Shown: positions 1 through 64,000 of the stretch, one piece after another
Numbering within the stretch: the stretch's first letter is position 1
Layout: each line of letters begins with the position of its first letter
Source of the DNA: Luteolibacter sp. SL250
GTDB lineage: Bacteria; Verrucomicrobiota; Verrucomicrobiia; Verrucomicrobiales; Akkermansiaceae
DNA length: 64,000 nt
Reading direction: 5' to 3'
NCBI RefSeq assembly: GCF_026625605.1
Contig: NZ_CP113054.1
Coordinates: 1,674,001 to 1,738,000 of the forward strand
Translations under genes and position numbers: made by a program
The notes under the pieces: model-generated
Seen by the model: the letters and a program-made list of their open reading frames with translations, nothing else
The model's database searches: none
What the model was told of the DNA's origin: nothing

Positions 1-401
1 CGGCCGGTATCCTCAATTCCCGCCGCATGTCGGAACTGATCCAGGATGTGAAGCAACGCTTCGACCTGGTGCTGGTGGACAGCCCACCCATCCTCGGTGT
101 CAGCGATGCGTCGGTTCTGGCGAGTGAAGTGGACCTCACCATGATCGTGGTGCAGCACCGCAAGCTCCCGCGCAACATGCTGATCCGCGTGAAGCAGGCC
201 GTCGAGAATGTTGGCGGGCACGTGATCGGTGTGGTGCTGAACAACGTGGATGTCCGCAGCGACAGCCAGTATCAGTATTATACAAGCTACTACACCTACT
301 ATGCTCCTGCCGAAGGGCAGGTAGGACCTCCGGTGAACGCCGCTGCGGCACCACGCCAGCAGAAGACCGGCGGGCGGGAGAATGATTCCGAGCTCTACTA
401 A
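1..401 (+). CDS. Polysaccharide biosynthesis tyrosine autokinase (BY-kinase), C-terminal fragment
   Basis: The gene is cut by the left edge; the frame is open from base 3 and ends with TAA at 399-401. It carries the end of the P-loop kinase fold: the Walker B strand VLVDSPP, then the typical IVVQHRKLPRNM and GVVLNNVDV segments. The tail holds the tyrosine cluster YQYYTSYYTYY, which in BY-kinases (Wzc/CpsD/EpsB type) is autophosphorylated and tunes polymerisation and export of exopolysaccharide. Walker A and any Wzz domain must lie upstream of the window. The export protein that follows 23 bases later supports the assignment. An ATG at 27 is internal and not the real start. Confidence 0.9.
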   Translation, partial: AGILNSRRMSELIQDVKQRFDLVLVDSPPILGVSDASVLASEVDLTMIVVQHRKLPRNMLIRVKQAVENVGGHVIGVVLNNVDVRSDSQYQYYTSYYTYYAPAEGQVGPPVNAAAAPRQQKTGGRENDSELY

Positions 402-424
402 CCCGATACCCCATTCCCATCGTC

Positions 425-997
425 ATGAATTTCAGAAAAGTATTGGCCGTCGTTATGACGGCGATGGCCCTGATCACACCTGCCCTCGCCCAGAGCGAAA
501 TCAAGGTCGGGAAAGCGCTTCAGATCACGATCCAGGGAGTTCCCATCGAAGAGCAGCAGAAGATCAACGGCCAGTACATGGTGACCGACTCCGGTTTGAT
601 CAACATGCCCCACCTTTCTCCGATCCGTGCGGTTGGAATGAACCCGGGCAGCTTGGCGAACGTGATCCAGTCCCGCTACAAATCGGAGGGAATCTACCGG
701 AACCCAACCATCCAGGTCTTTGCGAACATGGAGGGTGCGGGTGTGGACAAGCAGAGTGTCACGGTGGGTGGTCAGGTCCGTCGTCCGGGGCCCGTGGAAT
801 ATTCACGTGAGCTGACCCTTTACCAAGCGATCCAGGCGGCTGGCGGTGCGACGGAGTTCGGTTCCTTGAAGCGGGTGGTTCTGTTCAGGAACGGACAAGG
901 ACGCCGCTACGATGTCACCCAGACCCAGTTCATGAACATCCCTTTGTCTCCCTCGGACACGATCGAGGTGCCTCAGAAAACCATCCTCGGGCAATGA
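425..997 (+). CDS. Polysaccharide export protein with SLBB domain (Wza-like, short)
   Basis: 190 residues. A signal peptide (about 1-23, ending ALAQS) is followed by a Poly_export domain (about 25-95, with GQYMVTDSGLINMPHL) and one SLBB domain (about 105-185, with VTVGGQVRRPGPVEY and AIQAAGGATEFGS). Proteins of this family form the outer-membrane or periplasmic part of the capsule/EPS export channel. It is about half the length of E. coli Wza, has one SLBB repeat and no lipobox cysteine at the cleavage site, so it is a reduced periplasmic form or part of a split exporter. It follows the BY-kinase gene in one apparent operon. Confidence 0.88.
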   Translation: MNFRKVLAVVMTAMALITPALAQSEIKVGKALQITIQGVPIEEQQKINGQYMVTDSGLINMPHLSPIRAVGMNPGSLANVIQSRYKSEGIYRNPTIQVFANMEGAGVDKQSVTVGGQVRRPGPVEYSRELTLYQAIQAAGGATEFGSLKRVVLFRNGQGRRYDVTQTQFMNIPLSPSDTIEVPQKTILGQ

Positions 998-1016
998 TCT
1001 GATTTTCTTCCCTGCG

Positions 1017-1733
1017 ATGGCGATGTTTGGTCACCAGCAGCACGAACGTTCGCTTCGGGGGATTTCAAAAAGCATCATCGCAGGTTGTTTGATCACGGCG
1101 GGATCCGGCCAGGAGGCTGGAATCCCGCCTTCCATTTTGGAGGGGCTTTCGGCGGATAAGTTCGTCGAGCGGGAGGAGGCCCAGAAGCTCCTGCGGCAAT
1201 GGGCGGAGAAGGCACCCGTGAAGTCCACCGATGTCTTGTTGGGACGGGTGCGCGACGAAGAGGATCCGGAGATCCGTTCCCGTTGTCTGGAAGCCCTGAA
1301 AGCCATCGTGCTGGAGCGTGAATACCATGCGGACGGTTTTCTTGGAATCAGCATGCAGGAGGTGGAGGTGAAATTGCCGGGGAATGGCGGACTGGTGAAG
1401 GCCATCCGGGTAACCAGGGTGGTCGAGGATTCCGCCGCCGGTCAGGCAGGCATCACCGAAGGCACCCTCATTGTCGGATTGGGGGAGCGGATGTGGAAAA
1501 ATGGAGGGATGGCCATGGAATTCCGTGAGCAGGTGAAGGGAACCCGTCCCGGGACCACGATCACACTCCAGTTGCTGGAGAACGGTGAGGTTGTCCGCAA
1601 GGCGTTGAAAGTGGGGGAAAGGGCGCGTCACGCGGGCGGATTCGATGAGGAGGATCCGGTCAAAGCGAACGAGTTGGCGAGGGAGGAGTTTTTCCGCAGA
1701 TGGCTAGACAAACGGCTGAAACAACCGCGCTAG
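1017..1733 (+). CDS. PDZ-domain protein, secreted or membrane-associated, unknown function
   Basis: 238 residues. After a weakly hydrophobic stretch (about 18-32) comes a helical HEAT-like section (FVEREEAQKLLRQW, RVRDEEDPEIRSRCLEALK). A PDZ domain follows (about 105-205), starting near GFLGISMQEVEV and including SAAGQAGITEGTLIVGLGE. The C-terminus is charged (ELAREEFFRRWLDKRLKQ). It resembles PDZ/HEAT proteins common in Planctomycetes and Verrucomicrobia, where PDZ domains bind C-termini or act with proteases. It lies 19 bases after the export gene and 80 before a tail-specific protease. No catalytic domain is seen. The start is uncertain; a second Met is at residue 3. Confidence 0.7.
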   Translation: MAMFGHQQHERSLRGISKSIIAGCLITAGSGQEAGIPPSILEGLSADKFVEREEAQKLLRQWAEKAPVKSTDVLLGRVRDEEDPEIRSRCLEALKAIVLEREYHADGFLGISMQEVEVKLPGNGGLVKAIRVTRVVEDSAAGQAGITEGTLIVGLGERMWKNGGMAMEFREQVKGTRPGTTITLQLLENGEVVRKALKVGERARHAGGFDEEDPVKANELAREEFFRRWLDKRLKQPR

Positions 1734-1813
1734 TTTTAGGATTTTATCCATCGACATCTGCCTGAGTGATGGCAATTTCTTGAAATTTCCGAAACACCCA
1801 CCTTGTTTTCACC

Positions 1814-4060
1814 ATGATTCTCTCCCGGTTTCGAAAAGCAGCACTTTCAGCGGTATTTGTGGCAACGTCCTGCACCGCTTGCGCCCAGCAGGCGGATTTC
1901 AATGAGGTCGGCAAGCAGATGGCGATCATGCTGCAGAACAGTCATTTCGCGCGCATCCAGTACGACGCGAAGCTGAGTCAGCTTTTTCTCGACGACTACA
2001 TCGGGGATTTGGATTCCGGGCGCCTTTATTTCACGAAAGTCGACATCGACGCCTTCCATGCGAAGTATGGCGAGCGGCTGCACGAACTGTTGCTGCAGGG
2101 CAAGAGCGTGGAGGCAGCCACCGAAATTTACCGTGTTTTTGAGAAACGGGTCGAAGCCCGGGTCGCACTCACCGAGAAACTCCTCAAGGAGGAAGCCTTT
2201 GATTTCACCGGCCAGGATTCCGTGATGCGCAGCCGCAAGGACGCGCCGTGGCCGAAGGATGAGCGGGAGGCGGTGGAAACCTGGAAGCTCCAGATCAAGG
2301 AGGCGGTCCTGGGTGAAACGCTGCGCCGCGAACTGATGACCAAGCTGGCCGCGGAGAAGGGCAAACCCGACCCCAGCAAGACGGACCGCGACCCCAAGGA
2401 AAAGATTTCCCTCCGTTACAAGCGGTTTCTGAACAGCGTCAAGGACGTGGATGACGAGGATATCAGCAGCATGTTCTTCAGCTCGGTTTCCAGGGCCTAT
2501 GATCCCCACACGGACTACATGAGCGCGCGGGATATCAGCAAGTTCAAGGACGACATGAAGAACGAGCTGGTCGGCATCGGTGCCCTTCTTTCCGCGGAGG
2601 AGGATGGAGCCACCAAGATCATGGGCATTGTCGTCGGGGGGCCTGCTGACAGCGAGGGCACCCTGAAACTCAACGACCGTGTTGTGGCGGTGAACACCCT
2701 CAACAGCCCGCGTCCGGAGGATTTCACGGACATCATGTTCATGAAGATCGACAAGGTCGTCGACCTGATCCGCGGTCAGGAAAGCACCTCCGTCGCCCTT
2801 AAGATCGAACCTGCGGGAGCACCCCCCGGTGAGACCAAGGTTGTCGTCATCAAGCGGGGCAAGGTGGCCCTCAAGGCGGACCAGGCGAGCGGTGAGATCA
2901 TCGACATGAAGAAGAGCGATGGTACCGCGGAGCGCATCGGCGTCATCACTCTTCCTGCCTTCTATGCGGATTTCGATGACGGGAATGTCCGCTGCTCTGT
3001 GGATGTGGAGCGCATCCTGCAGCGGATGATCGATGAGAAGATCGAAGGTCTGGTGCTGGATCTCCGCAACAACGGCGGCGGCTCGCTTGAGGAGGTCCGC
3101 CGCATGACCGGCTTTTTCATCAACCGCGGTCCTGTCGTCCAGGTGAAGAACACCCTCGGACAGGTGCAGGTGAAGGAGGCCGACAACGGCCGGCCCATGT
3201 ATGACGGCCCCATGGTCGTGATGACGGACAAGAGCAGCGCCTCCGCCAGTGAGATTCTCGCCGGCGCCCTCCAGGACTACAACCGCGCGGTCATCGTCGG
3301 TGACTCCTCCACTTTCGGGAAAGGCACCGTGCAGCAGATGATGGACATCGGCAGGATGCTGCCGTTGTTCGCGGCAAGGAACCGTGCCGGATCTCTCAAG
3401 ATGACGATCCAGAAATTCTACCGCCCTTCCGGTTCTTCCACACAGATGGACGGAGTGGTTCCCCAGGTGGTGTTCCCCAGTCTCAGTGACGCGCTGGAGA
3501 TCGGTGAGCGGTATCTCGACAATCCACTGGCGCACGACCGGATCCGTCCTGCCGCGGACTTCAACGCCGCTGACCCGCAGGTACTCTTCGTGCCCCGCCT
3601 GAAGGAACTGAGCCAGGAACGATTGAAGGCGAACAAGGACTTCAGTTACATCATTGACGATGTGGTGAAGGCGAAAGAACGCATCCGTCTCAACAAGGTA
3701 TCCCTCAACAAGGAAGCCCGGCAGAAAGAACTGGATAGTGAGGATGCGGCCCAGAAAGCACGGAACACGGAGCGGCGGGAGCGCTTCTCGAAGATCGCGG
3801 AACAAGACAAGGCTTCGATGAAGTTCATGAAGCTCACCCTTGATGATGTGGCCAAGCCGGGCCTGCGCGAATATGATCCCTCCGCTGAGAACGCGGAGTA
3901 CATGCGAAAGGCGAAGGACGAAAATGCCGATCTGGATGACACTCCGAAGTGGCCGAGCGGAATGGACCCCGTGAAGAGGGAATCCATCAACGTCCTGCGT
4001 GACCTTGTCCACATGACGGAGAACGCGAAGACCGCCGGGCTGCTGAGAAAGGCAAACTGA
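1814..4060 (+). CDS. prc: Carboxy-terminal processing (tail-specific) protease, S41 family
   Basis: 748 residues, a full-length Prc/Tsp protein. A signal peptide (about 1-25) is followed by the N-terminal Tsp domain (ARIQYDAKLSQLFLDDYIG), a PDZ domain (about 245-335) and the S41 core. The catalytic Ser-Lys dyad is visible as SSASASEILAGAL (Ser near 477) and STFGKGTVQ (Lys near 503). The substrate-binding LDLRNNGGGS and a long charged C-terminal domain (DUF3340 type) are present. It acts in the periplasm, degrading or trimming proteins at their C-termini. The next gene begins 9 bases later. Confidence 0.95.
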   Translation: MILSRFRKAALSAVFVATSCTACAQQADFNEVGKQMAIMLQNSHFARIQYDAKLSQLFLDDYIGDLDSGRLYFTKVDIDAFHAKYGERLHELLLQGKSVEAATEIYRVFEKRVEARVALTEKLLKEEAFDFTGQDSVMRSRKDAPWPKDEREAVETWKLQIKEAVLGETLRRELMTKLAAEKGKPDPSKTDRDPKEKISLRYKRFLNSVKDVDDEDISSMFFSSVSRAYDPHTDYMSARDISKFKDDMKNELVGIGALLSAEEDGATKIMGIVVGGPADSEGTLKLNDRVVAVNTLNSPRPEDFTDIMFMKIDKVVDLIRGQESTSVALKIEPAGAPPGETKVVVIKRGKVALKADQASGEIIDMKKSDGTAERIGVITLPAFYADFDDGNVRCSVDVERILQRMIDEKIEGLVLDLRNNGGGSLEEVRRMTGFFINRGPVVQVKNTLGQVQVKEADNGRPMYDGPMVVMTDKSSASASEILAGALQDYNRAVIVGDSSTFGKGTVQQMMDIGRMLPLFAARNRAGSLKMTIQKFYRPSGSSTQMDGVVPQVVFPSLSDALEIGERYLDNPLAHDRIRPAADFNAADPQVLFVPRLKELSQERLKANKDFSYIIDDVVKAKERIRLNKVSLNKEARQKELDSEDAAQKARNTERRERFSKIAEQDKASMKFMKLTLDDVAKPGLREYDPSAENAEYMRKAKDENADLDDTPKWPSGMDPVKRESINVLRDLVHMTENAKTAGLLRKAN

Positions 4061-4069
4061 GGCATCCGC

Positions 4070-4777
4070 ATGTCAGGGATCGGGAGGAATCTCCGGGAGA
4101 TTCAAGCGCGTATGGAAGCGGCCTGCCTGAAAGCGGGCCGTGTTCCTTCGACAGTTGAACTCGTCGCCGTCTCCAAGACGTTTCCGGCGGAAGCGGTGAG
4201 GGAGGCGGCGGATGCCGGGCAGGTGATTTTCGGAGAGAGCCGCCAGCAGGAAGCCGCTCCGAAGATCGGGATGCTGCCGGGGAATCTGGATTGGCATTTC
4301 ATCGGCCGGGTGCAGACCAACAAAGTGAGGAAGATCCTGCCGTTGTTTGGCACCATCCACGCCATCGACTCGCTGAAGCTCGCCCGCTACACCGGCGGTG
4401 TCGCCGCGGATCTCGGACTTTTCCCGAAGGCGTTCCTCCAGGTGAACGTCGGCGGCGAGGCGTCCAAGGGTGGTTTCGAGCCGGATGAACTCGAGCGGGA
4501 AATCGATGACCTCCTCGCCGTGGAACGGGTGGAGATCCAGGGGCTGATGACCATTCCGCCGCCCGGTGCGGATGGCGAAGCGTCCCGCAGGTGGTTCGTC
4601 CAACTGCGGGAACTGCGCGATGCCATGGAGCGGAAAACCGGTGTCCGTCTGCCGTCCCTGAGCATGGGTATGAGCGGCGACTTTGAGGTGGCCATCGAGG
4701 AAGGAGCCACCCATGTGCGGGTAGGCTCGGCGATTTTCGGTGGGCGTGCCTATCGGGTGGACGGCGAGCTGGGATGA
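4070..4777 (+). CDS. yggS: YggS/PROSC family pyridoxal-phosphate homeostasis protein
   Basis: 235 residues, normal for the family. The PLP-binding lysine is in VELVAVSKTFP (about residue 36). Other landmarks are FGESRQQEA, WHFIGRVQTNKV, GLMTIPP and the C-terminal phosphate-binding LSMGMSGDFEVAIEEGATHV followed by RVGSAIFG. The protein is a single-domain TIM-barrel PLP carrier in the cytoplasm that buffers free PLP and has no known catalytic activity. It is placed tightly between prc and a DUF971 gene, with a 4-base stop/start overlap at its 3' end, so co-translation is likely. Confidence 0.93.
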   Translation: MSGIGRNLREIQARMEAACLKAGRVPSTVELVAVSKTFPAEAVREAADAGQVIFGESRQQEAAPKIGMLPGNLDWHFIGRVQTNKVRKILPLFGTIHAIDSLKLARYTGGVAADLGLFPKAFLQVNVGGEASKGGFEPDELEREIDDLLAVERVEIQGLMTIPPPGADGEASRRWFVQLRELRDAMERKTGVRLPSLSMGMSGDFEVAIEEGATHVRVGSAIFGGRAYRVDGELG

Positions 4778-5103
4778 GTCATCATCCCGCCATGGCATTG
4801 GTACTCGAACAGGCAGCCGTCATCGGCAACGAACTCGCCCTTTCCTTTTCGGATGACACGGAGGCATACATCGCGCTCCCGCTCATGCGGCGGGCATGCC
4901 CGTGTGCTTCTTGCCAGGGCGAGCCTGACGCGCTGGGTCGTGTGATGAAGCCGGTGGTGGAGTATGGGCCGAAGGCGTTCGATCTCGTGAAGTTCCAGGG
5001 CGTGGGCGGCTATGCCTTGCAGGTGTTCTGGGCGGACGGCCACTCGACGGGGATTTACAGTTATCCCTACCTTCTGCGCCTTGCCGGGTTGAGCGGCAAC
5101 TGA
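4774..5103 (+). CDS. DUF971 domain protein
   Basis: 109 residues. DUF971 corresponds to the N-terminal domain of gamma-butyrobetaine hydroxylase and also occurs as a free-standing small protein. Here it spans almost the whole chain, with the signature LPLMRRACPCASCQGE (a zinc-binding-like CxxC cluster) and the C-terminal ALQVFWADGHSTGIYSYPYL. The ATG overlaps the previous stop; a second ATG at 4792 would remove six residues. Function is unknown, though free DUF971 proteins have been linked to Fe-S or Mrp-type proteins. It sits 13 bases before recG. Confidence 0.85.
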   Translation: MSHHPAMALVLEQAAVIGNELALSFSDDTEAYIALPLMRRACPCASCQGEPDALGRVMKPVVEYGPKAFDLVKFQGVGGYALQVFWADGHSTGIYSYPYLLRLAGLSGN

Positions 5104-5116
5104 TCCACTTCCAGCC

Positions 5117-7168
5117 GTGTTTTCCGCGCGTGAGGAACTGGTGAATCTGCCGCTGCTGCCGGGCAAGGAGTCCGCCGCTCTGGCGGCTGCGGGGTATGCC
5201 ACCGCCGTACAGTTGCTGGACCACATCCCGAAGCGCTATGAGGACCGCCGCCGCTTCGACAGGTTTCCCGCCCAGTCCACCGCGCAGCCCGTCTGCCTGC
5301 GTGGCACCGTGATCGATGCCGGCATGCGCTTCCTCGGCCCCGGACGCAGGTTCTATGAGGCCGTGGTGCTGGACGGCACCGGCGGCGTGTTCGGCTCCGG
5401 AAAGATCACCTGCCGCTGGTTCAACATGCCCTTCATCCAGAAGGTCATCGCCACCGGCCATGACGTGATCGTCTATGGAAAGGTGAAGGACCAGAACGGA
5501 CGGTTGATCATCGACCATCCCGAGTTCGAGGTGGTGAAGGATGATGACTCCTCCGCCTCCATCCACATCGAGCGCATCGTGCCCATCTACCGGAACATCT
5601 CCGGGATTTCCCAGAGGCGGCTGCGGGAGATCATCCATCTGCTGCTGCTCCAGATCGATCCCGCGAGCCTGGCGCCCCCGCACGAGATCGATCCCGTGTT
5701 CCCGCGTGTGGAGGCGTTGCGGCAGGTGCATTTCCCGGAGTCGGTGGAGCAGGCAGCGGCGGCGCGCAGGCGTCTCGCCCTGGAAGAATTCTTCGCGCTC
5801 CAGTTGAATGTCGTGTGGCGGCGTGCGCGGTATCAGGAAAAACGCGGGCGCATCCTGGGCAAGAAAACCGGCTCCCTCACCAGATTCTACGAGAGCCTGC
5901 CCTTTGATCTGACCGGCGCGCAGAAGCGCTCCATCCGGGAGATCCTCGCGGACATGCGCAGCCCGTTGCCGATGAACCGCCTGCTCCAGGGGGACGTCGG
6001 TTCCGGGAAAACCTTCGTCGCCATGGCTGCCATGCTGCTCGCCATTGACTCCGGCTGCCAGGCCGTCCTCATGGCCCCAACCCAGATCCTTGCGGAGCAG
6101 CACTACCTCACATTCCGCCGCTGGCTGGACCCTCTGGGCATCCGCATTTCGCTGCGCACCGGGAACCGAGGGGAGGACACCCACCTGCCCATCGAGGGGG
6201 AGCCGCAGATCATCATCGGCACCCATGCCTTGTTCTTTGATTCCGTTGCTTTCCGGGATCTCGGCCTGGTGGTGATCGATGAACAGCACAAGTTCGGCGT
6301 CGCCCAGCGTGCCGCGCTCATCCGTCAGGGTGTCATGCCGGATGTGCTGGTCATGACCGCAACGCCCATCCCACGCACGTTGACCATGACCAGTTACGGT
6401 GATCTGGATGTCTCGTTGCTCGATGAGAAGCCACCCGGGCGATCAAAGATCATCACCGCCATGCGGGTGAAGGCATCCCAGCCGGACGTGACGAAGTTCG
6501 TGAAGGAACAGCTCAAGGAAGGCCGGCAGGTCTATCTCGTCTATCCGCTGGTGGAGGAGAGCGAAGCGCTCAAGATCGAGTCCGCGACCGAGGCTTTCGA
6601 GAAATGGAAAAAGCGGCTTTCCGGTTACGAGGTTGGCATGGTCCACGGCAAGCTGAAGCCCGAGGAAAAGGAGGAGGTCATGCGGCGTTTCCGGGACGGG
6701 GAAATCTCCGTGCTGGTGGCCACCACCGTCATCGAGGTTGGCGTGGATGTGCCGAATGCCAGCGTCATGATCCTGCACCACGCCGACCGCTTCGGCCTGG
6801 CGCAGATCCACCAGCTCCGCGGCCGCATCGGCCGGGGAGGGCACAAGGGCTACTGCATCCTCCTCACCGACGGGAAGTCACCGGAAGCCATGGAAAAGCT
6901 CAAGGTGCTGGAGCAGACCGCGGACGGATTCGAGATCGCGGAAGCGGACCTCCGCCTGCGCGGCCCGGGGGATGTCCTGGGCACCATGCAGAGCGGCGTT
7001 TCCGACCTGAAGTTCGTCGACTTCCTCGCGGACACCGCCTTGCTGAGGGAGGCACGGGCACTCGCGGACGGAGTGCTCTCCGCGGACCCCCAGCTTGTTG
7101 GGAAGCACAGCGCCCTGAGGTATCTCATCACGGAGGAAGACGTAGTGCCTCTGCCCAGCACGGCGTGA
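5117..7168 (+). CDS. recG: ATP-dependent DNA helicase RecG
   Basis: 683 residues, starting with GTG. An OB-fold wedge domain (about 50-150) precedes two helicase domains. Walker A is GDVGSGKT, motif Ia MAPTQILAEQH, the DExH box VVIDEQHKFGV, motif III MTATPIPRTL, motif V TTVIEVGVDVPNA and motif VI QLRGRIGRGG. A RecG C-terminal domain follows. RecG remodels stalled forks and Holliday junctions. It appears to be the last gene of the prc-yggS-DUF971-recG run and ends 12 bases from the convergent dehydrogenase gene. Confidence 0.97.
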   Translation: MFSAREELVNLPLLPGKESAALAAAGYATAVQLLDHIPKRYEDRRRFDRFPAQSTAQPVCLRGTVIDAGMRFLGPGRRFYEAVVLDGTGGVFGSGKITCRWFNMPFIQKVIATGHDVIVYGKVKDQNGRLIIDHPEFEVVKDDDSSASIHIERIVPIYRNISGISQRRLREIIHLLLLQIDPASLAPPHEIDPVFPRVEALRQVHFPESVEQAAAARRRLALEEFFALQLNVVWRRARYQEKRGRILGKKTGSLTRFYESLPFDLTGAQKRSIREILADMRSPLPMNRLLQGDVGSGKTFVAMAAMLLAIDSGCQAVLMAPTQILAEQHYLTFRRWLDPLGIRISLRTGNRGEDTHLPIEGEPQIIIGTHALFFDSVAFRDLGLVVIDEQHKFGVAQRAALIRQGVMPDVLVMTATPIPRTLTMTSYGDLDVSLLDEKPPGRSKIITAMRVKASQPDVTKFVKEQLKEGRQVYLVYPLVEESEALKIESATEAFEKWKKRLSGYEVGMVHGKLKPEEKEEVMRRFRDGEISVLVATTVIEVGVDVPNASVMILHHADRFGLAQIHQLRGRIGRGGHKGYCILLTDGKSPEAMEKLKVLEQTADGFEIAEADLRLRGPGDVLGTMQSGVSDLKFVDFLADTALLREARALADGVLSADPQLVGKHSALRYLITEEDVVPLPSTA

Positions 7169-7180
7169 ATTCCACCTGTC

Positions 7181-8356
7181 TTACTTTTTCTCCACGATCT
7201 GGTAGACCACACCGCTGTGGTCGAGCAGGAAGATCTCGCCCTTGTTGTCCTCCGCGAAGGAGGAGATGAGGTTGATCCGTCCGCCTTCGGGTTGGAGTGC
7301 CTTCGTGTGATCCTTGAAGTCGGTCGCCTTGCCGTCCTTTTCCACGAAGGACCAGATCCGCGGGTTCTGGTAGTCCGCGAAAACATAGCGGCCCTTCAGC
7401 TCCGGCACCGCGGAGCCGCGGTAGACGTAACCACCGGTGATGGAGAGGCCTTCCTTCTCACCCATGCCGTGCTTGTAGACGTAGATCGGCTCGTATGCCT
7501 TTGGGGCCTCGCCTCCCACACCGCCGGTCGGGGTGGCCACCAGTCCTTCGCGCAGCCTCCAGCCGAAGTCAGCGCCACTGCCCTTGCCCTTCGGTACGAA
7601 ATTGACCTCCTCCCACTGGTTCTGGCCCACATCCGCGATCCAGAAGTCACCCGTCTCACGGTCGAATGAGTTCCGCCACGGGTTCCGAAGGCCATAGGCC
7701 CAGATCTCCGGCTTTGCCTTGGCATTCCCGACGAAGGGGTTGTCCGCTGGCACCTTGTAGCCCTTCTCCGGGGAAACATCGATCCGGAGCATCTTGCCGA
7801 GCAGGGAACCCAGATCCTGTGCCCGTTGTTTCGGGTCGTTGCCGGAGCCACCGTCACCGTTGCCAATGTAGAGGTAACCGTCCGGCCCGAAGTCGATCCA
7901 GCCGCCGTTGTGGTTCTCGAACTCGCTGGGATAGACCAGGATCTCCTCCGCCGTCGCCGGGTCGGTCGTCTGCTTGTCCGCGGAGGTGTAGCGGACGATC
8001 TTCGTCTGCTTTTCCTTGTCCGTGTAGTTCACGTAGTAGCGGCCGGTGGTCTGGAAATCCTTGGGGAAGGCGAGGCCCAGCAGGCCCTCCTCATTGCCTT
8101 TCCGGCTGACCAGCTCCCGCACGTCCAGAAACGGCTTGTCGCTCCATTTCCCGCTGGCGATGTCCACGATCCACACGCGCCCGGCCTGCTCCATGACCCA
8201 GAGCTTGCCCTCCACACCCTGTGGCACGCCCGCCCACACCGGGCGCTCGAAGCCCTTGGCGATGGGTTTGCCAGCGACTTCCGCGTGGAGCGGCAGCGTG
8301 GAGAGGACAACGGCGGAGAGGACAACGGCGGAGAGGGTGAGAGCTTTCAGATCCAT
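7181..8356 (-). CDS. PQQ-dependent sugar (glucose/sorbosone) dehydrogenase, secreted
   Basis: 391 residues from the chosen ATG at 8356, which gives a clean signal peptide (MDLKALTLSAVVLSAVVLS, ending LHAE); the reading frame is open further upstream. The body is a six-bladed beta-propeller of the GSDH family: GLAFPKDF, IDFGPDGYLYIGNGDGG, YGLRNPWRNSFDRETGDF, WIADVGQNQWEEV and a final YVFADYQNPRIWSF blade. Family members oxidise aldose sugars in the periplasm with PQQ as cofactor. No PQQ synthesis genes are visible here. Secreted homologues in this phylum often have unknown substrates. Confidence 0.88.
   Translation of the reverse strand: MDLKALTLSAVVLSAVVLSTLPLHAEVAGKPIAKGFERPVWAGVPQGVEGKLWVMEQAGRVWIVDIASGKWSDKPFLDVRELVSRKGNEEGLLGLAFPKDFQTTGRYYVNYTDKEKQTKIVRYTSADKQTTDPATAEEILVYPSEFENHNGGWIDFGPDGYLYIGNGDGGSGNDPKQRAQDLGSLLGKMLRIDVSPEKGYKVPADNPFVGNAKAKPEIWAYGLRNPWRNSFDRETGDFWIADVGQNQWEEVNFVPKGKGSGADFGWRLREGLVATPTGGVGGEAPKAYEPIYVYKHGMGEKEGLSITGGYVYRGSAVPELKGRYVFADYQNPRIWSFVEKDGKATDFKDHTKALQPEGGRINLISSFAEDNKGEIFLLDHSGVVYQIVEKK
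8301..8330. repeat. 15-bp perfect tandem duplication inside a signal peptide
   Basis: GAGAGGACAACGGCG occurs twice back to back (8301-8315 and 8316-8330) with a partial third unit. On the coding strand it duplicates five residues (AVVLS) of the hydrophobic signal-peptide core of the sugar dehydrogenase, so the reading frame is kept. Confidence 0.85.
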
Positions 8357-8591
8357 GGTGCGGGAAGTTACCGGGATTTTCCCGCGGCTCAACCGGATTC
8401 CCATCCATCGCAAAAACCCTGATTTCATGCGGGTTTCGGCTTGTCAAAGCGGGCCGAAATCGTAGTTTCGCCGTCCGCTTTTCTTCGGGCGGGCAGACGG
8501 TTGGAGTCCCGGTGTCTGTCCGCTTTTACCGATCGGGACAATGTCGGAAGGAAAACGAACCCACAACCAAACCATAAACCAAACAAACAAA

Positions 8592-10298
8592 ATGGCTTAC
8601 GCACCAGCGGAACCCAGAAACCAAGAACTCAGCGACCTGATCGATTCCAAGTTCCGCGAATTCCGCGAAGGATCGATCGTCAAGGGCACGATCCTGGAGA
8701 TCCGCCCGCAGGTCGTCCTCGTCGACATCGGCTACAAGTCCGAAGGCGCGATCCCGTCCAACGAATTCGAGGACGAGGAAATCGAAGTCGGCGATGAAAT
8801 CGAAGTCCTTCTCGAGAAACTCGAAAACGACGAAGGCATGGTCGTCCTCTCCAAGGAGAAGGCAGCCCACAAGCAGAACTGGGAAAAGATCGTCAAGGTG
8901 TTCCAGGACGGCGGCCTCGTTCGCGGCAAGGTCAAGTCCGTCGTCAAAGGCGGCCTCACCGTCAATGTCGGCGTCGAAGCATTCCTTCCAGGTTCCCAAG
9001 TGGACATCATCCCACCGAAAGATCTCAACGAATACGTCGGCAACGTCTACGAATTCAAGATCGTCAAGGTCAACGACGAGCGGAAGAACATCGTTCTCTC
9101 CCGCCGCGAAGTCATCGAAGCCGAGCGCTCCGAGCTCCGCCAGCGCTTCCTCCAGACCGTCAAGGTCGGGGACAAGGTCGTCGGCGCCATCAAGAACATC
9201 ACCGACTTCGGTGCGTTCGTCGATCTCCAGGGCATGGACGGACTGCTCCACATCACCGACATGTCGTGGGGCCGGATCAACCATCCTTCCGAACTCCTCC
9301 ACATCGGCCAGTCCGTCGAAGTCATCATCCTCGACGTGGACCGCGAGAAAGAGCGCGTGTCGCTCGGCCTCAAGCAAATGTCCGACAACCCATGGGAAGA
9401 CATCGAGCGCAAGTACCCCATCGGCCAACAGGTCAAGGGCAAGGTCACCAAGCTCCTCCCTTACGGTGCGTTCGTCGAGATCGAGCGCGGTGTCGAAGGT
9501 CTGGTGCACGTGTCCGAGCTCAGCTGGGTCAAGCGCATCACCCGTCCTTCGGACGTGCTTGAGATTGGCCAGGAAATCGAAGCCGTCGTTCTCGGCATCT
9601 CCATCGAGGAGCAGAAGATCTCCCTCGGCGTCCGCCAGCTCGACTCGAACCCATGGGACGAGATCGAACTCCGCTACCCGGTCGGCGCGACCATCAAGGG
9701 ACCGGTCCGCAACCTCACCGCCTACGGTGCGTTCGTGGAACTGGAAGAAGGCATCGACGGCATGATCCACGTGTCCGACATGTCCTGGACCCGCAAGATC
9801 AACCACCCGTCCGAAGTCCTCAAGAAGGGCGACGAAGTGGAAGCCATCGTGCTTGCGATCGACAAGGCCAACCAGCGCGTCTCCCTCGGCATCAAGCAGA
9901 CCGAAGACGATCCATGGAGCCTCATCGACAGCCGCTTCAAGGTGGGCGACCTGGTCAAGGGCACCGTGGCCAAGATCGCTTCCTTCGGCGCGTTCGTCAG
10001 CCTCGACGGCGACATCGACGGCCTCATCCACATCTCGCAACTCAGCGAGGACCACGTGGAGAAGGTCAAGGACATCATCAAGGTGGGCGACACCATCGAA
10101 GCCCGCGTCATCAAGGTGGACAAGGTGGAGCGCCGCATCGGCCTCTCCATCAAGGCCGTCAACTACTCCGAAGAGCAGCTCAAGAAAGAGTCCGCCAGCT
10201 TCGAAAGCCTCCGTCCGTCTTCCGAGATGGTGGGCCTCGAGCAAGCGTTCAACCTTGCGGCAGCCGCTTCCGAAGAGTGGCGTCCGGGCGAGGAATAA
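8592..10298 (+). CDS. rpsA: 30S ribosomal protein S1
   Basis: 568 residues from the ATG at 8592 (MAYAPAEPRN). An earlier in-frame ATG at 8541 would add 17 residues of low-complexity NQTINQTN that mainly translate a C/A-rich leader, so the later start is preferred. Six S1 (OB) domains can be counted; the last four are the classic repeats with FGAFVDLQGMDGLLHITDMS, YGAFVEIERGVEGLVHVSEL, YGAFVELEEGIDGMIHVSDM and FGAFVSLDGDIDGLIHISQL. S1 binds mRNA leaders on the small subunit and matters most where Shine-Dalgarno sequences are weak, as in this genome. A terminator follows at 10319. Confidence 0.96.
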   Translation: MAYAPAEPRNQELSDLIDSKFREFREGSIVKGTILEIRPQVVLVDIGYKSEGAIPSNEFEDEEIEVGDEIEVLLEKLENDEGMVVLSKEKAAHKQNWEKIVKVFQDGGLVRGKVKSVVKGGLTVNVGVEAFLPGSQVDIIPPKDLNEYVGNVYEFKIVKVNDERKNIVLSRREVIEAERSELRQRFLQTVKVGDKVVGAIKNITDFGAFVDLQGMDGLLHITDMSWGRINHPSELLHIGQSVEVIILDVDREKERVSLGLKQMSDNPWEDIERKYPIGQQVKGKVTKLLPYGAFVEIERGVEGLVHVSELSWVKRITRPSDVLEIGQEIEAVVLGISIEEQKISLGVRQLDSNPWDEIELRYPVGATIKGPVRNLTAYGAFVELEEGIDGMIHVSDMSWTRKINHPSEVLKKGDEVEAIVLAIDKANQRVSLGIKQTEDDPWSLIDSRFKVGDLVKGTVAKIASFGAFVSLDGDIDGLIHISQLSEDHVEKVKDIIKVGDTIEARVIKVDKVERRIGLSIKAVNYSEEQLKKESASFESLRPSSEMVGLEQAFNLAAAASEEWRPGEE

Positions 10299-10318
10299 TC
10301 CTCCTCCGTCTGAAATTC

Positions 10319-10353
10319 AAAAAGCCGGCCGGGTTCTCCCGGCCGGCTTTCTT
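10319..10353 (+). terminator. Rho-independent terminator after rpsA
   Basis: A 13-base perfect stem, AAAGCCGGCCGGG / CCCGGCCGGCTTT (10321-10350) with a TTCT loop, is followed by a T-rich tail, 20 bases after the rpsA stop. Confidence 0.9.
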
Positions 10354-10439
10354 CGTATGGTGGCGGCGATCATCGGTCGCCGTCGTGGGACGGGTGCGAT
10401 CCTCCGATCCTGATTCCGCCATCAGAGCGGCGGATCCTT

Positions 10440-10600
10440 CCGTAGCGTAATGGCTGCGCCATTACGGCAGGGTGGATGGGTGCCGTCCTCCGACCCCAAT
10501 AAAGAATGATCCATCTTTTCATCGTACGGCGCTGCGGGAGCTCTGTGGGCTTATCGAGCCGTCGTGAAATGGCATGTAGCGGAATGGCTCACCATCACGG
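10440..10600. repeat. Degenerate copy of a palindromic MITE/REP-like element; rest of the 10299-10661 gap
   Basis: The 363-base gap between rpsA and the lipoprotein gene holds the terminator and this element. CCGTAGCGTAATGGCTGCG at 10440 is the left palindromic end seen also at 27406, 39071 and 39240 (here G to A with a matching C to T change keeping the palindrome). A degraded right half near 10557-10600 contains GAGCCGTCGTG and TGTAGCGGAATGGC followed by CACGGCAGG. No gene is seen in this stretch. Confidence 0.7.
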
Positions 10601-10661
10601 CAGGCCTCCCGCCCCTGCTTTCTTTTTGGAGTTCGGATTCATCCCTGATAAGAGGACGCGC

Positions 10662-11012
10662 ATGAGATCCTGCCTGCTGCTGATTTCCCCGCTGCTGATG
10701 CTGGCGGGTTGTGATCCTGCGTGTGAGAACGAGATTTCCCATGATCTGCCCTCGCCGGACGGCAGGCACCGGGTGGTGGTGTTTTCCCGGGATTGCGGGG
10801 CGACGACGGGTTCCAACACCCAGGCCACCATCCTGCCGGTGGGAGGGCAGTTGGCGGAAGAAGGCGGCAATGTGTTCAGTATCGATGGTCAGGATTCCGC
10901 GCGCATTTCCTGGACGCAGGATGGAAGATTGGCCGTGGTCATCGCGGGCGATGCCGCGATCTACAAAAAGGAGGATTCGGTGGCAGGCGTGGGAATCGAC
11001 TACTTCCGCTAG
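10662..11012 (+). CDS. Small lipoprotein of unknown function
   Basis: 116 residues from the ATG at 10662, chosen because AGAGGA lies just upstream and the product then begins with a lipoprotein signal (MRSCLLLISPLLMLAGC, lipobox LAGC). The mature part has paired cysteines (CDPACENE, SRDCGATTG) and beta-rich segments such as SPDGRHRVVVFSRDC and ISWTQDGRLAVVIAG. This looks like the small DUF5412-like or 'copper/periplasmic' lipoproteins with an RxxVVF motif, but no family is assigned. It is a single gene closed by a terminator at 11018. Confidence 0.75.
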   Translation: MRSCLLLISPLLMLAGCDPACENEISHDLPSPDGRHRVVVFSRDCGATTGSNTQATILPVGGQLAEEGGNVFSIDGQDSARISWTQDGRLAVVIAGDAAIYKKEDSVAGVGIDYFR

Positions 11013-11017
11013 AAAGG

Positions 11018-11058
11018 AAAAAGCCGGACGGGATTCCTCCCGTCCGGCTCTTCTTTTT
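11018..11058. terminator. Bidirectional terminator between lipoprotein and hpf genes
   Basis: The stem AAGCCGGACGGGA / TCCCGTCCGGCTC T with a short loop has an A-run on its left and TTCTTTTT on its right. It sits between the ends of two convergent genes. Confidence 0.85.
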
Positions 11059-11084
11059 CAATCGAACGCGGTCCTACCGCAGGA

Positions 11085-11675
11085 TCATTCTCCCTTGATG
11101 TCCATGGCGGCGTATTCGCCGTCCTTGCGGCGGTAGACGATGGTCAGGCAGCCGCGGCGGGCGCTCTTGTAGAGCACGAACGGGCGGTCGGAGAGCTCGA
11201 GCTGCATGATGGCATCCTCCTTGTACATCGTCTTGATGGCGTAGTTGTCCGGATGGATGATGAACGGTTCCGGATCGTGTTCCGCCTCTTCCGGGTGATC
11301 GAGGGCGTCCTCGGTGAAGAAGCGCTCCTCCAGGTGCCGGATCGACTCGTTCCGGTGGGGGCGGTTCTTCTTCAGCAGGCGGGTTTTGTGCTTCCGCATC
11401 CGGCGGGCGATCTTGTCAACGGTCTCGTCGATCGCGGCGTACATGTCCTTGCCCTCGGTGTGGGCCTCGATGTGGATGTGGTTCGCGCAGTGGAGGATGA
11501 CTTCGGCGATAAATCGGTTTTTCTGAACGTCGAGAATGGCTTTGGCTTCGATGATGCGCGGGTAGTCCAGATGGAGTCCTTCGATCTTCTTGTGGACGTG
11601 ATCGCGCAGGGCATCGGTCACTTGCTCGTGGCGCACCGTGACGGTGATCGGCAGATTGACGTTGGCAGTTTGCAT
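11085..11675 (-). CDS. hpf: Ribosome hibernation promoting factor, long form
   Basis: 196 residues. The N-terminal domain (about 1-105, beta-alpha-beta fold with ITVTVRHEQVTDALRDHV and VDKIARRMRKHKTRLLKK) occupies the decoding region of the 30S subunit. The C-terminal domain (about 135-190, with YKEDAIMQLELSDRPFVLY and ITIVYRRKDGEY-like ending) drives 100S dimer formation in long HPFs. It acts in the cytoplasm in stationary phase or stress. It is monocistronic; the 262 bases upstream hold no gene and presumably its promoter. Confidence 0.95.
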   Translation of the reverse strand: MQTANVNLPITVTVRHEQVTDALRDHVHKKIEGLHLDYPRIIEAKAILDVQKNRFIAEVILHCANHIHIEAHTEGKDMYAAIDETVDKIARRMRKHKTRLLKKNRPHRNESIRHLEERFFTEDALDHPEEAEHDPEPFIIHPDNYAIKTMYKEDAIMQLELSDRPFVLYKSARRGCLTIVYRRKDGEYAAMDIKGE

Positions 11676-11937
11676 GGTTCTTTATGTGTTACAGGTGAAA
11701 TGGACGGCGGTTTCATCCGCCTTGTCCACCTGACACATTGGACCACCTTTCAAAGGAAAGCCATGCTGATCTTCACAAAAAATCTGATTCCGCGCTTCTA
11801 ACAACGATTGCCGCCCGGCCGTTGCCTTGCCTTCCGGAACGAGTGTCTGTTCCGGCATGGAGTCGCCGCGGATGCGTGGTTCTCCGTTCCCATGAGCAAC
11901 CTGTGTTCGCCGTGGCCCCCTTGCGGGCGGACAGGCA

Positions 11938-13467
11938 TCAGCGGCCCTGTGGAGTGGTGAGGGTCTCGAACAGATCCTTGCTCTCGTCCGGCTCTCCCAC
12001 CGTCTCGCCGGCAGCTTGCGCCAGTTCGGCAAAGTTGTCCACGGGCCGGCCGCTGGTGCCGGAAATCTTGAGGGTTACCCATCGGAATCCGTCCTTGCTC
12101 TCCTTGAACACCTGGGCGAGAGCGGGATTCCGGCCTGCGGTGACGGTTGCTTCCGGGAGCCCCACCTCAAGTGTTCCGGAAAGCACTTCGTTCTTTTCGA
12201 GTGAGAGATCTCCGGTGACTTTGAGCTGGGTTTTTGAGACGATGGCAAGTTCGCTGATCCTGACCACGCCGTTTTCCCGATGGAGGATGCCGGTGCAGCC
12301 ATCGTGGAACAGGGGGTCAAGGAACCATGGATTGTCCGTGAGCTGGGAAAGTTTCCGGAGGAATGAGAAGTTGTTGAGGCGGGGCAGGGAGTTTGATGAA
12401 GAGGAGAAAGCGACGTGGAGTCTGCCAGCGGGGTTGGAAGATGAGAAAGAGAGTTCGTTCCTGCCTCCGGGGATCTCGCGGGTGTCCACCCTCCCGGCCA
12501 CCAGGTGACCAAGGGAGGTTCCTGCGATGCCGTTCATGTTGAAGGAGTTCATTTTCACCTCCAACGATTGTTCCTTGCCTGTTGCGGATGGATCGAATGC
12601 TCCCGTGAGTTCGATGTTCCCGAGGTTGTCGAGTTCGTGGAAGAGCCGCATGCTCACGATCTCCACGCCGTTCTGCTTGATATCCAGAAGTGCACGGTCC
12701 ATCCGGAAGACGGGCCACTCCGGAACGTGCATTTCCCCTCTGAAAAGCCGGACGGAGGGGGGCCCTTCACCGTTGCCGGGATAGAATGATCCCTCGGTCT
12801 TGAGAAGGCGGAGGGAAGGGGCGTTGGTGTCACCAAGGAGAATATCGAGATTCGCCACCGCCAGACGTTCGACCGAGATGGGGGATGACCCGGCCGCCGG
12901 GAAATAGCGGAGTGGCTGCCCTCCTTGCTGTGAACCGATCACGAGCTTCCCGCCAGTGGCGGAAACCTCATTGACGCTCCATCGATTTCCGATGACGCCG
13001 CCCATGAGGGACTGCGCCCGGATCTCGGTGAGGGAAAGGGATTTCAGCAGGTTGCCCTCCGGCCATTCCAGATCCGCACCCCGGGCAACCATGCCGGTCG
13101 GGCTGATCTGGAGTTGCTGGAAGAGGATGTTCGCACCGGTTCCGGTATTGAACTTCGAGATGATTTTTTTCCGGTAGGGGGCGCTGTTCGCGTAGATGAT
13201 GAGACCTCCGAAAATCATGCCAGCCAGGATCATCAGGACGACGACGGAAGACACCTGGAAGGCACGCAGGCGTGACGCCTTCTTCGCCGCATCCTTGTGG
13301 GGCTGGGTGCTCCGCCGTTTGCGCTTCCTCACCTTGATGGCTTGGGTACCGTCGGCGCGGGTCACCAGTTCGCCCGAATCTTCAGGAGTGGGGGATGACT
13401 TGCCTTGCAAGCGTTCCAGCATTTCATCGAGCGAATATTTCTCCGGCTCGGCGGGTTGTGAAGACAT
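11938..13467 (-). CDS. AsmA-like single-pass membrane protein, unknown function
   Basis: 509 residues. A cytoplasmic N-tail (about 1-68) is rich in charged residues, with YSLDEMLERLQ and KVRKRKRRS. One membrane segment follows (about 72-94, VVLMILAGMIFGGLIIY), then a long periplasmic beta-rich region with repeated short strands and a C-terminal VTGDLSLEKNEVLSGTLEVG that looks like AsmA/YhdP-type proteins. Function is unknown. The gene starts 32 bases downstream of the pilus secretin on the same strand, so the two are probably co-transcribed and this may be an inner-membrane partner. No pilin, PilM or ATPase gene is present beside it. Confidence 0.72.
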   Translation of the reverse strand: MSSQPAEPEKYSLDEMLERLQGKSSPTPEDSGELVTRADGTQAIKVRKRKRRSTQPHKDAAKKASRLRAFQVSSVVVLMILAGMIFGGLIIYANSAPYRKKIISKFNTGTGANILFQQLQISPTGMVARGADLEWPEGNLLKSLSLTEIRAQSLMGGVIGNRWSVNEVSATGGKLVIGSQQGGQPLRYFPAAGSSPISVERLAVANLDILLGDTNAPSLRLLKTEGSFYPGNGEGPPSVRLFRGEMHVPEWPVFRMDRALLDIKQNGVEIVSMRLFHELDNLGNIELTGAFDPSATGKEQSLEVKMNSFNMNGIAGTSLGHLVAGRVDTREIPGGRNELSFSSSNPAGRLHVAFSSSSNSLPRLNNFSFLRKLSQLTDNPWFLDPLFHDGCTGILHRENGVVRISELAIVSKTQLKVTGDLSLEKNEVLSGTLEVGLPEATVTAGRNPALAQVFKESKDGFRWVTLKISGTSGRPVDNFAELAQAAGETVGEPDESKDLFETLTTPQGR

Positions 13468-13499
13468 CGGCGGTTAGGATGATGGGAAGGAACGACGGG

Positions 13500-15908
13500 T
13501 CATTGCTGCTGCCGGAACGGACGACCGGTGGGATCCACAAGCTGGACGTTCACCATGAAGATGATGGCGGTTGATACCGGTTGGTGGGCTTTCGACTGGA
13601 AGAGGCGTCCCACGACGGGAAGGTTCCCCAGAACCGGGCTCTTGTCCTCGACGCTCTGCAGGTTCTGCTTGAGCAGGCCGCCGACGATGATGGTGGAGCC
13701 GTCCGCAACGCTCAGGGTGGGGATGTCCACCCTCTGGGTGCTGAAGACCGGCATCAGGATCGAGTTGTCGGTCACGCGGATGGAACCGGAGCCCGAGGGC
13801 ATGTTGATCGGGGTGCCATAGTTGACGAATCCATCGAAATCAGTGATGGAAGGTTTCATGACCACTTCGATGAAGCGCTTGTTCGCGTCCGCAGTGGGCA
13901 GGACCTCGAGGATCACCCCCACTTCCCGCATGTCGAACGCAGTTGGTGTGGCAGGCGTCACGGGAAATGAGTTGTTGCCCTCCGAGCCGACGTAGACGCC
14001 GTTGAGGTAGATTTCCGTCGAGCTGATGGTCTGGGGGATCTCCGGGGGCTCATATTCCGTCGGATAGATGAACTCGCGCACAACCCGCACGGAAGATGCC
14101 TGGCCGTTCCGTGTGACCGTGGAGGGACTGGTCATGAGATCGACACCTTTCTTCTGGCTCAGTCCCCGCATGAGCATGTTCGCCTGGTTGCCTCCGAAGA
14201 CGCCGGAAATGCGGAAAATGCCCGGGGCGCGGTTTGCCGGCAGGGTCCGGTCGCTTCCCATGTTGATGAGATCGTCGATGGCATTTCCGTCGATGGCGGT
14301 GGCGCCACTCCGGTTGCCCGCGGTGATCGGGCGGAGGCTGTTGCCAGGGGGGATGGTGACAGGTACATCAAAAAGATCATCACCACTTCCCTGGGACCCT
14401 CCGCTGAGCGTGTAGCGGTCGCCGTCGAAGCCGACGCCGCCGAGGGTCCAGTCGAAGCCGAGTTCCTCGAGGTTCCGCTGGTCGGTGCGGATCATGGTGA
14501 CCCGCGTGATGACGTTCACGGGCTCCGCTTCGGAGATGGATTCGACAATGCGGGCGATGGTGTCGAGATTGGTCTCCGTATTCGTGACGCGGAGGGTGTT
14601 GTTCTGTGCGTTGAAGGTGGCGCTGGCTCCGTCCGGGAAAGGCACGCCCTGCATGGCCAGTGCTTCCTGGGCTCCCAGCCGTTTCGCCAGGAGTCCTCCA
14701 CCGGCGGCAGGCGTGGAAGCGAACGGGTCCGCGGAGGCGGCCGGGGTGGACGCTCCTTCGCTCAGGCTCGCCAGAAATCCCGGGGGGACCTTGAAGCTGC
14801 GGGAAGTCAGGCGGGTCGCGTCACCTCCGAGGGCTTGGATGATCACGGAGTAGTCATCCGTCGTATAGTGGGTTCTCGTCAGGTCGGTGACGTACTTGAG
14901 GACCTGGGAAAGAGGCGTGTTGTTGAGCTGGAGATCGAACTTGAGCGCGTTGATCTGGGCGGCTTTGTCCGGCTCGCCGAGATTCAGGTTGAAGTTGATG
15001 GTGCCCGCGGTGCCTTCGTTGGCTGAGACCTGGATGCGCAGGAAGTCGATGGCATCAGAAATGGAGGCCTGCTCCAGGGAAACCTTCGGAATGATGATCT
15101 GGTCGAGTTTGCGGGAGATGGGGACGAAGGTGGTGTCCGCCGTCTGCCCGAGCTGGCCGGGAAGTGCTGGATCCACCGGGAGGGGGGCGAGCGGAAGCTC
15201 CCAAGCCCCTTCCACCTGGCCGAGCATCTCGGCCCGGGCTTGATCGGTTGCCGTCCGCTGGTAGTCGGATTTCGCCGCGGCCAACCGTTCCAGTCCACGG
15301 CGCGCCGCGGAGTTGTATGGATCAATGCGCAGCACGTCGTCGTAGGTGGAACGTGCCTGATCGTATTTACCGAGGTTGTAGGCACCTTCGGCCGTATAGA
15401 GCAATTTGCGGACCTGGTCGACATTCCTGCCGTGGTCCACGGTCATCGCCGGATTGTTCCGGATGGGGTCGTCCAGGTCGGCACGGAACGCGAGCGCTCC
15501 CGGATCGTTGGGGGCGATGTCCGGTTGCAGAACCTTGTCCACGGCTGCTTTTGCTCCGGCGAGATCACCTTTCTTCACCAAGGTTCTGCCGTATTCGACG
15601 GATGCCTGGGCGTAGCGTTCCCTGGCGGCCGACCGGAGTTCGGCGGTGGTGGGCGCGTCCGGCAGCAGGGAGAGTGCTCCGGCGTAAGCTTCCACGGCAT
15701 CGCCATGGCGGCCCGCGTTGTAGGATTCATCCCCTTTCAGGAGGAGCTCGTGGGCTTCCTGGGTGCTGGTTCCGCGTTTCGCCAGTTCACGGGCGGCGAG
15801 ACCGGAGACGTCGGAAGGCCCCTGCGCGAAGAGCGGGGAAAGCAGGCATGCGGTGGCCAGCAAGGCGGCCCTGCCCGTCGGAGGAATGAGAATTCTGGAG
15901 TTCTCCAT
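13500..15908 (-). CDS. Amuc_1098-type type IV pilus secretin (PilQ-like)
   Basis: 802 residues from ATG 15908, chosen because it gives the signal peptide (about 1-31, ending LSPLFAQG). An N-terminal TPR-like part (about 45-225; AHELLLKGDESYNAGR, YDDVLRIDPYNSAARRGLERL) precedes an N-domain and the secretin core with VNVITRVTMIRTDQRNLEEL, FRISGVFGGNQANMLMRGL and the terminal VADGSTIIVGGLLKQN. This is the layout of the Amuc_1098 family, the outer-membrane pore of the Verrucomicrobial pilus-like system. In Akkermansia it sits with Amuc_1099-1102; here only the AsmA-like gene is adjacent. The protein ends PFRQQQ. Confidence 0.88.
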   Translation of the reverse strand: MENSRILIPPTGRAALLATACLLSPLFAQGPSDVSGLAARELAKRGTSTQEAHELLLKGDESYNAGRHGDAVEAYAGALSLLPDAPTTAELRSAARERYAQASVEYGRTLVKKGDLAGAKAAVDKVLQPDIAPNDPGALAFRADLDDPIRNNPAMTVDHGRNVDQVRKLLYTAEGAYNLGKYDQARSTYDDVLRIDPYNSAARRGLERLAAAKSDYQRTATDQARAEMLGQVEGAWELPLAPLPVDPALPGQLGQTADTTFVPISRKLDQIIIPKVSLEQASISDAIDFLRIQVSANEGTAGTINFNLNLGEPDKAAQINALKFDLQLNNTPLSQVLKYVTDLTRTHYTTDDYSVIIQALGGDATRLTSRSFKVPPGFLASLSEGASTPAASADPFASTPAAGGGLLAKRLGAQEALAMQGVPFPDGASATFNAQNNTLRVTNTETNLDTIARIVESISEAEPVNVITRVTMIRTDQRNLEELGFDWTLGGVGFDGDRYTLSGGSQGSGDDLFDVPVTIPPGNSLRPITAGNRSGATAIDGNAIDDLINMGSDRTLPANRAPGIFRISGVFGGNQANMLMRGLSQKKGVDLMTSPSTVTRNGQASSVRVVREFIYPTEYEPPEIPQTISSTEIYLNGVYVGSEGNNSFPVTPATPTAFDMREVGVILEVLPTADANKRFIEVVMKPSITDFDGFVNYGTPINMPSGSGSIRVTDNSILMPVFSTQRVDIPTLSVADGSTIIVGGLLKQNLQSVEDKSPVLGNLPVVGRLFQSKAHQPVSTAIIFMVNVQLVDPTGRPFRQQQ

Positions 15909-15980
15909 ACAAAGGTTTTGGAGACGTATAGAGGGCCGGGCGCGGGAGGGTAAGCGCAAAATCCGGGAAAATTCACCTTT

Positions 15981-16106
15981 TTAGCGCCACCGGAACTCCA
16001 TCTGGAACTCCCGGCGGGGGAGGGGGCGCCGGACCCAGCCCCGGGCCTGCAGATGGGACAGGCACAGTGCACGGAGTTTCTTGAATGCAGGAGTCAGGGT
16101 GTTCAT
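15981..16106 (-). CDS. Possible small basic protein (41 residues)
   Basis: An ATG at 16106 opens a 41-residue frame beginning MNTLTPAFKKLRALC and ending REFQMEFRWR before TAA at 15981. It is strongly basic and amphipathic. It lies just downstream of ribF on the same strand and immediately inside a 10-base inverted repeat that could be an operator. It has no recognised family and coding status is unproven; the alternative is an untranslated spacer. Confidence 0.35.
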   Translation of the reverse strand: MNTLTPAFKKLRALCLSHLQARGWVRRPLPRREFQMEFRWR

Positions 16107-16130
16107 ATGAATTTGTGTTTATATGAACAC
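16099..16130. promoter_or_regulatory. Perfect 10-bp dyad between ribF and the small ORF
   Basis: GTGTTCATAT (16099-16108) and ATATGAACAC (16121-16130) are perfect inverted repeats separated by 12 AT-rich bases; the left arm covers the start codon of the 41-residue ORF. The AT-rich core stands out against GC-rich surroundings. It is not followed by a T-run, which argues for a protein-binding operator rather than a terminator. Confidence 0.6.
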
Positions 16131-16139
16131 TTCGATCCG

Positions 16140-17081
16140 TCAAGCTCCTGGACTTCGCCGCCGGTCATGAATTTTCCGGGCAGCGGCGGCGTCGGCCTCG
16201 ATCTGCCGCTGAAGTGCGGTGAAATCGGCGAATTTCTTCTCCGGCCTGAGGAATTCCACGAAGGTGACCTCCAATTCGGTGCCGTAAATCTCTTCCGAAA
16301 AGTCGAACAGATGGACTTCCAGAGCGCGGGTGGTGCCATCCACGGTCGGACGGACACCCAGGTTCGCGACACCTTGGTGGACTTTCCCATCCGGGAGGGC
16401 AGTGGTGACGGCCCAGACTCCATCGGGAGGAAGCTGGGCATCTCCGGTCGAGACATTGGCGGTGGGGAAGCCGATCGTCCGTCCGAGGTGCCGGCCGTGC
16501 ACGATGGGGCCGCAGACGGAATACGGGCGGCCGAGGAGTGTGGCCGCCGCGGAGAGATTCCCATCGCGGATGGCCTGGCGGATGCGGGTACTGCTCACCC
16601 GTTCGCCCTCAATCATGACGGGGGGCACGGCCTCCAGCCGGAAACCGGAGGTCTCCGCCCGGGACTGGAGCAGTTCAACGTCACCGTGGCGGCCTTTTCC
16701 GAATCTCCAATCCTCACCAACGGCGATGGTGCGGACCGGCGCCGCGAGCAATTGGTCGAGAAACCGGGCTGCGTCCATGGCTGCCAGTTCCTGGTCGAAC
16801 CGCAGGGGGATGAGGAGCTCCGCACCCAGACCGCCCACGATGTGGGCCTTGTGCCCGAGGGTGGCGAGAAGTGAGGAAGGGGCCTTGGCCGGGGCGATGA
16901 CCCGGATGGGATGGGGGTCGAAGGTCAGCACGCCGGCCAGCCCGCCTTGACGGCGTGCGGCATCCACCGCCCGTCCGATCACCGCCCGGTGGCCGATATG
17001 CACGCCGTCGAAAACACCCAGCGCGAGATGCAGCGGAGCATCCAGTGCCGGGAGATCTTCGAGGCGGTTGACGGTGATCAT
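16140..17081 (-). CDS. ribF: Bifunctional riboflavin kinase / FAD synthetase
   Basis: 313 residues from ATG 17081; a GTG at 17096 would overlap the truB stop. The N-terminal nucleotidyl-transferase domain has GVFDGVHIGHR and FDPHPIRVI, with STRIRQAI closing the adenylylation site. The C-terminal kinase domain has GRTIGFPTANV and the late VEFLRPEKKFADFTALQRQI. The enzyme converts riboflavin to FMN and then FAD in the cytoplasm. It is the third gene of an nrnA-truB-ribF run, an arrangement common in bacteria downstream of rbfA/infB. Confidence 0.95.
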   Translation of the reverse strand: MITVNRLEDLPALDAPLHLALGVFDGVHIGHRAVIGRAVDAARRQGGLAGVLTFDPHPIRVIAPAKAPSSLLATLGHKAHIVGGLGAELLIPLRFDQELAAMDAARFLDQLLAAPVRTIAVGEDWRFGKGRHGDVELLQSRAETSGFRLEAVPPVMIEGERVSSTRIRQAIRDGNLSAAATLLGRPYSVCGPIVHGRHLGRTIGFPTANVSTGDAQLPPDGVWAVTTALPDGKVHQGVANLGVRPTVDGTTRALEVHLFDFSEEIYGTELEVTFVEFLRPEKKFADFTALQRQIEADAAAARKIHDRRRSPGA

Positions 17082-17088
17082 GATGGGT

Positions 17089-17823
17089 TCAGGCACCCCG
17101 CATGAGCGATATCTCCGCGAGGGAGACCAGAGCGTTGTACAGCTCCTGGCGGGGTGCGTTCTTCAGTTCGTCCACGGTGACGGCCCGCTCAAGCGTGAAT
17201 TTTCCGGAGCGGGTGCGGCGCAGTGCGCTGAGGTGGCCGCCGCAGCCCAGTTTTTCGCCGATGTCGTGGGCGTAGGTGCGGACGTAGAAGCCCTTCGAGC
17301 AGTTCACCGTGAAGTCGATCTCCGGCAGAGCAGTGCGGGTGATCTTGTAGGAAGTGACGTGGACCGGGCGGGGTTCCCGCTCGATGACCTGGCCCTTGCG
17401 GGCGAGCTTGTAGAGGGGCACTCCATCCTTCTTGATGGCGGACACCATCGGCGGGATCTGATCGAACGGGCCCATGAAGCTGTCGAAGGCACCCTTGATC
17501 TCGGCGTCGGAAAGCTCCGGAACCGGCTTCGATTCGAGAACCTCTCCCTGGCGGTCCTGGGTGGAGGTAACGGCACCTAGTGTCATCGTACCCTCGTATT
17601 CCTTGTCTTCGCTCATGAGCAGGTCCTGGATCTTCGTCGCGCGGCCGATGACCAGCATCAGCAGGCCGGTGGCCATGGGGTCGAGGGTGCCGCAGTGGCC
17701 GATCTTCTTTGTATTCAGGGCACGGCGGGCGATCGCCACGACATCGTGCGAGGTCATGTCCGGGGCCTTGTCGATCAGCAGCACACCGCTGGGACCATTG
17801 TCATCCGATGGATTTCTTCTCAT
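17089..17823 (-). CDS. truB: tRNA pseudouridine(55) synthase TruB
   Basis: 244 residues from ATG 17823 (MRRNPSDDNG); the frame is open upstream but reads as non-homologous sequence there. Hallmarks are GVLLIDKAPDMTSHDVV, KIGHCGTLDPMATGLL with the catalytic Asp, YEGTMTLGAVTSTQDRQG, IPPMVSAIKKDGVPLYKLAR and CSKGFYVRTYAHDIGEKLG. It modifies U55 in the T-loop of tRNAs. It is short compared with E. coli TruB (314), lacking most of the PUA-like tail. It is 37 bases after nrnA. Confidence 0.95.
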   Translation of the reverse strand: MRRNPSDDNGPSGVLLIDKAPDMTSHDVVAIARRALNTKKIGHCGTLDPMATGLLMLVIGRATKIQDLLMSEDKEYEGTMTLGAVTSTQDRQGEVLESKPVPELSDAEIKGAFDSFMGPFDQIPPMVSAIKKDGVPLYKLARKGQVIEREPRPVHVTSYKITRTALPEIDFTVNCSKGFYVRTYAHDIGEKLGCGGHLSALRRTRSGKFTLERAVTVDELKNAPRQELYNALVSLAEISLMRGA

Positions 17824-17860
17824 GTTTGATAAAAAATGATTCGCCGGTGGACGGGATGGC

Positions 17861-18844
17861 TCAGATGGCCTGCTCCACCGCGGCGAGCACCTTGGCCCGC
17901 GCTTCCCCGATGGGGCCCGCCATCCGGATGCCGGCGGCGAGGGAATGCCCGCCGCCACCGAACTGCATGGCGATTTTGCAGACGTCCACGCTCTTGTCCT
18001 TCGACCGCATGGAGACCCGGATCTTTCCGTCCGGCAGCTCTTCGAAGAAAGCCGCCACACGCACTCCGCGGATCGCGCGGATGATGTCGATGAGTCCCTC
18101 GCTGTCCTCCGGGCGCAGGTCCAGCTCCAGCCGGGTGCTGTCCTTCAGTTCCCAACTGGCAACCTTTCCATCCGGCGAGAGCTGGAGCGTGTTGAGCAGC
18201 GCCCGCATGAGCTCCACGCGGCGGTAGGGATGGTCATCGTAGGTCTTCGAGTTGATCGTCCCCACGTCCAGTCCGCGCCGGATCAGGTCCGCCGCCATTT
18301 CATAGGTGGCTGCGGTGGTGGAGGGATACTGGAAGGAGCCGGTGTCCGTGGAGACGGCGACGTAGATGGCGTCGCGGGACTCCGCGGGAAGAGGCAGGCC
18401 GAGCGCGGTGATGATGTTGTAGATGATCTGGCCGGTGGCCGGACTGTGGGAGTCGATCAGGTTCAGATCACCGTAGGAAGGGTTTGAAATGTGGTGGTCG
18501 ATGTTGAGCAGGACCTTTGCTTTCGAGGCGGCGTGCAGCACGTTGTCCCCAAGACGCGGCTTGGTGGCTGTGTCCAGCGCGATGGCAACCTCCACATCGA
18601 GCGGTTCCGCGGGTGGGGTTTCGATCTTTTCGGAGCCGGGCAGAAAGGCCAGATTCTCCGGCAGGCCATCCTCGTTGATGAGGCGGACTTTTTTCCCGGC
18701 GGCCATCAACGCGAAACCGAGGCCGATCTGTGAGCCGATGGCATCCCCATCGGGACGGACATGGCTCATGATCACAAAGGAATCATGGTTGCGGAAAATT
18801 TCGCCGAGTTGCTCGATGGACGCGTTGGGAACTGGGTCGCTCAT
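17861..18844 (-). CDS. nrnA: Bifunctional oligoribonuclease / pAp phosphatase, DHH family
   Basis: 327 residues from ATG 18844 (MSDPVPNAS). The DHH phosphoesterase motifs are HVRPDGDAIGSQ, ALDTATKPR, NIDHHISNP and SPATGQIIYN; the C-terminal DHHA1 domain ends with GGGGHSLAAGIRM. NrnA degrades 2-5 nt RNA fragments and dephosphorylates pAp. It is the first gene of the nrnA-truB-ribF group. Confidence 0.93.
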   Translation of the reverse strand: MSDPVPNASIEQLGEIFRNHDSFVIMSHVRPDGDAIGSQIGLGFALMAAGKKVRLINEDGLPENLAFLPGSEKIETPPAEPLDVEVAIALDTATKPRLGDNVLHAASKAKVLLNIDHHISNPSYGDLNLIDSHSPATGQIIYNIITALGLPLPAESRDAIYVAVSTDTGSFQYPSTTAATYEMAADLIRRGLDVGTINSKTYDDHPYRRVELMRALLNTLQLSPDGKVASWELKDSTRLELDLRPEDSEGLIDIIRAIRGVRVAAFFEELPDGKIRVSMRSKDKSVDVCKIAMQFGGGGHSLAAGIRMAGPIGEARAKVLAAVEQAI

Positions 18845-18923
18845 GGGGATGGAACCGCGAAGCGCGGGCGCGGATTCTTGCCGGGAGAAAGTGAGGCGCA
18901 AGGATAAAGGAGGGGGTGGAAGG

Positions 18924-19033
18924 CAGGGTCCCTACATTAGGGAGAAATCCAACCGCCATGTCGCTTCGCTTCCATGGCGGTTGAAAAATGCACGTATCAG
19001 GGAACTGCCCATCCCCAATGTAGGAGCCCTGGG
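18924..19033. repeat. Nested inverted-repeat element in the nrnA upstream gap
   Basis: The 395-base gap between nrnA and the beta-helix gene contains nested dyads. Outer arms CAGGGTCCCTACATTAGGG (18924-18942) and CCCCAATGTAGGAGCCCTG (19014-19032) pair with few mismatches. Inside, AACCGCCATG (18951-18960) and CATGGCGGTT (18973-18982) form a perfect hairpin with loop TCGCTTCGCTTC. It resembles a small MITE or REP-type element distinct from the CCGTAGCG family. The rest (19034-19239) holds no gene that can be supported. Confidence 0.6.
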
Positions 19034-19239
19034 ATGGAAGGGGTGCGGGTGCAGACGGTCCCGGCGTCGGCCCGGAACACCGTTTGTTTGAAGGGCGGGA
19101 AACTGGTCATTTCCGGGGATGGCGGAACAGCATTACGTCCGCGCAGCTTGCGCTGATCCGGCCTGCGGTTCCTGCCTGGCTGCGGGTCTCCATGGCGGGG
19201 CCATTCTCCAGGATCCTGGGATTCCCCTGCCGCCGGCTG

Positions 19240-21600
19240 TCACTGGTCTTCGGGTACGGCGGTTGCCTTCGGCGGGGTCTCCGCGTTTTTCTCCGGAGCA
19301 GGTTCGTCCTTCACCGTGAGGTTCGCGTTCAGGAGGACCTGCTGGCCCAGGTTGCCGACGTTGGTGTTTCCGGAATAGCTGGCGGCGGTCAGACCGATGT
19401 CGAGGATGAGGCCCGGGCCGGTGTTCTTGGAAGCCTCGTTTCCTGAGAACGCCACACCGGCGGCGGGGGCACGGATGGCGAAGCCTCCCAGCAGGTTGTT
19501 GCGGGCGGTGTTGCCCGTGGCCCTGCCGGAGCCGGCGCTGCTGAGGACCACGCCGAACTCACGGTTGCCGGAGAACTGGTTTTTCTCGAGCGAGACGGAG
19601 CCACCGCCATTGTCCGCGTGCACTCCGTTCGCGCTGTTGTCGTCACAACGGTTGCCGACGAGGATGATGGCGGCGCCGTCCCATGATTCGATGCCGTGAC
19701 CGAAGTTCCGCAGGGACTCCGACTCCCGGACTTCCAACAGGGTGCCGGGTCCGGAGGCGGCCACGCCGTTCCAGCCATTGTCGGCGAAGCGGCAGCGGTT
19801 GATGATGGCGTGCCCGCCCTCGATGACGGCAAGTCCATGACCGCTGGCGTCCTGGAAGCGGCAGTCCACGAAATCCACCGCGACTCCCCGGACAAGGCCT
19901 GCGGAATAGCGTTCCTCTCCGGGATCGAATGATTCATGGCGGAATGAGAAACCGGTCACACGGGCACCCTTCGCATTGGCCGCGAGAGTGATGGGGGAGC
20001 CATCCTGTGCCGCGCACTGGACGATGGTGGTGTCCGGACCCGCACCCTGGAGGTCGATGGCGGCGGTCACGACCAGCGGACCTTCCCATGTGCCGGCGGC
20101 GATGATGACGCGGTCCCTGTCCCGTGCCTTGGCGAGGGCCTCCGCCGGCGTGGCGAAATCCCCGGGAACACGGATGGTGCGGGCATAGGAGGAAAGCTTT
20201 TCCAACTGTGCCTTGATCTCCGGGTCCTCCGGCGAAAGGAGGCTGGCTTCGCGGAGCAGATCAAGGATGGCTTGGTCGAACTGGCCCTTGTCCCGCGCGC
20301 GTGCCTGTCCGAGAAGCTCCCTGGCTTTCCGGATGTCCGCGGCGGCCTTGTCCCGGGCGGCGGTCGCATCCGCGAGCAAGGCCTCCGCGTCGTCATCACC
20401 CGGTCGGGAGGCGAGGATCTTGTTGGCGGCGGAGATGGCGTCGTCCCATTTCCGCTGCTGCAGCATGTCACGCGCGGAGGCGAGCGTGAGACGGTCCGCC
20501 TCGAGCGCCTTCCCTTCGGCGATCTGCTTGAGGAGGCTGGTGGCCTCCTTTTCGTTGGGGAAACGGTCCAGCACCTGTTGGGCGGAGGCGGTGGCCTCAT
20601 CCCACCGCTTCGCTTCCAGGGAGGCCTTCGCCTGTCCGGTCAGGAAGCCGATGAACTGGCTGTCCTCTTCCGCGATGCCGGCTGCGATTTTCGCACGCCC
20701 TTCGGTGAGGAGGGAGGATTCGGGATTCAGTTTTTCAATCTGGTCAAAGATCCGGGCGGCTTCCGGCCACCTGCGGTTCTCGATCATGGAGTAGCCCTTT
20801 TTCCCCAGCTCGATGACTTCCTCGAGTTTCTGGAGCCGCAGGTCTTCCTCCCGTTTCAGGTAGAACATCATTCCGGCGATGCACAGCAGGATGACGGTGA
20901 GCAACCATGCCACGCGGGCCGCACGTTTTGAACCCCGGACAGGAACATCGTCCTCAGCCTCATCATCCGAAACGTCCGTGATTTGAGGAAGGGGAGGAGC
21001 GGATGGAGGGAGGGATTCCGCGCGTTCGAAAATGAAAGCGGGTTTCTCAGGAGCGGGCTTGCCTGCGGGCGGAGAAGCTGGAACCGGTGTCTCCGGGGCT
21101 GGCGGTGGCGCAACGGCGACGGCTGGGGTTTCAGGTGGTGTTTGCGGAGCTGGTGGGGAAGCGGACTCCACGGCCACCCCGGTGGGCGGTGTCGGAAGAG
21201 GGAGGGCGACTGCTTCGGCGTCGGTGGGAAGGGGAGCCGGTGGGGGCGGGATTTCCTCCGCCGTTACCGGTTGGGCGGGTTCCCCGGTGGCGGGAGGAAC
21301 GGGATTGGCGGCGACCGGAGGGATGGTTGCGGCAGGAGGACTCTCCACCTCGGGCGCAGGCTGGAGGCCTCCGGAAGGGCGTGGGAGGAGGCCGACGGCT
21401 TCCAGGTGCTCCCGCACGGCGGCCAGTGCCTGGTCGAAATCCACCAGGCCCTTCTGGTAGCGCTCCGCCAGGATGTCATTCGGGGCGGTGCGGACCATTT
21501 CCGCGATGCGCTCGCGGGCCTCCTTGAATTCATTCAGGAAAGGACGCGGATCATCGTCCGGTCCCAGTCCCAGGGTTTTGCGCGCATCGGAAAGAGTCAT
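19240..21600 (-). CDS. Membrane-anchored TPR / right-handed beta-helix protein
   Basis: 786 residues. An N-terminal helical domain (about 1-75, LGLGPDDDPRPFLNEFKEARERI) leads into a Pro/Ala-rich stretch (about 75-215). One membrane segment (about 223-244, WLLTVILLCIAGMMFYL) separates it from helical TPR-like repeats (about 245-480, e.g. ARDMLQQRKWDDAISAANKI). From about 485 on it is a right-handed parallel beta-helix of the NosD/DUF1565 type (GDFATPAEALAKARDRDRVI, VDFVDCRFQDASGHGLAVI, ALRNNLLGGFAIR-like coils). The inferred topology has the helical head in the cytoplasm and the beta-helix outside. Function unknown; binding of polysaccharide is one possibility. Confidence 0.78.
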   Translation of the reverse strand: MTLSDARKTLGLGPDDDPRPFLNEFKEARERIAEMVRTAPNDILAERYQKGLVDFDQALAAVREHLEAVGLLPRPSGGLQPAPEVESPPAATIPPVAANPVPPATGEPAQPVTAEEIPPPPAPLPTDAEAVALPLPTPPTGVAVESASPPAPQTPPETPAVAVAPPPAPETPVPASPPAGKPAPEKPAFIFERAESLPPSAPPLPQITDVSDDEAEDDVPVRGSKRAARVAWLLTVILLCIAGMMFYLKREEDLRLQKLEEVIELGKKGYSMIENRRWPEAARIFDQIEKLNPESSLLTEGRAKIAAGIAEEDSQFIGFLTGQAKASLEAKRWDEATASAQQVLDRFPNEKEATSLLKQIAEGKALEADRLTLASARDMLQQRKWDDAISAANKILASRPGDDDAEALLADATAARDKAAADIRKARELLGQARARDKGQFDQAILDLLREASLLSPEDPEIKAQLEKLSSYARTIRVPGDFATPAEALAKARDRDRVIIAAGTWEGPLVVTAAIDLQGAGPDTTIVQCAAQDGSPITLAANAKGARVTGFSFRHESFDPGEERYSAGLVRGVAVDFVDCRFQDASGHGLAVIEGGHAIINRCRFADNGWNGVAASGPGTLLEVRESESLRNFGHGIESWDGAAIILVGNRCDDNSANGVHADNGGGSVSLEKNQFSGNREFGVVLSSAGSGRATGNTARNNLLGGFAIRAPAAGVAFSGNEASKNTGPGLILDIGLTAASYSGNTNVGNLGQQVLLNANLTVKDEPAPEKNAETPPKATAVPEDQ

Positions 21601-21661
21601 GGGGGTGTCAACAAAGCCTGTTTAACAGCGTGCGGAAGTGAGGGAAAGGGAGGATTCGGGA

Positions 21662-23299
21662 TCAGCCGACGAAACGCTGGACCACCGGCATACGGCGGCC
21701 GATGCCGAATGCCTTCGAGGTGACGCGCAGACCGGGAGCCGCCTGCTGGCGCTTCCACTCGTTGAGATCCACCCGGCGCTGGATCCAGCGGACCATGTTT
21801 TCCTCATAACCCGCTGAGATGATTTCGTCCGTGGAGAGCTGCCGCTCCACGTAGAGCTCCAGGATGGCATCCAGGATGTCGTAAGGAGGCAGGGTGTCCT
21901 GGTCTTTCTGGTCCGGCCTGAGTTCGGCGCTCGGTGGCTTGTCGATGGTGTTCCACGGGATGATCTCCTTTTCGCGGTTGATCCAGCGGCAGAGTTCGTA
22001 GACCCGGGTTTTCGGCAGGTCGGAGATGGCGGCGAGCCCGCCGCACATGTCCCCGTAGATGGTGCAGTAGCCGACGGCCAGCTCGCTCTTGTTCCCGGTG
22101 GTGAGCAGGAGGTGGCCGTCCTTGTTGGACAGGGCCATGAGCAGGACGCCGCGGATGCGGGCCTGGATGTTTTCTTCCGTCACATCCTCCGGCTTGCCGG
22201 CGAAGAGCGGTTTCAGGGTGGCCTTGATGGTATGGTAGATGTCGCTGATGGGCACCCTGTCGCAGCGGATGCCAAGGCTTTCCGCCAGGGCCACGGAATC
22301 ATCCACGCTGCCGCCGGAGGAGTAGGGGCTGGGCATGGTGAGGCCGTGGACGTTTTCCGCGCCGAGGGCGTCCGCCGCCAGCACGGCGGTGAGAGCGGAG
22401 TCGATGCCGCCGCTGAGGCCGAGGCAGGCACTGGTGAATCCGCACTTCGTCGCGTAGTCGCGCAGGCCCAATACCAGGGCGTGGTAAAGCTGGGCGGCGT
22501 CCGCTTCATCCGTGACCGGTGCGCCGGCTGCGGCATCGAACGGGTCAATCACCAGCGTCTGCTCCACAAAGCCGGACATCTGCACGGCGGTGCTTCCATC
22601 CGCACGGACGACCACCGAGTGGCCGTCGAAAATGAGCTGGTCCTGCCCGCCGGTGGCATTGCAATAGACGACGGGAGCCTTCGCCTGCCTGGCGACGGCG
22701 CCCAGCATTTCCCGGCGCTGCGCGGGCTTTCCGAGGTGGAAGGGGGAAGCGCTGAGATTGAGGAGGAGATCGATGCCTTTCGCCGCCAGTTCCTCGGCGG
22801 GATCCCTCTCGTAGAGCGGGCGCTGGAGGTAGTCCTCCGTCCAGATGTCCTCGCAGATGGTGATGCCGATGCGGTGTCCCTTCCAGATCACCGGCTCACA
22901 GGACTCCCCGGGTTCGAAGTAGCGGCGCTCATCGAACACATCGTAGGTGGGGAGCAGGGTTTTCCAGATGCGGTGGCGGATCTCCCCACCCTCCAGCCAG
23001 GCGGCGGCGTTCCGGAACGGCTTGCCGGGGCGGGCGGACGTGTTGTGGTCCAGATAGCCGACGATGAGCGGGACCTCGCGGATGCCTTCCGCGAGGTGGT
23101 CCAGCGCTTGCAGGCACTTCGGCACGAACTGGGATTTGAAGACGAGGTCGCGCGGCGGATAGCCGGAAAGTGCCATTTCCGGTGTGATGACGAGGTCCGC
23201 CCCCGCTTCCAGACATTCGCGGTAGGCGGCCAGGATGCGTTTGATGTTTCCGGGGAAGTCCCCGATGACGGCGTTGGTTTGCGCGAGGCCGATCTTCAT
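21662..23299 (-). CDS. nadE: NAD+ synthase, glutamine-hydrolysing
   Basis: 545 residues. The N-terminal nitrilase-type glutaminase has Glu in TPEMALSGYPPRDLV, Lys in KTLLPTYDVFDE and Cys in ITICEDIW. The C-terminal synthetase has the ATP-pyrophosphatase loop LGLSGGIDSALTAV, TTGNKSELAVGYCTIYGDM and the terminal KRQQAAPGLRVTSKAFG. It makes NAD from deamido-NAD in the cytoplasm using glutamine. It lies divergent from the TPR gene at 23413 and 61 bases upstream of the beta-helix gene. Confidence 0.96.
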   Translation of the reverse strand: MKIGLAQTNAVIGDFPGNIKRILAAYRECLEAGADLVITPEMALSGYPPRDLVFKSQFVPKCLQALDHLAEGIREVPLIVGYLDHNTSARPGKPFRNAAAWLEGGEIRHRIWKTLLPTYDVFDERRYFEPGESCEPVIWKGHRIGITICEDIWTEDYLQRPLYERDPAEELAAKGIDLLLNLSASPFHLGKPAQRREMLGAVARQAKAPVVYCNATGGQDQLIFDGHSVVVRADGSTAVQMSGFVEQTLVIDPFDAAAGAPVTDEADAAQLYHALVLGLRDYATKCGFTSACLGLSGGIDSALTAVLAADALGAENVHGLTMPSPYSSGGSVDDSVALAESLGIRCDRVPISDIYHTIKATLKPLFAGKPEDVTEENIQARIRGVLLMALSNKDGHLLLTTGNKSELAVGYCTIYGDMCGGLAAISDLPKTRVYELCRWINREKEIIPWNTIDKPPSAELRPDQKDQDTLPPYDILDAILELYVERQLSTDEIISAGYEENMVRWIQRRVDLNEWKRQQAAPGLRVTSKAFGIGRRMPVVQRFVG

Positions 23300-23412
23300 G
23301 GATTGCAGGGGAAGGGAAGCACCCCCGCAGGCCGGGGGAAACCCAAAATCACAAGGGATCCCAAGAACAGAAACCTTGAACCCCGGGCATTTTGCGATAG
23401 AACGGGAATTCC

Positions 23413-24159
23413 ATGAAAAAAGCGTCCTTCTGCATGATCGGTTCCGTCGTCGGGTTGTTGGGCGTCAACGCGGCGGTCGCGGATGTTCCGGGGGGAGCTC
23501 CACCGGTGCAACCAAGGCAGGAACAAGGCGTGGTGGGGAGGGAGGCATTCCATGAACTGACCGAAGACCAGCGGAAGGAGTTCTCAGCCCATGTCAGCGA
23601 GGCGTCACGCCTGCTGCGGATGAAACGGATCCCCGCAAGCCTGGATGAACTGGCGGCAGCGGAAGCCATCTTCGCCGGTTCCCCGGAAACCCACAACCTG
23701 CGGGGCTCCTGCCATGTCGAGGCGCGGGATTTCGGCCGGGCGATGGAAGCTTTCAGAAAGGCGGATGCGCTGATGCCGGGGAACATGGGCATTTCCTTCA
23801 ACATCGCGGAGGTTCATTTCGTGGAACATCGGTGGGAGGAGGCGATGAAAGCGTTCGGCGCGCTGCAGCCGAAGCTGGCGGGTGGAGATGGAACGCTCGC
23901 AGCCTTGGTCGATCTGAAGCTGCTGGTCTGTCATTGCAAGCTGGGTGCCCTGGCGGACGCCGGTGCCTTGGCGGCCAAGCGCGCCGATGATGCCACCACT
24001 CCGTTCCAATGGTATGCGAAGGCGGTCATCGAATTCGAAAACCGGAACCGGGGCGCTGCGGCGGGGTTTCTTCAGGACGTGAAGGCCTTCCACCCGGACC
24101 GCGGACTGAATGCTCCGTTCATCGACACGCTGATCGAGTCCCGGTATGTGAAAAACTGA
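23413..24159 (+). CDS. Secreted TPR protein (paralogue 1 of 2)
   Basis: 248 residues with a signal peptide (about 1-24, ending AVADV). The mature part opens with FHELTEDQRKEFSAHVSEAS and continues with TPR-like helices (ETHNLRGSCHVEARDFGRAM, GISFNIAEVHFVEHRWEEAM). It shares its order of segments with the next gene, including LRGSC-V-E-RDF and FNIAEV, so the two arose by tandem duplication. It is divergent from nadE. Function unknown; TPR proteins of this kind are often periplasmic scaffolds. Confidence 0.75.
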   Translation: MKKASFCMIGSVVGLLGVNAAVADVPGGAPPVQPRQEQGVVGREAFHELTEDQRKEFSAHVSEASRLLRMKRIPASLDELAAAEAIFAGSPETHNLRGSCHVEARDFGRAMEAFRKADALMPGNMGISFNIAEVHFVEHRWEEAMKAFGALQPKLAGGDGTLAALVDLKLLVCHCKLGALADAGALAAKRADDATTPFQWYAKAVIEFENRNRGAAAGFLQDVKAFHPDRGLNAPFIDTLIESRYVKN

Positions 24160-24232
24160 GGATTTTCGAGATGAACGACAGCTTGCCGACTCCGTTCCGG
24201 CGGTTTAGCCTGAACACAGGAATCGCCCCTTT

Positions 24233-25030
24233 ATGAAATTTTCCGCTTTCTCATCCCTCATTCTCGCCCTGGCACTTGCTCCATTGATGGCGCAGGACGC
24301 TCCCGCGCCCACCCCGGCCGCTGATCCGAAGAAGGAAGGCGAAGCACCGAAGCAGGAACTCAACGCGAACCAGAAGGCATTCCTCAATCTGCCCGAAGAG
24401 CAGCGGAAGGAATTCGCAAAACACCTGGGGGAGGCCTCCCGGCTGTTTCAGGCGAAGCGGGTGTTCGAGTCCCTGGATGAATTGTTCAAGGCTGAGAAAA
24501 TCTTCAAGGAAGCTCCGGAGATCTACAATCTCCGTGGTTCCTGCTACGTTGAGTTCCGCGACTTCGACAAAGCGATGGAGGATTTCCGCAAGGCGAGCCA
24601 GCTCTCGCCGAACAATCCGAGCATCGAGTTCAACATCGCGGAGGTGCTGTTCGTGACCAGGAAATGGCAGGAAGCCCACGATGCCTTTGAAAAGCTGCTC
24701 ACCCTGCTGCCGCAAAACGACGTCGCGCTGGGACGGCTGGTCGAATTCAAGCTGCTGCTGTGCAAGGAAAAGCTCGGAAAGAAAAACGAGGTGATCCTCC
24801 TGGCGGGCAAGTATGACTATCTGGATGAGTCGCCTTTCTACTACTTCGCGCAGGCCGCGCTGGCATACGAGAGCAAGGATCTCCTGAAGGCGGAGGAATG
24901 GCTGGCGATGAGCGGGCGCATTTTCCAGGATCCCAACGTGCTGGCGCCGTGGCAGGATACCCTGGTGGAGTTCGGCTACATCAAAAGCTTCTACGGGGAT
25001 GATGCCAGCACCGCTCCTGAAGCTCCCTGA
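24233..25030 (+). CDS. Secreted TPR protein (paralogue 2 of 2)
   Basis: 265 residues with a signal peptide (about 1-20, ending LMAQD), a short Pro/Glu/Lys linker and then the same core as its neighbour: FLNLPEEQRKEFAKHLGEAS, IYNLRGSCYVEFRDFDKAM, SIEFNIAEVLFVTRKWQEA. It is followed by ALAYESKDLLKAEEWLAMS. The C-terminus keeps a similar DTLVEFGYIKS to DTLIESRYVKN. It starts 73 bases after its paralogue and probably shares its transcript. Function unknown. Confidence 0.75.
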   Translation: MKFSAFSSLILALALAPLMAQDAPAPTPAADPKKEGEAPKQELNANQKAFLNLPEEQRKEFAKHLGEASRLFQAKRVFESLDELFKAEKIFKEAPEIYNLRGSCYVEFRDFDKAMEDFRKASQLSPNNPSIEFNIAEVLFVTRKWQEAHDAFEKLLTLLPQNDVALGRLVEFKLLLCKEKLGKKNEVILLAGKYDYLDESPFYYFAQAALAYESKDLLKAEEWLAMSGRIFQDPNVLAPWQDTLVEFGYIKSFYGDDASTAPEAP

Positions 25031-25081
25031 ATCTGATTTTTCTGGTAAGAACGGCGGGTGGAGGGTCGTTTAGGTCCACTC

Positions 25082-26377
25082 ATGAATCCGTCAAATCCTA
25101 CCGACCGACGCTCTTTCCTCAAAACCGGCGGCCTTGTCACGGCCGCCGCCGCGATGCCCACCATCCTGCGCGCGCAGGATGCCGCAAAGGCAGCCGGTGA
25201 CATCAAAGTGGCCCTCGTCGGCTGTGGTGGCCGTGGAACCGGCGCCGCCGCGCAATCCCTCAACTGCCCCGGGACCCGCCTGGTGGCCATTGCGGATGCC
25301 TTCCCGGACAATGCCCAGCGTGCGCTGGACAACCTGAAGAAGCAGTTCGGTGACAAGGTGGACGTGCCGAAGGAGCGCGTTTTCGCCGGCTTCGACGCCT
25401 ACAAGGCCGCGATCGACGCGTGCGACCTGGTGATCCTCACCACGCCTCCCGGCTTCCGCCCGGCTCACTTCGAATACGCGGTGGAGAAGGGCAAACACGT
25501 CTTCCTGGAGAAGCCCGTCGCGGTTGATGGCCCGGGTGTCCGCAAGGTTCTGGAAGCCGCGAAGAAGGCGGATGAAAAGGGCCTGAAGATCGTCGGCGGC
25601 CTGCAGCGCCACTATCAGAACAGTTACCTGGAAACGCTGGCCAAGGTGAAGGAAGGCATCATCGGTGACATCGTCTCCGCCCAGGTTTATTGGAGCGGCG
25701 CAGGCGTCTGGACCCGTGCGCGCAAGGAAGGCATGAGCGAGATGGAATACCAGATGCGGAACTGGTACTACTTCAACTGGATCTGCGGCGACCACATCGT
25801 CGAGCAGCACATCCACAACATCGATGTCGTCAACTGGTTCAAGGGTGGCGCACACCCGGTGAAGGCCAACGGCATCGGCGGACGCACCAAACGCGTCGGC
25901 AAGGACTGGGGTGAGATTTACGATCACCACTACGTTGAGTTCACCTATGCGGACGGTACGGTGATGAACAGCCAGTGCAAGCACTGGGATGGCACCTGGT
26001 CCCGCGTGAGCGAGTCCATCATGGGCAGCCAGGGCACGGCCCAGCCCGGCCAGATCAAGGACCGCAAGGGCAAGGTCATCTGGCGCTTCAAGGGACCTGA
26101 CAACAACCCTTACCAGACCGAGCACGACGTGCTGGTCAAACACATCCAGGAGAACAAGCCGGTCAACGACGCCTACTTCACCGCGGAGTCCACGCTCAGT
26201 GCGATCCTCGGCCGGATGGCGACCTACTCCGGCCAGGAAGTGACCTGGGAGCAGGCGCTCAATTCCAGCCTCGACACCATGCCCAAGGTCCTCGCCTGGG
26301 ACGCGGATCCCGGCCCGAAAGCCGGTGCGGATGGCCTCTACCCGGCCCCGATCCCTGGTGTGACCAAGGTGTTCTGA
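25082..26377 (+). CDS. Gfo/Idh/MocA family oxidoreductase, TAT-exported
   Basis: 431 residues from ATG 25082. The signal has the twin-arginine motif (TDRRSFLKTGGLVTAAAA). The Rossmann fold follows (IKVALVGCGGRGTGAA), then EYAVEKGKHVFLEKPVAVD with the catalytic-region Lys-Pro, and the large C-terminal beta domain (YHHYVEFTYADG-like DHHYVEFTYADGTVMNSQ). Such exported NAD(P)-dependent oxidoreductases are expanded in Verrucomicrobia and Planctomycetes and likely act on sugar derivatives in the periplasm. Substrate unknown. A terminator follows. Confidence 0.92.
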   Translation: MNPSNPTDRRSFLKTGGLVTAAAAMPTILRAQDAAKAAGDIKVALVGCGGRGTGAAAQSLNCPGTRLVAIADAFPDNAQRALDNLKKQFGDKVDVPKERVFAGFDAYKAAIDACDLVILTTPPGFRPAHFEYAVEKGKHVFLEKPVAVDGPGVRKVLEAAKKADEKGLKIVGGLQRHYQNSYLETLAKVKEGIIGDIVSAQVYWSGAGVWTRARKEGMSEMEYQMRNWYYFNWICGDHIVEQHIHNIDVVNWFKGGAHPVKANGIGGRTKRVGKDWGEIYDHHYVEFTYADGTVMNSQCKHWDGTWSRVSESIMGSQGTAQPGQIKDRKGKVIWRFKGPDNNPYQTEHDVLVKHIQENKPVNDAYFTAESTLSAILGRMATYSGQEVTWEQALNSSLDTMPKVLAWDADPGPKAGADGLYPAPIPGVTKVF

Positions 26378-26400
26378 TCCTTGGGTTCGCTTTGTTCTCG

Positions 26401-26436
26401 GGCGGCGGTCGTCGGAAGATGGCCGCCGCTTTTTCA
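26401..26436 (+). terminator. Rho-independent terminator after the Gfo/Idh/MocA gene
   Basis: GGCGGCGGTC and GGCCGCCGC form a GC-rich stem with a 9-base loop, followed by TTTTT, 24 bases after the stop codon. Confidence 0.8.
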
Positions 26437-26469
26437 TTTGGCAAAGCTCATGGAACTTCGGCGGAGGGA

Positions 26470-27357
26470 CTATCTCCCTTTCGCCGCCTGCTTGAGTTCC
26501 TCGATGAATGCCAGCACGGAGGGCCGGCACGGTTGGTCGGCCAGGACCCCGGCGGCGACCACGATCTTTCCGGGTTCCTTCTCGATGGGGATGCCGGCCA
26601 ACGCGTCGCGGCGACCGTTGCCGATGGCGATGTTGTCCGCCAGCAGGGCCACGCCCAGCCCTGCTTCCAGGGCGGAGAGCAGGCTGGTGATGCCGTCGAA
26701 TTCCCCGGCCACCTTGGCCTGGAGCTTGTGTTCGCGGAAGAAGCCGGTGATGCGTTCCCAATATTCCGGGTAGTGCTCCCGGTCGTAGAGCAGGAGTTTC
26801 TCTCCCGACAGATCGGCTGTGGAGATCTTTTTCCGGCCCGCGAGCGGATGGTTGGTCTTCACGACCAGCCGCCAGCCGTAGGTGCGCAGGGTTTCCCAGC
26901 GGATGTCCTGTTGGGGGCCGGGTGGGGCGAGAATGAGGTCGAGCTTCCCGGAGGCCAGCCCGGCGCGCATCTCGGAGGAGGAGCAATCATTCAGGCTGAT
27001 GCGGACGCGGGGGTGGATCTGGGTGAACCGCTCGATTGCGATGCCAAGGAAATCCCCGGCGAGTGATGGCGCGTAGCCGATCCTCAATGGTTCCCCGATG
27101 CCGGCGAGCTTCACCTTTTCGATCATCGCATCCGCCGCGCGGACGAATTTCTTCCCTTCGGTCATGAGTGCTTCCCCGGCCGGGGTGAGGCTCACGGAGT
27201 GGGCGCCGCGTTCGAGGAGCTGGACTCCCATGTCGTCCTCCAGGCCCTTGATCTGGCGGCTGAGGGCGGGCTGGGTGATCCTGAGGGCGCGGGCGGCGGC
27301 GGTGATGCTGCCTTCCTCGCAGATGGTCAGGAAATTCCTCAGTTGCCTCAGTTCCAT
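26470..27357 (-). CDS. LysR family transcriptional regulator
   Basis: 295 residues from ATG 27357 (MELRQLRNFLTICEEGS). The winged helix-turn-helix spans about 1-60 (AARALRITQPALSRQIKGLE) and the effector-binding periplasmic-protein-like domain about 88-290 (LRIGYAPSLAGDFLGIAIERF, LDLILAPPG, GLGVALLADNIA). It most resembles the CbbR/CatM-like subgroup of LTTRs. It is divergent from the pirin gene across a gap holding a MITE-like element; its target is not evident, pirin being the first candidate. Confidence 0.92.
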   Translation of the reverse strand: MELRQLRNFLTICEEGSITAAARALRITQPALSRQIKGLEDDMGVQLLERGAHSVSLTPAGEALMTEGKKFVRAADAMIEKVKLAGIGEPLRIGYAPSLAGDFLGIAIERFTQIHPRVRISLNDCSSSEMRAGLASGKLDLILAPPGPQQDIRWETLRTYGWRLVVKTNHPLAGRKKISTADLSGEKLLLYDREHYPEYWERITGFFREHKLQAKVAGEFDGITSLLSALEAGLGVALLADNIAIGNGRRDALAGIPIEKEPGKIVVAAGVLADQPCRPSVLAFIEELKQAAKGR

Positions 27358-27405
27358 ACCTGCTTCTAGCAGGAGGTGGATGGGTTGCCATGCACATTTC
27401 CTCTC

Positions 27406-27549
27406 CCGTAGCGTGATGGCTGCGCCATCACGGCGGGGTGGATCGGTAATATCCCCCGATGCCAAGGCGACATGGATGGCATCGCTCGCATGCGGAACGG
27501 GAGAGGAAGGAGGGTCTTGCCAGCCGTCGTGGCGAAGCCACGCCCCTAC
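27406..27549. repeat. MITE/REP-like palindromic element, complete copy C
   Basis: About 144 bases in the LysR-pirin divergent gap. The left end is CCGTAGCGTGATGGCTGCG followed by CCATCACGG, itself a palindrome. The right end (27521-27549) has CAGCCGTCGTGGCGAAGCCACG. The middle (CGATGCCAAGGCGACATGG ATGGCATC) aligns along its length with the two copies at 39.1-39.4 kb. No transposase gene is present, so it would be mobilised in trans, if at all. Confidence 0.78.
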
Positions 27550-27629
27550 TTCCACCGCATGCCGGGAAGGCATGCTCAGGCTGCGGAGGTGGCATTATGC
27601 GGGGCGGGGGATTCCGGTATGATGGGGGC

Positions 27630-28343
27630 ATGACAAGCAATCCCGCACTGACAGTCCGCCGCGCGACGGAGCGCGGCCACGCCAACCATGGCTGGCTCGA
27701 CAGTTGGCACACGTTTTCCTTCGCGGACTACTATGATCCCGCGCACATGGGGTTCCGCTCCCTGCGTGTGATCAATGACGACAAGGTGGCTCCGAAGGGT
27801 GGATTCCCCATGCACCCCCACCGGGACATGGAGATCTTCTCCTACGTGCTGGAAGGGGCGTTGGCCCATGAGGATTCGATGGGCAACAAGAGGGTGCTGA
27901 ACCCCGGTGAGATCCAGCTCATGCGGGCGGGTTCCGGTGTGCGCCACTCCGAGTTCAATCCATCCGCCTCCGGCCGCACCCATCTGCTCCAGATCTGGAT
28001 CACCCCCGCGACACGCGGCCTTGAACCGGCCTATACCGAGTGGAAGCCTTCCGGCCCCTCCGCCGGAGGGAAGACACTGGTGATCTCTCCGGACGGCCGG
28101 GACGGCTCCGCCACCATCGCCCAGGATGCCTTTGTCCATTTGCTGAAACTGGATGGCACTGCTTCCGCTTCCCACCTGCTGGAAGAGGGGCGCGGCCTCT
28201 GGCTGCACGTCGCCAAAGGCGATGTGGAAGTAAATGGAATAAAATTGGAAGCAGGAGACGCCGTGTCGCTCGAACAAGCGGGCGAAGTCAAAGTAACGGC
28301 CACTGGCGGACCTGCCGAGGCACTCCTGTTCGATCTCGCATAA
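27630..28343 (+). CDS. Pirin family protein (YhhW-like)
   Basis: 237 residues from ATG 27630. The cupin metal site is in GFPMHPHRDMEIFSYVLEG (two His and a Glu) and RAGSGVRHSEFN. Other landmarks are FSFADYYDPAHMGFRSLRV, THLLQIWITP and a second weaker cupin (LWLHVAKGDVEVNGI). Pirins are Fe-binding bicupins; YhhW has quercetin 2,3-dioxygenase activity in vitro, and the physiological role is mostly regulatory or stress related. The YceI gene follows 35 bases later. Confidence 0.92.
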   Translation: MTSNPALTVRRATERGHANHGWLDSWHTFSFADYYDPAHMGFRSLRVINDDKVAPKGGFPMHPHRDMEIFSYVLEGALAHEDSMGNKRVLNPGEIQLMRAGSGVRHSEFNPSASGRTHLLQIWITPATRGLEPAYTEWKPSGPSAGGKTLVISPDGRDGSATIAQDAFVHLLKLDGTASASHLLEEGRGLWLHVAKGDVEVNGIKLEAGDAVSLEQAGEVKVTATGGPAEALLFDLA

Positions 28344-28378
28344 GCTCCCAAAAAACGAAAACACAGATACCTCACACC

Positions 28379-29005
28379 ATGAAACCAACATCCATCATCA
28401 TCGCCCTCGCGGTTCCCGTCCTTTTCACGGCCTGCGAAAACCCCGCTGACAAGACCGAGTCCGCCGCCGTCAAGGAGGCGGTGGAAGGCACCGTGGCCAC
28501 CGCTGACGGCGGCACGAAGTATGTCTTCACGGAGAACTCCACCGTGAACTTCGTGGGTTCGAAAGTCACCGGCAGCCACAGCGGTGGTTTCAAGACCGTC
28601 ACCGGACACTTCAGCGTGAAGGACGGCGCTCTTTCCGGCAACGACCACAAGGTGTCCATCGACATGAACTCCACCTGGTCCGATGCGGACAAGCTCACCG
28701 AACACCTGAAGAGCGCGGATTTCTTCGACGTGGAGAAATTCCCGGAGTCCACCTTCGCCGCGACCTCCCTGGAGAAGAAGTCGGACACTTCCTATCAGGT
28801 CTCCGGAAACTTCACGCTTCATGGCGTGACGAAGAACATCACCTTCCCCGCCACCGTCACCCAGAGCGGGGACCTTGTGAAGATCGACGCGAAGTTCGAC
28901 ATCAACCGCCAGGATTTCGGCGTGGTCTATCCGGGCAAGGCGGAGGACCTGATCCGCAATGAAGTCGTCATCGAGCTGAAGCTTGAGGTGAAGGCGGGCG
29001 CCTGA
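28379..29005 (+). CDS. YceI family lipoprotein
   Basis: 208 residues from ATG 28379. The start gives a lipoprotein signal peptide (IALAVPVLFTACENP, lipobox FTAC). The YceI beta-barrel follows (about 45-205): TVNFVGSKVTGSHSGGFKTV, HLKSADFFDVEKFPESTF and FTLHGVTKNITFP. YceI proteins bind long-chain isoprenoids or fatty amides in the periplasm. It lies behind pirin, both perhaps stress-related. Terminator at 29022. Confidence 0.93.
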   Translation: MKPTSIIIALAVPVLFTACENPADKTESAAVKEAVEGTVATADGGTKYVFTENSTVNFVGSKVTGSHSGGFKTVTGHFSVKDGALSGNDHKVSIDMNSTWSDADKLTEHLKSADFFDVEKFPESTFAATSLEKKSDTSYQVSGNFTLHGVTKNITFPATVTQSGDLVKIDAKFDINRQDFGVVYPGKAEDLIRNEVVIELKLEVKAGA

Positions 29006-29021
29006 TCGTGCCAATATCGTC

Positions 29022-29060
29022 AAGGCGGCGTCAGTGTTCTTGCTGACGCCGCCATTTTTT
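29022..29060 (+). terminator. Rho-independent terminator after the YceI gene
   Basis: The stem GGCGGCGTCAG / CTGACGCCGCC (29024-29053) has an 8-base loop and ends in ATTTTTT. Confidence 0.92.
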
Positions 29061-29080
29061 GTGACATACTCCCGGTAAAT

Positions 29081-29662
29081 ATGAGCAAGCCACGCATCCT
29101 TGTTTTTGGCGGCAGCCTCCGCCTTGAGTCCTACAACCAGAAGCTCGCGGCACTGGCGGCGGAATCCGCCCACCAGGCGGGTGCTGAGGTGACGCTGATC
29201 TCATTGAGGGACTACCGCCTGCCTCTGTTCGACGAGGATGATGAGGAGGCGGAGGGCAAGCCGGAGGGGGCAAAGAAGCTGAAGGAGCTGTTCGTGCGCA
29301 GCGATGGCTTCATCATCGCTTCACCGGAGTACAACAGCGGCATCACCGGGGTGCTGAAGAACACCATCGACTGGGTGTCCAGGGCGGACTCCGATGACGA
29401 GCCGCCGCTGCTGGCGTTCAAGGGGAAAGCCGCGGCCATCATCGCCGCATCCCCCGGAGGGTATGGCGGCGCGCGCAGCCTGGCGCAGCTCCGCATCCTG
29501 CTGGGGAATATCCGCGTCGAGGTGATCGACGGGGAAGTCACCATCCCGAAGGCGTATGAGGCATTCACGGCGGATGACCGGCTGACCGACGGCGCGCAGA
29601 TGGCGGCGGTGGAGCAGCTCGTCGGCAGGTTGGTGGACCAGCTCCGGAAAACGGAGGCTTGA
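29081..29662 (+). CDS. NADPH-dependent FMN reductase family protein
   Basis: 193 residues, a flavodoxin-like fold. The FMN-phosphate loop is GSLRLESYNQKL and the isoalloxazine contact is SPEYNSGITGVLKNTIDW, followed by the GGYGGARSLAQLRILL stretch. Members (ChrR/YieF, azoreductase-like, SsuE-type) reduce quinones, chromate or azo dyes with NAD(P)H. It is a stand-alone gene between a terminator and the sulfatase. Confidence 0.92.
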   Translation: MSKPRILVFGGSLRLESYNQKLAALAAESAHQAGAEVTLISLRDYRLPLFDEDDEEAEGKPEGAKKLKELFVRSDGFIIASPEYNSGITGVLKNTIDWVSRADSDDEPPLLAFKGKAAAIIAASPGGYGGARSLAQLRILLGNIRVEVIDGEVTIPKAYEAFTADDRLTDGAQMAAVEQLVGRLVDQLRKTEA

Positions 29663-29758
29663 GATGAAATTTCCATTGGATTCCGGGTGTTTTTTGGAAC
29701 ACCGGAACATCTCGGGAAATAAGGGGGTGTGATCCTTTGTTCCAAACGACCCATTCCG

Positions 29759-31207
29759 ATGAGATTCCTCATGTTCCTCGCTCCGTTGTTTGCCGTTGCC
29801 ACCACCATGGCCGCACCACCGAACATCGTCCTCATCTATGCGGATGACCTGGGATACGGCGATATCTCGGTGAATGGTGCGACGGCGGTGGCGACTCCAA
29901 ACATCGACCGCATTGCGAAGGAGGGCATCAATTTCCGGTCAGGCTACAGCAGCTCCGCGACCTGCACGCCTTCGCGCTTCTCCATGTTGACGGGAAAGTA
30001 CGCGTTCCGTCAGGCAGGAACCGGCATCCTGCCGGGAGATGCCGGTCTCATCATCGACACGAAGATGCCGACACTGGCCTCCGTGCTGCGGCAGGCGGGC
30101 TACCGCACCGGCGTCGTGGGGAAGTGGCACCTGGGCCTGGGTGGCGGAGGGGGGCCGGACTGGAACGGAGAAATCAAGCCGGGGCCGGATGAGATCGGCT
30201 TCGGCTTCTCCCACATCATGGCGGCGACGGGTGACCGCGTGCCGTGTGTGTATGTGGAGAATGGGCGGGTGGTGAACCTGGATCCTGCGGACCCCATCCG
30301 TGTTTCCTACAAGGAGCCGTTTCCCGGATTGCCGACGGGCATCACCCAACGTTCCGGATTGAAGATGGACTGGAGCCATGGGCACAACAATGCGGTCATC
30401 AACGGCATCGGTCGCATCGGTTTCATGAGCGGCGGAAAGGCGGCGCTGTGGAAGGATGAGGACATGGCGGACGCGTTCACGGCGCAGGCGGTGCGCTTCA
30501 TCACGGAATCAAAGGACAAGCCGTTCTTCCTGTTCCACGCTCTGCATGACATCCACGTGCCGCGCGTGCCGCATCCGCGGTTCGTCGGAAAAACGGAAAT
30601 GGGTCCACGTGGGGATGCGATCATCCAAACGGACTGGCAGGTGGGCGAGGTACTGCGGACCCTGGATGACCTGGGCATCGCGGACAACACGCTGGTGATC
30701 TTCACCAGTGACAACGGCCCCGTGCTGGATGACGGCTATGTGGACGGATCTGTCGTGAAAGTCGGGGACCACAAACCCTCAGGACCTCTCAGGGGTGGCA
30801 AGTATTCGATCCATGAAGGGGGAACGCGGGTTCCGTTCCTGGTGAGATGGCCGGCGAAGATCAAGGACGGCGGGACGAGCGATGCGGTGGTCAGCCAGAT
30901 CGACTTTCCCAGGACTTTCGCCAAGCTGGGCGGAACCACTTCTCCGGAAGGCGCGTTCCCGGACAGTGAGGAAATCTCGGCGGCGTTGACCGGTGCTTCT
31001 CCTGATGGCCGTCCGTTCGTCGTGCAACAGGGAATCGGCGGACAACTGGCGCTGAGGGAAGGGGACTGGAAGCTGATCCTACCGAAGAAGGGAAAACCCC
31101 AGCTTTTCAACCTGGCCGATGATCTGGCGGAGAGCCGGAATGTAGCCGCGGAGCATCCGGACAAGGTGAAGGAAATGTCCGGACGTCTGGCAAAGATCCG
31201 CGGATGA
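29759..31207 (+). CDS. Type I (formylglycine) sulfatase, secreted
   Basis: 482 residues from ATG 29759 (an upstream GTG at 29729 would lengthen it). The signal peptide covers about 1-18. The sulfatase signature is TCTPSRFSMLTGKYAF, where Cys69 would be converted to formylglycine; metal-binding residues are in LIYADDLGYGD and FTSDNGPV. A short C-terminal domain follows. It removes sulfate esters, probably from sulfated polysaccharide or glycosaminoglycan. It is tail-to-tail with the FecR gene (4 bases apart) at the edge of the glycan-degradation locus. No FGly-generating enzyme gene is in the window. Confidence 0.94.
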   Translation: MRFLMFLAPLFAVATTMAAPPNIVLIYADDLGYGDISVNGATAVATPNIDRIAKEGINFRSGYSSSATCTPSRFSMLTGKYAFRQAGTGILPGDAGLIIDTKMPTLASVLRQAGYRTGVVGKWHLGLGGGGGPDWNGEIKPGPDEIGFGFSHIMAATGDRVPCVYVENGRVVNLDPADPIRVSYKEPFPGLPTGITQRSGLKMDWSHGHNNAVINGIGRIGFMSGGKAALWKDEDMADAFTAQAVRFITESKDKPFFLFHALHDIHVPRVPHPRFVGKTEMGPRGDAIIQTDWQVGEVLRTLDDLGIADNTLVIFTSDNGPVLDDGYVDGSVVKVGDHKPSGPLRGGKYSIHEGGTRVPFLVRWPAKIKDGGTSDAVVSQIDFPRTFAKLGGTTSPEGAFPDSEEISAALTGASPDGRPFVVQQGIGGQLALREGDWKLILPKKGKPQLFNLADDLAESRNVAAEHPDKVKEMSGRLAKIRG

Positions 31208-31211
31208 GATC

Positions 31212-32579
31212 TCAGTCCTCCTCCAGGATCACCCGGATGTCATCGCTTGAGACGCCCGCGTTGAAGACGATGGTGACGGTGCGCCGGTCTTCCGACAGGG
31301 TGACTTGCTCCGGATATCCCGATGGCTGGTTGAGATCGATCCCGCGGAACTGGCGGGCCTCCTCGCTCACATCCGTCCATGCGCCGGTGGCGAAGATGCC
31401 ATCGGTCGCATCGAGGTATTTTCCCTGGCAGCAGATTCCAAGTACCGGGCGGTCAAAGGTGACCGCTCCGTCGAACCGTTTGAAGCCGAAGTCATAGACA
31501 GGATTGAAGCGGACGAGAAAGCTGCGGAGGCGTTTTTCCGGATCCTCCCGCAGCACATGGAGCTGGCTGGCGTTGGCGGAGGAAAACGTGCCGGGTTCCG
31601 TGATCTCCGCCTGGAACGACTGGTCGAAGATGACGTTCCGCTTTTCCGGGATGACGAGGACGGTGTCGTTGCTTTCGAGCTTTGAGAGCTGTTCCGCGGT
31701 CCCCGGAGGGGCGGGTTTGACCGAGCCGTGGGTGGCGATGATGCCGGAGGCCAGCGGCCAGGTCCGTGCGAAGGGCGTGGCCTCGAATGCCAGATCCTCG
31801 ATGCCGGCGGATCTGGCGGTTCGCACCGCCTGACCTTCCTCCAGGCGGCGTGTTTCCTTGCCTTGGCTCACCTCGATGAGTCCGTCCAGAACGAGGAACT
31901 CCGATGCGCCGTTGCGGTGGGTGGAGACACCGAAGGAAGTGCCCAGATCCGTGACCATGCCGGTGGCGGTGGCCACCTGGAAGCCATGGGCGCTTTCCGG
32001 GCACCAGGCGTTCAGCTTCCCGGAATGGAGCCTCATCTTCATGGCGGACTCGATCCTGAAATCCGCCGGAGCTTCGACCGCGACGACGGCCCCGTTGCTG
32101 AAGTTGAGGCGGAACAGACCCTCCTGCGGGGCGTGGTGGTAGCCGGGCGTGATGTCATGCCGGGCGATGACCCGTCCCTGGTCATCCAGCTCGATCATGG
32201 AGGCCACGACTGCGGATGTGGTGGATGGCCGGTAGGCGACGAAGGCCCCTGTGGCCGCCAGGGTGATGACGGCGGCGACTGCCAGCCGGCGTGCCCACGT
32301 GCGGCGGGAAATCCTGCGGGTGAGGCCGTTGACGAAATCATCCGCCTGCTCCGCGCCCACGGCCATGGCATGGCCGGCGGCGCTGCGGACGAAGTTCTCA
32401 TCCTGGCGTTCCGTTTTCAGCCGCCCGAGCGAGTCTGACATTTCCAGATGCAGCCGCAGCTCCGCGCGCAACGCGGCATCCCCGCGCAGCGCGTCCATGA
32501 GGGCGGCGCGGGACAGCTCGTCCGCCTGCCCGTCGAGCAGCTCTTCCAGAAGTTCCTGTGGGTGGTCCGGAGTTGGCAT
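31212..32579 (-). CDS. FecR-domain membrane protein (partner of ECF sigma factor)
   Basis: 455 residues. A cytoplasmic N-terminal part (about 1-95, with LLEELLDGQADELSRAALMDAL) precedes one membrane segment (about 97-116, LAVAAVITLAATGAFVAY) and the FecR domain (GLFRLNFSNGAVVAVEAPA, ATATGMVTDLGTSFGVS). The C-terminal about 150 residues form a beta-rich domain with FNPVYDFGFKRFDGAVTFDR and LDATDGIFATGAW, like secreted Verrucomicrobial beta-sandwiches. FecR-type proteins act as signal-transducing regulators of ECF sigma factors. Its ATG is 1 base after the sigma stop, so they are co-expressed. Confidence 0.87.
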   Translation of the reverse strand: MPTPDHPQELLEELLDGQADELSRAALMDALRGDAALRAELRLHLEMSDSLGRLKTERQDENFVRSAAGHAMAVGAEQADDFVNGLTRRISRRTWARRLAVAAVITLAATGAFVAYRPSTTSAVVASMIELDDQGRVIARHDITPGYHHAPQEGLFRLNFSNGAVVAVEAPADFRIESAMKMRLHSGKLNAWCPESAHGFQVATATGMVTDLGTSFGVSTHRNGASEFLVLDGLIEVSQGKETRRLEEGQAVRTARSAGIEDLAFEATPFARTWPLASGIIATHGSVKPAPPGTAEQLSKLESNDTVLVIPEKRNVIFDQSFQAEITEPGTFSSANASQLHVLREDPEKRLRSFLVRFNPVYDFGFKRFDGAVTFDRPVLGICCQGKYLDATDGIFATGAWTDVSEEARQFRGIDLNQPSGYPEQVTLSEDRRTVTIVFNAGVSSDDIRVILEED

Positions 32580-32580
32580 G

Positions 32581-33111
32581 TCAGTGGGCGTCGTAGATGG
32601 CTTTCGAGCGGAGGCAGTCCGCGAGGAGCTGCCGTGAGTGGAAAAGGACCTTTCGCACCGTCGCGGACTGCATGTTCAGATCATCACCGATCTGGCTGGA
32701 GTTCCGGTCGTCGAAGTAACGGGCGCGGATGATCTCGCGGGAGCGGGTGGAAAGGCCGTCGATGCACTCGATGAGCGCGCGGTTGCGGATGGCGTGATCC
32801 TCGGCGGCGCCCGGGCCGCGGCCTTCGTTCTCCGTGTCCAGCAGGAGGGTGGTCAGGTTTTCGTCGATGAGGCGCTGGCGGCGGCTGGTTTTGGTCAACT
32901 CGTTCATCACCAGGTTGCGGGCGATGGTACGGAGCCAGGCTCCGGCGTTCTCCGCCTTGTCCAGATCATCCCATTTCCGGTAGGCGAGGAGGAAGGCTTC
33001 CTGGGCGAGGTCATCCACCCACGCGGACTGCACACCAAGGGAGCGGATGAAATAGCGGAGGCCGGAGTGGTGGGCCTGGACGACATCCGTGTATTCGTTG
33101 ATCTCTGGCAT
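32581..33111 (-). CDS. ECF sigma factor (sigma-70 family)
   Basis: 176 residues from ATG 33111 (MPEINEYTDVVQAH). Region 2 is VDDLAQEAFLLAYRKWDD followed by WLRTIARNLVMNEL; region 4 is LSTRSREIIRARYFDDRNSS ending in TVRKVLFHSRQLLADCL. Planctomycetes and Verrucomicrobia use such sigma/FecR pairs to control surface and degradation genes. The FecR gene follows directly. The frame is open to 33432, but that part is non-homologous. Confidence 0.9.
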   Translation of the reverse strand: MPEINEYTDVVQAHHSGLRYFIRSLGVQSAWVDDLAQEAFLLAYRKWDDLDKAENAGAWLRTIARNLVMNELTKTSRRQRLIDENLTTLLLDTENEGRGPGAAEDHAIRNRALIECIDGLSTRSREIIRARYFDDRNSSQIGDDLNMQSATVRKVLFHSRQLLADCLRSKAIYDAH

Positions 33112-33493
33112 GGGTTCCGGGATGGTGGGATGCGTGGCGGTGGACGGCGATCCACCAATGGACGATTTCCCGGATGGGGAAAGTGTGATTATTTTCTCCC
33201 GAATTGCTTCCTGGGAAAGAGAAACGGCGGAGACCAGGGGGGAGTGGTCTGCCGCCGTTGTTCCTTCGGGGGGATTTGGCTTGGGGGGATGTGTGGCTGC
33301 CGTTCCGGGTTGGGGCGAGTTCCTCGCGGCAACGAGAGGAAGATGACACAAAACCGGCCCGTACTCCATTCCGTGATGGCGTATCCGCAGGTGCGTGGGG
33401 TGGGCGGCAGGCTTTGCTTGCAGGCTTTCCACTTTTCGGAATGCTCAGGATGTCATGCTGCGGCGGACGGATTCCTTTCCCCAAAAACCATCG
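33112..33493. promoter_or_regulatory. Divergent intergenic region with a strong hairpin
   Basis: The 382 bases between the minus-strand sigma gene and the plus-strand deacetylase hold no supported gene. AACGGCGGAGACCA (33223-33236) and TGGTCTGCCGCCGTT (33245-33259) pair with one bulge around an 8-base G-rich loop. The hairpin is followed by GTTCCTT rather than a clear T-run, so it could be a terminator or a structured leader. Promoters for both sides must lie here. Confidence 0.5.
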
Positions 33494-34486
33494 ATGAAAA
33501 AGCACTGGATGATCCTGATGTTGGCCGCTCTGGGCAGCGGTTTGGCGGCTGCCGCTCCCGGCGACACCAAAATCGCGAAATGGAAGGACGACCGCACGGG
33601 GGCCTTCCTGCTGATGTTCGATGACGGCTGGCCGAGCCACTGGCAGGTGGCCATCCCGGAGATGGTGAAGCGTGGTCTGGTTGGGACCTTCTACATCAAC
33701 CCGGAGAAGGGGGAGTACAAGAAGTATGAGGAGAAATGGACCAAGGAGATTCCCGGGACGGGCATGGTCTATGGCAACCACACGATGACCCACCAGGGCG
33801 TGAGGGACGCGGAGCATGCGGAATATGAGGTGGGCGCATGTGCGGAATACATCCGCAAGGTCACCGCGAAGGAAAAGCCGGAACTGTTGTCCTACGGGCA
33901 GCCGGGAGTGGGACCGGGGAAATGGAACATCACCAAGGAGGAGCTGGATGATTTGCTCAAGAAGCACCACCTCATCGATCGTCCGCCATTCAAGGGGCAT
34001 GGTGCGGTCTATCACCTGCAGACGACGGACCAGATGATGGCGCTGGCTGACAAGGCGATCGGAGAGAAGGGCATGGAGTATCTCGTTCTCCATGGTGTGG
34101 AGCGGAAGGAACCGGACTGGGGCTACCAGGATTTCTGGGCGCTGAAGCAGGATGTCTTTTTCCCGCTGCTCGACCGGTTGAAGGAAAAGTCGGACAGGGG
34201 CGAACTCTGGATCACCGATCACATCACCCAGCACAAATACGAGGTGCAGCGGGAGGCCACCGAAGTGAAAGTGGCGGGAGCGTCTCCCACTGAGATCCGG
34301 CTGGAGGTGAAGTGCTCCGTGGACGCGCAGTGGTATGATGGTGTGCTGACCTTCATCACCGAGGTCCCCGGTGACTGGAAGAAGGCGGTCATTTCACAGG
34401 GGAATGCGAAGGCGACCGTGGAGGTGAAGGACGGGGTGGTGAAGTTCGACGCACTCCCCGGAGCGGTCGTTCTGACCGCGCAGTGA
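33494..34486 (+). CDS. Polysaccharide deacetylase (NodB fold), secreted
   Basis: 330 residues from ATG 33494, with a signal peptide (about 1-21, ending LAAAAPG). NodB motifs are FLLMFDDGWPS (catalytic and metal Asp) and VYGNHTMTHQGV (metal His pair), then YGQPGVGPGKWN in place of the usual RPPY loop. A C-terminal about 90-residue beta domain follows (TEVKVAGASPTEIRLEVKCS). Carbohydrate esterase family 4 enzymes remove N- or O-acetyl groups from chitin, peptidoglycan or xylan. Placed between the two sigma/FecR pairs. Confidence 0.85.
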   Translation: MKKHWMILMLAALGSGLAAAAPGDTKIAKWKDDRTGAFLLMFDDGWPSHWQVAIPEMVKRGLVGTFYINPEKGEYKKYEEKWTKEIPGTGMVYGNHTMTHQGVRDAEHAEYEVGACAEYIRKVTAKEKPELLSYGQPGVGPGKWNITKEELDDLLKKHHLIDRPPFKGHGAVYHLQTTDQMMALADKAIGEKGMEYLVLHGVERKEPDWGYQDFWALKQDVFFPLLDRLKEKSDRGELWITDHITQHKYEVQREATEVKVAGASPTEIRLEVKCSVDAQWYDGVLTFITEVPGDWKKAVISQGNAKATVEVKDGVVKFDALPGAVVLTAQ

Positions 34487-34554
34487 TCCGTGGGGAAATT
34501 TTTTCCCGATTTCACCCTAACGCGGCGGTCCGCGCGGCTGTACAACCATGACGA

Positions 34555-35073
34555 ATGATGCCGGACGAACCCATCCGCATGCTGAGCCAGCTACAGCCGG
34601 CCCTGTATGCCTATATCCTGAGCCTCCACCCGAACCGGGTGGATGCGGAGGACATCCTGCAGGAAACGAACGTCACCGTCTGGAAGAAGCTGGCTGAATA
34701 CGAACCGGGGACGAATTTCCGCGCCTGGGCGTTCAAAGTCGCCTACTACCAGACGCTCGCGGAGCGGAAGCGGCTTTCCCGGCGACCGTCGTTCTTCGAG
34801 CTGGACGAGCAATTGCTCAACCTGCTGTCGGAAGAGGCGGAGGTCCGCCTGGCACAGTATGATGAGAAGGCGAACGCGCTGAAGCACTGCCTGGTCCATC
34901 TGCGTCCGGAAGACACCCGGCTGCTGAAATGGCACTACGCGGACGGCTCTCCGATCAAGTCGATCGCGGAGGAGCTGGGCCGCAGCGCGGTCGCCCTACG
35001 TGGTTCGTTGCTGAGGATCCGCAGGGCGCTGAAGGCCTGCATCGAGAAACGCCTGCCCACTTCCCCCACCTGA
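34555..35073 (+). CDS. ECF sigma factor (second, mirrored pair)
   Basis: 172 residues, start at 34555 or 34558 (ATGATG). Region 2 is NRVDAEDILQETNVTVWKKL then NFRAWAFKVAYYQTLAERKR. Region 4 is LRPEDTRLLKWHYADGSPIK plus SIAEELGRSAVALRGSLLRI. It belongs to the large Rhodopirellula-type ECF group found with FecR or LamG proteins. The FecR gene starts 5 bases after it and a glycosidase 35 bases after that, giving a sigma-FecR-hydrolase operon. Confidence 0.92.
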   Translation: MMPDEPIRMLSQLQPALYAYILSLHPNRVDAEDILQETNVTVWKKLAEYEPGTNFRAWAFKVAYYQTLAERKRLSRRPSFFELDEQLLNLLSEEAEVRLAQYDEKANALKHCLVHLRPEDTRLLKWHYADGSPIKSIAEELGRSAVALRGSLLRIRRALKACIEKRLPTSPT

Positions 35074-35078
35074 GAGCG

Positions 35079-36374
35079 ATGCAAGACGGTCCGTCATCAC
35101 CCGAACCCGCCACGGAGGAGCTGCTGCATGCCCTCATGGCGGGGGAACTACCGGTGGAACAGCGCGGCGTGCTTTTGGAGCGGTTGCGGGATGATCCTAC
35201 GGCGAGGGAGACGTATGGCGCGGTGATCGAAATGGAGGCGATGCTCCATCATGAGTTTCCCCGGATGGCGGAGTTCCGGGAGCCCGCGCCGTTGGTGCGC
35301 AGGCCGCAGCGGGGTGTGGTATCTCCGGTCACCGGAAAGAGGGGCAAGTCCCGGACCATGGCGGGCTGGGGTATCGCCGCAGCCTTCCTGCTTTCCGTGG
35401 CGGTATGGTGGGGCCTGCGGCCGGCACCGGCTCCGGTGCTGGTGGAGGGCTACGGCGAATGGTCTTGGCTGGATGCCGCAGGCAGAAAGCATCCGCTGGA
35501 GGTGGGGCAAACCTTGGGGAGGAACGGGGCGCTGTTGACGGAGGGGGCCGGCTCGTTCGCAAAGCTGCGGTTTGCGGACAAGAGCACCGTGATGCTGTCG
35601 GGGGAGGGTGAACTGAAGGTGCCCGGGGAAAAGTCGAAGCGTCTGGTCCTCCGCAACGGGAACCTGGAGGTGGAGATGACCCCGCAACCGGCGGGCCGGC
35701 CCGCCTATGTGGAGACGGCGACGGCACGGGTGGAGGTGGTTGGGACTCGCTTCTCCGTGGATGCGACTTCATCCAGTACGACGGTCGCCGTAACTTCCGG
35801 AAAGGTGAGGTTCAAACGGCTGGCGGATGGTGACACCGTGGACATCCCGCAGGAGAGGATGGCGACCGCCACGCTGGATGCCCGCAGCGGGCTGGAGACC
35901 CGGACATTTTCCACCGCACCGGTCTCATGGAGGGCGGTGCCGCCACAAGGGGGATACTTCACGGCGCAGCCGTTCCGTGCGGGAGGTACGTCCGCGCAGC
36001 CGATCATCCATCATGGTGTGATGTTCCGTCAGGACGGGGAGCGGGTTTTCGACGGGATGGTGGAACTGGGGGAGAAGAGCAGGCTGAGGGTGAAGTTCCG
36101 CGTGGCGGACCCCCGTGCACAGGTGCGGATATTCCTCCACTGCCGGGATGGGAAGGGTGGCTTCGCCGGGAACCGCGAGGTCAAGTTCCGCGCCTCCTCC
36201 CTGCCGGAGGATGCCACGGGCTGGAGGGTCTATGAGGGGGATATCGCCGGGATTGGGATACTCTCCCCGGCGAACGGCGCGGGCATATCCGGCACCCGGC
36301 TGGCGAACCTTTCCATCTCCGTTCTCGATGCCGGTGACCTGCTCCAGATCTCCGAAGCGGAGATCCGGGATTGA
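35079..36374 (+). CDS. FecR-domain membrane protein (second pair)
   Basis: 431 residues from ATG 35079. The cytoplasmic N-terminus (about 1-90) has TEELLHALMAGELPVEQRGV, resembling a zinc-finger-free anti-sigma head. A membrane segment (about 93-112, GWGIAAAFLLSVAVWWGL) leads to the FecR core (about 140-270, with VGTRFSVDATSSSTTVAVTS and DIPQERMATATLD). The last about 150 residues form a beta-sandwich-like region (VKFRVADPRAQVRIFLHC). As in the first pair, it likely transmits an outside signal to the adjacent sigma factor. No TonB receptor with a signalling extension is near. Confidence 0.87.
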   Translation: MQDGPSSPEPATEELLHALMAGELPVEQRGVLLERLRDDPTARETYGAVIEMEAMLHHEFPRMAEFREPAPLVRRPQRGVVSPVTGKRGKSRTMAGWGIAAAFLLSVAVWWGLRPAPAPVLVEGYGEWSWLDAAGRKHPLEVGQTLGRNGALLTEGAGSFAKLRFADKSTVMLSGEGELKVPGEKSKRLVLRNGNLEVEMTPQPAGRPAYVETATARVEVVGTRFSVDATSSSTTVAVTSGKVRFKRLADGDTVDIPQERMATATLDARSGLETRTFSTAPVSWRAVPPQGGYFTAQPFRAGGTSAQPIIHHGVMFRQDGERVFDGMVELGEKSRLRVKFRVADPRAQVRIFLHCRDGKGGFAGNREVKFRASSLPEDATGWRVYEGDIAGIGILSPANGAGISGTRLANLSISVLDAGDLLQISEAEIRD

Positions 36375-36409
36375 GGACGGCTTTCCATCATTCATCCGAC
36401 AACCCATCC

Positions 36410-39064
36410 ATGAAAAGAACCGTCATTCCACGCGCCGCGTTCTGTGCGGCGGCCGCCTTTACTTTCTCCGGTGCCCCGGTTTCCGCGGCCAGCATCTGGA
36501 CCGAGGGTGAATCCGCATCCCCTGCCAGCGTGCAGCGGCACCCGTGGTGGTATGACAAGGTGAAGAAGGATCTGCTGAGCGGTGGCGAATGGCTGAGCAA
36601 CTACGGGGCGAAGGAAGGCACCGGCGAATATGCCATCGAGGTGCCGGAGGACGGAGCCTACACGTTCTGGATCCGCGCGAACCCGCTGCAGGCGAAGCTC
36701 GACTACTCCATCGGTGACGGACCGTGGGTGGCGGTGGATTTCAAGGAAACGCGCGGCCAGCAGAACATCGCGGAGGACAACAAGCCTGACATGCGCTTCA
36801 TCACCTGGGTGAAGGCGGGCGTGCTGGATCTGAAGAAGGGGACGCTGAAAATGAAGTTTCGGATGGCCAGCGCCAACAACAACCACGGCGGGCTGGATTG
36901 CTTCGTTCTGACGACGGATGCGTTCGTGCCGCAGGGCATCGTCAGGCCGGATGCGGTCACGGCGGCGGGGCCTGCGGATTGGTTTCCGTTGATGCCGGAT
37001 GGGGATGGATTCTCGGCGGAGTCCGTCATCGACATGTCATCGCTCAACCATGTCCCGGCGGGGAAATTCGGCCCGGTGGTGGCGGACGGCAGCCAGCTCC
37101 GTTTCGCGGATGGGAAGGAACCGGTGAAGCTGTGGGGGGCGGGTGCGGACTTCAGTGCGAAGGACTCCAGGGAGCAATCGCTCCAGAGAATCCGGTATCT
37201 GCGGAAACACGGGATCAACTATGTACGCCAGCATCCGCTGTTCGATACGGTGGCGACCAATGGCAGGATCGATCCGGAGAAGCTGGCGGAGTATGACTGG
37301 TGGTTCGCGGAGTTGAAGAAGGCGGGGATCTATTCGTGCTGGAGCGTGTTCTACCATTTCCCGGTCTCCGCATCGGACGGTTATCCGGCGGAGCTTTTCA
37401 ACGAACTGCCGGAACTGGGGAAAAGCCGCCTGCGGGACACCTATGGGATCATCCAGATGTCGCCGGATCTGTGGGATCTCCGGCTGAAGGCGTTGACCGG
37501 GCTCCTCGATCACAAGAACCCGTACACGGGGCTGCGCTACGCGGATGATCCGGCGCTGGCGACGGTGGAGTTCCAGAACGAGGACTGCATCTTTTTCTGG
37601 AATCCGCTGGGAGAGCTTTCCAATCCGGGGAGGAAGAAGTGGCCGCTGCACGCGAAGCTGCTGCGCCAGCGGTTCGCCGCGTGGGTGAAGGAGCGTTACA
37701 AGGATGACGCCGGGGTGAAGGCGGCCTGGGGCAGATTCAACGAGTCCCTGGACTCCGGGGAACTCGCGCTGATGGGGCCGTATGACATGGACGCGCGGCG
37801 CATCCGCGGCAGGCTGCCCGGACAGACGAAGCGGGCGGGGGACCAGATCCGCTTCATGACGGAAATGCAGCGCGGCCTGTATGAGAAGACCGAGAAAGCG
37901 GTGCGGGCCACCGGCTTCAAGGCGCAGACCGTGACCACGAACTGGTTGGGAGGATCCTCGCTGGTCGATCAGGCGAACATCTACACGGACACCATTGGCT
38001 CGATGATCGACCGCCATAACTATGCGGGCGGCGGTGCGGGCGGCCACAACATCCATGAGGGGCCGATCTACGCGGACTCCCATCTTGGGAAACCAGGCAA
38101 GTACCTGTTCTCCATCGGCTTCAAGCAGGTGGGGGACAAGCCGTTTTCCCTGAGCGAATGGACGATGTGCCCGCCGAACCAATGGAAGGTGGAGGCCGCG
38201 CCGATCATGGCGTTCTATGGCATGGGCCTCCAGGGTTGGGATGCTTCGCTGCATTTCGCGCAGGGCGGTTCCCGGATCGGCGACGGCTGGCCGGGGATGA
38301 GGAGCTACAGCACGGACACGCCGCACTACATGGGCCAGTTCCCCGCGCTCGCGTTCGCGGTGAGGAAGGGGCACTTCAAGGAAGCTCCGGTTGTGGCGGC
38401 GCGCACCGCCAGGCCGGAGCAGCTTTTCTCCGGCACGCCGGCGTGGGCTCAGAACTACTATGATGGAAAGACCCAGGTGAACTCACCCGGCGCGGTGGCG
38501 GATGAGATGTTCGCCGTGGGGCGGGTGACGGTCGGTTTCGACGGAGGCGAGCCGAAACAGGCGGAAGCCAAAGGCCTGTGGGATGAGGGCGCCAGGACGA
38601 TCACCAGTGCAACGGGCGAGCTGGTATGGGACTACGGCAGGGAAACGATCCTGGTGAAGTCCCCGAAGACCCAGGGAGTGGTCGGAAAGGCGGCGGGCCG
38701 TGCGATCGACCTCCCGGGTGTCGCCGTTGAGGTTTCGACGGACTTTGTCAGCCTCCTGTTCACGCCGCTGGACGACCAACCGCTGGAGGCGAGCAAGCAT
38801 GTGCTCATCACCGCGCTGGCGCGGGACAAGCAGAGCGGCGCGAAATACAGTGACGACGGCACGAAACTGGAGGCCGTGGGCACCGCGCCGCTGCTGTTGG
38901 AACCGGTTCAGGCGTCCATCCGCCTGAAGGGCGCGAAGCCATCGCAGGTCCGCGCGCTGGACTACCAGGGAGTGCCGAAAAAGGAAGCGATCACCCCACA
39001 GGCGGACGGCACCTTCACCATCGATGGCACCAGCGCGGCTTATTACTATGAGGTGAAGCGGTGA
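36410..39064 (+). CDS. Secreted glycoside hydrolase, clan GH-A-like, with N-terminal beta domain
   Basis: 884 residues from ATG 36410. Signal peptide about 1-26 (PVSAAS). The N-terminal carbohydrate-binding-like domain (about 28-160; YAIEVPEDGAYTFWIRA) is followed by a TIM barrel (LRKHGINYVRQHPLFDTVA). Likely acid/base Glu391 lies in VEFQNEDCIFF and the nucleophile Glu583 in FSLSEWTMCPP, each a GH-A hallmark. The C-terminal about 200 residues are beta-rich. The family number is unclear; beta-galactosidase, mannanase and cellulase-like activities are candidates. It is the third gene of a sigma-FecR operon. Confidence 0.85.
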   Translation: MKRTVIPRAAFCAAAAFTFSGAPVSAASIWTEGESASPASVQRHPWWYDKVKKDLLSGGEWLSNYGAKEGTGEYAIEVPEDGAYTFWIRANPLQAKLDYSIGDGPWVAVDFKETRGQQNIAEDNKPDMRFITWVKAGVLDLKKGTLKMKFRMASANNNHGGLDCFVLTTDAFVPQGIVRPDAVTAAGPADWFPLMPDGDGFSAESVIDMSSLNHVPAGKFGPVVADGSQLRFADGKEPVKLWGAGADFSAKDSREQSLQRIRYLRKHGINYVRQHPLFDTVATNGRIDPEKLAEYDWWFAELKKAGIYSCWSVFYHFPVSASDGYPAELFNELPELGKSRLRDTYGIIQMSPDLWDLRLKALTGLLDHKNPYTGLRYADDPALATVEFQNEDCIFFWNPLGELSNPGRKKWPLHAKLLRQRFAAWVKERYKDDAGVKAAWGRFNESLDSGELALMGPYDMDARRIRGRLPGQTKRAGDQIRFMTEMQRGLYEKTEKAVRATGFKAQTVTTNWLGGSSLVDQANIYTDTIGSMIDRHNYAGGGAGGHNIHEGPIYADSHLGKPGKYLFSIGFKQVGDKPFSLSEWTMCPPNQWKVEAAPIMAFYGMGLQGWDASLHFAQGGSRIGDGWPGMRSYSTDTPHYMGQFPALAFAVRKGHFKEAPVVAARTARPEQLFSGTPAWAQNYYDGKTQVNSPGAVADEMFAVGRVTVGFDGGEPKQAEAKGLWDEGARTITSATGELVWDYGRETILVKSPKTQGVVGKAAGRAIDLPGVAVEVSTDFVSLLFTPLDDQPLEASKHVLITALARDKQSGAKYSDDGTKLEAVGTAPLLLEPVQASIRLKGAKPSQVRALDYQGVPKKEAITPQADGTFTIDGTSAAYYYEVKR

Positions 39065-39070
39065 TGTCTC

Positions 39071-39217
39071 CCGTAGCGTGATGGCTGCGCCATCACGGCG
39101 GGGCGGAGTGGTGCCATCTTCCGATCCCAATCCGCCATGGATGGCGTCCTTTTCCATATGGAGTCATGGGGAAGTCCGTGGATCTTCCCAACCGTCATGG
39201 CGCAGCCATGCCGCTAC
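39071..39217. repeat. MITE/REP-like palindromic element, copy A
   Basis: The 339-base gap after the glycosidase is filled by two copies of this element. Copy A begins CCGTAGCGTGATGGCTGCG at 39071, has the centre TCCGCCATGGATGGCGTCC and ends near GCGCAGCCATGCCGCTACC, an imperfect reverse complement of its start. It has the same layout as the 27.4-kb copy. Confidence 0.82.
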
Positions 39218-39239
39218 CACGAGGTGAAGCGTTGACGTC

Positions 39240-39387
39240 CCGTAGCGTGATGGCTGCGCCATCACGGCGGGGCGGAGCGGTGCCATCTTCCGATCCCAAT
39301 CCGCCATGGATGGCATCCTTTCCATGCGGAGTCGTAGAGAAATTCGTGGATCCACTCAGCCGTCATGGCGCAGCCATGACGCTACCA
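39240..39387. repeat. MITE/REP-like palindromic element, copy B (tandem)
   Basis: A second copy about 169 bases from copy A; it ends GCGCAGCCATGACGCTACC. GAGGTGAAGCG, the last codons of the glycosidase gene (39050-39060), recurs between the copies at 39221-39231. The unit of duplication therefore took in the 3' end of that gene plus the element. Confidence 0.85.
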
Positions 39388-39403
39388 TGAAGTCCGCTGT
39401 CTC

Positions 39404-42169
39404 TCACTGTTCAGTCACATACACGGGAAGCGGACCAATGGGCAGGACGAGAAATCCTCCCTCCGCGGCGACGGTGGATTTCCCGCCGAGCATGTCAGTG
39501 ACGACCGCATGGGCGGAAGGGAAGGGGATGCGTGCGGTGGCGGGCCCTTTGATGTTCCATGCCATGATCACCGGCTTCCCGCTGGCGGAGGATGTGGGGG
39601 CGAAGCGGTAGGCGTAGGTGTCCTCCTCACCTTCGTGGATGGCGTCGAGGAATTTCGGTTCCGGGAGGATGGAGACCATCGTCTTCACCGCGTGGGCGGA
39701 GGGGCGCCAGGTGCCGTTCCGGTTGAAGAAGCCGCCGTTGTATTGGTCGGAGTCGTGGATGAACATGACATGCACGCGCTCCACGCCGAGCCGCATGGCG
39801 AGGGCGTAGTTGCGGACGATGCAGGCCGCCTGGAGGTTCGAGGTGACGGAACCCGCGCGTTTGCCGGGGAAGCGGCCGCCTTCCTCCTGGGGGATCTCCC
39901 AGCCCATCTCCGTGTACCAGATGGGTGCGTCGCCGCGCTGGTGCTGGGCGAGGTTCTTGCGGATGGTCGCGAGGTTCGTGCTGATGCTGTAGTCCCCCCA
40001 TTTTTGGATGGAGAATCCCTCTGGCGGTGCGGGGTCCACGTAGGGATGGGTGGCCAGGATGTCATAGGAGCGTGCGACCCCCGCATCCACGGTGTGGACG
40101 TTTTTGATGAAACGCAGGTCACCCGCGGAGACGCCGCCGGTGCTGAATCCCACGACCTTGATCTGGTCCGAAACGAGTTTCGCGGCCTGGTGGGCCGCGA
40201 TCAGGAGCTTGGCGTAGATATTTTCCCGGAACGCCTCGAGTTCCTTGTTCGGCCGCCCGTCCGGCGGCACCAGATACTGGAAGTTCGGCTCATTGCAGAT
40301 CTCCCAATGGATGATGGGCCGGTTCGGAACTTCAGGGTGATCCTTGAAAAAACTCCCGCCCGGTCCGTAGCGGCGGAGTTTCTCCGTAAAGGCGGCGACG
40401 TAGCGGACGACATATTCGTCCTCCTTTCCACCATCCTTCGCATGGTCGAATCTCGGTGCGCCGAAGGTGTGGAGCACTTCCACGCCGTCCTCGGCCAGGG
40501 CGGTCATCGCCTCGTCCGTCAGCGGGCCGCCGAGGCGGATGGACTTCCAGCCCACTTCCTTCAGTGCGGAGCGGCGGGCCTTGTATTCGTTCCACCAACT
40601 ATAGAGGCCGTAGATCTTCGCGTTCGGGCGGGCCTTGGCGGCGATTTCCTGTGCGGATGGAAGCTCGCGCGGCTTGGTCCGCCACAGCGGGGACTCCGCG
40701 TCCGGCTGCGGCAAGCCGATGGCGGGGACCGCGGACGTTTCCTTCTTCACAGCTCCTCCCGGAGTGAAGAAACGCAGGATGGTGTCCGCATAGACACCGT
40801 GGCCGTGGTTGCCGGGGTGGTTGATCCAGTTGTGGAGCTGGCTGAACGGAGGGATGCCGCGGTCCGCCTGGTGCATCCAGTCCGCATAGACGTCCGCGCA
40901 GGCGACCTTTTCCTCCTTCGCGAGAGCGAGCATGGCATCCCGGTAGTCCGCGATGCGGGTGGCGATGCCGGACTTCAGGAAAGGTCCCGGCTGCATGGGC
41001 GTGACGAGTATCACCTCCGTGCCGATGGCCCGTGCTTTCCCGATGACGCCGCGAAGGCCCTCCTTGTATTCCTCCACGGGGACGCGCGGCTTGCCGCCGA
41101 TGGTGGAGTTCGCGTCATTCAGGCCGAAGGCGATCAGCAGCAGGTCCGGCTTCTGTGGGGCGACCTTCTCATCGAAGAATTGGGGCGCGACCTTCGAGGT
41201 GGTGCCGCCCTGCACTGCCTGGATCGGCTCGATCTTCGCGGAAGGAAATGCCTTCCGCAGTCCAGTTACGACCCGGCTGGCATAGGTGAGGTTCTTTTCC
41301 GTCCAGAGGTTGAGCGTCCATGCGGTGGCCTCCGCGCCGAGGGTCACGCTGTCACCCATAAAGGCGATTTTGAGAGGCTCTCCGCCCTTGAGCTTGGCGG
41401 CGGATTTCGCGATGCCATCCGGGTTGACCGGGGGGGCGGGGGTGAAGGCGCGGATGGGGAAGATGTCCTCCTTTGACACCACATGCTTTCCGTCCGTCTG
41501 CCAAGGGGCGACGTAGATGCCGGCGATGGCGGTCGCTCCCGCATCAGGCTCCGGCAGCACCGGGCAGACGAGGTAGGATTTCCCTGGCTTGATGGTGAGC
41601 GTGCCGTCCTTGAGTTGGAGGAGGTCCAGCCGCTGGGTGGCGATGCCGTAGGAGGCCTTCAGCTTGCCGGAGCCGGGCTTGCCCAGGCGGTCCGAGAGGT
41701 TCGTGACCTGCGGCCAGGTGGGGTGGAGCTTGAAGTCCTCGCCTTCCTTGAAGGTCTTCGATCCGTCCTCGGATTGGAGCGTGAGGCTGCCCGGCACCAA
41801 CTGGCGGTAAAGGCCGCCGAGGATCTGGGTGTTGCCATGATCGGAACGGGCGGGGCTGAGGTTGAGCGGGCCCGGGGTACCCTTGTCGGCGGGCCACATG
41901 TCGAAGCTTTCGAAACGGGGGAGGTAGTTCACCGGGATGTCACCGGATTTCTCCAGTTTTCGGATCTCCGGAGCGGAGACCTTGAGGGTCGCGGCGGGGA
42001 GCTTTACCGTGGAGCCATCAGCGGATTTCCAGTCGCCTGCGGTGACCGTGATGCCATCGGACGGCGGGGTGGTGGGGATGACCGACTGGCCGTGAAGGAT
42101 CGCGGATGACACGAGTGCCACGATGGTCAGCGGCAGCAACGGGGAACCTGATGGGAACGATGGGTTCAT
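39404..42169 (-). CDS. SGNH esterase fused to a glycoside hydrolase, secreted
   Basis: 921 residues from ATG 42169; signal peptide about 1-27 (SAILHGQS). A beta domain (about 30-225) precedes an SGNH/GDSL esterase (about 270-480): nucleophile Ser in AFMGDSVTLGAEA, LLIAFGLNDANS and the catalytic His region HPGNHGHGVYAD. A TIM-barrel hydrolase follows (about 535-800), with Glu in IHWEICNEPNF and Glu in IWYTEMGWEIP, the GH-A acid/base and nucleophile. A small beta domain ends it (VIMAWNIKGPATARIP). It would deacetylate and cleave one polysaccharide. Convergent with the sigma-FecR-glycosidase operon. Confidence 0.85.
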   Translation of the reverse strand: MNPSFPSGSPLLPLTIVALVSSAILHGQSVIPTTPPSDGITVTAGDWKSADGSTVKLPAATLKVSAPEIRKLEKSGDIPVNYLPRFESFDMWPADKGTPGPLNLSPARSDHGNTQILGGLYRQLVPGSLTLQSEDGSKTFKEGEDFKLHPTWPQVTNLSDRLGKPGSGKLKASYGIATQRLDLLQLKDGTLTIKPGKSYLVCPVLPEPDAGATAIAGIYVAPWQTDGKHVVSKEDIFPIRAFTPAPPVNPDGIAKSAAKLKGGEPLKIAFMGDSVTLGAEATAWTLNLWTEKNLTYASRVVTGLRKAFPSAKIEPIQAVQGGTTSKVAPQFFDEKVAPQKPDLLLIAFGLNDANSTIGGKPRVPVEEYKEGLRGVIGKARAIGTEVILVTPMQPGPFLKSGIATRIADYRDAMLALAKEEKVACADVYADWMHQADRGIPPFSQLHNWINHPGNHGHGVYADTILRFFTPGGAVKKETSAVPAIGLPQPDAESPLWRTKPRELPSAQEIAAKARPNAKIYGLYSWWNEYKARRSALKEVGWKSIRLGGPLTDEAMTALAEDGVEVLHTFGAPRFDHAKDGGKEDEYVVRYVAAFTEKLRRYGPGGSFFKDHPEVPNRPIIHWEICNEPNFQYLVPPDGRPNKELEAFRENIYAKLLIAAHQAAKLVSDQIKVVGFSTGGVSAGDLRFIKNVHTVDAGVARSYDILATHPYVDPAPPEGFSIQKWGDYSISTNLATIRKNLAQHQRGDAPIWYTEMGWEIPQEEGGRFPGKRAGSVTSNLQAACIVRNYALAMRLGVERVHVMFIHDSDQYNGGFFNRNGTWRPSAHAVKTMVSILPEPKFLDAIHEGEEDTYAYRFAPTSSASGKPVIMAWNIKGPATARIPFPSAHAVVTDMLGGKSTVAAEGGFLVLPIGPLPVYVTEQ

Positions 42170-42225
42170 GGGTATGGAAAGTAGATACCGGACAGGGAGG
42201 CGCTTGGACATGGAAATCCGCAGGC

Positions 42226-42603
42226 TTACGCGGGCACCCGGTGGCAGATTTCCAGACGATTGCCGAAGGGGTCCTCGAAGAAGACGGCGTGGTAGCCCTG
42301 CTCATAGTGCATGGGCCCCTCCATGTTCCGTGCACCCGCAGCGGCGGCGATTTCCGCCAGTCTGGTGATCTCCGCGACGCTCGCCGCGCGGAAGGCGATG
42401 CGGTTCTCGTTCGGCCGGTGCTCAGTGGATTCCGTCACGCCGAAAAACTCGGTGATCCCCGCGCTGTCGGCTTCGTATTGCAGCCAGCCTTCGATTTCCA
42501 TTTTGCGGGTGAAACCCAGCGCGGGCAGCAGCGCGGAGTAAAACGGCGTGGCAGCCGCCAGATCCGGAACCCGCAGGTCGATGTGATCGAAACAGCGCCT
42601 CAT
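42226..42603 (-). CDS. VOC superfamily (glyoxalase-like) protein
   Basis: 125 residues, one compact VOC unit: FDHIDLRVPDLAAATPFYSA at the start and HAVFFEDPFGNRLEICHRV at the end, where the metal-binding His and Glu lie. Typical substrates include glyoxal adducts, antibiotics or aromatic diols, but none can be assigned. It follows, on the same strand, the YHS-like gene with a terminator between, so it probably has its own promoter or reads through. Confidence 0.88.
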   Translation of the reverse strand: MRRCFDHIDLRVPDLAAATPFYSALLPALGFTRKMEIEGWLQYEADSAGITEFFGVTESTEHRPNENRIAFRAASVAEITRLAEIAAAAGARNMEGPMHYEQGYHAVFFEDPFGNRLEICHRVPA

Positions 42604-42611
42604 CCTGAAAA

Positions 42612-42651
42612 GAAAAACCGCGTGCCGCCCGGAAGCAACACGCGGTTTTCT
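42612..42651 (-). terminator. Rho-independent terminator after the YHS-like gene
   Basis: AAAACCGCGTG and CACGCGGTTTT form an 11-base stem with a GC-rich loop. On the minus strand it ends in TTTTTC and lies 25 bases after the stop at 42676. Confidence 0.85.
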
Positions 42652-42675
42652 GAAAAACTCCCGTGGAAGGCGGGA

Positions 42676-43170
42676 TCACTTGATCACACCTGCATCGACG
42701 GCTTTCTTGTAGGAGCCTTCCGGATCCTTCGCCCACTTCTCCTGTTCCTTCGCGTTGAAGACGAAGTATTTCTTGCCGTTGTATTCAACGGTGGGGCTCT
42801 CAGGGGTGACGATGGTCTTGAAGCTGATGGCGCTGTATTTCTGTTCCTGGAGCTTGATGTCCTCCAGGCCGAGTTCCTTTTCCTTGCCCTTCAGTTGGGG
42901 AAGGACGCCTTCCTCGATGCCGGCTTTCACCCAGTAGGCCTTGCCCGCGTCGCTGGCGGCGTTCCATGCCTTCTCGCACTTGCCGCAGCACATGAGGATC
43001 TTGTTGCCCTTGAACTCGACGACCTTCTCCGCCTCGACGTCCTCGTCGGTCATCATCGGGCACTTGGTGTTGGCTTCTGCGGCGATGGCGTGGCCGGAAA
43101 GGGAGGCGGCTGCGAGCGCGAAGGCACCGAGAAGGGATTTGAAAGTCAGGGTGGAAATGGTCTTGGACAT
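42676..43170 (-). CDS. Secreted cysteine-rich YHS-like metal-binding protein
   Basis: 164 residues from ATG 43170; signal peptide about 1-31 (LSGHAIAAE). The mature part has NTKCPMMTDEDVEAEKVVEF then ILMCCGKCEKAWNAA, the YHS pattern Cys-Pro-(MV) with downstream CC-x-x-C, and a second YHS-like fold without cysteines (VEYNGKKYFVFNAKEQEKW). Such proteins bind copper or other heavy metals in the periplasm. It is convergent with nothing and divergent from the HU gene. Confidence 0.75.
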   Translation of the reverse strand: MSKTISTLTFKSLLGAFALAAASLSGHAIAAEANTKCPMMTDEDVEAEKVVEFKGNKILMCCGKCEKAWNAASDAGKAYWVKAGIEEGVLPQLKGKEKELGLEDIKLQEQKYSAISFKTIVTPESPTVEYNGKKYFVFNAKEQEKWAKDPEGSYKKAVDAGVIK

Positions 43171-43381
43171 GAGGTGGAAATTAGCGTGATTTCCCCGGAC
43201 CACAAGGGATTTCCCGGTGCCGGGAAATGACTCTTTCGTGGGGGATGGATGTCCTGTGGAACGGGGAAAGATTCCCTCGGAACACCCCGTATATTGGAAT
43301 TCGTGATCCCATCCGCGGGACGGTGGAGTCGACCAGCGTGTCATGCTTGACAATCAAGCCGGAAGTGGGCGCATTTCACAC

Positions 43382-43714
43382 ATGCCTGCCAAGAAATCCA
43401 GTTCCACTGAATCGAAGTTCAACAAGACCCAGATCCTCGAGCACATCTCCGCCAGCACCGGCGTTGCCAAGAAAGAGGTTTCCGCGGTTCTCGACAGCCT
43501 CGCTGAAGTGATCCAGCTCCACGTGAACAAGAAGTCCGTCGGTGAGTTCGTCCTCCCGGGTCTCCTGAAGATCAGCACGGTCAAGAAGCCTGCTGTGAAG
43601 GCCCGCAAGGGAATCAGCCCGTTCACCAAGGAAGAAGTCACCTTCAAGGCCCGCCCGGCGTCCGTCGCCGTGAAGGTCCGTCCGCTCAAGAAGCTCAAGG
43701 AAATGGTGCTCTGA
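43382..43714 (+). CDS. HU/IHF family DNA-binding protein
   Basis: 110 residues from ATG 43382 (MPAKKSSSTESK). The HU dimer core is KTQILEHISASTGVAKKEVS and VLDSLAEVIQLHV. The DNA-binding arm is GLLKISTVKKPAVKARKGIS; the usual GxG and RNP motifs are altered, as in Chlamydia/Verrucomicrobia HU-like proteins. It bends DNA and helps compact the nucleoid. Single gene with a strong terminator. A TTGACA hexamer at 43347 lacks a convincing -10. Confidence 0.92.
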   Translation: MPAKKSSSTESKFNKTQILEHISASTGVAKKEVSAVLDSLAEVIQLHVNKKSVGEFVLPGLLKISTVKKPAVKARKGISPFTKEEVTFKARPASVAVKVRPLKKLKEMVL

Positions 43715-43737
43715 GCCCATCCTGCAGATCGACAACC

Positions 43738-43775
43738 GGAAACCCTTCATCCCTCCGCGGGATGAGGGGTTTTCC
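43738..43775 (+). terminator. Rho-independent terminator after the HU gene
   Basis: AAACCCTTCATCCC and GGGATGAGGGGTTTT form a long stem with a TCCGC loop and end in TTTTCC. Confidence 0.87.
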
Positions 43776-44100
43776 TTTGGTGGGATGGAACGGCCGTGAA
43801 TCCGGTCACACGTTCCATGAATCCGGTGCGTTGGAGGCCACCTCTGCCGCGATCACGGAATGTTGGTAAGGCCGTTTTTGTGACAGTCTATCCCTGTCAG
43901 CGCGAACGGCCCCCGACGCGAGCGGAGACACTCACCCCACACACATCCCCCCGAAAGCAGATCGGCAGAAGAGCTCCCCCCGGCTTATCTGCCGATTCGC
44001 TTTTGGTCCCGACGGCTGCCACCCCCTGGCGACGGCCGATGGAACGACCGGGCATTCTGATGGGACTGGATCCCGATCCGGATTCCCTGCCCGCAGTGGT
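43776..44100. other. Gene-free region with a terminator-like hairpin; possible small RNA
   Basis: No coding region is supported here. ATCGGCAGA (43961-43969) and TCTGCCGAT (43988-43996) form a perfect 9-base stem, followed by TCGCTTTT. No gene precedes it after the HU terminator, so it might end a short transcript from about 43,880, where TGACAG and CTGTCA flank TCTATCC. This would need RNA data. No match to 6S, SRP or tmRNA is seen. Confidence 0.35.
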
Positions 44101-46335
44101 TCAGAATTCATAACGCAATCCAGCCGAGAGGCCCCTTCCGGGCAGTGGCGCCACGTCTTTGCGGAAAGAGGTGGAAAGCCTCGCTTCCTCGTTCAGCAGG
44201 TTGGTCGCCCGTAGGAACAGCGTCAGTTGGTGATCCCGGACGGGGATGTTCCATGAGGCATCCATGTTCACCATTGTATAGGCATCCGTGGGAAGTTCGG
44301 CGCGGGGTTCCGGCTTCACCCGGTCCTGCCCTGTCGCGTGGCGGATTTCCAGTCCCACGGTGAAACGCTCATCCTGCCATTCCAGACGGGAGCCAAACCG
44401 GAGCGGGGGCATCCGCGGGATCGGTTGGCCTTCGTCTTCATTGGTCCCACGCACGTAGTCACTCATCAACGTGAGCTTCAGGACTTTGCCATCCTCTTCA
44501 TGGATCTTCCAATCCAGCTCCGTTTCAAATCCCGTGAACGTTGCCGCGCGCCCAATGTAGCGGACGGCCTTGCCAAATCCACCGGTGGCGGCGGGATCCT
44601 CCTGCATGAAGATGAAATTTTCGTAATCGTAATGGTAAGCATTCAAGCGGAAGCCGACCGGCCCGCGGCTCGCTTCGACACCGATTTCAAATCCCAACGA
44701 CTCTTCATTGGCAAGCGGTGTGCCGTCCAGGTCCCCGCCGATGAGGAAGCGCCCGATACCCGCGTTGTTCCAGAAGGCGTAGCGTTCGATCGCGGACGGT
44801 TGCCGCTCGGTGAGCGAGACGGTGCCGGTGAGTGCGAGGCGATCCAGTTCGATGAAATTCTCCCTCGCCCAGGTCACCGATCCGGAAGTGGCGGATGAGT
44901 GGTCTTTCTCGCCCCGCAGGAACCCGAAGCTCTCCATGCTATGATCGAGGACTTCGACATACTCGAGGCGGTGGCCGAGACGGAAAGTCCATTCACCGCC
45001 TTCGAACTGCTCCAGGGCATGCAGGCCGTAGTTGTCGCTGCGCAGGAAGGTATCAGTGGTGACCGGATCCGGTGGTGGGTAGATGGTCCGGACCGCGGTG
45101 AAGTCCTCATGCCTGGCGGAGAAGCCGATCACACCCGTCCAGGCGTCGTTGAATCCCCGGTGGTGCATGTCGATGCGGCCTTCGAAGGCATCCTTTTCGA
45201 AATACGAATCCACGAATTCGCTTCCCTCATCCTTTCCCCTGCCGATGAAATATTCGCTGTGGCGGTAGGCGCCGTAACCCAACCTTGCCTGCAGCTTTGA
45301 GACGAAGCCTTGGTCGAAGTCCATGCTGCCCTCGAAATCAAATCGGTCCTGGCTGATATCCAGGTCATACTCCCCGAAGAAGTCGGTCGGATCACCGGGG
45401 TAGATGTAGGGCATCCCGTACCGGCTGTCGAAACGGGAGTAGGAAACTCCCAGGACCAGGGGAAGATTCTCCGGTATCCACGAAAACCCCGCGGACCAGG
45501 TGGAACTGTCGTGGAACGAATGCGGGAGTCTCCCGCTGGGGTTCTCCAATGGAACCACCTGGCCGGAGGCACCGCCCGTGCCCGGGACCCAGACGGAGGG
45601 GCGTTCCAGCATTTCGTAGTCGTCACTCCACGCGTTGCCCGGGATGCGGATGTCCTCCGCTTCGCGGTGTGACCCGGTGAGCTGGAACAGGAACTCTCCG
45701 GCCTTGAGGGTCATGTATCCGGCGGATTCATATCCGCTGGAAACCGAATCGAACCTCTGTTCCAGGGCGCCTGTGGCGACCCGCTTCGGCATGATGCGGG
45801 CGATGCTGCGGCTACGGGCGTTGACCGCCCCACCCACCGCTGAGTTGCCGTAGAGAAGAGCGGCAGGTCCGCGATGGATCTCCACGCTTTCCAGAAGGAA
45901 TGGCTCCAGTGCGACGCCGTGATCCGGGCTGATGTCGGAGAGGTCGAAGGTGTCCAGGTCGTCCCTCAGCATCCTCACCCGGTAGCCTTCGAAGCCACGG
46001 ATCACCGGTCGGCTGGCCCCTGGCGTGAAATAGCTGGAAGAGACACCAGGCTCCCACCCGAGGGTCTCGCCGAGAGTTCCAGTGGCGTTCCGGCGGAGAG
46101 TTTCGGTTTCCACGACCCTGACGGCGTGAGGGGAGTACTGGCCCAACCCGAGCTGCGAGCCTGGATCAGGGGAGGCACTCACGACGATTTCGTCGAGAAG
46201 TGGAGACTCCTCCTCCGATTCGTTGGGGTAGATCGTAACCTCTTGGGCGAGAACGAGATTCCCAGTTAGAAGAAAAACGATGGTGGTCCACACGGAGGAC
46301 GACTGGCAAGGCTGCATGAACGGATAAATACGCAT
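44101..46335 (-). CDS. TonB-dependent outer-membrane receptor, ZnuD-like (metal uptake)
   Basis: 744 residues, or 738 from ATG 46317. Signal about 1-30. After LLDEIVVSASP comes the plug with GASRPVIRGFEGYRVRMLR, SPDHGVALEPFLLESVEI and HRGPAALLYGNSAVGGAVN; the SRPVIRG and SPDH elements mark the zinc-receptor (ZnuD) type rather than siderophore receptors. The 22-strand barrel ends with GLRYEF. It imports zinc or a zinc complex across the outer membrane with TonB. It is divergent from the secreted-protein operon over a 40-60-base gap that holds two candidate operators. Confidence 0.85.
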   Translation of the reverse strand: MRIYPFMQPCQSSSVWTTIVFLLTGNLVLAQEVTIYPNESEEESPLLDEIVVSASPDPGSQLGLGQYSPHAVRVVETETLRRNATGTLGETLGWEPGVSSSYFTPGASRPVIRGFEGYRVRMLRDDLDTFDLSDISPDHGVALEPFLLESVEIHRGPAALLYGNSAVGGAVNARSRSIARIMPKRVATGALEQRFDSVSSGYESAGYMTLKAGEFLFQLTGSHREAEDIRIPGNAWSDDYEMLERPSVWVPGTGGASGQVVPLENPSGRLPHSFHDSSTWSAGFSWIPENLPLVLGVSYSRFDSRYGMPYIYPGDPTDFFGEYDLDISQDRFDFEGSMDFDQGFVSKLQARLGYGAYRHSEYFIGRGKDEGSEFVDSYFEKDAFEGRIDMHHRGFNDAWTGVIGFSARHEDFTAVRTIYPPPDPVTTDTFLRSDNYGLHALEQFEGGEWTFRLGHRLEYVEVLDHSMESFGFLRGEKDHSSATSGSVTWARENFIELDRLALTGTVSLTERQPSAIERYAFWNNAGIGRFLIGGDLDGTPLANEESLGFEIGVEASRGPVGFRLNAYHYDYENFIFMQEDPAATGGFGKAVRYIGRAATFTGFETELDWKIHEEDGKVLKLTLMSDYVRGTNEDEGQPIPRMPPLRFGSRLEWQDERFTVGLEIRHATGQDRVKPEPRAELPTDAYTMVNMDASWNIPVRDHQLTLFLRATNLLNEEARLSTSFRKDVAPLPGRGLSAGLRYEF

Positions 46336-46362
46336 ATGACTTGCGTTAGCAACATCATTGCG
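46329..46362. promoter_or_regulatory. Two candidate Zur-type operator sites in the divergent promoter
   Basis: ACGCATATGACTTGCGT (46330-46346) is a palindrome ACGCA-N7-TGCGT. GCAACATCATTGC (46349-46361) is GCA-N7-TGC. Both overlap the start region of the TonB receptor and of the operon at 46375. A third GCA-N7-TGC lies at 50047. Zur binding is inferred from context only. Confidence 0.45.
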
Positions 46363-46374
46363 ATTGTCTTGGGG

Positions 46375-48012
46375 ATGATGCTTCGCAGCCTGCCGCTGAC
46401 CTTGCTACCTCTCGCTGCCTCAGCGTCGGACCCGCTCAGTGAGATCATTCACGGACACTATGAGATCCACGTGGACTACACGCTGACTCCGGGAAATCCC
46501 GATGCGGGGTGGAAATTTTCGACGTCCTACGACCTGGATGGCAATTTCCTCGACCGCCATCAGGTGATCCGTCTCGACCCTGGCACCACGCCATTTGTGG
46601 CGACGCCGGTCACGCGGCAGCCGATCACACCGGCGCTATCACGGTTCGGTTCCGTAGGGGAGTGGATGTGGATCCTGCCCATCAACCAGGTCACCGGTGC
46701 TCTATATATCGGGGTCAGGACCATCATGAATCCCGGTATCTTCCAGTCCCGTTCGGGCGGAAACTACGCGCCGAGTCCGGCTGGAAGTGTCTCGATGCGT
46801 CTGGTTTCGGTCACGGGCACGGGGCCGGACGCGGGCGGCAGGTTCGGTGCCTGGTACACGGATACCTTTGGTGGTCTGGTGTTTCCCTTCGATACCAGCA
46901 ACGGGATCTCCGCGGCGGATGAGATCCCGACCATCCCTGCGAGCAGTCACACCCACTATTCCTGGGGAATGACCAAGCCGGGCACCTACCATGTGACCTT
47001 CGAAGTCTTTGGGAAAATCAATCCGGGACAACCCGATGCCGAAACCATCACCAAAGCGCAGAAAACCTTCACTTTCCATGTCCCTTTCTCCGGCGAGGTG
47101 CTTGAGGGGCATGAGATCCGCATATCGCCGGAACCCCTCCTGTCCCAACCGGCCGAGTCAGTGGCCTACAAGGCTGACAGGGCCATGATCTGCGCCAACG
47201 TTCCGGACGGTCCCGGGTGGAAGACCACCGGGACCATGGCGACAGCTCCATTGGCAATCGCCAACGGGGTTGGAGTGACGCCCGAAGCCGCATCGCTGCT
47301 GCCGGCCGGATGGTCCAATCTGACCGTAAAAATGATCGGGGTCACAGGTCCGGGGCAATTCGCCTGGCTGGATGGAAATGGTTCTCCGCTCGATCTCCAG
47401 TCGGGACTGCCGATCGGCAGCTCCGAGCGACGGACCGTCACCGCCACCTTTTCAGAGAAGGGGATCTACCGCGTCCACTTCGTTGTGAGCGGAGTCTATC
47501 AGGGAATAGCCGCCTATCATTCGGCCACCGTGGTCTACGGGGCCGGATTGGGTGCGGATTTCACTTATCAGGATTGGGCGACAAGTTTTGAAAGGTCGGC
47601 GGACATCGCGTTGGGAGCGTTGTCCGATCCTACGGGAGACCATGACGGCGATGGGCTGACCAACGGCAGCGAGTATGCGCTGTTCTGGCACGGTTTCGAT
47701 CCGGCGGTTGCCGATGGGGGGAAGATGCCCCGGGCTTTCCCGACTGCCGAGGGCTTTGCCGCCTTTGATTTCCTGCGTGATACCCTGAAGGATCCCCTCA
47801 CCGGAGCAGGATGGAGGATCCTTCCGCAAGCGAGCCGGGACCTGATCCAGTGGAAGACCCTTTCGCCGGTGATCATCAGCTTCCCGCTGGAGACATTCGA
47901 GACGAGTGCCGAAGAAGGAAATGCCCGGGGCGCGATCATGAAACGACGTGTCCGGATGATGCCCGGACCCGAACCCCGGGCGTTCTTCCGCTTCCAGATC
48001 ACCAGCCCCTGA
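46375..48012 (+). CDS. Secreted surface protein with H-x-H 'anchor-M/TIGR03769-like' repeats
   Basis: 545 residues from ATG 46375, preferred over 46336 because it gives a normal signal peptide (MMLRSLPLTLLPLAASASD) and leaves the operator uncoded. Two repeat units are seen; the clearest is SSHTHYSWGMTKPGTYHVTF (near 188), the second RRTVTATFSEKGIYRVHFVV. This motif resembles the TIGR03769 domain of zinc-transport-associated surface proteins. The C-terminal part has DGDGLTNGSEYALFW, a calcium-binding-like segment, and a beta domain (GAGWRILPQASRDLIQW). No PEP-CTERM tail. First gene of the operon. Confidence 0.72.
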   Translation: MMLRSLPLTLLPLAASASDPLSEIIHGHYEIHVDYTLTPGNPDAGWKFSTSYDLDGNFLDRHQVIRLDPGTTPFVATPVTRQPITPALSRFGSVGEWMWILPINQVTGALYIGVRTIMNPGIFQSRSGGNYAPSPAGSVSMRLVSVTGTGPDAGGRFGAWYTDTFGGLVFPFDTSNGISAADEIPTIPASSHTHYSWGMTKPGTYHVTFEVFGKINPGQPDAETITKAQKTFTFHVPFSGEVLEGHEIRISPEPLLSQPAESVAYKADRAMICANVPDGPGWKTTGTMATAPLAIANGVGVTPEAASLLPAGWSNLTVKMIGVTGPGQFAWLDGNGSPLDLQSGLPIGSSERRTVTATFSEKGIYRVHFVVSGVYQGIAAYHSATVVYGAGLGADFTYQDWATSFERSADIALGALSDPTGDHDGDGLTNGSEYALFWHGFDPAVADGGKMPRAFPTAEGFAAFDFLRDTLKDPLTGAGWRILPQASRDLIQWKTLSPVIISFPLETFETSAEEGNARGAIMKRRVRMMPGPEPRAFFRFQITSP

Positions 48013-48042
48013 CTCCGGCGGGACCTTCCATTACAGATCACC

Positions 48043-48795
48043 ATGAAAACGAAACGTCATCCGTTCCGCACGCTCTGCCTGGTTGCAGGTGTCTTCCTTC
48101 CGCTCGTGTCTTCCCAAGGGGCGTCGCTCTATACCTATGGGCATGGCGACATCCGTGTTGGGGCTGTGGGTGGCCAGCTCAGTCTGCAGTACTACATCGG
48201 TGCCCCTGAGTCGGACTATGCGATCGTCGGCGGAGAGTTCGTTTTCGGAGAAAGTTTCGCCGCATCGGACATCTGGGTGAACGTGCCCGTCCAACTGACG
48301 ACCACGCTCCCCGGAGAGTTTCCGTTGCTCGCAGGGTCCGCCGGAGAGTCGGTCTGGGTGATTCCGACCAATGATCCCTATCCCATCGTCGCACCATTCC
48401 TCGGGTTTTCGACGGAGGGATTCGATGGCTCCTTGTGGGGGGGCTTCCAGTTCACTCTCGGTGAGGTCCGTTCGCCTTCCGGAAGCGGGGAGTTCGCCGT
48501 GTGGACGGGGCTGGATGGAGGAGGCATCAATCCTCTTCTCTCGACAGTGGAAGGCGTCAGCCAGGACTCGTTCACGCTGACGGGTAATGGTCACGTCCAC
48601 CATTTCATGGGATTCACGGAGGCCGGTCTCTGGGAAGTGGACTTCACCGTCGCCAGCACTTACCTGCCTGACGGGACATTGGGCAGTGCCACGGAGACAT
48701 ATTATTTCCACGTGGTACCGGAACCTACTTCATTTTGCCTGGCGGCTGCTGGCTTGGCGGCGGTCCTGCTCCGGCGCTCCAGATGCCGGGCATGA
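48043..48795 (+). CDS. PEP-CTERM secreted protein related to the preceding gene
   Basis: 250 residues with a signal peptide (about 1-27) and the sorting tail VPEPTSFCLAAAGLAAVLL-RRSR. The motif GNGHVHHFMGFTEAGLWEVD (H-x-H-H then aromatic, G) matches the repeat in the previous protein. Other parts are beta-rich (GEFVFGESFAASDIWVNVPV). The tail should be cut by an exosortase and the protein held at the surface or released into the EPS. It starts 30 bases after the previous stop, in operon. Confidence 0.78.
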   Translation: MKTKRHPFRTLCLVAGVFLPLVSSQGASLYTYGHGDIRVGAVGGQLSLQYYIGAPESDYAIVGGEFVFGESFAASDIWVNVPVQLTTTLPGEFPLLAGSAGESVWVIPTNDPYPIVAPFLGFSTEGFDGSLWGGFQFTLGEVRSPSGSGEFAVWTGLDGGGINPLLSTVEGVSQDSFTLTGNGHVHHFMGFTEAGLWEVDFTVASTYLPDGTLGSATETYYFHVVPEPTSFCLAAAGLAAVLLRRSRCRA

Positions 48796-48855
48796 GAATG
48801 GGCGCATGGGGCAAGCACTCCCCCGGATCACTCCACTACTGTTCCTCCTGATACC

Positions 48856-49974
48856 ATGGACATCACGTTGATCACCGGATTTCTCGGAGCTGGCAAAACC
48901 ACCTTCCTGAACCGATTCATCCGCGAGTATGCGGACGGGGCCGAGCTGGGGGTCATCGTGAACGACCTCAGCGAGCTGGAGGTGGATGGCGAGTTGATCC
49001 GCGGAGGGCACAAGGTGTCCGAAGAGAAAGGTACACTGATCAGTTTGTTCAATGGCTCCATTTCCTCGGGAAGGAGCACGGACTTCTCGGAAGCTTTGCG
49101 GACCATGCGCGGACGGGGAATCGGGCGACTGATGATCGAGACATCCGGAGGATCCCATCCCGCGAAGGTGCTGGAAGCGATCCGTGCCACCCCGGGCGCG
49201 AATCTGGGCGCGGTTGTCACGCTGGTTGATTCAAGGATGATTCTCCACGACTACGACGAAGGCCGTACGCTGATCGAGGCGGTCCTCGAGGGTGATCGGC
49301 CGACGGAGAATCTTCTCGCCGACCAGGTGGGGGCTGCAAGCGTGGTGGTGATGACGAAGATCGATCTGGTGCCGGAGAACTCACTGCGCACGATCTTCCG
49401 GGGGATGATGGCGTTGAACCCGGAGGCCGTGTTTGTTGCCTGCGCCTACGGGAAGATGGATTGGAAGATCCTTTCGCAGGCCGGACCTCCTGCTGCCGAT
49501 CTTCCGGTCAAGGCCCCCAGGGATCTTCCGGAGATCGTTTCACGGGTGGTCCGGGATCCGCGTCCACTCCATCCCGCGCGATTCCACGAACTGTATCGCA
49601 GCAAGCTGGGCATCGGTGTGTACCGCAGCAAGGGGTTCATCTGGTTCGCCAGCCGTCCGGACCAGGTGCTGCTCTGGAACCAAGCCGGAGGAGCCCTGGG
49701 CATCGAGCTTGTCGCGTTCTGGAAGGTGCACATGCTGGAGCACGATTCGCGGCTGCTTCCGGAAGAGAAGGATCACCTGCGCCGGTTGCTTGCGGGACAG
49801 TATCCGGTCTTCGGTGACCGGAACTGTGAACTCACCCTGATCGGCTTGGAGCAGGATGTCAGGATCTTCGAGGCAGAGTTGCTGAAATGCTTCTGCACGC
49901 CCGGGGAGATCAGCACCTGGAGGAATGGTGGAACATTCGCCGATCCATGGCCGAGCAAGTTGGCGCGGCTATAG
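48856..49974 (+). CDS. CobW/COG0523 GTPase (YciC-like), CxCC motif replaced by serines
   Basis: 372 residues. Walker A is TLITGFLGAGKTTFLNRF, the switch-like GVIVNDLSELEVDGELI, the base motif VVMTKIDLVPE and the C-terminal CobW_C domain (about 250-365; SKGFIWFASRPDQVLLW, ending in FADPWP). The NDxSE variant is typical of YciC-type zinc-linked members. Where GCxCC should follow, it reads FNGSISSGRSTDF, so all three cysteines are Ser. COG0523 GTPases supply metal to target enzymes and their genes are often in Zur regulons. Here the metal site must be elsewhere or absent. Confidence 0.9.
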   Translation: MDITLITGFLGAGKTTFLNRFIREYADGAELGVIVNDLSELEVDGELIRGGHKVSEEKGTLISLFNGSISSGRSTDFSEALRTMRGRGIGRLMIETSGGSHPAKVLEAIRATPGANLGAVVTLVDSRMILHDYDEGRTLIEAVLEGDRPTENLLADQVGAASVVVMTKIDLVPENSLRTIFRGMMALNPEAVFVACAYGKMDWKILSQAGPPAADLPVKAPRDLPEIVSRVVRDPRPLHPARFHELYRSKLGIGVYRSKGFIWFASRPDQVLLWNQAGGALGIELVAFWKVHMLEHDSRLLPEEKDHLRRLLAGQYPVFGDRNCELTLIGLEQDVRIFEAELLKCFCTPGEISTWRNGGTFADPWPSKLARL

Positions 49975-50044
49975 GGTGGAAGTCGGCTCATCGCTGTCTG
50001 CCTTGATAAAGTGGCTCATCGCACGAAAAGTAAAAAATATACTA

Positions 50045-50062
50045 TTGCATATTGATTGCGTT
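50045..50062 (+). promoter_or_regulatory. Candidate Zur-type operator upstream of the His-rich PEP-CTERM gene
   Basis: TTGCATATTGATTGCGTT contains GCA-N7-TGC (50047-50059). It matches CGCATATGACTTGCGTT at the other promoter of the island closely and lies about 55 bases before the ATG at 50117, in AT-rich DNA. Confidence 0.42.
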
Positions 50063-50116
50063 TGACGGAGGATTGCCCGCGCAGTTGAGATGCCTCGCTG
50101 CTTCAAGTGTATTACC

Positions 50117-50788
50117 ATGAAAATCAGTAAATTAAGCCAATCTCTGCTTCGATCCGGCGCGGTTGCCGCCTTGGTCTTCGCATCGTCCTCTGCCCAACGA
50201 GCGGATGCCGCCCTCCACCTCGCCTTCGGTGTCGATACCAATGCGGGTTCCCCGACGACCTTCAACCAGATCCGGGTGCGAGATCTTCACGATGACCACT
50301 ATCACGGCTTCACGCAGAACAATGGAACTGCCGGCAGCCACGTCCCTGAGCCCTTCGTGGTGATTCCCGGATCAGGGATGGCGACCCTGGATCTCGCCTC
50401 CATGGATATTTCCCCCTTCAGTTCCTCGCGCTACACCACCACCCTGACACCGGGAGGCGACTTCCATCTTGAGCTCATCGGCCTTACGGGCATCGACACT
50501 GACAACCTCATCGTCCGCTTCTGGCATGACGACCACACCCATACGATGTCGGTTGGCGGGAACGCCGAGCACCTCAGCCTGGCCGAAATCAACAAGATCG
50601 ATTTCGCGCTGGCCAGTGGTGCCGGGCTGGGCAGCTACTCCGCCCAGTTCAGGATCGTCGATGAAGGGGAGACATACATCACCTCTCCGACGTTCACCAT
50701 CCACGTGAATGCGGTTCCGGAGCCATCTGCGGCACTTCTCGGTGCGGCGGCCCTCGGCTTCGGCATCCTGCGCCGCAGGCGCCGCTGA
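50117..50788 (+). CDS. Histidine-rich PEP-CTERM protein, all3515-like (Zur-repressed family)
   Basis: 223 residues from ATG 50117. Signal peptide about 1-33 (QRADAAL). Two His clusters, DLHDDHYHGFTQN and FWHDDHTHTMSVG, are candidate metal sites; VPEPSAALLGAAALGFGIL-RRRRR is the PEP-CTERM tail. It closely resembles the family named 'all3515 Zur-repressed PEP-CTERM protein' in cyanobacteria and proteobacteria. The role is unknown, perhaps zinc binding at the surface. It follows the CobW gene by 142 bases with its own operator-like site and terminator. Confidence 0.85.
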   Translation: MKISKLSQSLLRSGAVAALVFASSSAQRADAALHLAFGVDTNAGSPTTFNQIRVRDLHDDHYHGFTQNNGTAGSHVPEPFVVIPGSGMATLDLASMDISPFSSSRYTTTLTPGGDFHLELIGLTGIDTDNLIVRFWHDDHTHTMSVGGNAEHLSLAEINKIDFALASGAGLGSYSAQFRIVDEGETYITSPTFTIHVNAVPEPSAALLGAAALGFGILRRRRR

Positions 50789-50818
50789 TTCATCAATTCC
50801 ATATCCTGTCTCTCTACG

Positions 50819-50853
50819 AGCCCGGTGGCATGTCCATGCCTCCGGGCTTTTTG
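50819..50853 (+). terminator. Rho-independent terminator after the PEP-CTERM gene
   Basis: AGCCCGGTGGCATG and CATGCCTCCGGGCT form a long stem around TC, ending in TTTTT. One G-T pair is included. Confidence 0.9.
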
Positions 50854-51005
50854 ATGCGGGCCTGTCGGAGTGGAACCGGGAAGAGACGATGCGTTGAAAA
50901 TCGCTGTCCCGCCGCACCAGGCACACAGCAGATTCCGGTCATCCTCATCGGACATCCGTCCGATCTATCTCCGTTACAGCGGAAATCCATGTCTCGGGTG
51001 TGCAC

Positions 51006-51033
51006 AAAAAAAAGGAGCCGTTGTGGCTCCTTC
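51006..51033 (-). terminator. Terminator after tRNA-Val
   Basis: AAGGAGCC and GGCTCCTT form an 8-base stem with loop GTTGT; on the minus strand it ends in a run of seven T residues, 16 bases past the tRNA 3' end. Confidence 0.88.
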
Positions 51034-51048
51034 CCGGTTGATGACAAA

Positions 51049-51123
<75 letters not shown>

Positions 51124-51237
51124 TTTGTTTGTGTGCCCCTTCGGGCGGGCGCGAAGCTAGGATGGTGGATGCCCCCCGCGCAACCCTTTTTTTGTGTTTG
51201 TTGAAGAGAGTGTTTCGGGACGCAAAGAAGGGCAAAG

Positions 51238-51273
51238 AAAAGGGCGGGAAGTCCGGAGACTTCCCGCCTTTCA
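51238..51273 (-). terminator. Terminator after the BlaI/H1 fusion gene
   Basis: GGGCGGGAAGTC and GACTTCCCGCC pair (about 11 bp) around a CGGA loop. On the minus strand the hairpin ends in CTTTTC, about 75 bases past the stop at 51347. Confidence 0.75.
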
Positions 51274-51346
51274 TGAAACATCAGGAACTACGCGAACAGC
51301 GGTTTCGCTGGTTGGTTTGGGGCGAGCTGTTTGCGGTGTGGAAGGA

Positions 51347-52129
51347 TCAGGCTTTCTTGGCAGCTGCCTTTTTCGCCGGTGCCTTCTTAGCGGGGGCCGC
51401 TTTTTTGGCTGGGGCTTTCTTGGCGGCGGCTTTTTTGGCCGGAGCTTTCTTGGCTACCTTTTTGGCGGCGGCTTTTTTGGCCGGAGCTTTCTTGGCGGGA
51501 GCCGCTTTCTTTGCGACGGTTTTCTTCGCAGCCTTCTTCACGGTTTTCTTGGCGCTTTTCGCTGCCACCTTTTTCGCCGCTTTCTTGGCTACCTTTTTGG
51601 CAGGAGCCTTTTTGGCGGGTGCTTTCTTAGCCGGTGCCTTTTTGGCAGGAGCCTTTTTGGCTGCGGCTTTTTTGGCCGGAGCTTTCTTGGCAACTTTCTT
51701 TACGGCTTTCTTCGCGGTTTTGGCCGCGGCCTTCTTCGCTGTTTTTTTTGCAGCCATGGCTTTGTGTCTTTGGAGTTCGCGTTCGATGTTGGTTTTCTCT
51801 TCCGGAGTTAACTGACCGGCGGAGAGGATAGCGAGGATCGCCTCATCGAGTCGTCCTCCAAAAGCGTTGAGGAAGTCGTGAGTCGCGCTGCGGACGATGA
51901 CTTCCTGGTTGTAGGTCGCGTCATAGACATGGGCGCGGCCTTCGGTGGTGATGCGCTTGACGAGCTTCTTGCGCTCGAGGCTCTGCATCACGGAGAGCAC
52001 GGTGGTGTAGGCGCGTTCCTTTCCATCCGGCAGCGCCGCATGCACCGAGGAGACGGTGGAGGGTCCATCGTGCCAGATGACTGAGAGCGCCTGGAGTTCG
52101 AGGTTGGATGGATGGGATGGCCTGGCCAT
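51347..52129 (-). CDS. BlaI/MecI/CopY-family repressor fused to a histone H1-like tail
   Basis: 260 residues. Residues 1-118 are a BlaI-type winged helix: ELQALSVIWHDGPSTVSSVH, AYTTVLSVMQSLERKKLVKR and the dimerisation helix GGRLDEAILAILSAGQLTPE. From 124 to the end the chain is nearly all Lys, Ala, Pro and Val in repeats such as AKKAPAKKA, like histone H1 or bacterial AlgP/HctB tails. There is no stop between the parts. Met125 could start a separate H1-like product. The tail should bind DNA non-specifically and the head one operator. No blaR or beta-lactamase gene is next to it. Confidence 0.9.
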   Translation of the reverse strand: MARPSHPSNLELQALSVIWHDGPSTVSSVHAALPDGKERAYTTVLSVMQSLERKKLVKRITTEGRAHVYDATYNQEVIVRSATHDFLNAFGGRLDEAILAILSAGQLTPEEKTNIERELQRHKAMAAKKTAKKAAAKTAKKAVKKVAKKAPAKKAAAKKAPAKKAPAKKAPAKKAPAKKVAKKAAKKVAAKSAKKTVKKAAKKTVAKKAAPAKKAPAKKAAAKKVAKKAPAKKAAAKKAPAKKAAPAKKAPAKKAAAKKA

Positions 52130-52146
52130 TTGGATTCACCTCAGTG

Positions 52147-52171
52147 GTTTCAACGATGAAACTAGTAGTTT
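52147..52171. promoter_or_regulatory. Overlapping dyads upstream of the BlaI/H1 gene; likely operator
   Basis: AAACTAGTAGTTT (52159-52171) is a perfect odd dyad and GTTTCAACGATGAAAC (52147-52162) a perfect 6-base inverted repeat, 18-42 bases upstream of the ATG. The ACTAnTAGT core fits BlaI-type operators, so autoregulation is likely. Confidence 0.6.
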
Positions 52172-52264
52172 GGTAAAACGTCAAGTTGAAACGTACGGAA
52201 TTTAAAGATTTGTGAAATATTTTTCATCATCCCGCAGGAACCGTTTATTACTATATGAATAGTA

Positions 52265-53239
52265 TCATTCATTGGTGTCATCACTGCGGGTGGAATCGAG
52301 CTGCGGACGGCTGATGGATGGATTGATGCGGTTGAGTCCGGCCCAGAGTTCCGCATCACCCGCGGAGCCGAAGGCGATGATGCCGCCGTCCTTTGATAGG
52401 AGCACGAAGGTAGGCAGTTTCTGGATGCCCATGCGCGGGCTGAGCGGATCACGCACGTCATCGATGAGCCATGTTCCCGCGGGCTTTCCTCCGATCATCG
52501 TGCGGGTGTCGGCCAGCGCGGATGGAGAGTGGTCCATGACGAGTGTGGCAACGGCGATGCCTTTTGGAGCGACTTCATCCACGATCCTGGCGAAGTCAGG
52601 GAGCAATGCCTCGCACTCCGCGCTGAGCGGTGACCAGAACTGGAGCAGGAGCGCTTTGCCTCCGCCCATGGCTTTCGAAAGCGATGTGGGATCTCCGTCG
52701 GTGACAGGGAGAAAGGTTTCGGAGAAGTCCACCTTCATTCCTGCCAGCCGTTCCTCCAGCCGGACGCGCTCGATGTGCGGGGCGAAGGCGCTTCCCTGTT
52801 TCGGACTGAGCCAGAAGGCTTCGGTGATGTGGGTTTTGAAAGCGGTCTTGTCTTTCTTCTCCAGCGCGTCCAGCGCGCTGACATACTCGATCACCGCCAG
52901 CCATTCGTCACGCGTCGCGAAGATCTCGGAATCTCCCAGCCGGAAGCTGTCCTTCCGTCCGGTGAACTGCGGGAGTAATGCGGCGATCTCCGCGTTCTCA
53001 TTGCGGTCCACGTGGAAGATGAAGCGTGCCTCCAACACGGCCTGATCCGTCACCCCGTGCTTTTTGGCTTCGATGATCGCCGCTTCCAGGGCTTCCGGAG
53101 AGGAACGTTCCCCCAGCAGATGCTCGATCGCCGCTTCCTTCTGTGAAACTTCCGGCGATCCTGGTCCGGCTTGCTTCGGCTCGGCGGCCGCCGCAAGCGC
53201 GGAAAGGATCAAAGGGAGGAACGAAAGGTGGGGGCGCAT
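52265..53239 (-). CDS. Secreted thioredoxin-fold (TlpA-like) protein lacking CXXC
   Basis: 324 residues with a signal peptide (about 1-19, SALAAAAEP). The first half is helical. The second half is an AhpC/TlpA-type fold: LLLQFWSPLSAECEALLPDF, GIAVATLVMDHS and LPTFVLLSKDGGIIAF with the cis-Pro. The active-site CGPC is replaced by SAEC, so one cysteine is left and normal disulfide exchange is unlikely. It may bind rather than reduce partners. No partner gene is obvious; a LysM lipoprotein lies upstream on the same strand. Confidence 0.78.
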   Translation of the reverse strand: MRPHLSFLPLILSALAAAAEPKQAGPGSPEVSQKEAAIEHLLGERSSPEALEAAIIEAKKHGVTDQAVLEARFIFHVDRNENAEIAALLPQFTGRKDSFRLGDSEIFATRDEWLAVIEYVSALDALEKKDKTAFKTHITEAFWLSPKQGSAFAPHIERVRLEERLAGMKVDFSETFLPVTDGDPTSLSKAMGGGKALLLQFWSPLSAECEALLPDFARIVDEVAPKGIAVATLVMDHSPSALADTRTMIGGKPAGTWLIDDVRDPLSPRMGIQKLPTFVLLSKDGGIIAFGSAGDAELWAGLNRINPSISRPQLDSTRSDDTNE

Positions 53240-53285
53240 GGAGTGGGGGTTGCCGGGGCCGCGTTGCTCCGCTGGAACTCGATGA

Positions 53286-53690
53286 TCAGTTGGCGGGGAT
53301 CTTGAGCGTCTTGCCGAGAACGACGATGTCGCTGGTCATGCCATTGGCGGCCTTGATGGATGCGATGGAGACTTTGTATTTCTTCGCGATGCCACCCAGC
53401 GTGTCGCCTTTGACAACGGTGTGTGTCGTGGCAACTCCTCCGCCCGCTGCAGGAGCGGACTCTGGCGCGGATGGTGCGTACGGAGTGGATGGCACCGGGA
53501 TGTTGGGAGTGGAAGCGGAGCCGGCGTCCTCATACGCCGCGGGCGTATCATAGGTCTGGTTGGAGGGCGCTGGAGCGTCATAACCGGCGTCCGCGGGAGC
53601 GTAGCTGGTGTCGTATTCGTCGTTCTTCGTCGCGCAGGAAGAGAGGGCGATGGCGATGGCCGATGGAATGATCAGCTTGATCGGGTTCAT
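53286..53690 (-). CDS. LysM-domain lipoprotein
   Basis: 134 residues. The signal peptide has lipobox ALSSCATK. After a Pro/Ala/Tyr/Asp-rich linker comes one LysM motif (about 88-133): HTVVKGDTLGGIAKKYKVS through LGKTLKIPAN. The LysM should bind peptidoglycan and the lipid hold it to a membrane. The gene precedes the thioredoxin-fold gene by 46 bases on the minus strand and may share its promoter. Confidence 0.9.
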   Translation of the reverse strand: MNPIKLIIPSAIAIALSSCATKNDEYDTSYAPADAGYDAPAPSNQTYDTPAAYEDAGSASTPNIPVPSTPYAPSAPESAPAAGGGVATTHTVVKGDTLGGIAKKYKVSIASIKAANGMTSDIVVLGKTLKIPAN

Positions 53691-53805
53691 TGGTATGAGT
53701 TGTTAGCGGATGGTTTGAATTTTGGAAAGAACGGAAGATGAAAATCTCACGTTGCTCCCATCACATGATGAAACGATGCGGGGCGCGGGGTTCATTCAAA
53801 ATGAT

Positions 53806-54609
53806 TCACGCGCGGAAGCGGAAGAAGGATGACGCGACATCGTTGGTGTGTGAGGCCAGCGTGTCGATGTCTTCTCCACGGAGTGATGCGATGAACGACG
53901 CGGTGTGGAAGACGAAGGCAGGCTCGTTGCGCTTTCCGCGATGGGGCTCGGGAGCGAGGTAAGGTGCATCCGTCTCCAGCATGAAAGTGCCGGCAGCGCA
54001 TGAGAGGATGGTGTCCCGCACCTCGCGCGCGCTCTTGAACGTGGCAACGCCGCCGAAGGAAACGATACCGCCGAGATCGAAGACGCGGTGTGCGTTGGCG
54101 GCGGTGCTGATGAAGCAGTGGAAGACCGCGCGGACATCCCGGTGGTACTCCGCGTAGATGGACAGCGCGTCATCGAGCGATGCCTGGCCATTCTGGTCAC
54201 GGGTGTGGATCACGACATTGAGACCGGCTTCCGCGGCGAGGCGGAAATGCTGGTGTAGAAACTTCCGCTGGCGGGAGCGGAACGCTTCTTCCTCCCAGCC
54301 ATCCGGCGCGGGATGGTAGTAGTCCAGCCCGGTCTCGCCGATGGCGCAGACGCGCGGGTCCGCCACGTAGGCGGCCAGTTGGTTCACCGCATCATCCGGA
54401 GCATTGTGGACGTCGCATGGATGGATGCCGATGCAGGCGTGGACGGATGGGTCGTTCGCGATGGAAAGGTTCGGCTCCACGTCATCCAAGCAGGTGGCCA
54501 GGGTGACGAGGCGGTTCACGCCGGCATCGTGCGCGTGCTGGATGAGGTCGGGCGCTTCATCGGTGGTGAAGCGGTGGGAGGCGAGGTGGCAGTGGGAATC
54601 CGTCAGCAT
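53806..54609 (-). CDS. tatD: TatD family metal-dependent hydrolase
   Basis: 267 residues, normal size. Metal ligands are in DSHCHLASHRF, IGETGLDYYHP, VIHTRDQNGQ, AVFHCFIST and METDAPYLAPEPHRG. TatD-type enzymes are 3'-5' DNA exonucleases or D-aminoacyl-tRNA-type hydrolases in the cytoplasm. It starts 3 bases after trpF ends. Confidence 0.93.
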   Translation of the reverse strand: MLTDSHCHLASHRFTTDEAPDLIQHAHDAGVNRLVTLATCLDDVEPNLSIANDPSVHACIGIHPCDVHNAPDDAVNQLAAYVADPRVCAIGETGLDYYHPAPDGWEEEAFRSRQRKFLHQHFRLAAEAGLNVVIHTRDQNGQASLDDALSIYAEYHRDVRAVFHCFISTAANAHRVFDLGGIVSFGGVATFKSAREVRDTILSCAAGTFMLETDAPYLAPEPHRGKRNEPAFVFHTASFIASLRGEDIDTLASHTNDVASSFFRFRA

Positions 54610-54612
54610 GGA

Positions 54613-55266
54613 TCAGTCTTGGAGCGCGGAGAGGAGTTGGGCGACTTTGTCGAAGTCCTTCACGCCGGGGGAGATCTCCGCGCCGGATGCGACATCGAGC
54701 GCGGCTGGCGCCACGGTGTCCGCGGCGAGAGCCGCATTTCCGGGGATGATGCCTCCGGCAAGGATGATGGGGAGTTCGGGGTGGTCTTTCTTGAATGAGT
54801 TCGCAACGTTCCAGTCGAAGACTTCACCCGTGCCGCCATAGACACCGGGTGCATGGGCATCCAGCAGGATGGCGGACGCGCCGAACTCCGCGGCGCGGGA
54901 CAGGTCGGAGAGTGTCTTCACTCCGATTGCCTTGATGAAAGGGATGCCAGCAGCCTGATAGGGCGCCGCATCCGCCGGTTTCTCATCGCCGTGAAGCTGC
55001 ACGACATCGATGATGCCTTCCTCGAAGAGGCGGATGGCAAGTTCGTCCGGTTGGTTCACGAAAACTCCCACGCGGAGGATTCTCCCCGCGAAGTCTCTGA
55101 GAAAAGATGCATCTTCCGGGGGGAGATGGCGTTTCGACTGGGGCCAGAAGTTCGCGCCCAGTGCAGGTACTCCCATGTCGACCAACCGCTGTGCGTCGGC
55201 ACGGGTTGTCACGCCGCAGATCTTCAGCGATACATGGTCGGAATCCAGGAAACGTTCGAGCGTCAC
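54613..55266 (-). CDS. trpF: Phosphoribosylanthranilate isomerase
   Basis: 217 residues from a GTG at 55266, chosen because the product then begins TLERFLDSDHVSLKICGVTT, like its relatives; the ATG at 55326 adds 20 residues of no clear homology. The catalytic Cys is in KICGVTT and Asp in PAALDVASGAEISPG; VGVFVNQPDE and VVQLHGDE are also present. It catalyses the Amadori step of tryptophan synthesis. The other trp genes are not in the window. Confidence 0.93.
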   Translation of the reverse strand: MTLERFLDSDHVSLKICGVTTRADAQRLVDMGVPALGANFWPQSKRHLPPEDASFLRDFAGRILRVGVFVNQPDELAIRLFEEGIIDVVQLHGDEKPADAAPYQAAGIPFIKAIGVKTLSDLSRAAEFGASAILLDAHAPGVYGGTGEVFDWNVANSFKKDHPELPIILAGGIIPGNAALAADTVAPAALDVASGAEISPGVKDFDKVAQLLSALQD

Positions 55267-55358
55267 GCGGGGGAAACTAGCGCGGAATCCGCCTTTGTGA
55301 ATGGGGAAGTTTCGGTGGACGGGCATCTGCCGGAAAGGGTAGAGAATGGAGTGTGTCC

Positions 55359-57353
55359 ATGAGGTTCATTGCGATATTCCTGATGTTGGTTGGCATCGTC
55401 CGCGCCGGTTCGTCTGATGTGGTGGTGTATGGGGGGACTCCGGCGGGGATCGCGGCGGGCGTCACGGCGGCGAGGGAAGGGGCATCGGTGGTCGTGATCG
55501 AGCCGACACCATGGATCGGTGGCATGGTGACCGGAGGATTGGCGCGGAGTGACATTGGCAAAAAGGAAACCATCGGCGGGTTTCCGAAGGAGTTTTTCAC
55601 AAAGGCGGCCGAAGGCCTGGATGCGAAGTGGATGTGGTATGCGGAGCCGCAGGCGAACATGAGGGCGTTCGAGGCGATGCTGGCGGAGGCGAAGGTGCAG
55701 GTGGTGAAAGGCCAGACGTTGAAGTCCGTGCGGAAAGAAGGGGGAGTGATCAAATCGCTCACCACTGCTGATGGGACGGAGTATTCCGCGCTGCAGTTCA
55801 TCGATGCGTCTTATGAGGGTGATCTGATGGCGATGTCCGGCGTGGGCTACCGCGTGGGGCGTGAGAGCAGGGCGGAGTATGACGAGCCGCTGGCGGGATA
55901 CCACCCGATGCCGGTGAGGCCGCGGCCGAACGAAGTCATGGCCAGCGGGAAGATCGGGCCGAGCTATATCCACGGTACGCCCGCGAAGATTTCCGCGCTG
56001 GATGCGGATGGAAAGCCGGTCTTCGGAGTCAGGAAGATCCGTGCGGAGCCGGGCAGTGCCGATGGCCTGACCCAAGCCTACAATTTCCGCGTGTTGGTGA
56101 CGAAGCGGGAGGATATCCGGATTCCTTTCCCGAAGCCCGCCACCTACCAACCGGAGCGGTATGAACTGCTGCTGCGGTTGATCCATGCTTTCCCTAAGGT
56201 GGCGTTCAACAGGCTGTTCCACCTGGGTGAAATCGCGAACGGAAAGTATGACCTGAACGCGCAGGGACTTTTCTCCACCGACTATCCGGGTGGGAACACC
56301 GGCTATCCGGACGGGGACTGGGAGGAAAGGAACAAGATCCGGCAGGACCACATCGACTACATCCAGGGCATGCTGTGGTTCCTGGGGAATGATGAACGCG
56401 TGCCTGAGGAACTCAGAGAGGAAACGAACGCGTGGGGCCTGTGCCGTGACGAGTTCACGGACCATGCGAACTGGCCGTACGCACTTTATATAAGGGAAGG
56501 CCGCCGGATGAAGGGGGCGTATGTCATGGTGCAGGCGGATTGCCAGCGCGCGGTGAGGAAGCCGGACAGCGTGGGCATGGGGTCGTTCGTGATCGACTGC
56601 CACATCGTGCAACGGATCGTGGCGGAGGATGGCACCGTGGCGGATGAGGGATCATTCCCGGATGCCCCGTCCCAGCCCTACCAGATCCCCTACCGGAGCC
56701 TGACGCCGAAGGAGGACGAATGCGTGAACCTCCTGGTGCCGGTGTGTTTCTCCGCGTCCCACATCGCATATTGCTCCATGCGGATGGAGCCGGTGTACAT
56801 GGCGATGGGCCAGGCATCCGGTCTTGCGGCGGTGCGGGCGGCGCGGGGGAAGGTGCCCGTGCAGAAGATCGATGTGGCCGCGCTCCGTGCCCGGCTGAAG
56901 GACCAGGGAGCGGTGCTGGAACTGGACGTTCCCGGTGCCATCATGGTGGAGGATCTGCCGGGCGTGGTGATGGATGACGCGGAGGCGGAGTTTGTGGGGG
57001 ACTGGACGCACAGCGGCTACGGGGCGCCTGTGAATCTCAGCAGCAGCCATGACGGTGGCTTGGGGAAAGGGGAAAAGAGCGCGACTTTCCGCCTGACGGT
57101 GCCGAAGGCCGGCAACCATGAGCTGAGATTCTACTACAGCGCCGCCTCCAACCGCGCGTCCAACGCGAAGGTCACCATCCTGCGCGGCGACCGCAGCTCC
57201 ACCATGGAGGTGGACCAGCGGAAGCTGGCGGCCTTCTCCTCGCTGGGGACCTCAAAGTTTGCGGCGGGTGAGGAAGTGGTGGTGAAGGTCGGCAACGCGG
57301 ACGCGGACGGCATCGTGTCCGTGGATGCGGTCCAGTTGCTGCCGGTGAAGTGA
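55359..57353 (+). CDS. Secreted FAD-dependent oxidoreductase with C-terminal beta domain
   Basis: 664 residues from ATG 55359 (a GTG 6 bases earlier is also possible). Signal peptide about 1-16. The FAD site is VVVYGGTPAGIAAGV with PTPWIGGMVTGGLARSD, and the middle has FIDASYEGDLMAMSGVGYRV. The final FAD loop is MEPVYMAMGQASGLAAVRAA. The last about 130 residues form a beta-sandwich (FRLTVPKAGNHELRFYYSA) like golvesin/xanthan-lyase domains. Such FAD_oxidored proteins are common in Planctomycetes-Verrucomicrobia; substrate unknown. Confidence 0.88.
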   Translation: MRFIAIFLMLVGIVRAGSSDVVVYGGTPAGIAAGVTAAREGASVVVIEPTPWIGGMVTGGLARSDIGKKETIGGFPKEFFTKAAEGLDAKWMWYAEPQANMRAFEAMLAEAKVQVVKGQTLKSVRKEGGVIKSLTTADGTEYSALQFIDASYEGDLMAMSGVGYRVGRESRAEYDEPLAGYHPMPVRPRPNEVMASGKIGPSYIHGTPAKISALDADGKPVFGVRKIRAEPGSADGLTQAYNFRVLVTKREDIRIPFPKPATYQPERYELLLRLIHAFPKVAFNRLFHLGEIANGKYDLNAQGLFSTDYPGGNTGYPDGDWEERNKIRQDHIDYIQGMLWFLGNDERVPEELREETNAWGLCRDEFTDHANWPYALYIREGRRMKGAYVMVQADCQRAVRKPDSVGMGSFVIDCHIVQRIVAEDGTVADEGSFPDAPSQPYQIPYRSLTPKEDECVNLLVPVCFSASHIAYCSMRMEPVYMAMGQASGLAAVRAARGKVPVQKIDVAALRARLKDQGAVLELDVPGAIMVEDLPGVVMDDAEAEFVGDWTHSGYGAPVNLSSSHDGGLGKGEKSATFRLTVPKAGNHELRFYYSAASNRASNAKVTILRGDRSSTMEVDQRKLAAFSSLGTSKFAAGEEVVVKVGNADADGIVSVDAVQLLPVK

Positions 57354-57423
57354 TCATAGAAGTATCGGCAGCGACCGCATGCGATGAGGTCCCTGCCGTC
57401 CGTTCAGATCGGAAGCCAGCCAC

Positions 57424-58440
57424 TCACATTTTCACGATCTCCACCCGTCGGTTCTTCGCCCGGCCTTTGTCATCCGTGTTCGGGGCGAGCGGGGCCGCCA
57501 TGCCGACACCTACGGGGATCACACGGTCCGCTGGAATTTTGTATTCGCCGGTCAGCGCGGCGGTGACGGCGGTGGCGCGCTTCAGGGACAGCGTCTGGTT
57601 GTAGTTGAGGTCCCCTTGGTTGTCCGTGTGGCCGACGATGAGGTAGGTGCCCTTTCCCGCGCTGATGGCCTTGGCCATTTCCGCGAGGGATTCGGCGGAC
57701 TCAGGCTTGATGTCCGACTTGTCGGTGTCGAAGAAGACGCCGTAGATGGCGATCCGGCCTTCGGTGTCGATGGAACTGGTGATTTCCTCCGCTTTCACCG
57801 CGGTCATGCGGGTGTCCATGGCCTTCGTCTCCAGGATGTCCACGCGGGCGACGACGTTGCCTTTCTCCAGCTTGTGGCCCTCCACCAGCTTGTCGAAGCC
57901 GGTGTTCACGTCATCCAGCCTGAATGCATAGACGGAAACATAGATGGCGTTACCTTCCTTGCCCTTTCCCTTGAGGATTGAGTAGCGCTGTTCGTCCTTG
58001 TTGAACTCATGCAGGTACTGGAGCTGACCCGTCTTCTTGGCGATCGGGAAGGTCTGCTCCACGAAGCGGCCGTAGCCATCATCCAGCTTGTCATTCTCCG
58101 CGGTGAAGAGCGTCTCGTAGCCGGCGGGCTTCAGTTCCGCCTCATACTGTCGGACGGCCTCTAGTGTCGTGGAGTCAGCCGGGAGCTTGTAGTAGAGCGT
58201 GGTGAGCTGGCCTTCCGCCTTGTCGCGCTTGGTCTTCTTGAACGCCTGCTTGTCGTAGTCAAACTCCACCCGCTCCAGCGCGATGTTGAGTTCGTCGAAC
58301 TTCGACGCCTTGTGCCAGATGATCTCCGATCCGGTGATGCGCTTGAAATCCGGGTGGTCCTTGGACCCTGCGGCGTCCTTGGCGAGGGCCAGTGGAGATA
58401 TGAAGATCAACGCGATGGCGGCTAACAGTGATCGTTTCAT
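57424..58440 (-). CDS. OmpA family protein
   Basis: 338 residues from ATG 58440. Signal peptide about 1-20 (SPLALAK). The N-terminal part (about 30-210) is beta-rich, e.g. EIIWHKASKFDELNIALERV. The C-terminal OmpA domain has GVFFDTDKSDIKPESAESL, VGHTDNQGDLNYNQTLSLK and KNRRVEIVKM, with the Asp and Arg that bind diaminopimelate. It is expected to sit in the outer membrane or periplasm and bind peptidoglycan. Confidence 0.93.
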   Translation of the reverse strand: MKRSLLAAIALIFISPLALAKDAAGSKDHPDFKRITGSEIIWHKASKFDELNIALERVEFDYDKQAFKKTKRDKAEGQLTTLYYKLPADSTTLEAVRQYEAELKPAGYETLFTAENDKLDDGYGRFVEQTFPIAKKTGQLQYLHEFNKDEQRYSILKGKGKEGNAIYVSVYAFRLDDVNTGFDKLVEGHKLEKGNVVARVDILETKAMDTRMTAVKAEEITSSIDTEGRIAIYGVFFDTDKSDIKPESAESLAEMAKAISAGKGTYLIVGHTDNQGDLNYNQTLSLKRATAVTAALTGEYKIPADRVIPVGVGMAAPLAPNTDDKGRAKNRRVEIVKM

Positions 58441-58534
58441 GGCATGTCGTAGATAGGATGGGTCCACATAAATTTCAAGATCTCCGCGAAGGATTGATGT
58501 TGGAAGTTCGCGCGAACAGCGGTGAGGTGGGGGC

Positions 58535-61360
58535 GTGGACACCATCCGGATCCGGGGAGCGAGACAGCACAATCTGAGGAACATCGACGTCGATCTTCCG
58601 AAGGGGAAGCTCGTGGTGATCACCGGACCCAGCGGCTGCGGGAAATCCTCCCTAGCCTTCCACACCCTGTATGCGGAGGGGCAGCGGCGGTATGTGGAGT
58701 CCCTGTCCGTCTATGCGCGGCAGTTCCTCGACCAACTGGAGAAGCCGGACGTCGATTCGATCGAGGGGCTGAGCCCGGCGATCGCCATCGAGCAGCGGGG
58801 CGGGGGATTGAACCCGCGCTCCACCGTGGCCACCGCTACGGAGATCTATGACTACTTGCGCGTGCTGTGGGCGGCGGCGGGCGTGCCGCATGACCCGCTG
58901 ACCGGTGCGCGGCTGCAGAAAATGGGGCCCATGGATATCGTGACGCGGCTGGCCGGACTGCCGGAAGGCACGAAGGTGATCCTGCTCGCGCCGCTGCCGA
59001 AGGAGGAATTGGGCGAGCCGGTGCGGTTGCTGGGGGACCTGCAGCGGCAGGGCTTCATCCGCCTGCGGGTGGACGGAGAGGTGATGGAGATCGAGGAAGC
59101 GTCGAAGAACTGGCCGGAGCTGCCGTCCGCCGTGGAGATCGTGGTGGACCGCTTCGTCATCCGGGCGGGTGTGGAGTCGCGGCTGGCGGACTCCGTGGAA
59201 ACCGCGCTGCGCCTCTGTGGCAGTGAGGCGAGGGCTTCCGTTCAGGAGCCGGAGGCGGACGCCTGGTCGGACCTTTCCTTCCAGACCTCCTACCGGAATC
59301 CGGAGACAGGCTTCACCGTGGGCGAGCTTTCGCCGAAGCATTTCTCCTTCAACTCCCACCTCGGTGCGTGTGAGGCGTGCGAGGGCCTTGGCACGGAGAT
59401 GTTCTGCGACCCGGCGCTGCTGCTGGGGGAGAAGGAATTGCCCCTGCTGAAGGGTGGCATGAAGGGATGGTGGAAGGAGAAGTCCCAGCGCGACGGACAG
59501 TTCAAGAGGGAGACCACCGCCTTGCTGGCACAGTATGAACTGCCGGAGGCTTCGACATTTTCCAGTCTGACGGATGAGGTGAAGCGGGTGCTGCTGGAAG
59601 GTGGCCACCTGGTCACCGGATGGAAGTTGGGCAAAGAAAAGAAGCCGCAGACGAAACGGTTCGAGGGCCTGACCGTCGAGGCGATGCGGAAATACCGCGA
59701 GGCTTCCAGTGAGGCGGGGCGCCGCAGGTTGGCGCGGGTGATGGCGCACCGGCCATGCCGGGTGTGCGGGGGCAGGAGATTGAAGAGAGAGTGGCTCGCG
59801 GTGCGGATCGAGGGGCCGGATGACCGCTGGCTGGGCATCCAGGATTTCTGTGCGCTGGATGTGGCCGGGGCGGTCGAGTGGCTGGAGGGATTCCAACCGG
59901 ACCCGTCGAAGGCGGAGGTGTGCAAGCGGCTGGCGGATGACGTGCGCTCACGCCTTTCCTTCCTGTCGGAGGTGGGGCTGGACTACCTCACGCTGGACCG
60001 CACCAGTGGCACGCTTTCCGGTGGTGAAGCCCAGCGCATCCGGCTGGCAACGCAGCTCGGCGCGGGCTTGTCGGGAGTCTTGTATGTGCTGGATGAACCG
60101 AGCATCGGCCTGCATGCGGCGGACACCGCACGGTTGGTCGGCGCCCTCACCCGCCTGCGGGATCTGGGGAACACGGTCATCGTCGTGGAGCATGATGAGG
60201 AGATCATCCGTGCGGCGGACTGGGTCATCGACATGGGGCCGGGCGCGGGTGCGGGCGGCGGGCTGGTGCTGGCGGAGGGGCTTCCGGATGGGATCGCATC
60301 GCCCACGGGGGAATGGTTGCGTGGGAAAAAGATCTCCGTTCCGGCGGCACCATCGTCGCTCGGTCTGGGGGAGTTGGTCATCCGCGGCGCGCGGGAGCAC
60401 AACCTGCGGAACATCGATGTGAAGATCCTGCTCGGCAGGCTGGTGTGCCTCACCGGTCCCAGCGGCAGCGGGAAGTCCACCCTCGCGGATGACATCCTCC
60501 GCCGGGTGTTGATGCGCCATTTCAACGGCTCCGGCGAGATGCCGGGCGCGCATGATGGCATCGACGGGCTGGAGCAGATCGAGAAGTGCGTGGTGGCGGA
60601 CCAGTCACCCATCGGCCGCAGTCCGCGCTCGAACCCGGCGACGTTCACCGGCGCGTTCGATCTGGTGCGGGACCTGTTCACCAAGCTGGCGCTGTCAAAG
60701 CAGCGTGGATACGGCCCGGGACGTTTCAGTTTCAATGCGGCGGGCGGCAGGTGCGAGCGCTGCATGGGCAACGGACGGCTGAAGATCGAGATGCACTTCC
60801 TGCCGGATGCCTGGGTGGTCTGTCCGGGATGTTTCGGAAAGCGCTTCAACCGCGAGACGCTGGAGGTCACCTACAAGGGCAAGTCCATCGCGGATGTGCT
60901 GGAGCTGGCGGTGAGCGATGCCCGCGTGTTTTTCCGGCCCATCCCGAAGCTGCACAAGATTCTCGAAATCCTGGAGGAACTCGGCCTCGGTTACCTGAAA
61001 CTGGGACAGCCCGCGAACACCCTCTCCGGCGGGGAGGCGCAGCGGCTGAAGCTGGCCGTGGAATTGGCGAAGCCGCAGGCACCGCACACGCTCTATCTGT
61101 TTGATGAGCCGACCACCGGCCTGCACTTCGGCGATGTGGAAAAACTGCTGGCCGCATTCATGAAGCTGCGGGATGCCGGGCACAGCGTGCTGGTGGTGGA
61201 GCACCAGCTCGATGTCATCGCCGCGTCGGACTGGGTGATCGAGCTGGGACCTGGGGGCGGCCGGCATGGCGGCAGCCTCGTCAGCGAAGGATCACCGGCG
61301 AAGATCCGGAAGGACAAGGCATCTCCAACCGGAAAAGCCCTCGCCCGCATGTCACGCTGA
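58535..61360 (+). CDS. uvrA: UvrA-type excinuclease subunit A (divergent)
   Basis: 941 residues from GTG 58535. Walker A loops are TGPSGCGKSSLAFHTL and TGPSGSGKSTLADD; signatures are TLSGGEAQRIRLATQLG and TLSGGEAQRLKLAVELA, with DEPSIGLH and DEPTTGLH. The second zinc module is complete (GGRCERCMGNGRLKIEMHFL, VVCPGCFGKRFNRE). The first keeps CEACEGLG but has no CPxC partner; the site is replaced by FQTSYRNPETGFTVGELS. It may be a second UvrA-like paralogue rather than the main UvrA. It is divergent from the OmpA gene and 8 bases from the convergent next gene. Confidence 0.87.
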   Translation: MDTIRIRGARQHNLRNIDVDLPKGKLVVITGPSGCGKSSLAFHTLYAEGQRRYVESLSVYARQFLDQLEKPDVDSIEGLSPAIAIEQRGGGLNPRSTVATATEIYDYLRVLWAAAGVPHDPLTGARLQKMGPMDIVTRLAGLPEGTKVILLAPLPKEELGEPVRLLGDLQRQGFIRLRVDGEVMEIEEASKNWPELPSAVEIVVDRFVIRAGVESRLADSVETALRLCGSEARASVQEPEADAWSDLSFQTSYRNPETGFTVGELSPKHFSFNSHLGACEACEGLGTEMFCDPALLLGEKELPLLKGGMKGWWKEKSQRDGQFKRETTALLAQYELPEASTFSSLTDEVKRVLLEGGHLVTGWKLGKEKKPQTKRFEGLTVEAMRKYREASSEAGRRRLARVMAHRPCRVCGGRRLKREWLAVRIEGPDDRWLGIQDFCALDVAGAVEWLEGFQPDPSKAEVCKRLADDVRSRLSFLSEVGLDYLTLDRTSGTLSGGEAQRIRLATQLGAGLSGVLYVLDEPSIGLHAADTARLVGALTRLRDLGNTVIVVEHDEEIIRAADWVIDMGPGAGAGGGLVLAEGLPDGIASPTGEWLRGKKISVPAAPSSLGLGELVIRGAREHNLRNIDVKILLGRLVCLTGPSGSGKSTLADDILRRVLMRHFNGSGEMPGAHDGIDGLEQIEKCVVADQSPIGRSPRSNPATFTGAFDLVRDLFTKLALSKQRGYGPGRFSFNAAGGRCERCMGNGRLKIEMHFLPDAWVVCPGCFGKRFNRETLEVTYKGKSIADVLELAVSDARVFFRPIPKLHKILEILEELGLGYLKLGQPANTLSGGEAQRLKLAVELAKPQAPHTLYLFDEPTTGLHFGDVEKLLAAFMKLRDAGHSVLVVEHQLDVIAASDWVIELGPGGGRHGGSLVSEGSPAKIRKDKASPTGKALARMSR

Positions 61361-61368
61361 CCCTGGGC

Positions 61369-61956
61369 TCATGCCTGGGGTGAAAGTTGCTTCGGGCGGG
61401 GTGGGGTGCCGGAAAGCGCGAGCGTCCACCACTGGATGGCGGAGGTGGGAGCGAGCCACGGCTTTCCTTTCGGCAGCCGCCGGATGGTCTTCCAGATGCT
61501 GGTCCGGAATGAGGGCTGGAACTGGGAAGCGATCCACTCCTCGTAGCGGACCACCCAGCGTAACAGCGGCTGGAAGGCTTCCCAGCGCTGCGCGGGCGCG
61601 GCGGCGGGGGCATCATGCCGGCCGGGAACCGGTGGCTGGTCGGAGTTCCACACCGTGATGAGCTTCCGGTCGCGGCAGTAGATGCAGCCGCATTTCCCGG
61701 ACGGTGCGGTCCAGGAGGCGACCGTCCCATGCAACTCGATCAGGCCGTCCTCCCACTCCGCGGAATAGCAACTGGTCCCCTGCAGGCCGGTGGACGGACG
61801 CCGGACCAGACCGAAGCGTACCAGCGCGTTGCCATCCGGGTGGCGGACGTCATGTCCCCAGAAGATCATCTGCTGGGCCATGCCGCGGGTGGCATCGGCG
61901 AGCTGGGTGCGCATTCGGGATTCGGACATCGGGTGCCGGAATCTCCAATAGCGCAT
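61369..61956 (-). CDS. Hypothetical protein, tail-to-tail with uvrA
   Basis: 195 residues (start could be Met10 at 61929). It begins RYWRFRHPMSESRMRTQLAD and has a cysteine pair in SGKCGCIYCRDRKLITVW that could bind metal, then Trp-rich LRWVVRYEEWIASQF and ASAIQWWTLAL-like segments. No signal peptide or membrane span. I do not recognise the family. It ends 8 bases from the uvrA stop. Confidence 0.6.
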   Translation of the reverse strand: MRYWRFRHPMSESRMRTQLADATRGMAQQMIFWGHDVRHPDGNALVRFGLVRRPSTGLQGTSCYSAEWEDGLIELHGTVASWTAPSGKCGCIYCRDRKLITVWNSDQPPVPGRHDAPAAAPAQRWEAFQPLLRWVVRYEEWIASQFQPSFRTSIWKTIRRLPKGKPWLAPTSAIQWWTLALSGTPPRPKQLSPQA

Positions 61957-62008
61957 TTAAAATGCAATAGCAAAAATAAGACGGAAATCTCATGGCCACT
62001 CCTCCGTG

Positions 62009-62689
62009 TCAGGAGCGGGTATCCTGGTGAGGTTTCAGGATCCGCCGCTCGATGTCGGCGATGACTTTCCGCGACTGGATCATCATGGGGTGGACGGGGA
62101 TGTTGAAGGAGACGTTTTCCGCCCGGTCCCAGACGGAGCTTTCCGCCGGCAGGATGATGAGATCCATGGGAGTGCGGTAGGAGACGATGGGGATGTTACC
62201 CAGCCGGTCCTCAGTGCGCGCGAGCTCCGCGAGGAAGTCGCTCCCGGCGCGCATCTGGACGGCTCCCTCGCTGGGGAATGTCCACGCGGCGGCGGTCCCG
62301 TGGTGGGGTGAGGAAATGGTGATGAAGGTGGCGCAACGCTCCGCACCCCCGAGCTGCTGGAGGTAGTGGCGGGAAACGATGCCGCCCATGCTGAAGCCGA
62401 TGAGGATGATCTTCTCGTCCTTTCCGAACGCTTGGTCGATGTCCTTCTTCAGATGCTCCGCGAGGAAGTCGAGCCCGCCGATGCCGTCGTGGTGGATGAG
62501 CTTCGGCGCGATGCAGCGGATGCCGTGGCTCTCCAGCCGCGCCTTCATTTTCTTGAATTTGCTCCCGTCCTCGAAGATCCCGTGGACCAGAACGGCGTGG
62601 GTGGCGATGGGCTTCCCAGAGACTCCCTCGCCGGCGTGGGCGGAGGCGGTGAAGAGGGAGGCGAGGGCCAGTGAAAGGAGGCGTTTCAT
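62009..62689 (-). CDS. Secreted alpha/beta-hydrolase (lipase-like)
   Basis: 226 residues from ATG 62689, with a signal peptide (about 1-19, FTASAHAGE). The oxyanion/entry loop is HAVLVHGIFEDGSKFKKM and the nucleophile elbow GFSMGGIVSR, then ISSPHHGTAAAW; the catalytic His is probably the one in FNIPVHPMMIQS. PGAP1/DUF676-type esterases act on lipids in the periplasm. It begins 8 bases after the HIT gene, so they probably form one operon. Confidence 0.88.
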   Translation of the reverse strand: MKRLLSLALASLFTASAHAGEGVSGKPIATHAVLVHGIFEDGSKFKKMKARLESHGIRCIAPKLIHHDGIGGLDFLAEHLKKDIDQAFGKDEKIILIGFSMGGIVSRHYLQQLGGAERCATFITISSPHHGTAAAWTFPSEGAVQMRAGSDFLAELARTEDRLGNIPIVSYRTPMDLIILPAESSVWDRAENVSFNIPVHPMMIQSRKVIADIERRILKPHQDTRS

Positions 62690-62697
62690 GGTGGGGT

Positions 62698-63045
62698 TCA
62701 GCCGGGTGGCCATTGCAGGGGGCGTCCGCCCAGGAGATGGACATGGAGATGGGGGACGGTTTCCCCGCCGTGCGGTCCGTTGTTGATGGCGACACGGAAG
62801 CCGGTGTCCGCGATGCCCTCGCTGCGGGCGATCTCTCCGGCGGTGAGCAGGAGGTGGCCGAGCGTGGCGGCATCCTCCGCGGTGGCGGCGGCGATCCGTG
62901 GGATCGGCTTGCGCGGGACGATGAGGATGTGGACGGGCGCCTGCGGGGAAATATCGCGGAAGGCGACGCAGACGTCATCTTCATGGACCATGCTCGCGGG
63001 GATCTCCTTGTCGCATATTTTCTGGAACAGCGTTTTGTCGGCCAT
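62698..63045 (-). CDS. HIT (histidine triad) family nucleotide hydrolase
   Basis: 115 residues from ATG 63045 (MADKTLFQKICDKEIPAS). The triad is VPHLHVHLLGG and the end reads LQWPPG, as in HinT/PKCI-type proteins. These remove AMP or similar groups from phosphoramidates in the cytoplasm. The gene leads a two-gene unit with the lipase. Confidence 0.95.
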   Translation of the reverse strand: MADKTLFQKICDKEIPASMVHEDDVCVAFRDISPQAPVHILIVPRKPIPRIAAATAEDAATLGHLLLTAGEIARSEGIADTGFRVAINNGPHGGETVPHLHVHLLGGRPLQWPPG

Positions 63046-63349
63046 GTGTTCCCAGATTCTCACGGACCAGTTGGGGCCGCAAGACGGAAGCAGGAGCATC
63101 CCGCCGTCTGCCGGGCACGGGTGACGGATCTGTTTCCGTGTTTCGGTTCCAAAGTTGGCATGCCGGGTGCTTTTCTATGGATGTCGCAAGACACAGGCGG
63201 TCCGACTGAGATGCTCAAGGGTTAATGGGTTTTTCCTTCGAGATGATCAGTCGGGCCGCTTTTCCTTTTCACCGCGCGGTGGGGGCGATGATGGCCGGAT
63301 ACCCACTTTGCCGGTTGCCGAAGCTGCGGGACGATGTCACGATTCTGTT
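63046..63349. other. Divergent intergenic region
   Basis: About 304 bases between the HIT gene and the truncated gene at the end, presumably holding promoters for both. No gene, hairpin or clear promoter element stands out. Confidence 0.5.
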
Positions 63350-64000
63350 GTGAAACATCGGATCGTGACCTTCCTCTCCGTGCTCTGTCTGCCGCTCGCG
63401 GCGCAGAATGAGGCACCAGCCCCGGCACCGCCCGCACCTGCGGAAAATGCCTCCCCGGGCGGAGTTCCCGCGGATCTGCTGGATGATCCGCACGTGCTGG
63501 AGGAACTGGCGGTGAACGAATTCACCGCGCCGTCCATCGCGAAGCTTTTCGACACCCTCCAGTTCCTGATGCCGCTGCCAGTGGCGGAGACGGAGCGGAA
63601 ATACCCGCCGTCCACCCCGCGGGAACGCGCGGACCTGGCGATGGAGCTGGGTTTCCTGATCGCGGATGGCTTCCTCGTCGTGCAGGCCGGACAGATGGAG
63701 AAGGTGGAGGCGCTGGCCGCCGACCTCACCCGTTATGGAAAGGCGCTCGGTGTGGGCGACCGTGTGAACAGCCACGCCGCCAGCCTGCTGGAAAGCTCGA
63801 AGAAACAGGAAGTGGAACAACTCAAGAAGGAGCTGGCCTCCACCCAGCGGGATGTGGTGCGGGAGCTCATCACCCTGCGTGATGCGGACCTTGCCCATCT
63901 CATTTCCCTCGGCGGATGGATCCGCGCGCTGGAAGTTTCCACGGTTGCCGTGGACAAGCAATTCTCCCCGGAACGGGCGAGAAAAGTCATGCGTGAGGAC
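63350..64000 (+). CDS. Secreted protein of unknown function, truncated by window edge
   Basis: A GTG at 63350 opens a frame with no stop up to base 64000 (217 codons seen). It begins with a signal peptide (about 1-18, FLSVLCLPLAAQN), then a Pro/Ala-rich linker and DLLDDPHVLEELAVNEFTAP. Helical segments follow (LESSKKQEVEQLKKELAS, REL-ITLRDADLAHLISLGGW), suggesting a coiled-coil. Codon use matches the other genes. No family can be named from this half. Confidence 0.75.
   Translation, partial: MKHRIVTFLSVLCLPLAAQNEAPAPAPPAPAENASPGGVPADLLDDPHVLEELAVNEFTAPSIAKLFDTLQFLMPLPVAETERKYPPSTPRERADLAMELGFLIADGFLVVQAGQMEKVEALAADLTRYGKALGVGDRVNSHAASLLESSKKQEVEQLKKELASTQRDVVRELITLRDADLAHLISLGGWIRALEVSTVAVDKQFSPERARKVMRED

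Follow-up and report, generated by a model that had tools for sequence, protein, structure and literature searches.

A probable zinc-acquisition island with HxD/HxH proteins and a ZnuD-type receptor in Luteolibacter sp. SL250

Genes of the island

The window analysed here is a 64,000 nt stretch of the Luteolibacter sp. SL250 genome. Within 6.7 kb of it lie five genes, which form one short divergent block, as the initial annotation described, and all five were found at the coordinates given there. The genes encode a TonB-dependent receptor, two secreted proteins termed CAM1 and CAM2, a COG0523-like GTPase and a short ZepA-like PEP-CTERM protein. The same kinds of genes also cluster in relatives, thus the clustering exceeds what is expected by chance. 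Scans for sigma-70 promoters and terminators gave results at chance level only.

The receptor gene (44101..46335, minus strand) encodes both a Plug and a barrel domain, as found by domain search. In a sequence comparison with solved structures the best match is ZnuD of Neisseria meningitidis (4rdr, E 5e-33), followed by PhuR (2e-11), and the best NCBIfam model is also ZnuD (NF038289), with 239 bits, below its cut-off of 950. The earlier description as a ZnuD-like receptor with an SPDH motif is therefore correct in the broad sense. The zinc ligands of ZnuD are given as Asp-99, His-100, Glu-340 and His-499 (PMC4557270). The island receptor displays equivalents of three of these, the Asp and His of the SPDH plug sequence and Glu361, but has Asn524 in the place of the loop-6 His-499, and it carries an inserted extra loop, GGDLDGTPL. 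Both departures from ZnuD recur in all 12 assessable receptors linked to CAM1, which have Asn or Ser at the His-499 position together with a GGD[LM]DG loop.

CAM1 (46336..48012, plus strand) has two choice_anch_M-type domains, identified by profiles and alignment. The open reading frame begins at 46336, inside an operator-like sequence that covers 46331–46345, thus the downstream start at 46375 assumed in the initial annotation is plausible and the likelier one. CAM2 (48043..48795, plus strand) has a single choice_anch_M domain, identified by profiles and alignment, and is predicted to form a beta-sandwich. Both proteins pass the 55-bit cut-off of the choice_anch_M model NF038134 (CAM1, 60.7; CAM2, 61.1), and with TIGR03769 (cut-off 30.9) CAM1 passes with 34.5 bits and CAM2 fails with 14.9. 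The first domain of CAM1 displays H45xD47 and H205xH207, its second domain is degenerate and devoid of HxH, and CAM2 has H34/D36 with H184/H186. These brackets, HVD…HTH and HGD…HVH, are invariant in hand-selected alignments of six CAM1 and 15 single-domain CAM sequences, 6/6 and 15/15, respectively. The two proteins had been described as secreted and sharing an H-x-H repeat; both are indeed CAM proteins, but HxH is only half of an HxD…HxH bracket. No PEP-CTERM match was found in CAM1 and no anchor was detected; an exosortase gene is present in the genome.

The structure model of CAM2 has a pLDDT of 84. A Foldseek search of the PDB with this model revealed nothing at E<=0.001, and the CAM profile found no match below E 0.16 among PDB sequences. 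With VIA-align the best structure is 3f6i (Z 6.7, rmsd 2.8, 101 aligned), a value in the range that the tool assigns to a common arrangement. The predicted fold is thus described only as a beta-sandwich, and nothing narrower.

The GTPase gene (48856..49974, plus strand) encodes the CobW domains PF02492 and PF07683 and an intact Walker A sequence, GFLGAGKTT. Its best model is ZigA, which matches over most of the length but scores 170.5 bits where 600 are required. Used as a query, the protein finds only itself in its own genome (E<=0.001). Important is the replacement of the metal-binding NGCICC by NGSISS. CxCC is given as conserved in all COG0523 members, with Rv0106 set apart (PMC2770081), so that the island GTPase differs from COG0523 zinc GTPases in this motif while it resembles ZigA and other members in its CobW domains, P-loop, near full-length ZigA match and zinc-regulon context. 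The assignment to COG0523 therefore stands for the domains and P-loop and fails for the metal motif. CxCC is missing from all 24 assessable close homologues (E<=1e-40, a threshold that favours the protein's own branch, with at most the best ten candidates per genome scored), whereas 19 of 24 assessable sequences of another COG0523 set have it, a set that includes the window protein and in which L051 and L099 are one locus. A second subgroup of the CxCC-less homologues displays His residues near the lost motif. A role like that of Mrf in ribosome hibernation was considered and is unlikely: the Mrf model NF047431 gives 66.3 bits against a cut-off of 375, and Mrf, which is zinc-regulated, is reported with a zinc-binding CXXC (PMC13418864).

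The last gene (50117..50788, plus strand) encodes a PEP-CTERM protein that had been likened to all3515. The likeness holds for the motif: the sequence HDDHYH fits the ZepA motif H-X2-9-H-[FY]-H (PMC10957091) and aligns with two ZepA sequences, and there is a second His cluster, HDDHTH. It does not hold for the family score, which is 28.2 bits with the all3515/ZepA model NF040463 (cut-off 75) and covers only the C-terminal half of the profile, and the protein is 56–70 residues shorter than the two ZepA sequences compared. Of the profiles whose search had been proposed, TIGR03769 is passed by CAM1 only and that for all3515 is missed. The PEP-CTERM model TIGR02595 is passed (18.4 against 16), the Pfam PEP-CTERM model is missed (18.7 against 20.7), and a signal peptide was judged present by eye. 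For the two-domain fold of the ZepA family, the structure model reached a pLDDT of 60 with four sequences and was set aside. The label "Zur-family" given to this protein should read "Zur-repressed family", as the protein itself is not a Zur regulator.

Linkage of the receptor to CAM1 in relatives

Among 189 genomes sampled evenly from a larger order, a receptor subclade with at least 42% identity to the island receptor is found in six, which are exactly the six that have CAM1, and it is always divergent from CAM1; the other 33 receptor matches (E<=1e-60) show 32–36% identity. The receptor is present at 13 of 14 distinct CAM1 loci, and the 14th locus ends at a contig end. In a named genome collection with 12 full-length CAM1 loci, 11 have the divergent receptor and all 12 have CAM2 downstream. 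The other CAM genes behave differently, and 16 of 22 CAM-bearing genomes have CAM genes without the receptor subclade. In these searches at most the best five receptor candidates and the best 15 ZepA-like candidates per genome were scored, so that here, as with the GTPase, lower-ranked paralogues could be missed.

Neighbouring genes in relatives that can be assigned to a metal are mostly of zinc type, apart from those for a MerC-domain protein and a FeoB-like protein. Both L049 and L051 have ZigA proper as a neighbour (612 bits with a cut-off of 600), L037 has a true ZepA (200 bits), and an AztC-like ZnuA and hisI are also found. Zur-like genes lie inside the same clusters in L045, L048, L056/L090, L091 and L095; these were named by BLAST to the Zur-like protein of the island's own genome, a comparison that does not separate Zur from other FUR proteins. 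The initial annotation would have fallen had homologues never co-occurred; they do co-occur.

A palindrome shared with zinc genes

A palindrome of the form YGCAA-N5-WTGCR is found at both promoters of the island. The first copy, CGCATATGACTTGCG (46331..46345; CGCAAGTCATATGCG on the other strand), lies in the gap from which the receptor and CAM1 genes diverge, and the second (50046..50060; CGCAATCAATATGCA on the other strand) is 56 bp before the start codon of the ZepA-like gene at 50117. The palindrome was first spotted by eye in six receptor/CAM1 regions and the island ZepA-like promoter, thus only eight further regions and a ZnuA site in the own genome are independent tests. It is present in five of the six discovery regions and in seven of the eight new ones, where shuffling gives means of 0.08 and 0.06 regions, respectively; it is absent from the receptor/CAM1 gap of L088. 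At the CAM loci of relatives, 48 palindromes are found in 15.4 kb upstream of zinc-type genes and five in 355 kb inside genes, a count that overstates independence because the 25 loci were picked for CAM genes and the gene groups for recurrence. The genes preceded by it in relatives include znuA, CxCC-type COG0523, hisI, zepA and CAM genes, and in five of the 21 genomes with CAM genes the stretch examined has no recurrent gene preceded by an exact palindrome.

A scan of the 4.9 Mb of the own genome shows 26 palindrome places, of which two belong to the island and a third precedes a ZnuA-family gene by 34 bp; the reversed control pattern gives 16 strand matches against 33 for the palindrome. 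Of 24 places inspected, 20, the second island site among them, are inside frames of at least 80 codons, some of which are plainly spurious. The four outside any such frame are the first island site, the ZnuA site, a site adjoining a His-rich/RND-type cluster that resembles efflux, and L067, which has no zinc gene beside it. No such palindrome is found near the Zur-like gene, near the other receptor of this genome (33% identical) or at the other ZnuA-family gene (3004940), where just a variant site inside a gene was seen. Three FUR-family genes are present, of which L004 was judged Zur-like by eye from its Cys motifs. The promoters of the island share an operator-like palindrome with those of zinc genes, as expected of a Zur regulon, and Zur would be its reader. 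A palindrome termed "motif 3", not necessarily the same one, was reported upstream of zepA in Luteolibacter yonseiensis (PMC10957091).

Zinc acquisition, alternatives and known systems

The island very probably serves to find, hold and import zinc under zinc scarcity, and its role in zinc scavenging is well supported. The initial proposal, that a ZnuD-type receptor and secreted proteins that bind zinc form one island for zinc starvation, is borne out by the shared palindrome, the co-occurrence and, in relatives, the neighbouring znuA, zepA, COG0523 and Zur-like genes. Known zinc families account for most of the parts; unusual are their combination, the tie of the receptor to CAM1 and the CxCC-less GTPase.

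We consider it likely, with good confidence, that the island is an acquisition module that works as follows. At high zinc a repressor that senses zinc would occupy the two palindromic operators, the first silencing the receptor and the CAM1-CAM2-GTPase unit and the second the ZepA-like gene; the most likely candidate is L004, the Zur-like FUR protein encoded elsewhere in the genome. As zinc falls, three secreted proteins would be made: CAM1, for which no anchor was found, the ZepA-like protein, and CAM2, which exosortase presumably anchors at the envelope. Judging from zinc-tested relatives, these may concentrate zinc at the surface via their HxD/HxH and HxxHYH sites. The receptor would then use TonB energy to bring zinc through the outer membrane, and its probable donor is CAM1, with which it is constantly paired in genomes. 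A ZnuA-family protein of the periplasm, whose gene has an operator of this type, may hand the zinc on. The GTPase would be a starvation-induced COG0523-like protein; because the CxCC metal site is absent, its more probable mode of action is on a partner protein, with no zinc held at that position.

A narrower version of this proposal is tentative and rather doubtful. Here CAM1 would act as a protein zincophore with a dedicated receptor: once released, it would bind zinc by HxD/HxH and dock, and loop 6, without the zinc-holding His, and the GGDLDG loop would serve for hand-over. The cysteine-less GTPase, of a new branch in the zinc regulon, would stay active because no zinc is needed at the CxCC position. 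HasA-HasR is a haemophore with its own TonB receptor. The likeness would lie in a secreted carrier of a metal ligand that works together with a TonB receptor of the loop-6/plug clamp type (HasR is compared in PMC4557270); the ligand of CAM1 would be zinc, unlike that of HasA, and the likeness meant is one of arrangement. The available part of PMC4557270 makes no mention of an HxH-rich partner for ZnuD, whereas the island receptor is paired with CAM1.

Zinc buffering should also be considered, and is quite plausible although we would not favour it. In this case the three secreted proteins would retain or store surface zinc and deny it to neighbours, and the receptor would work separately on free zinc or a small metallophore. 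The CAM genes that occur without the receptor subclade fit this, as do very long CAM proteins, some in several copies, which would suit storage. In Corynebacterium diphtheriae, ZnuF/ZnuG limit growth in some backgrounds; when over-made they slow growth, and their deletion rescues a znuAECB mutant (PMC12445094). Against buffering, CAM1, unlike other CAMs, accompanies the receptor subclade at 13/13 testable loci with a common promoter region, and the loop-6 change of the receptor is specific to the pairing with CAM1.

Within the acquisition module, the GTPase could instead be an ordinary metallochaperone of the ZigA kind that holds zinc by other residues, and this is unlikely. The ZigA match with its intact Walker A, the CxCC-type proteins in similar clusters of relatives and the subgroup with His near the lost motif speak for it. 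The low ZigA score, the GSIS in place of CxCC and the absence of CxCC from the close homologues speak against it, and loci L060 and L092 carry both types, so that the CxCC-less type is a separate paralogue. The initial suggestion that the GTPase distributes zinc is thus unsupported, as CxCC is absent. That the island handles a metal other than zinc (cobalt, nickel, manganese or haem iron) under a different metal regulator is very improbable: ZnuD itself was originally annotated as a haem transporter and TonB-receptor substrates are hard to predict (PMC4557270), there are matches to CobW and haem-receptor models that fall short of the cut-offs, and one palindrome lies beside the His-rich/RND-type cluster, but the assignable neighbours are mostly zinc genes, and members of the HxD/HxH and ZepA families have been tested with zinc in other organisms (PMC12445094, PMC10957091).

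A described system with this gene set was not found in the open-licence PMC literature on Zur/zinc uptake, choice-of-anchor M and COG0523, in agreement with the initial annotation, although parts of it had been described. The neighbourhoods of zepA, those of PVC bacteria included, contain COG0523, TonB receptor, PEP-CTERM and FUR genes (PMC10957091). The island protein resembles ZepA (All3515) of Anabaena and PVC bacteria as a secreted PEP-CTERM protein with the His motif and a similar neighbourhood, and differs in length and score; the available part of that source mentions neither CAM proteins nor a dedicated ZnuD subclade. HxD…HxH-bracket proteins are zinc-regulated in C. diphtheriae, where thermal-shift assays showed zinc binding by ZnuE and ZnuF (PMC12445094). 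In vitro, zinc still caused a shift when His was changed to Ala in ZnuE, thus HxD/HxH is not proved as zinc ligand even in this model species. CAM1 and CAM2 have the HxD/HxH spacing (~150 residues) of the ZnuE, ZnuF, ZnuG, CmrA and CmrA2 domain, proteins that are likewise secreted and there anchored, zinc/Zur-regulated and beside a zinc transporter; lists of actinobacterial Zur regulons include cmrA and sapD (PMC6711530, PMC2823685). However the domain in C. diphtheriae serves an ABC transporter within a Gram-positive wall, whereas the island has an outer-membrane TonB receptor and PEP-CTERM anchoring.

The island joins actinobacterial HxD/HxH surface proteins and Gram-negative ZepA/ZnuD systems, described separately, in one operator-controlled unit, and CAM1 with its receptor is a defined pair for testing secreted protein zincophores in bacteria. 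The CxCC-less GTPases bear on what COG0523 proteins do. The palindrome may let zinc regulons be read from Verrucomicrobiota genomes, and candidate families flagged by it are a 180–270-residue protein of unknown function, a His-rich porin, a FeoB-like transporter and the CxCC-less COG0523-like GTPases.

A probable zinc island and its CAM1-receptor pair

Five genes are confirmed at 44101-50788, where the initial annotation saw the genes and their features correctly. The TonB-dependent receptor gene (44101-46335, minus strand) stands back to back with the gene for CAM1 (46336-48012, plus strand), a secreted choice-of-anchor-M (CAM) protein of two domains. Single-domain CAM2 (48043-48795), a GTPase (48856-49974) and, preceded by its own upstream region, a ZepA-like PEP-CTERM gene (50117-50788) follow on the plus strand. 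The gaps are 30 bp for CAM1/CAM2 and 60 bp for CAM2/GTPase, and these three genes therefore probably form a single transcript. Part of the gene set is already described around zepA, and the main points of interest are the CAM1-receptor pair, a cysteine-less GTPase branch and a palindrome. Observed are the gene content, the family motifs, the pairing of CAM1 with the receptor and the shared palindromes. The zinc reading first proposed has good support.

CAM1 and CAM2 both pass the NCBIfam choice_anch_M cut-off in a profile scan. HxD and HxH are kept without exception in alignments of 6 CAM1 and 15 single-domain CAM rows, the window's included; these rows were hand-chosen, with fragments and multi-copy proteins left out, and a wider CAM list has a few entries without HxD by pattern, e.g., L044_637 and the fragment L038_1. 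The HxD/HxH bracket is that of C. diphtheriae ZnuE, ZnuF, ZnuG, CmrA and CmrA2, described as zinc-regulated in excerpts of PMC12445094. According to the same excerpts, zinc is bound by ZnuE and ZnuF, and probably by ZnuG, in thermal-shift assays, and the zinc response of ZnuE persisted after His-to-Ala changes. The second CAM domain of CAM1 matches the CAM2 profile with an hhalign probability of 98% but is degenerate and has no HxH. No PEP-CTERM match to CAM1 was found with Pfam and NCBIfam profiles. The CAM2 PEP-CTERM signal is above the Pfam cut-off (23.6 vs 20.7) but below that of TIGR02595 (13.5 vs 16), and an exosortase is encoded in the genome of strain SL250. CAM2 is confidently predicted to fold as a beta-sandwich (mean pLDDT 84). 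Very long CAM proteins of up to 2304 residues are found at other loci (L048:8900-15814(+), L056:2293-9126(+), L045, L055 and L059); several contain more than one CAM copy, and His-rich stretches occur in some.

ZnuD is the top family of the receptor and, by sequence, its top solved structure. Choice_anch_M is present in 22 of the 189 genomes of the order (21 above cut-off). The receptor has at least 39 matches at E<=1e-60 in 37/189 genomes, with up to 5 candidates per genome scored. Among the matches listed, six show 42-100% identity and the other 33 show 32-36%. The six are from the SL250 genome, G064, G088, G105, G136 and G156, exactly the six genomes in which CAM1 is full-length, and the receptor and CAM1 genes diverge in all of them. 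A named genome collection has 12 full-length CAM1 loci (L088-L099, labelled Akkermansiaceae, Verrucomicrobiaceae, Verrucomicrobiales, Verrucomicrobiota or Roseibacillus), all with CAM2 downstream and 11 with a divergent receptor; in the sole exception, L096, the contig extends just 384 bp upstream of the CAM1 match. With L089, L090, L098 and L099 counted once, as contigs whose lengths identify them with those of G136, G156, G088 and G105, the pooled sets contain 14 distinct CAM1 loci, 13 with the receptor. Neighbours of other CAM genes include znuABC, Zur-like, hisI, COG0523 and FeoB-like genes, among others.

In the alignment, SPDH and Glu are retained by all 13 CAM1-linked receptors and by each of the 4 unlinked relatives included. 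At loop 6, 4/4 unlinked receptors have the His, and the linked ones have Asn (11) or Ser (1) in 12/12 assessable cases, together with a common GGD[LM]DG insertion. The remaining linked receptor, L097, is truncated at a contig end. By analogy with relatives, the CAM and ZepA-like proteins would bind zinc, the receptor would transport it, and Zur would repress the island. The exclusive pairing and altered loop 6 favour a hand-over of zinc from CAM1 to the receptor, rather than holding only. A CAM1 that only holds zinc would be compatible with the Corynebacterium data, in which ZnuF and ZnuG limited growth (excerpts of PMC12445094).

The GTPase and the ZepA-like protein

The GTPase has an intact P-loop, and NGSISS lies at the position of the COG0523 motif NGCICC. 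According to excerpts of PMC2770081, the CXCC motif is conserved in all COG0523 members, and Rv0106, which lacks the canonical motif, is handled as an outgroup. The role in distributing zinc given to this GTPase by the initial annotation failed the motif test: with NGSISS instead of CxCC, zinc delivery through a CxCC site is excluded on sequence grounds. The protein differs from standard metallochaperones and most likely acts on a partner protein without zinc at the CxCC position.

Matches to the GTPase at E<=1e-40, a threshold biased toward its own branch, are found in 27/189 genomes. Besides the window's own there are 26 matches, two of them cut by contig ends, and CxCC is absent from all 24 assessable homologues (GS[IM]S in 16, an HAR/HAG form in 8). 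A relaxed palindrome pattern lies <=400 bp upstream in 11 of these 24, ten times within ~65 bp of the start. CxCC-bearing ZigA proteins encoded beside CAM genes (L049, L051) score 612 bits vs 170.5 for the window GTPase. Both GTPase types are present in L060 and L092; a search of the SL250 genome with the window GTPase as query matches only this protein itself.

The product of 50117-50788 scores below the all3515 family cut-off and falls 56-70 residues short of the two ZepA rows aligned with it. Its HDDHYH fits the ZepA motif H-X2-9-H-[FY]-H, as given in excerpts of PMC10957091, and it is classed here as ZepA-like, not ZepA. A second His cluster, HDDHTH, is shared with L115 of G088, which at 55% identity is the only close relative in the 189 genomes among the matches listed, and which has a one-base palindrome variant 80 bp upstream. 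In G134, a genome of the same genus, a true all3515/ZepA (200.3 bits vs cut-off 75) adjoins CAM, and its homologue does so in G157.

A candidate Zur operator

The 15 bp palindrome YGCAA-N5-WTGCR spans both divergent starts of receptor and CAM1 (46331-46345) and has a second copy 56 bp upstream of the ZepA-like start codon (50046-50060). It was first spotted by eye on six receptor/CAM1 regions, where it is exact in five and has a one-base variant in the sixth; it is also exact in seven of 8 further regions not used for discovery, and the L088 region has none. In 500 shuffles, the mean expectation is 0.076 regions for the discovery set and 0.062 for the further set (maxima 3 and 2). Across 25 CAM loci, 48 sites fall between -120 and +15 of recurrent gene starts (15,395 bp in total), and 5 fall within genes (354,662 bp). 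At least one palindrome is upstream of recurrent genes in 16/21 genomes, and none in G014, G044, G077, G088 and G137 (both with a window of -40 to +150). In L091 it has a CxCC-type COG0523 gene on one side and a Zur-like gene on the other. The palindrome is a candidate Zur operator, and it may help to recognise zinc regulons across Verrucomicrobiota.

In the 4.9 Mb SL250 genome the palindrome occurs at 26 places. Among the 24 inspected, one precedes a ZnuA-family gene by 34 bp and another is beside a His-rich/RND-type cluster. No exact copy is near the Zur-like gene, the other ZnuA-family gene or the other ZnuD-like receptor of this genome. Next to the ZnuA-family gene that has the palindrome (L134:9349-10233(-), site 10267), the downstream gene (L134:8435-9352(-)) encodes a membrane protein that by eye resembles EamA/DMT and is no obvious ABC permease. 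A short His-rich ORF lies ~70-85 bp downstream of site 7029 in L135 (genome positions 126000-140000), and the genes after it by eye resemble TolC- and CzcA-type metal efflux; this site is either a chance occurrence or shows the operator in a second role.

Other recurrent families

A family of ~180-270 residues (starts uncertain) has members at 11 loci in the vicinity of CAM and COG0523 genes (L040:11074-11664(+), L043:6153-6836(+), L051:4302-4883(-), L052:1033-1833(+) and others); in G019, G104, G124 and G178 the palindrome precedes the gene. The one member scanned has no Pfam or NCBIfam match, and the family is a candidate new zinc-regulon protein. A prepilin-type protein (DUF1559 in the one member scanned) is found in 11 fetched loci, e.g., L048:6113-6835(+), L052:2762-3514(+), L057:4783-5514(+) and L049:8831-9553(+); in six genomes the palindrome precedes its gene. 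The FeoB-like protein, whose one scanned member has both a GTPase and a Gate domain, is at 5 loci, among them L060:7174-8874(-), L056:17195-18862(-) and L043:6791-8476(+); the palindrome is upstream in L056, and the protein is possibly a zinc-regulated transporter. A His-rich porin-like protein, matching Porin_O_P below cut-off, is also at 5 loci (L040:5080-6429(-), L054:6939-8312(+) and L052:4982-6412(+) among them), with the palindrome upstream in 4/5 genomes. In the window itself, 51347-52129(-) has by eye a regulator-like N-terminus, followed by long Ala/Lys repeats (PAKKA) that resemble a histone-H1-type tail.
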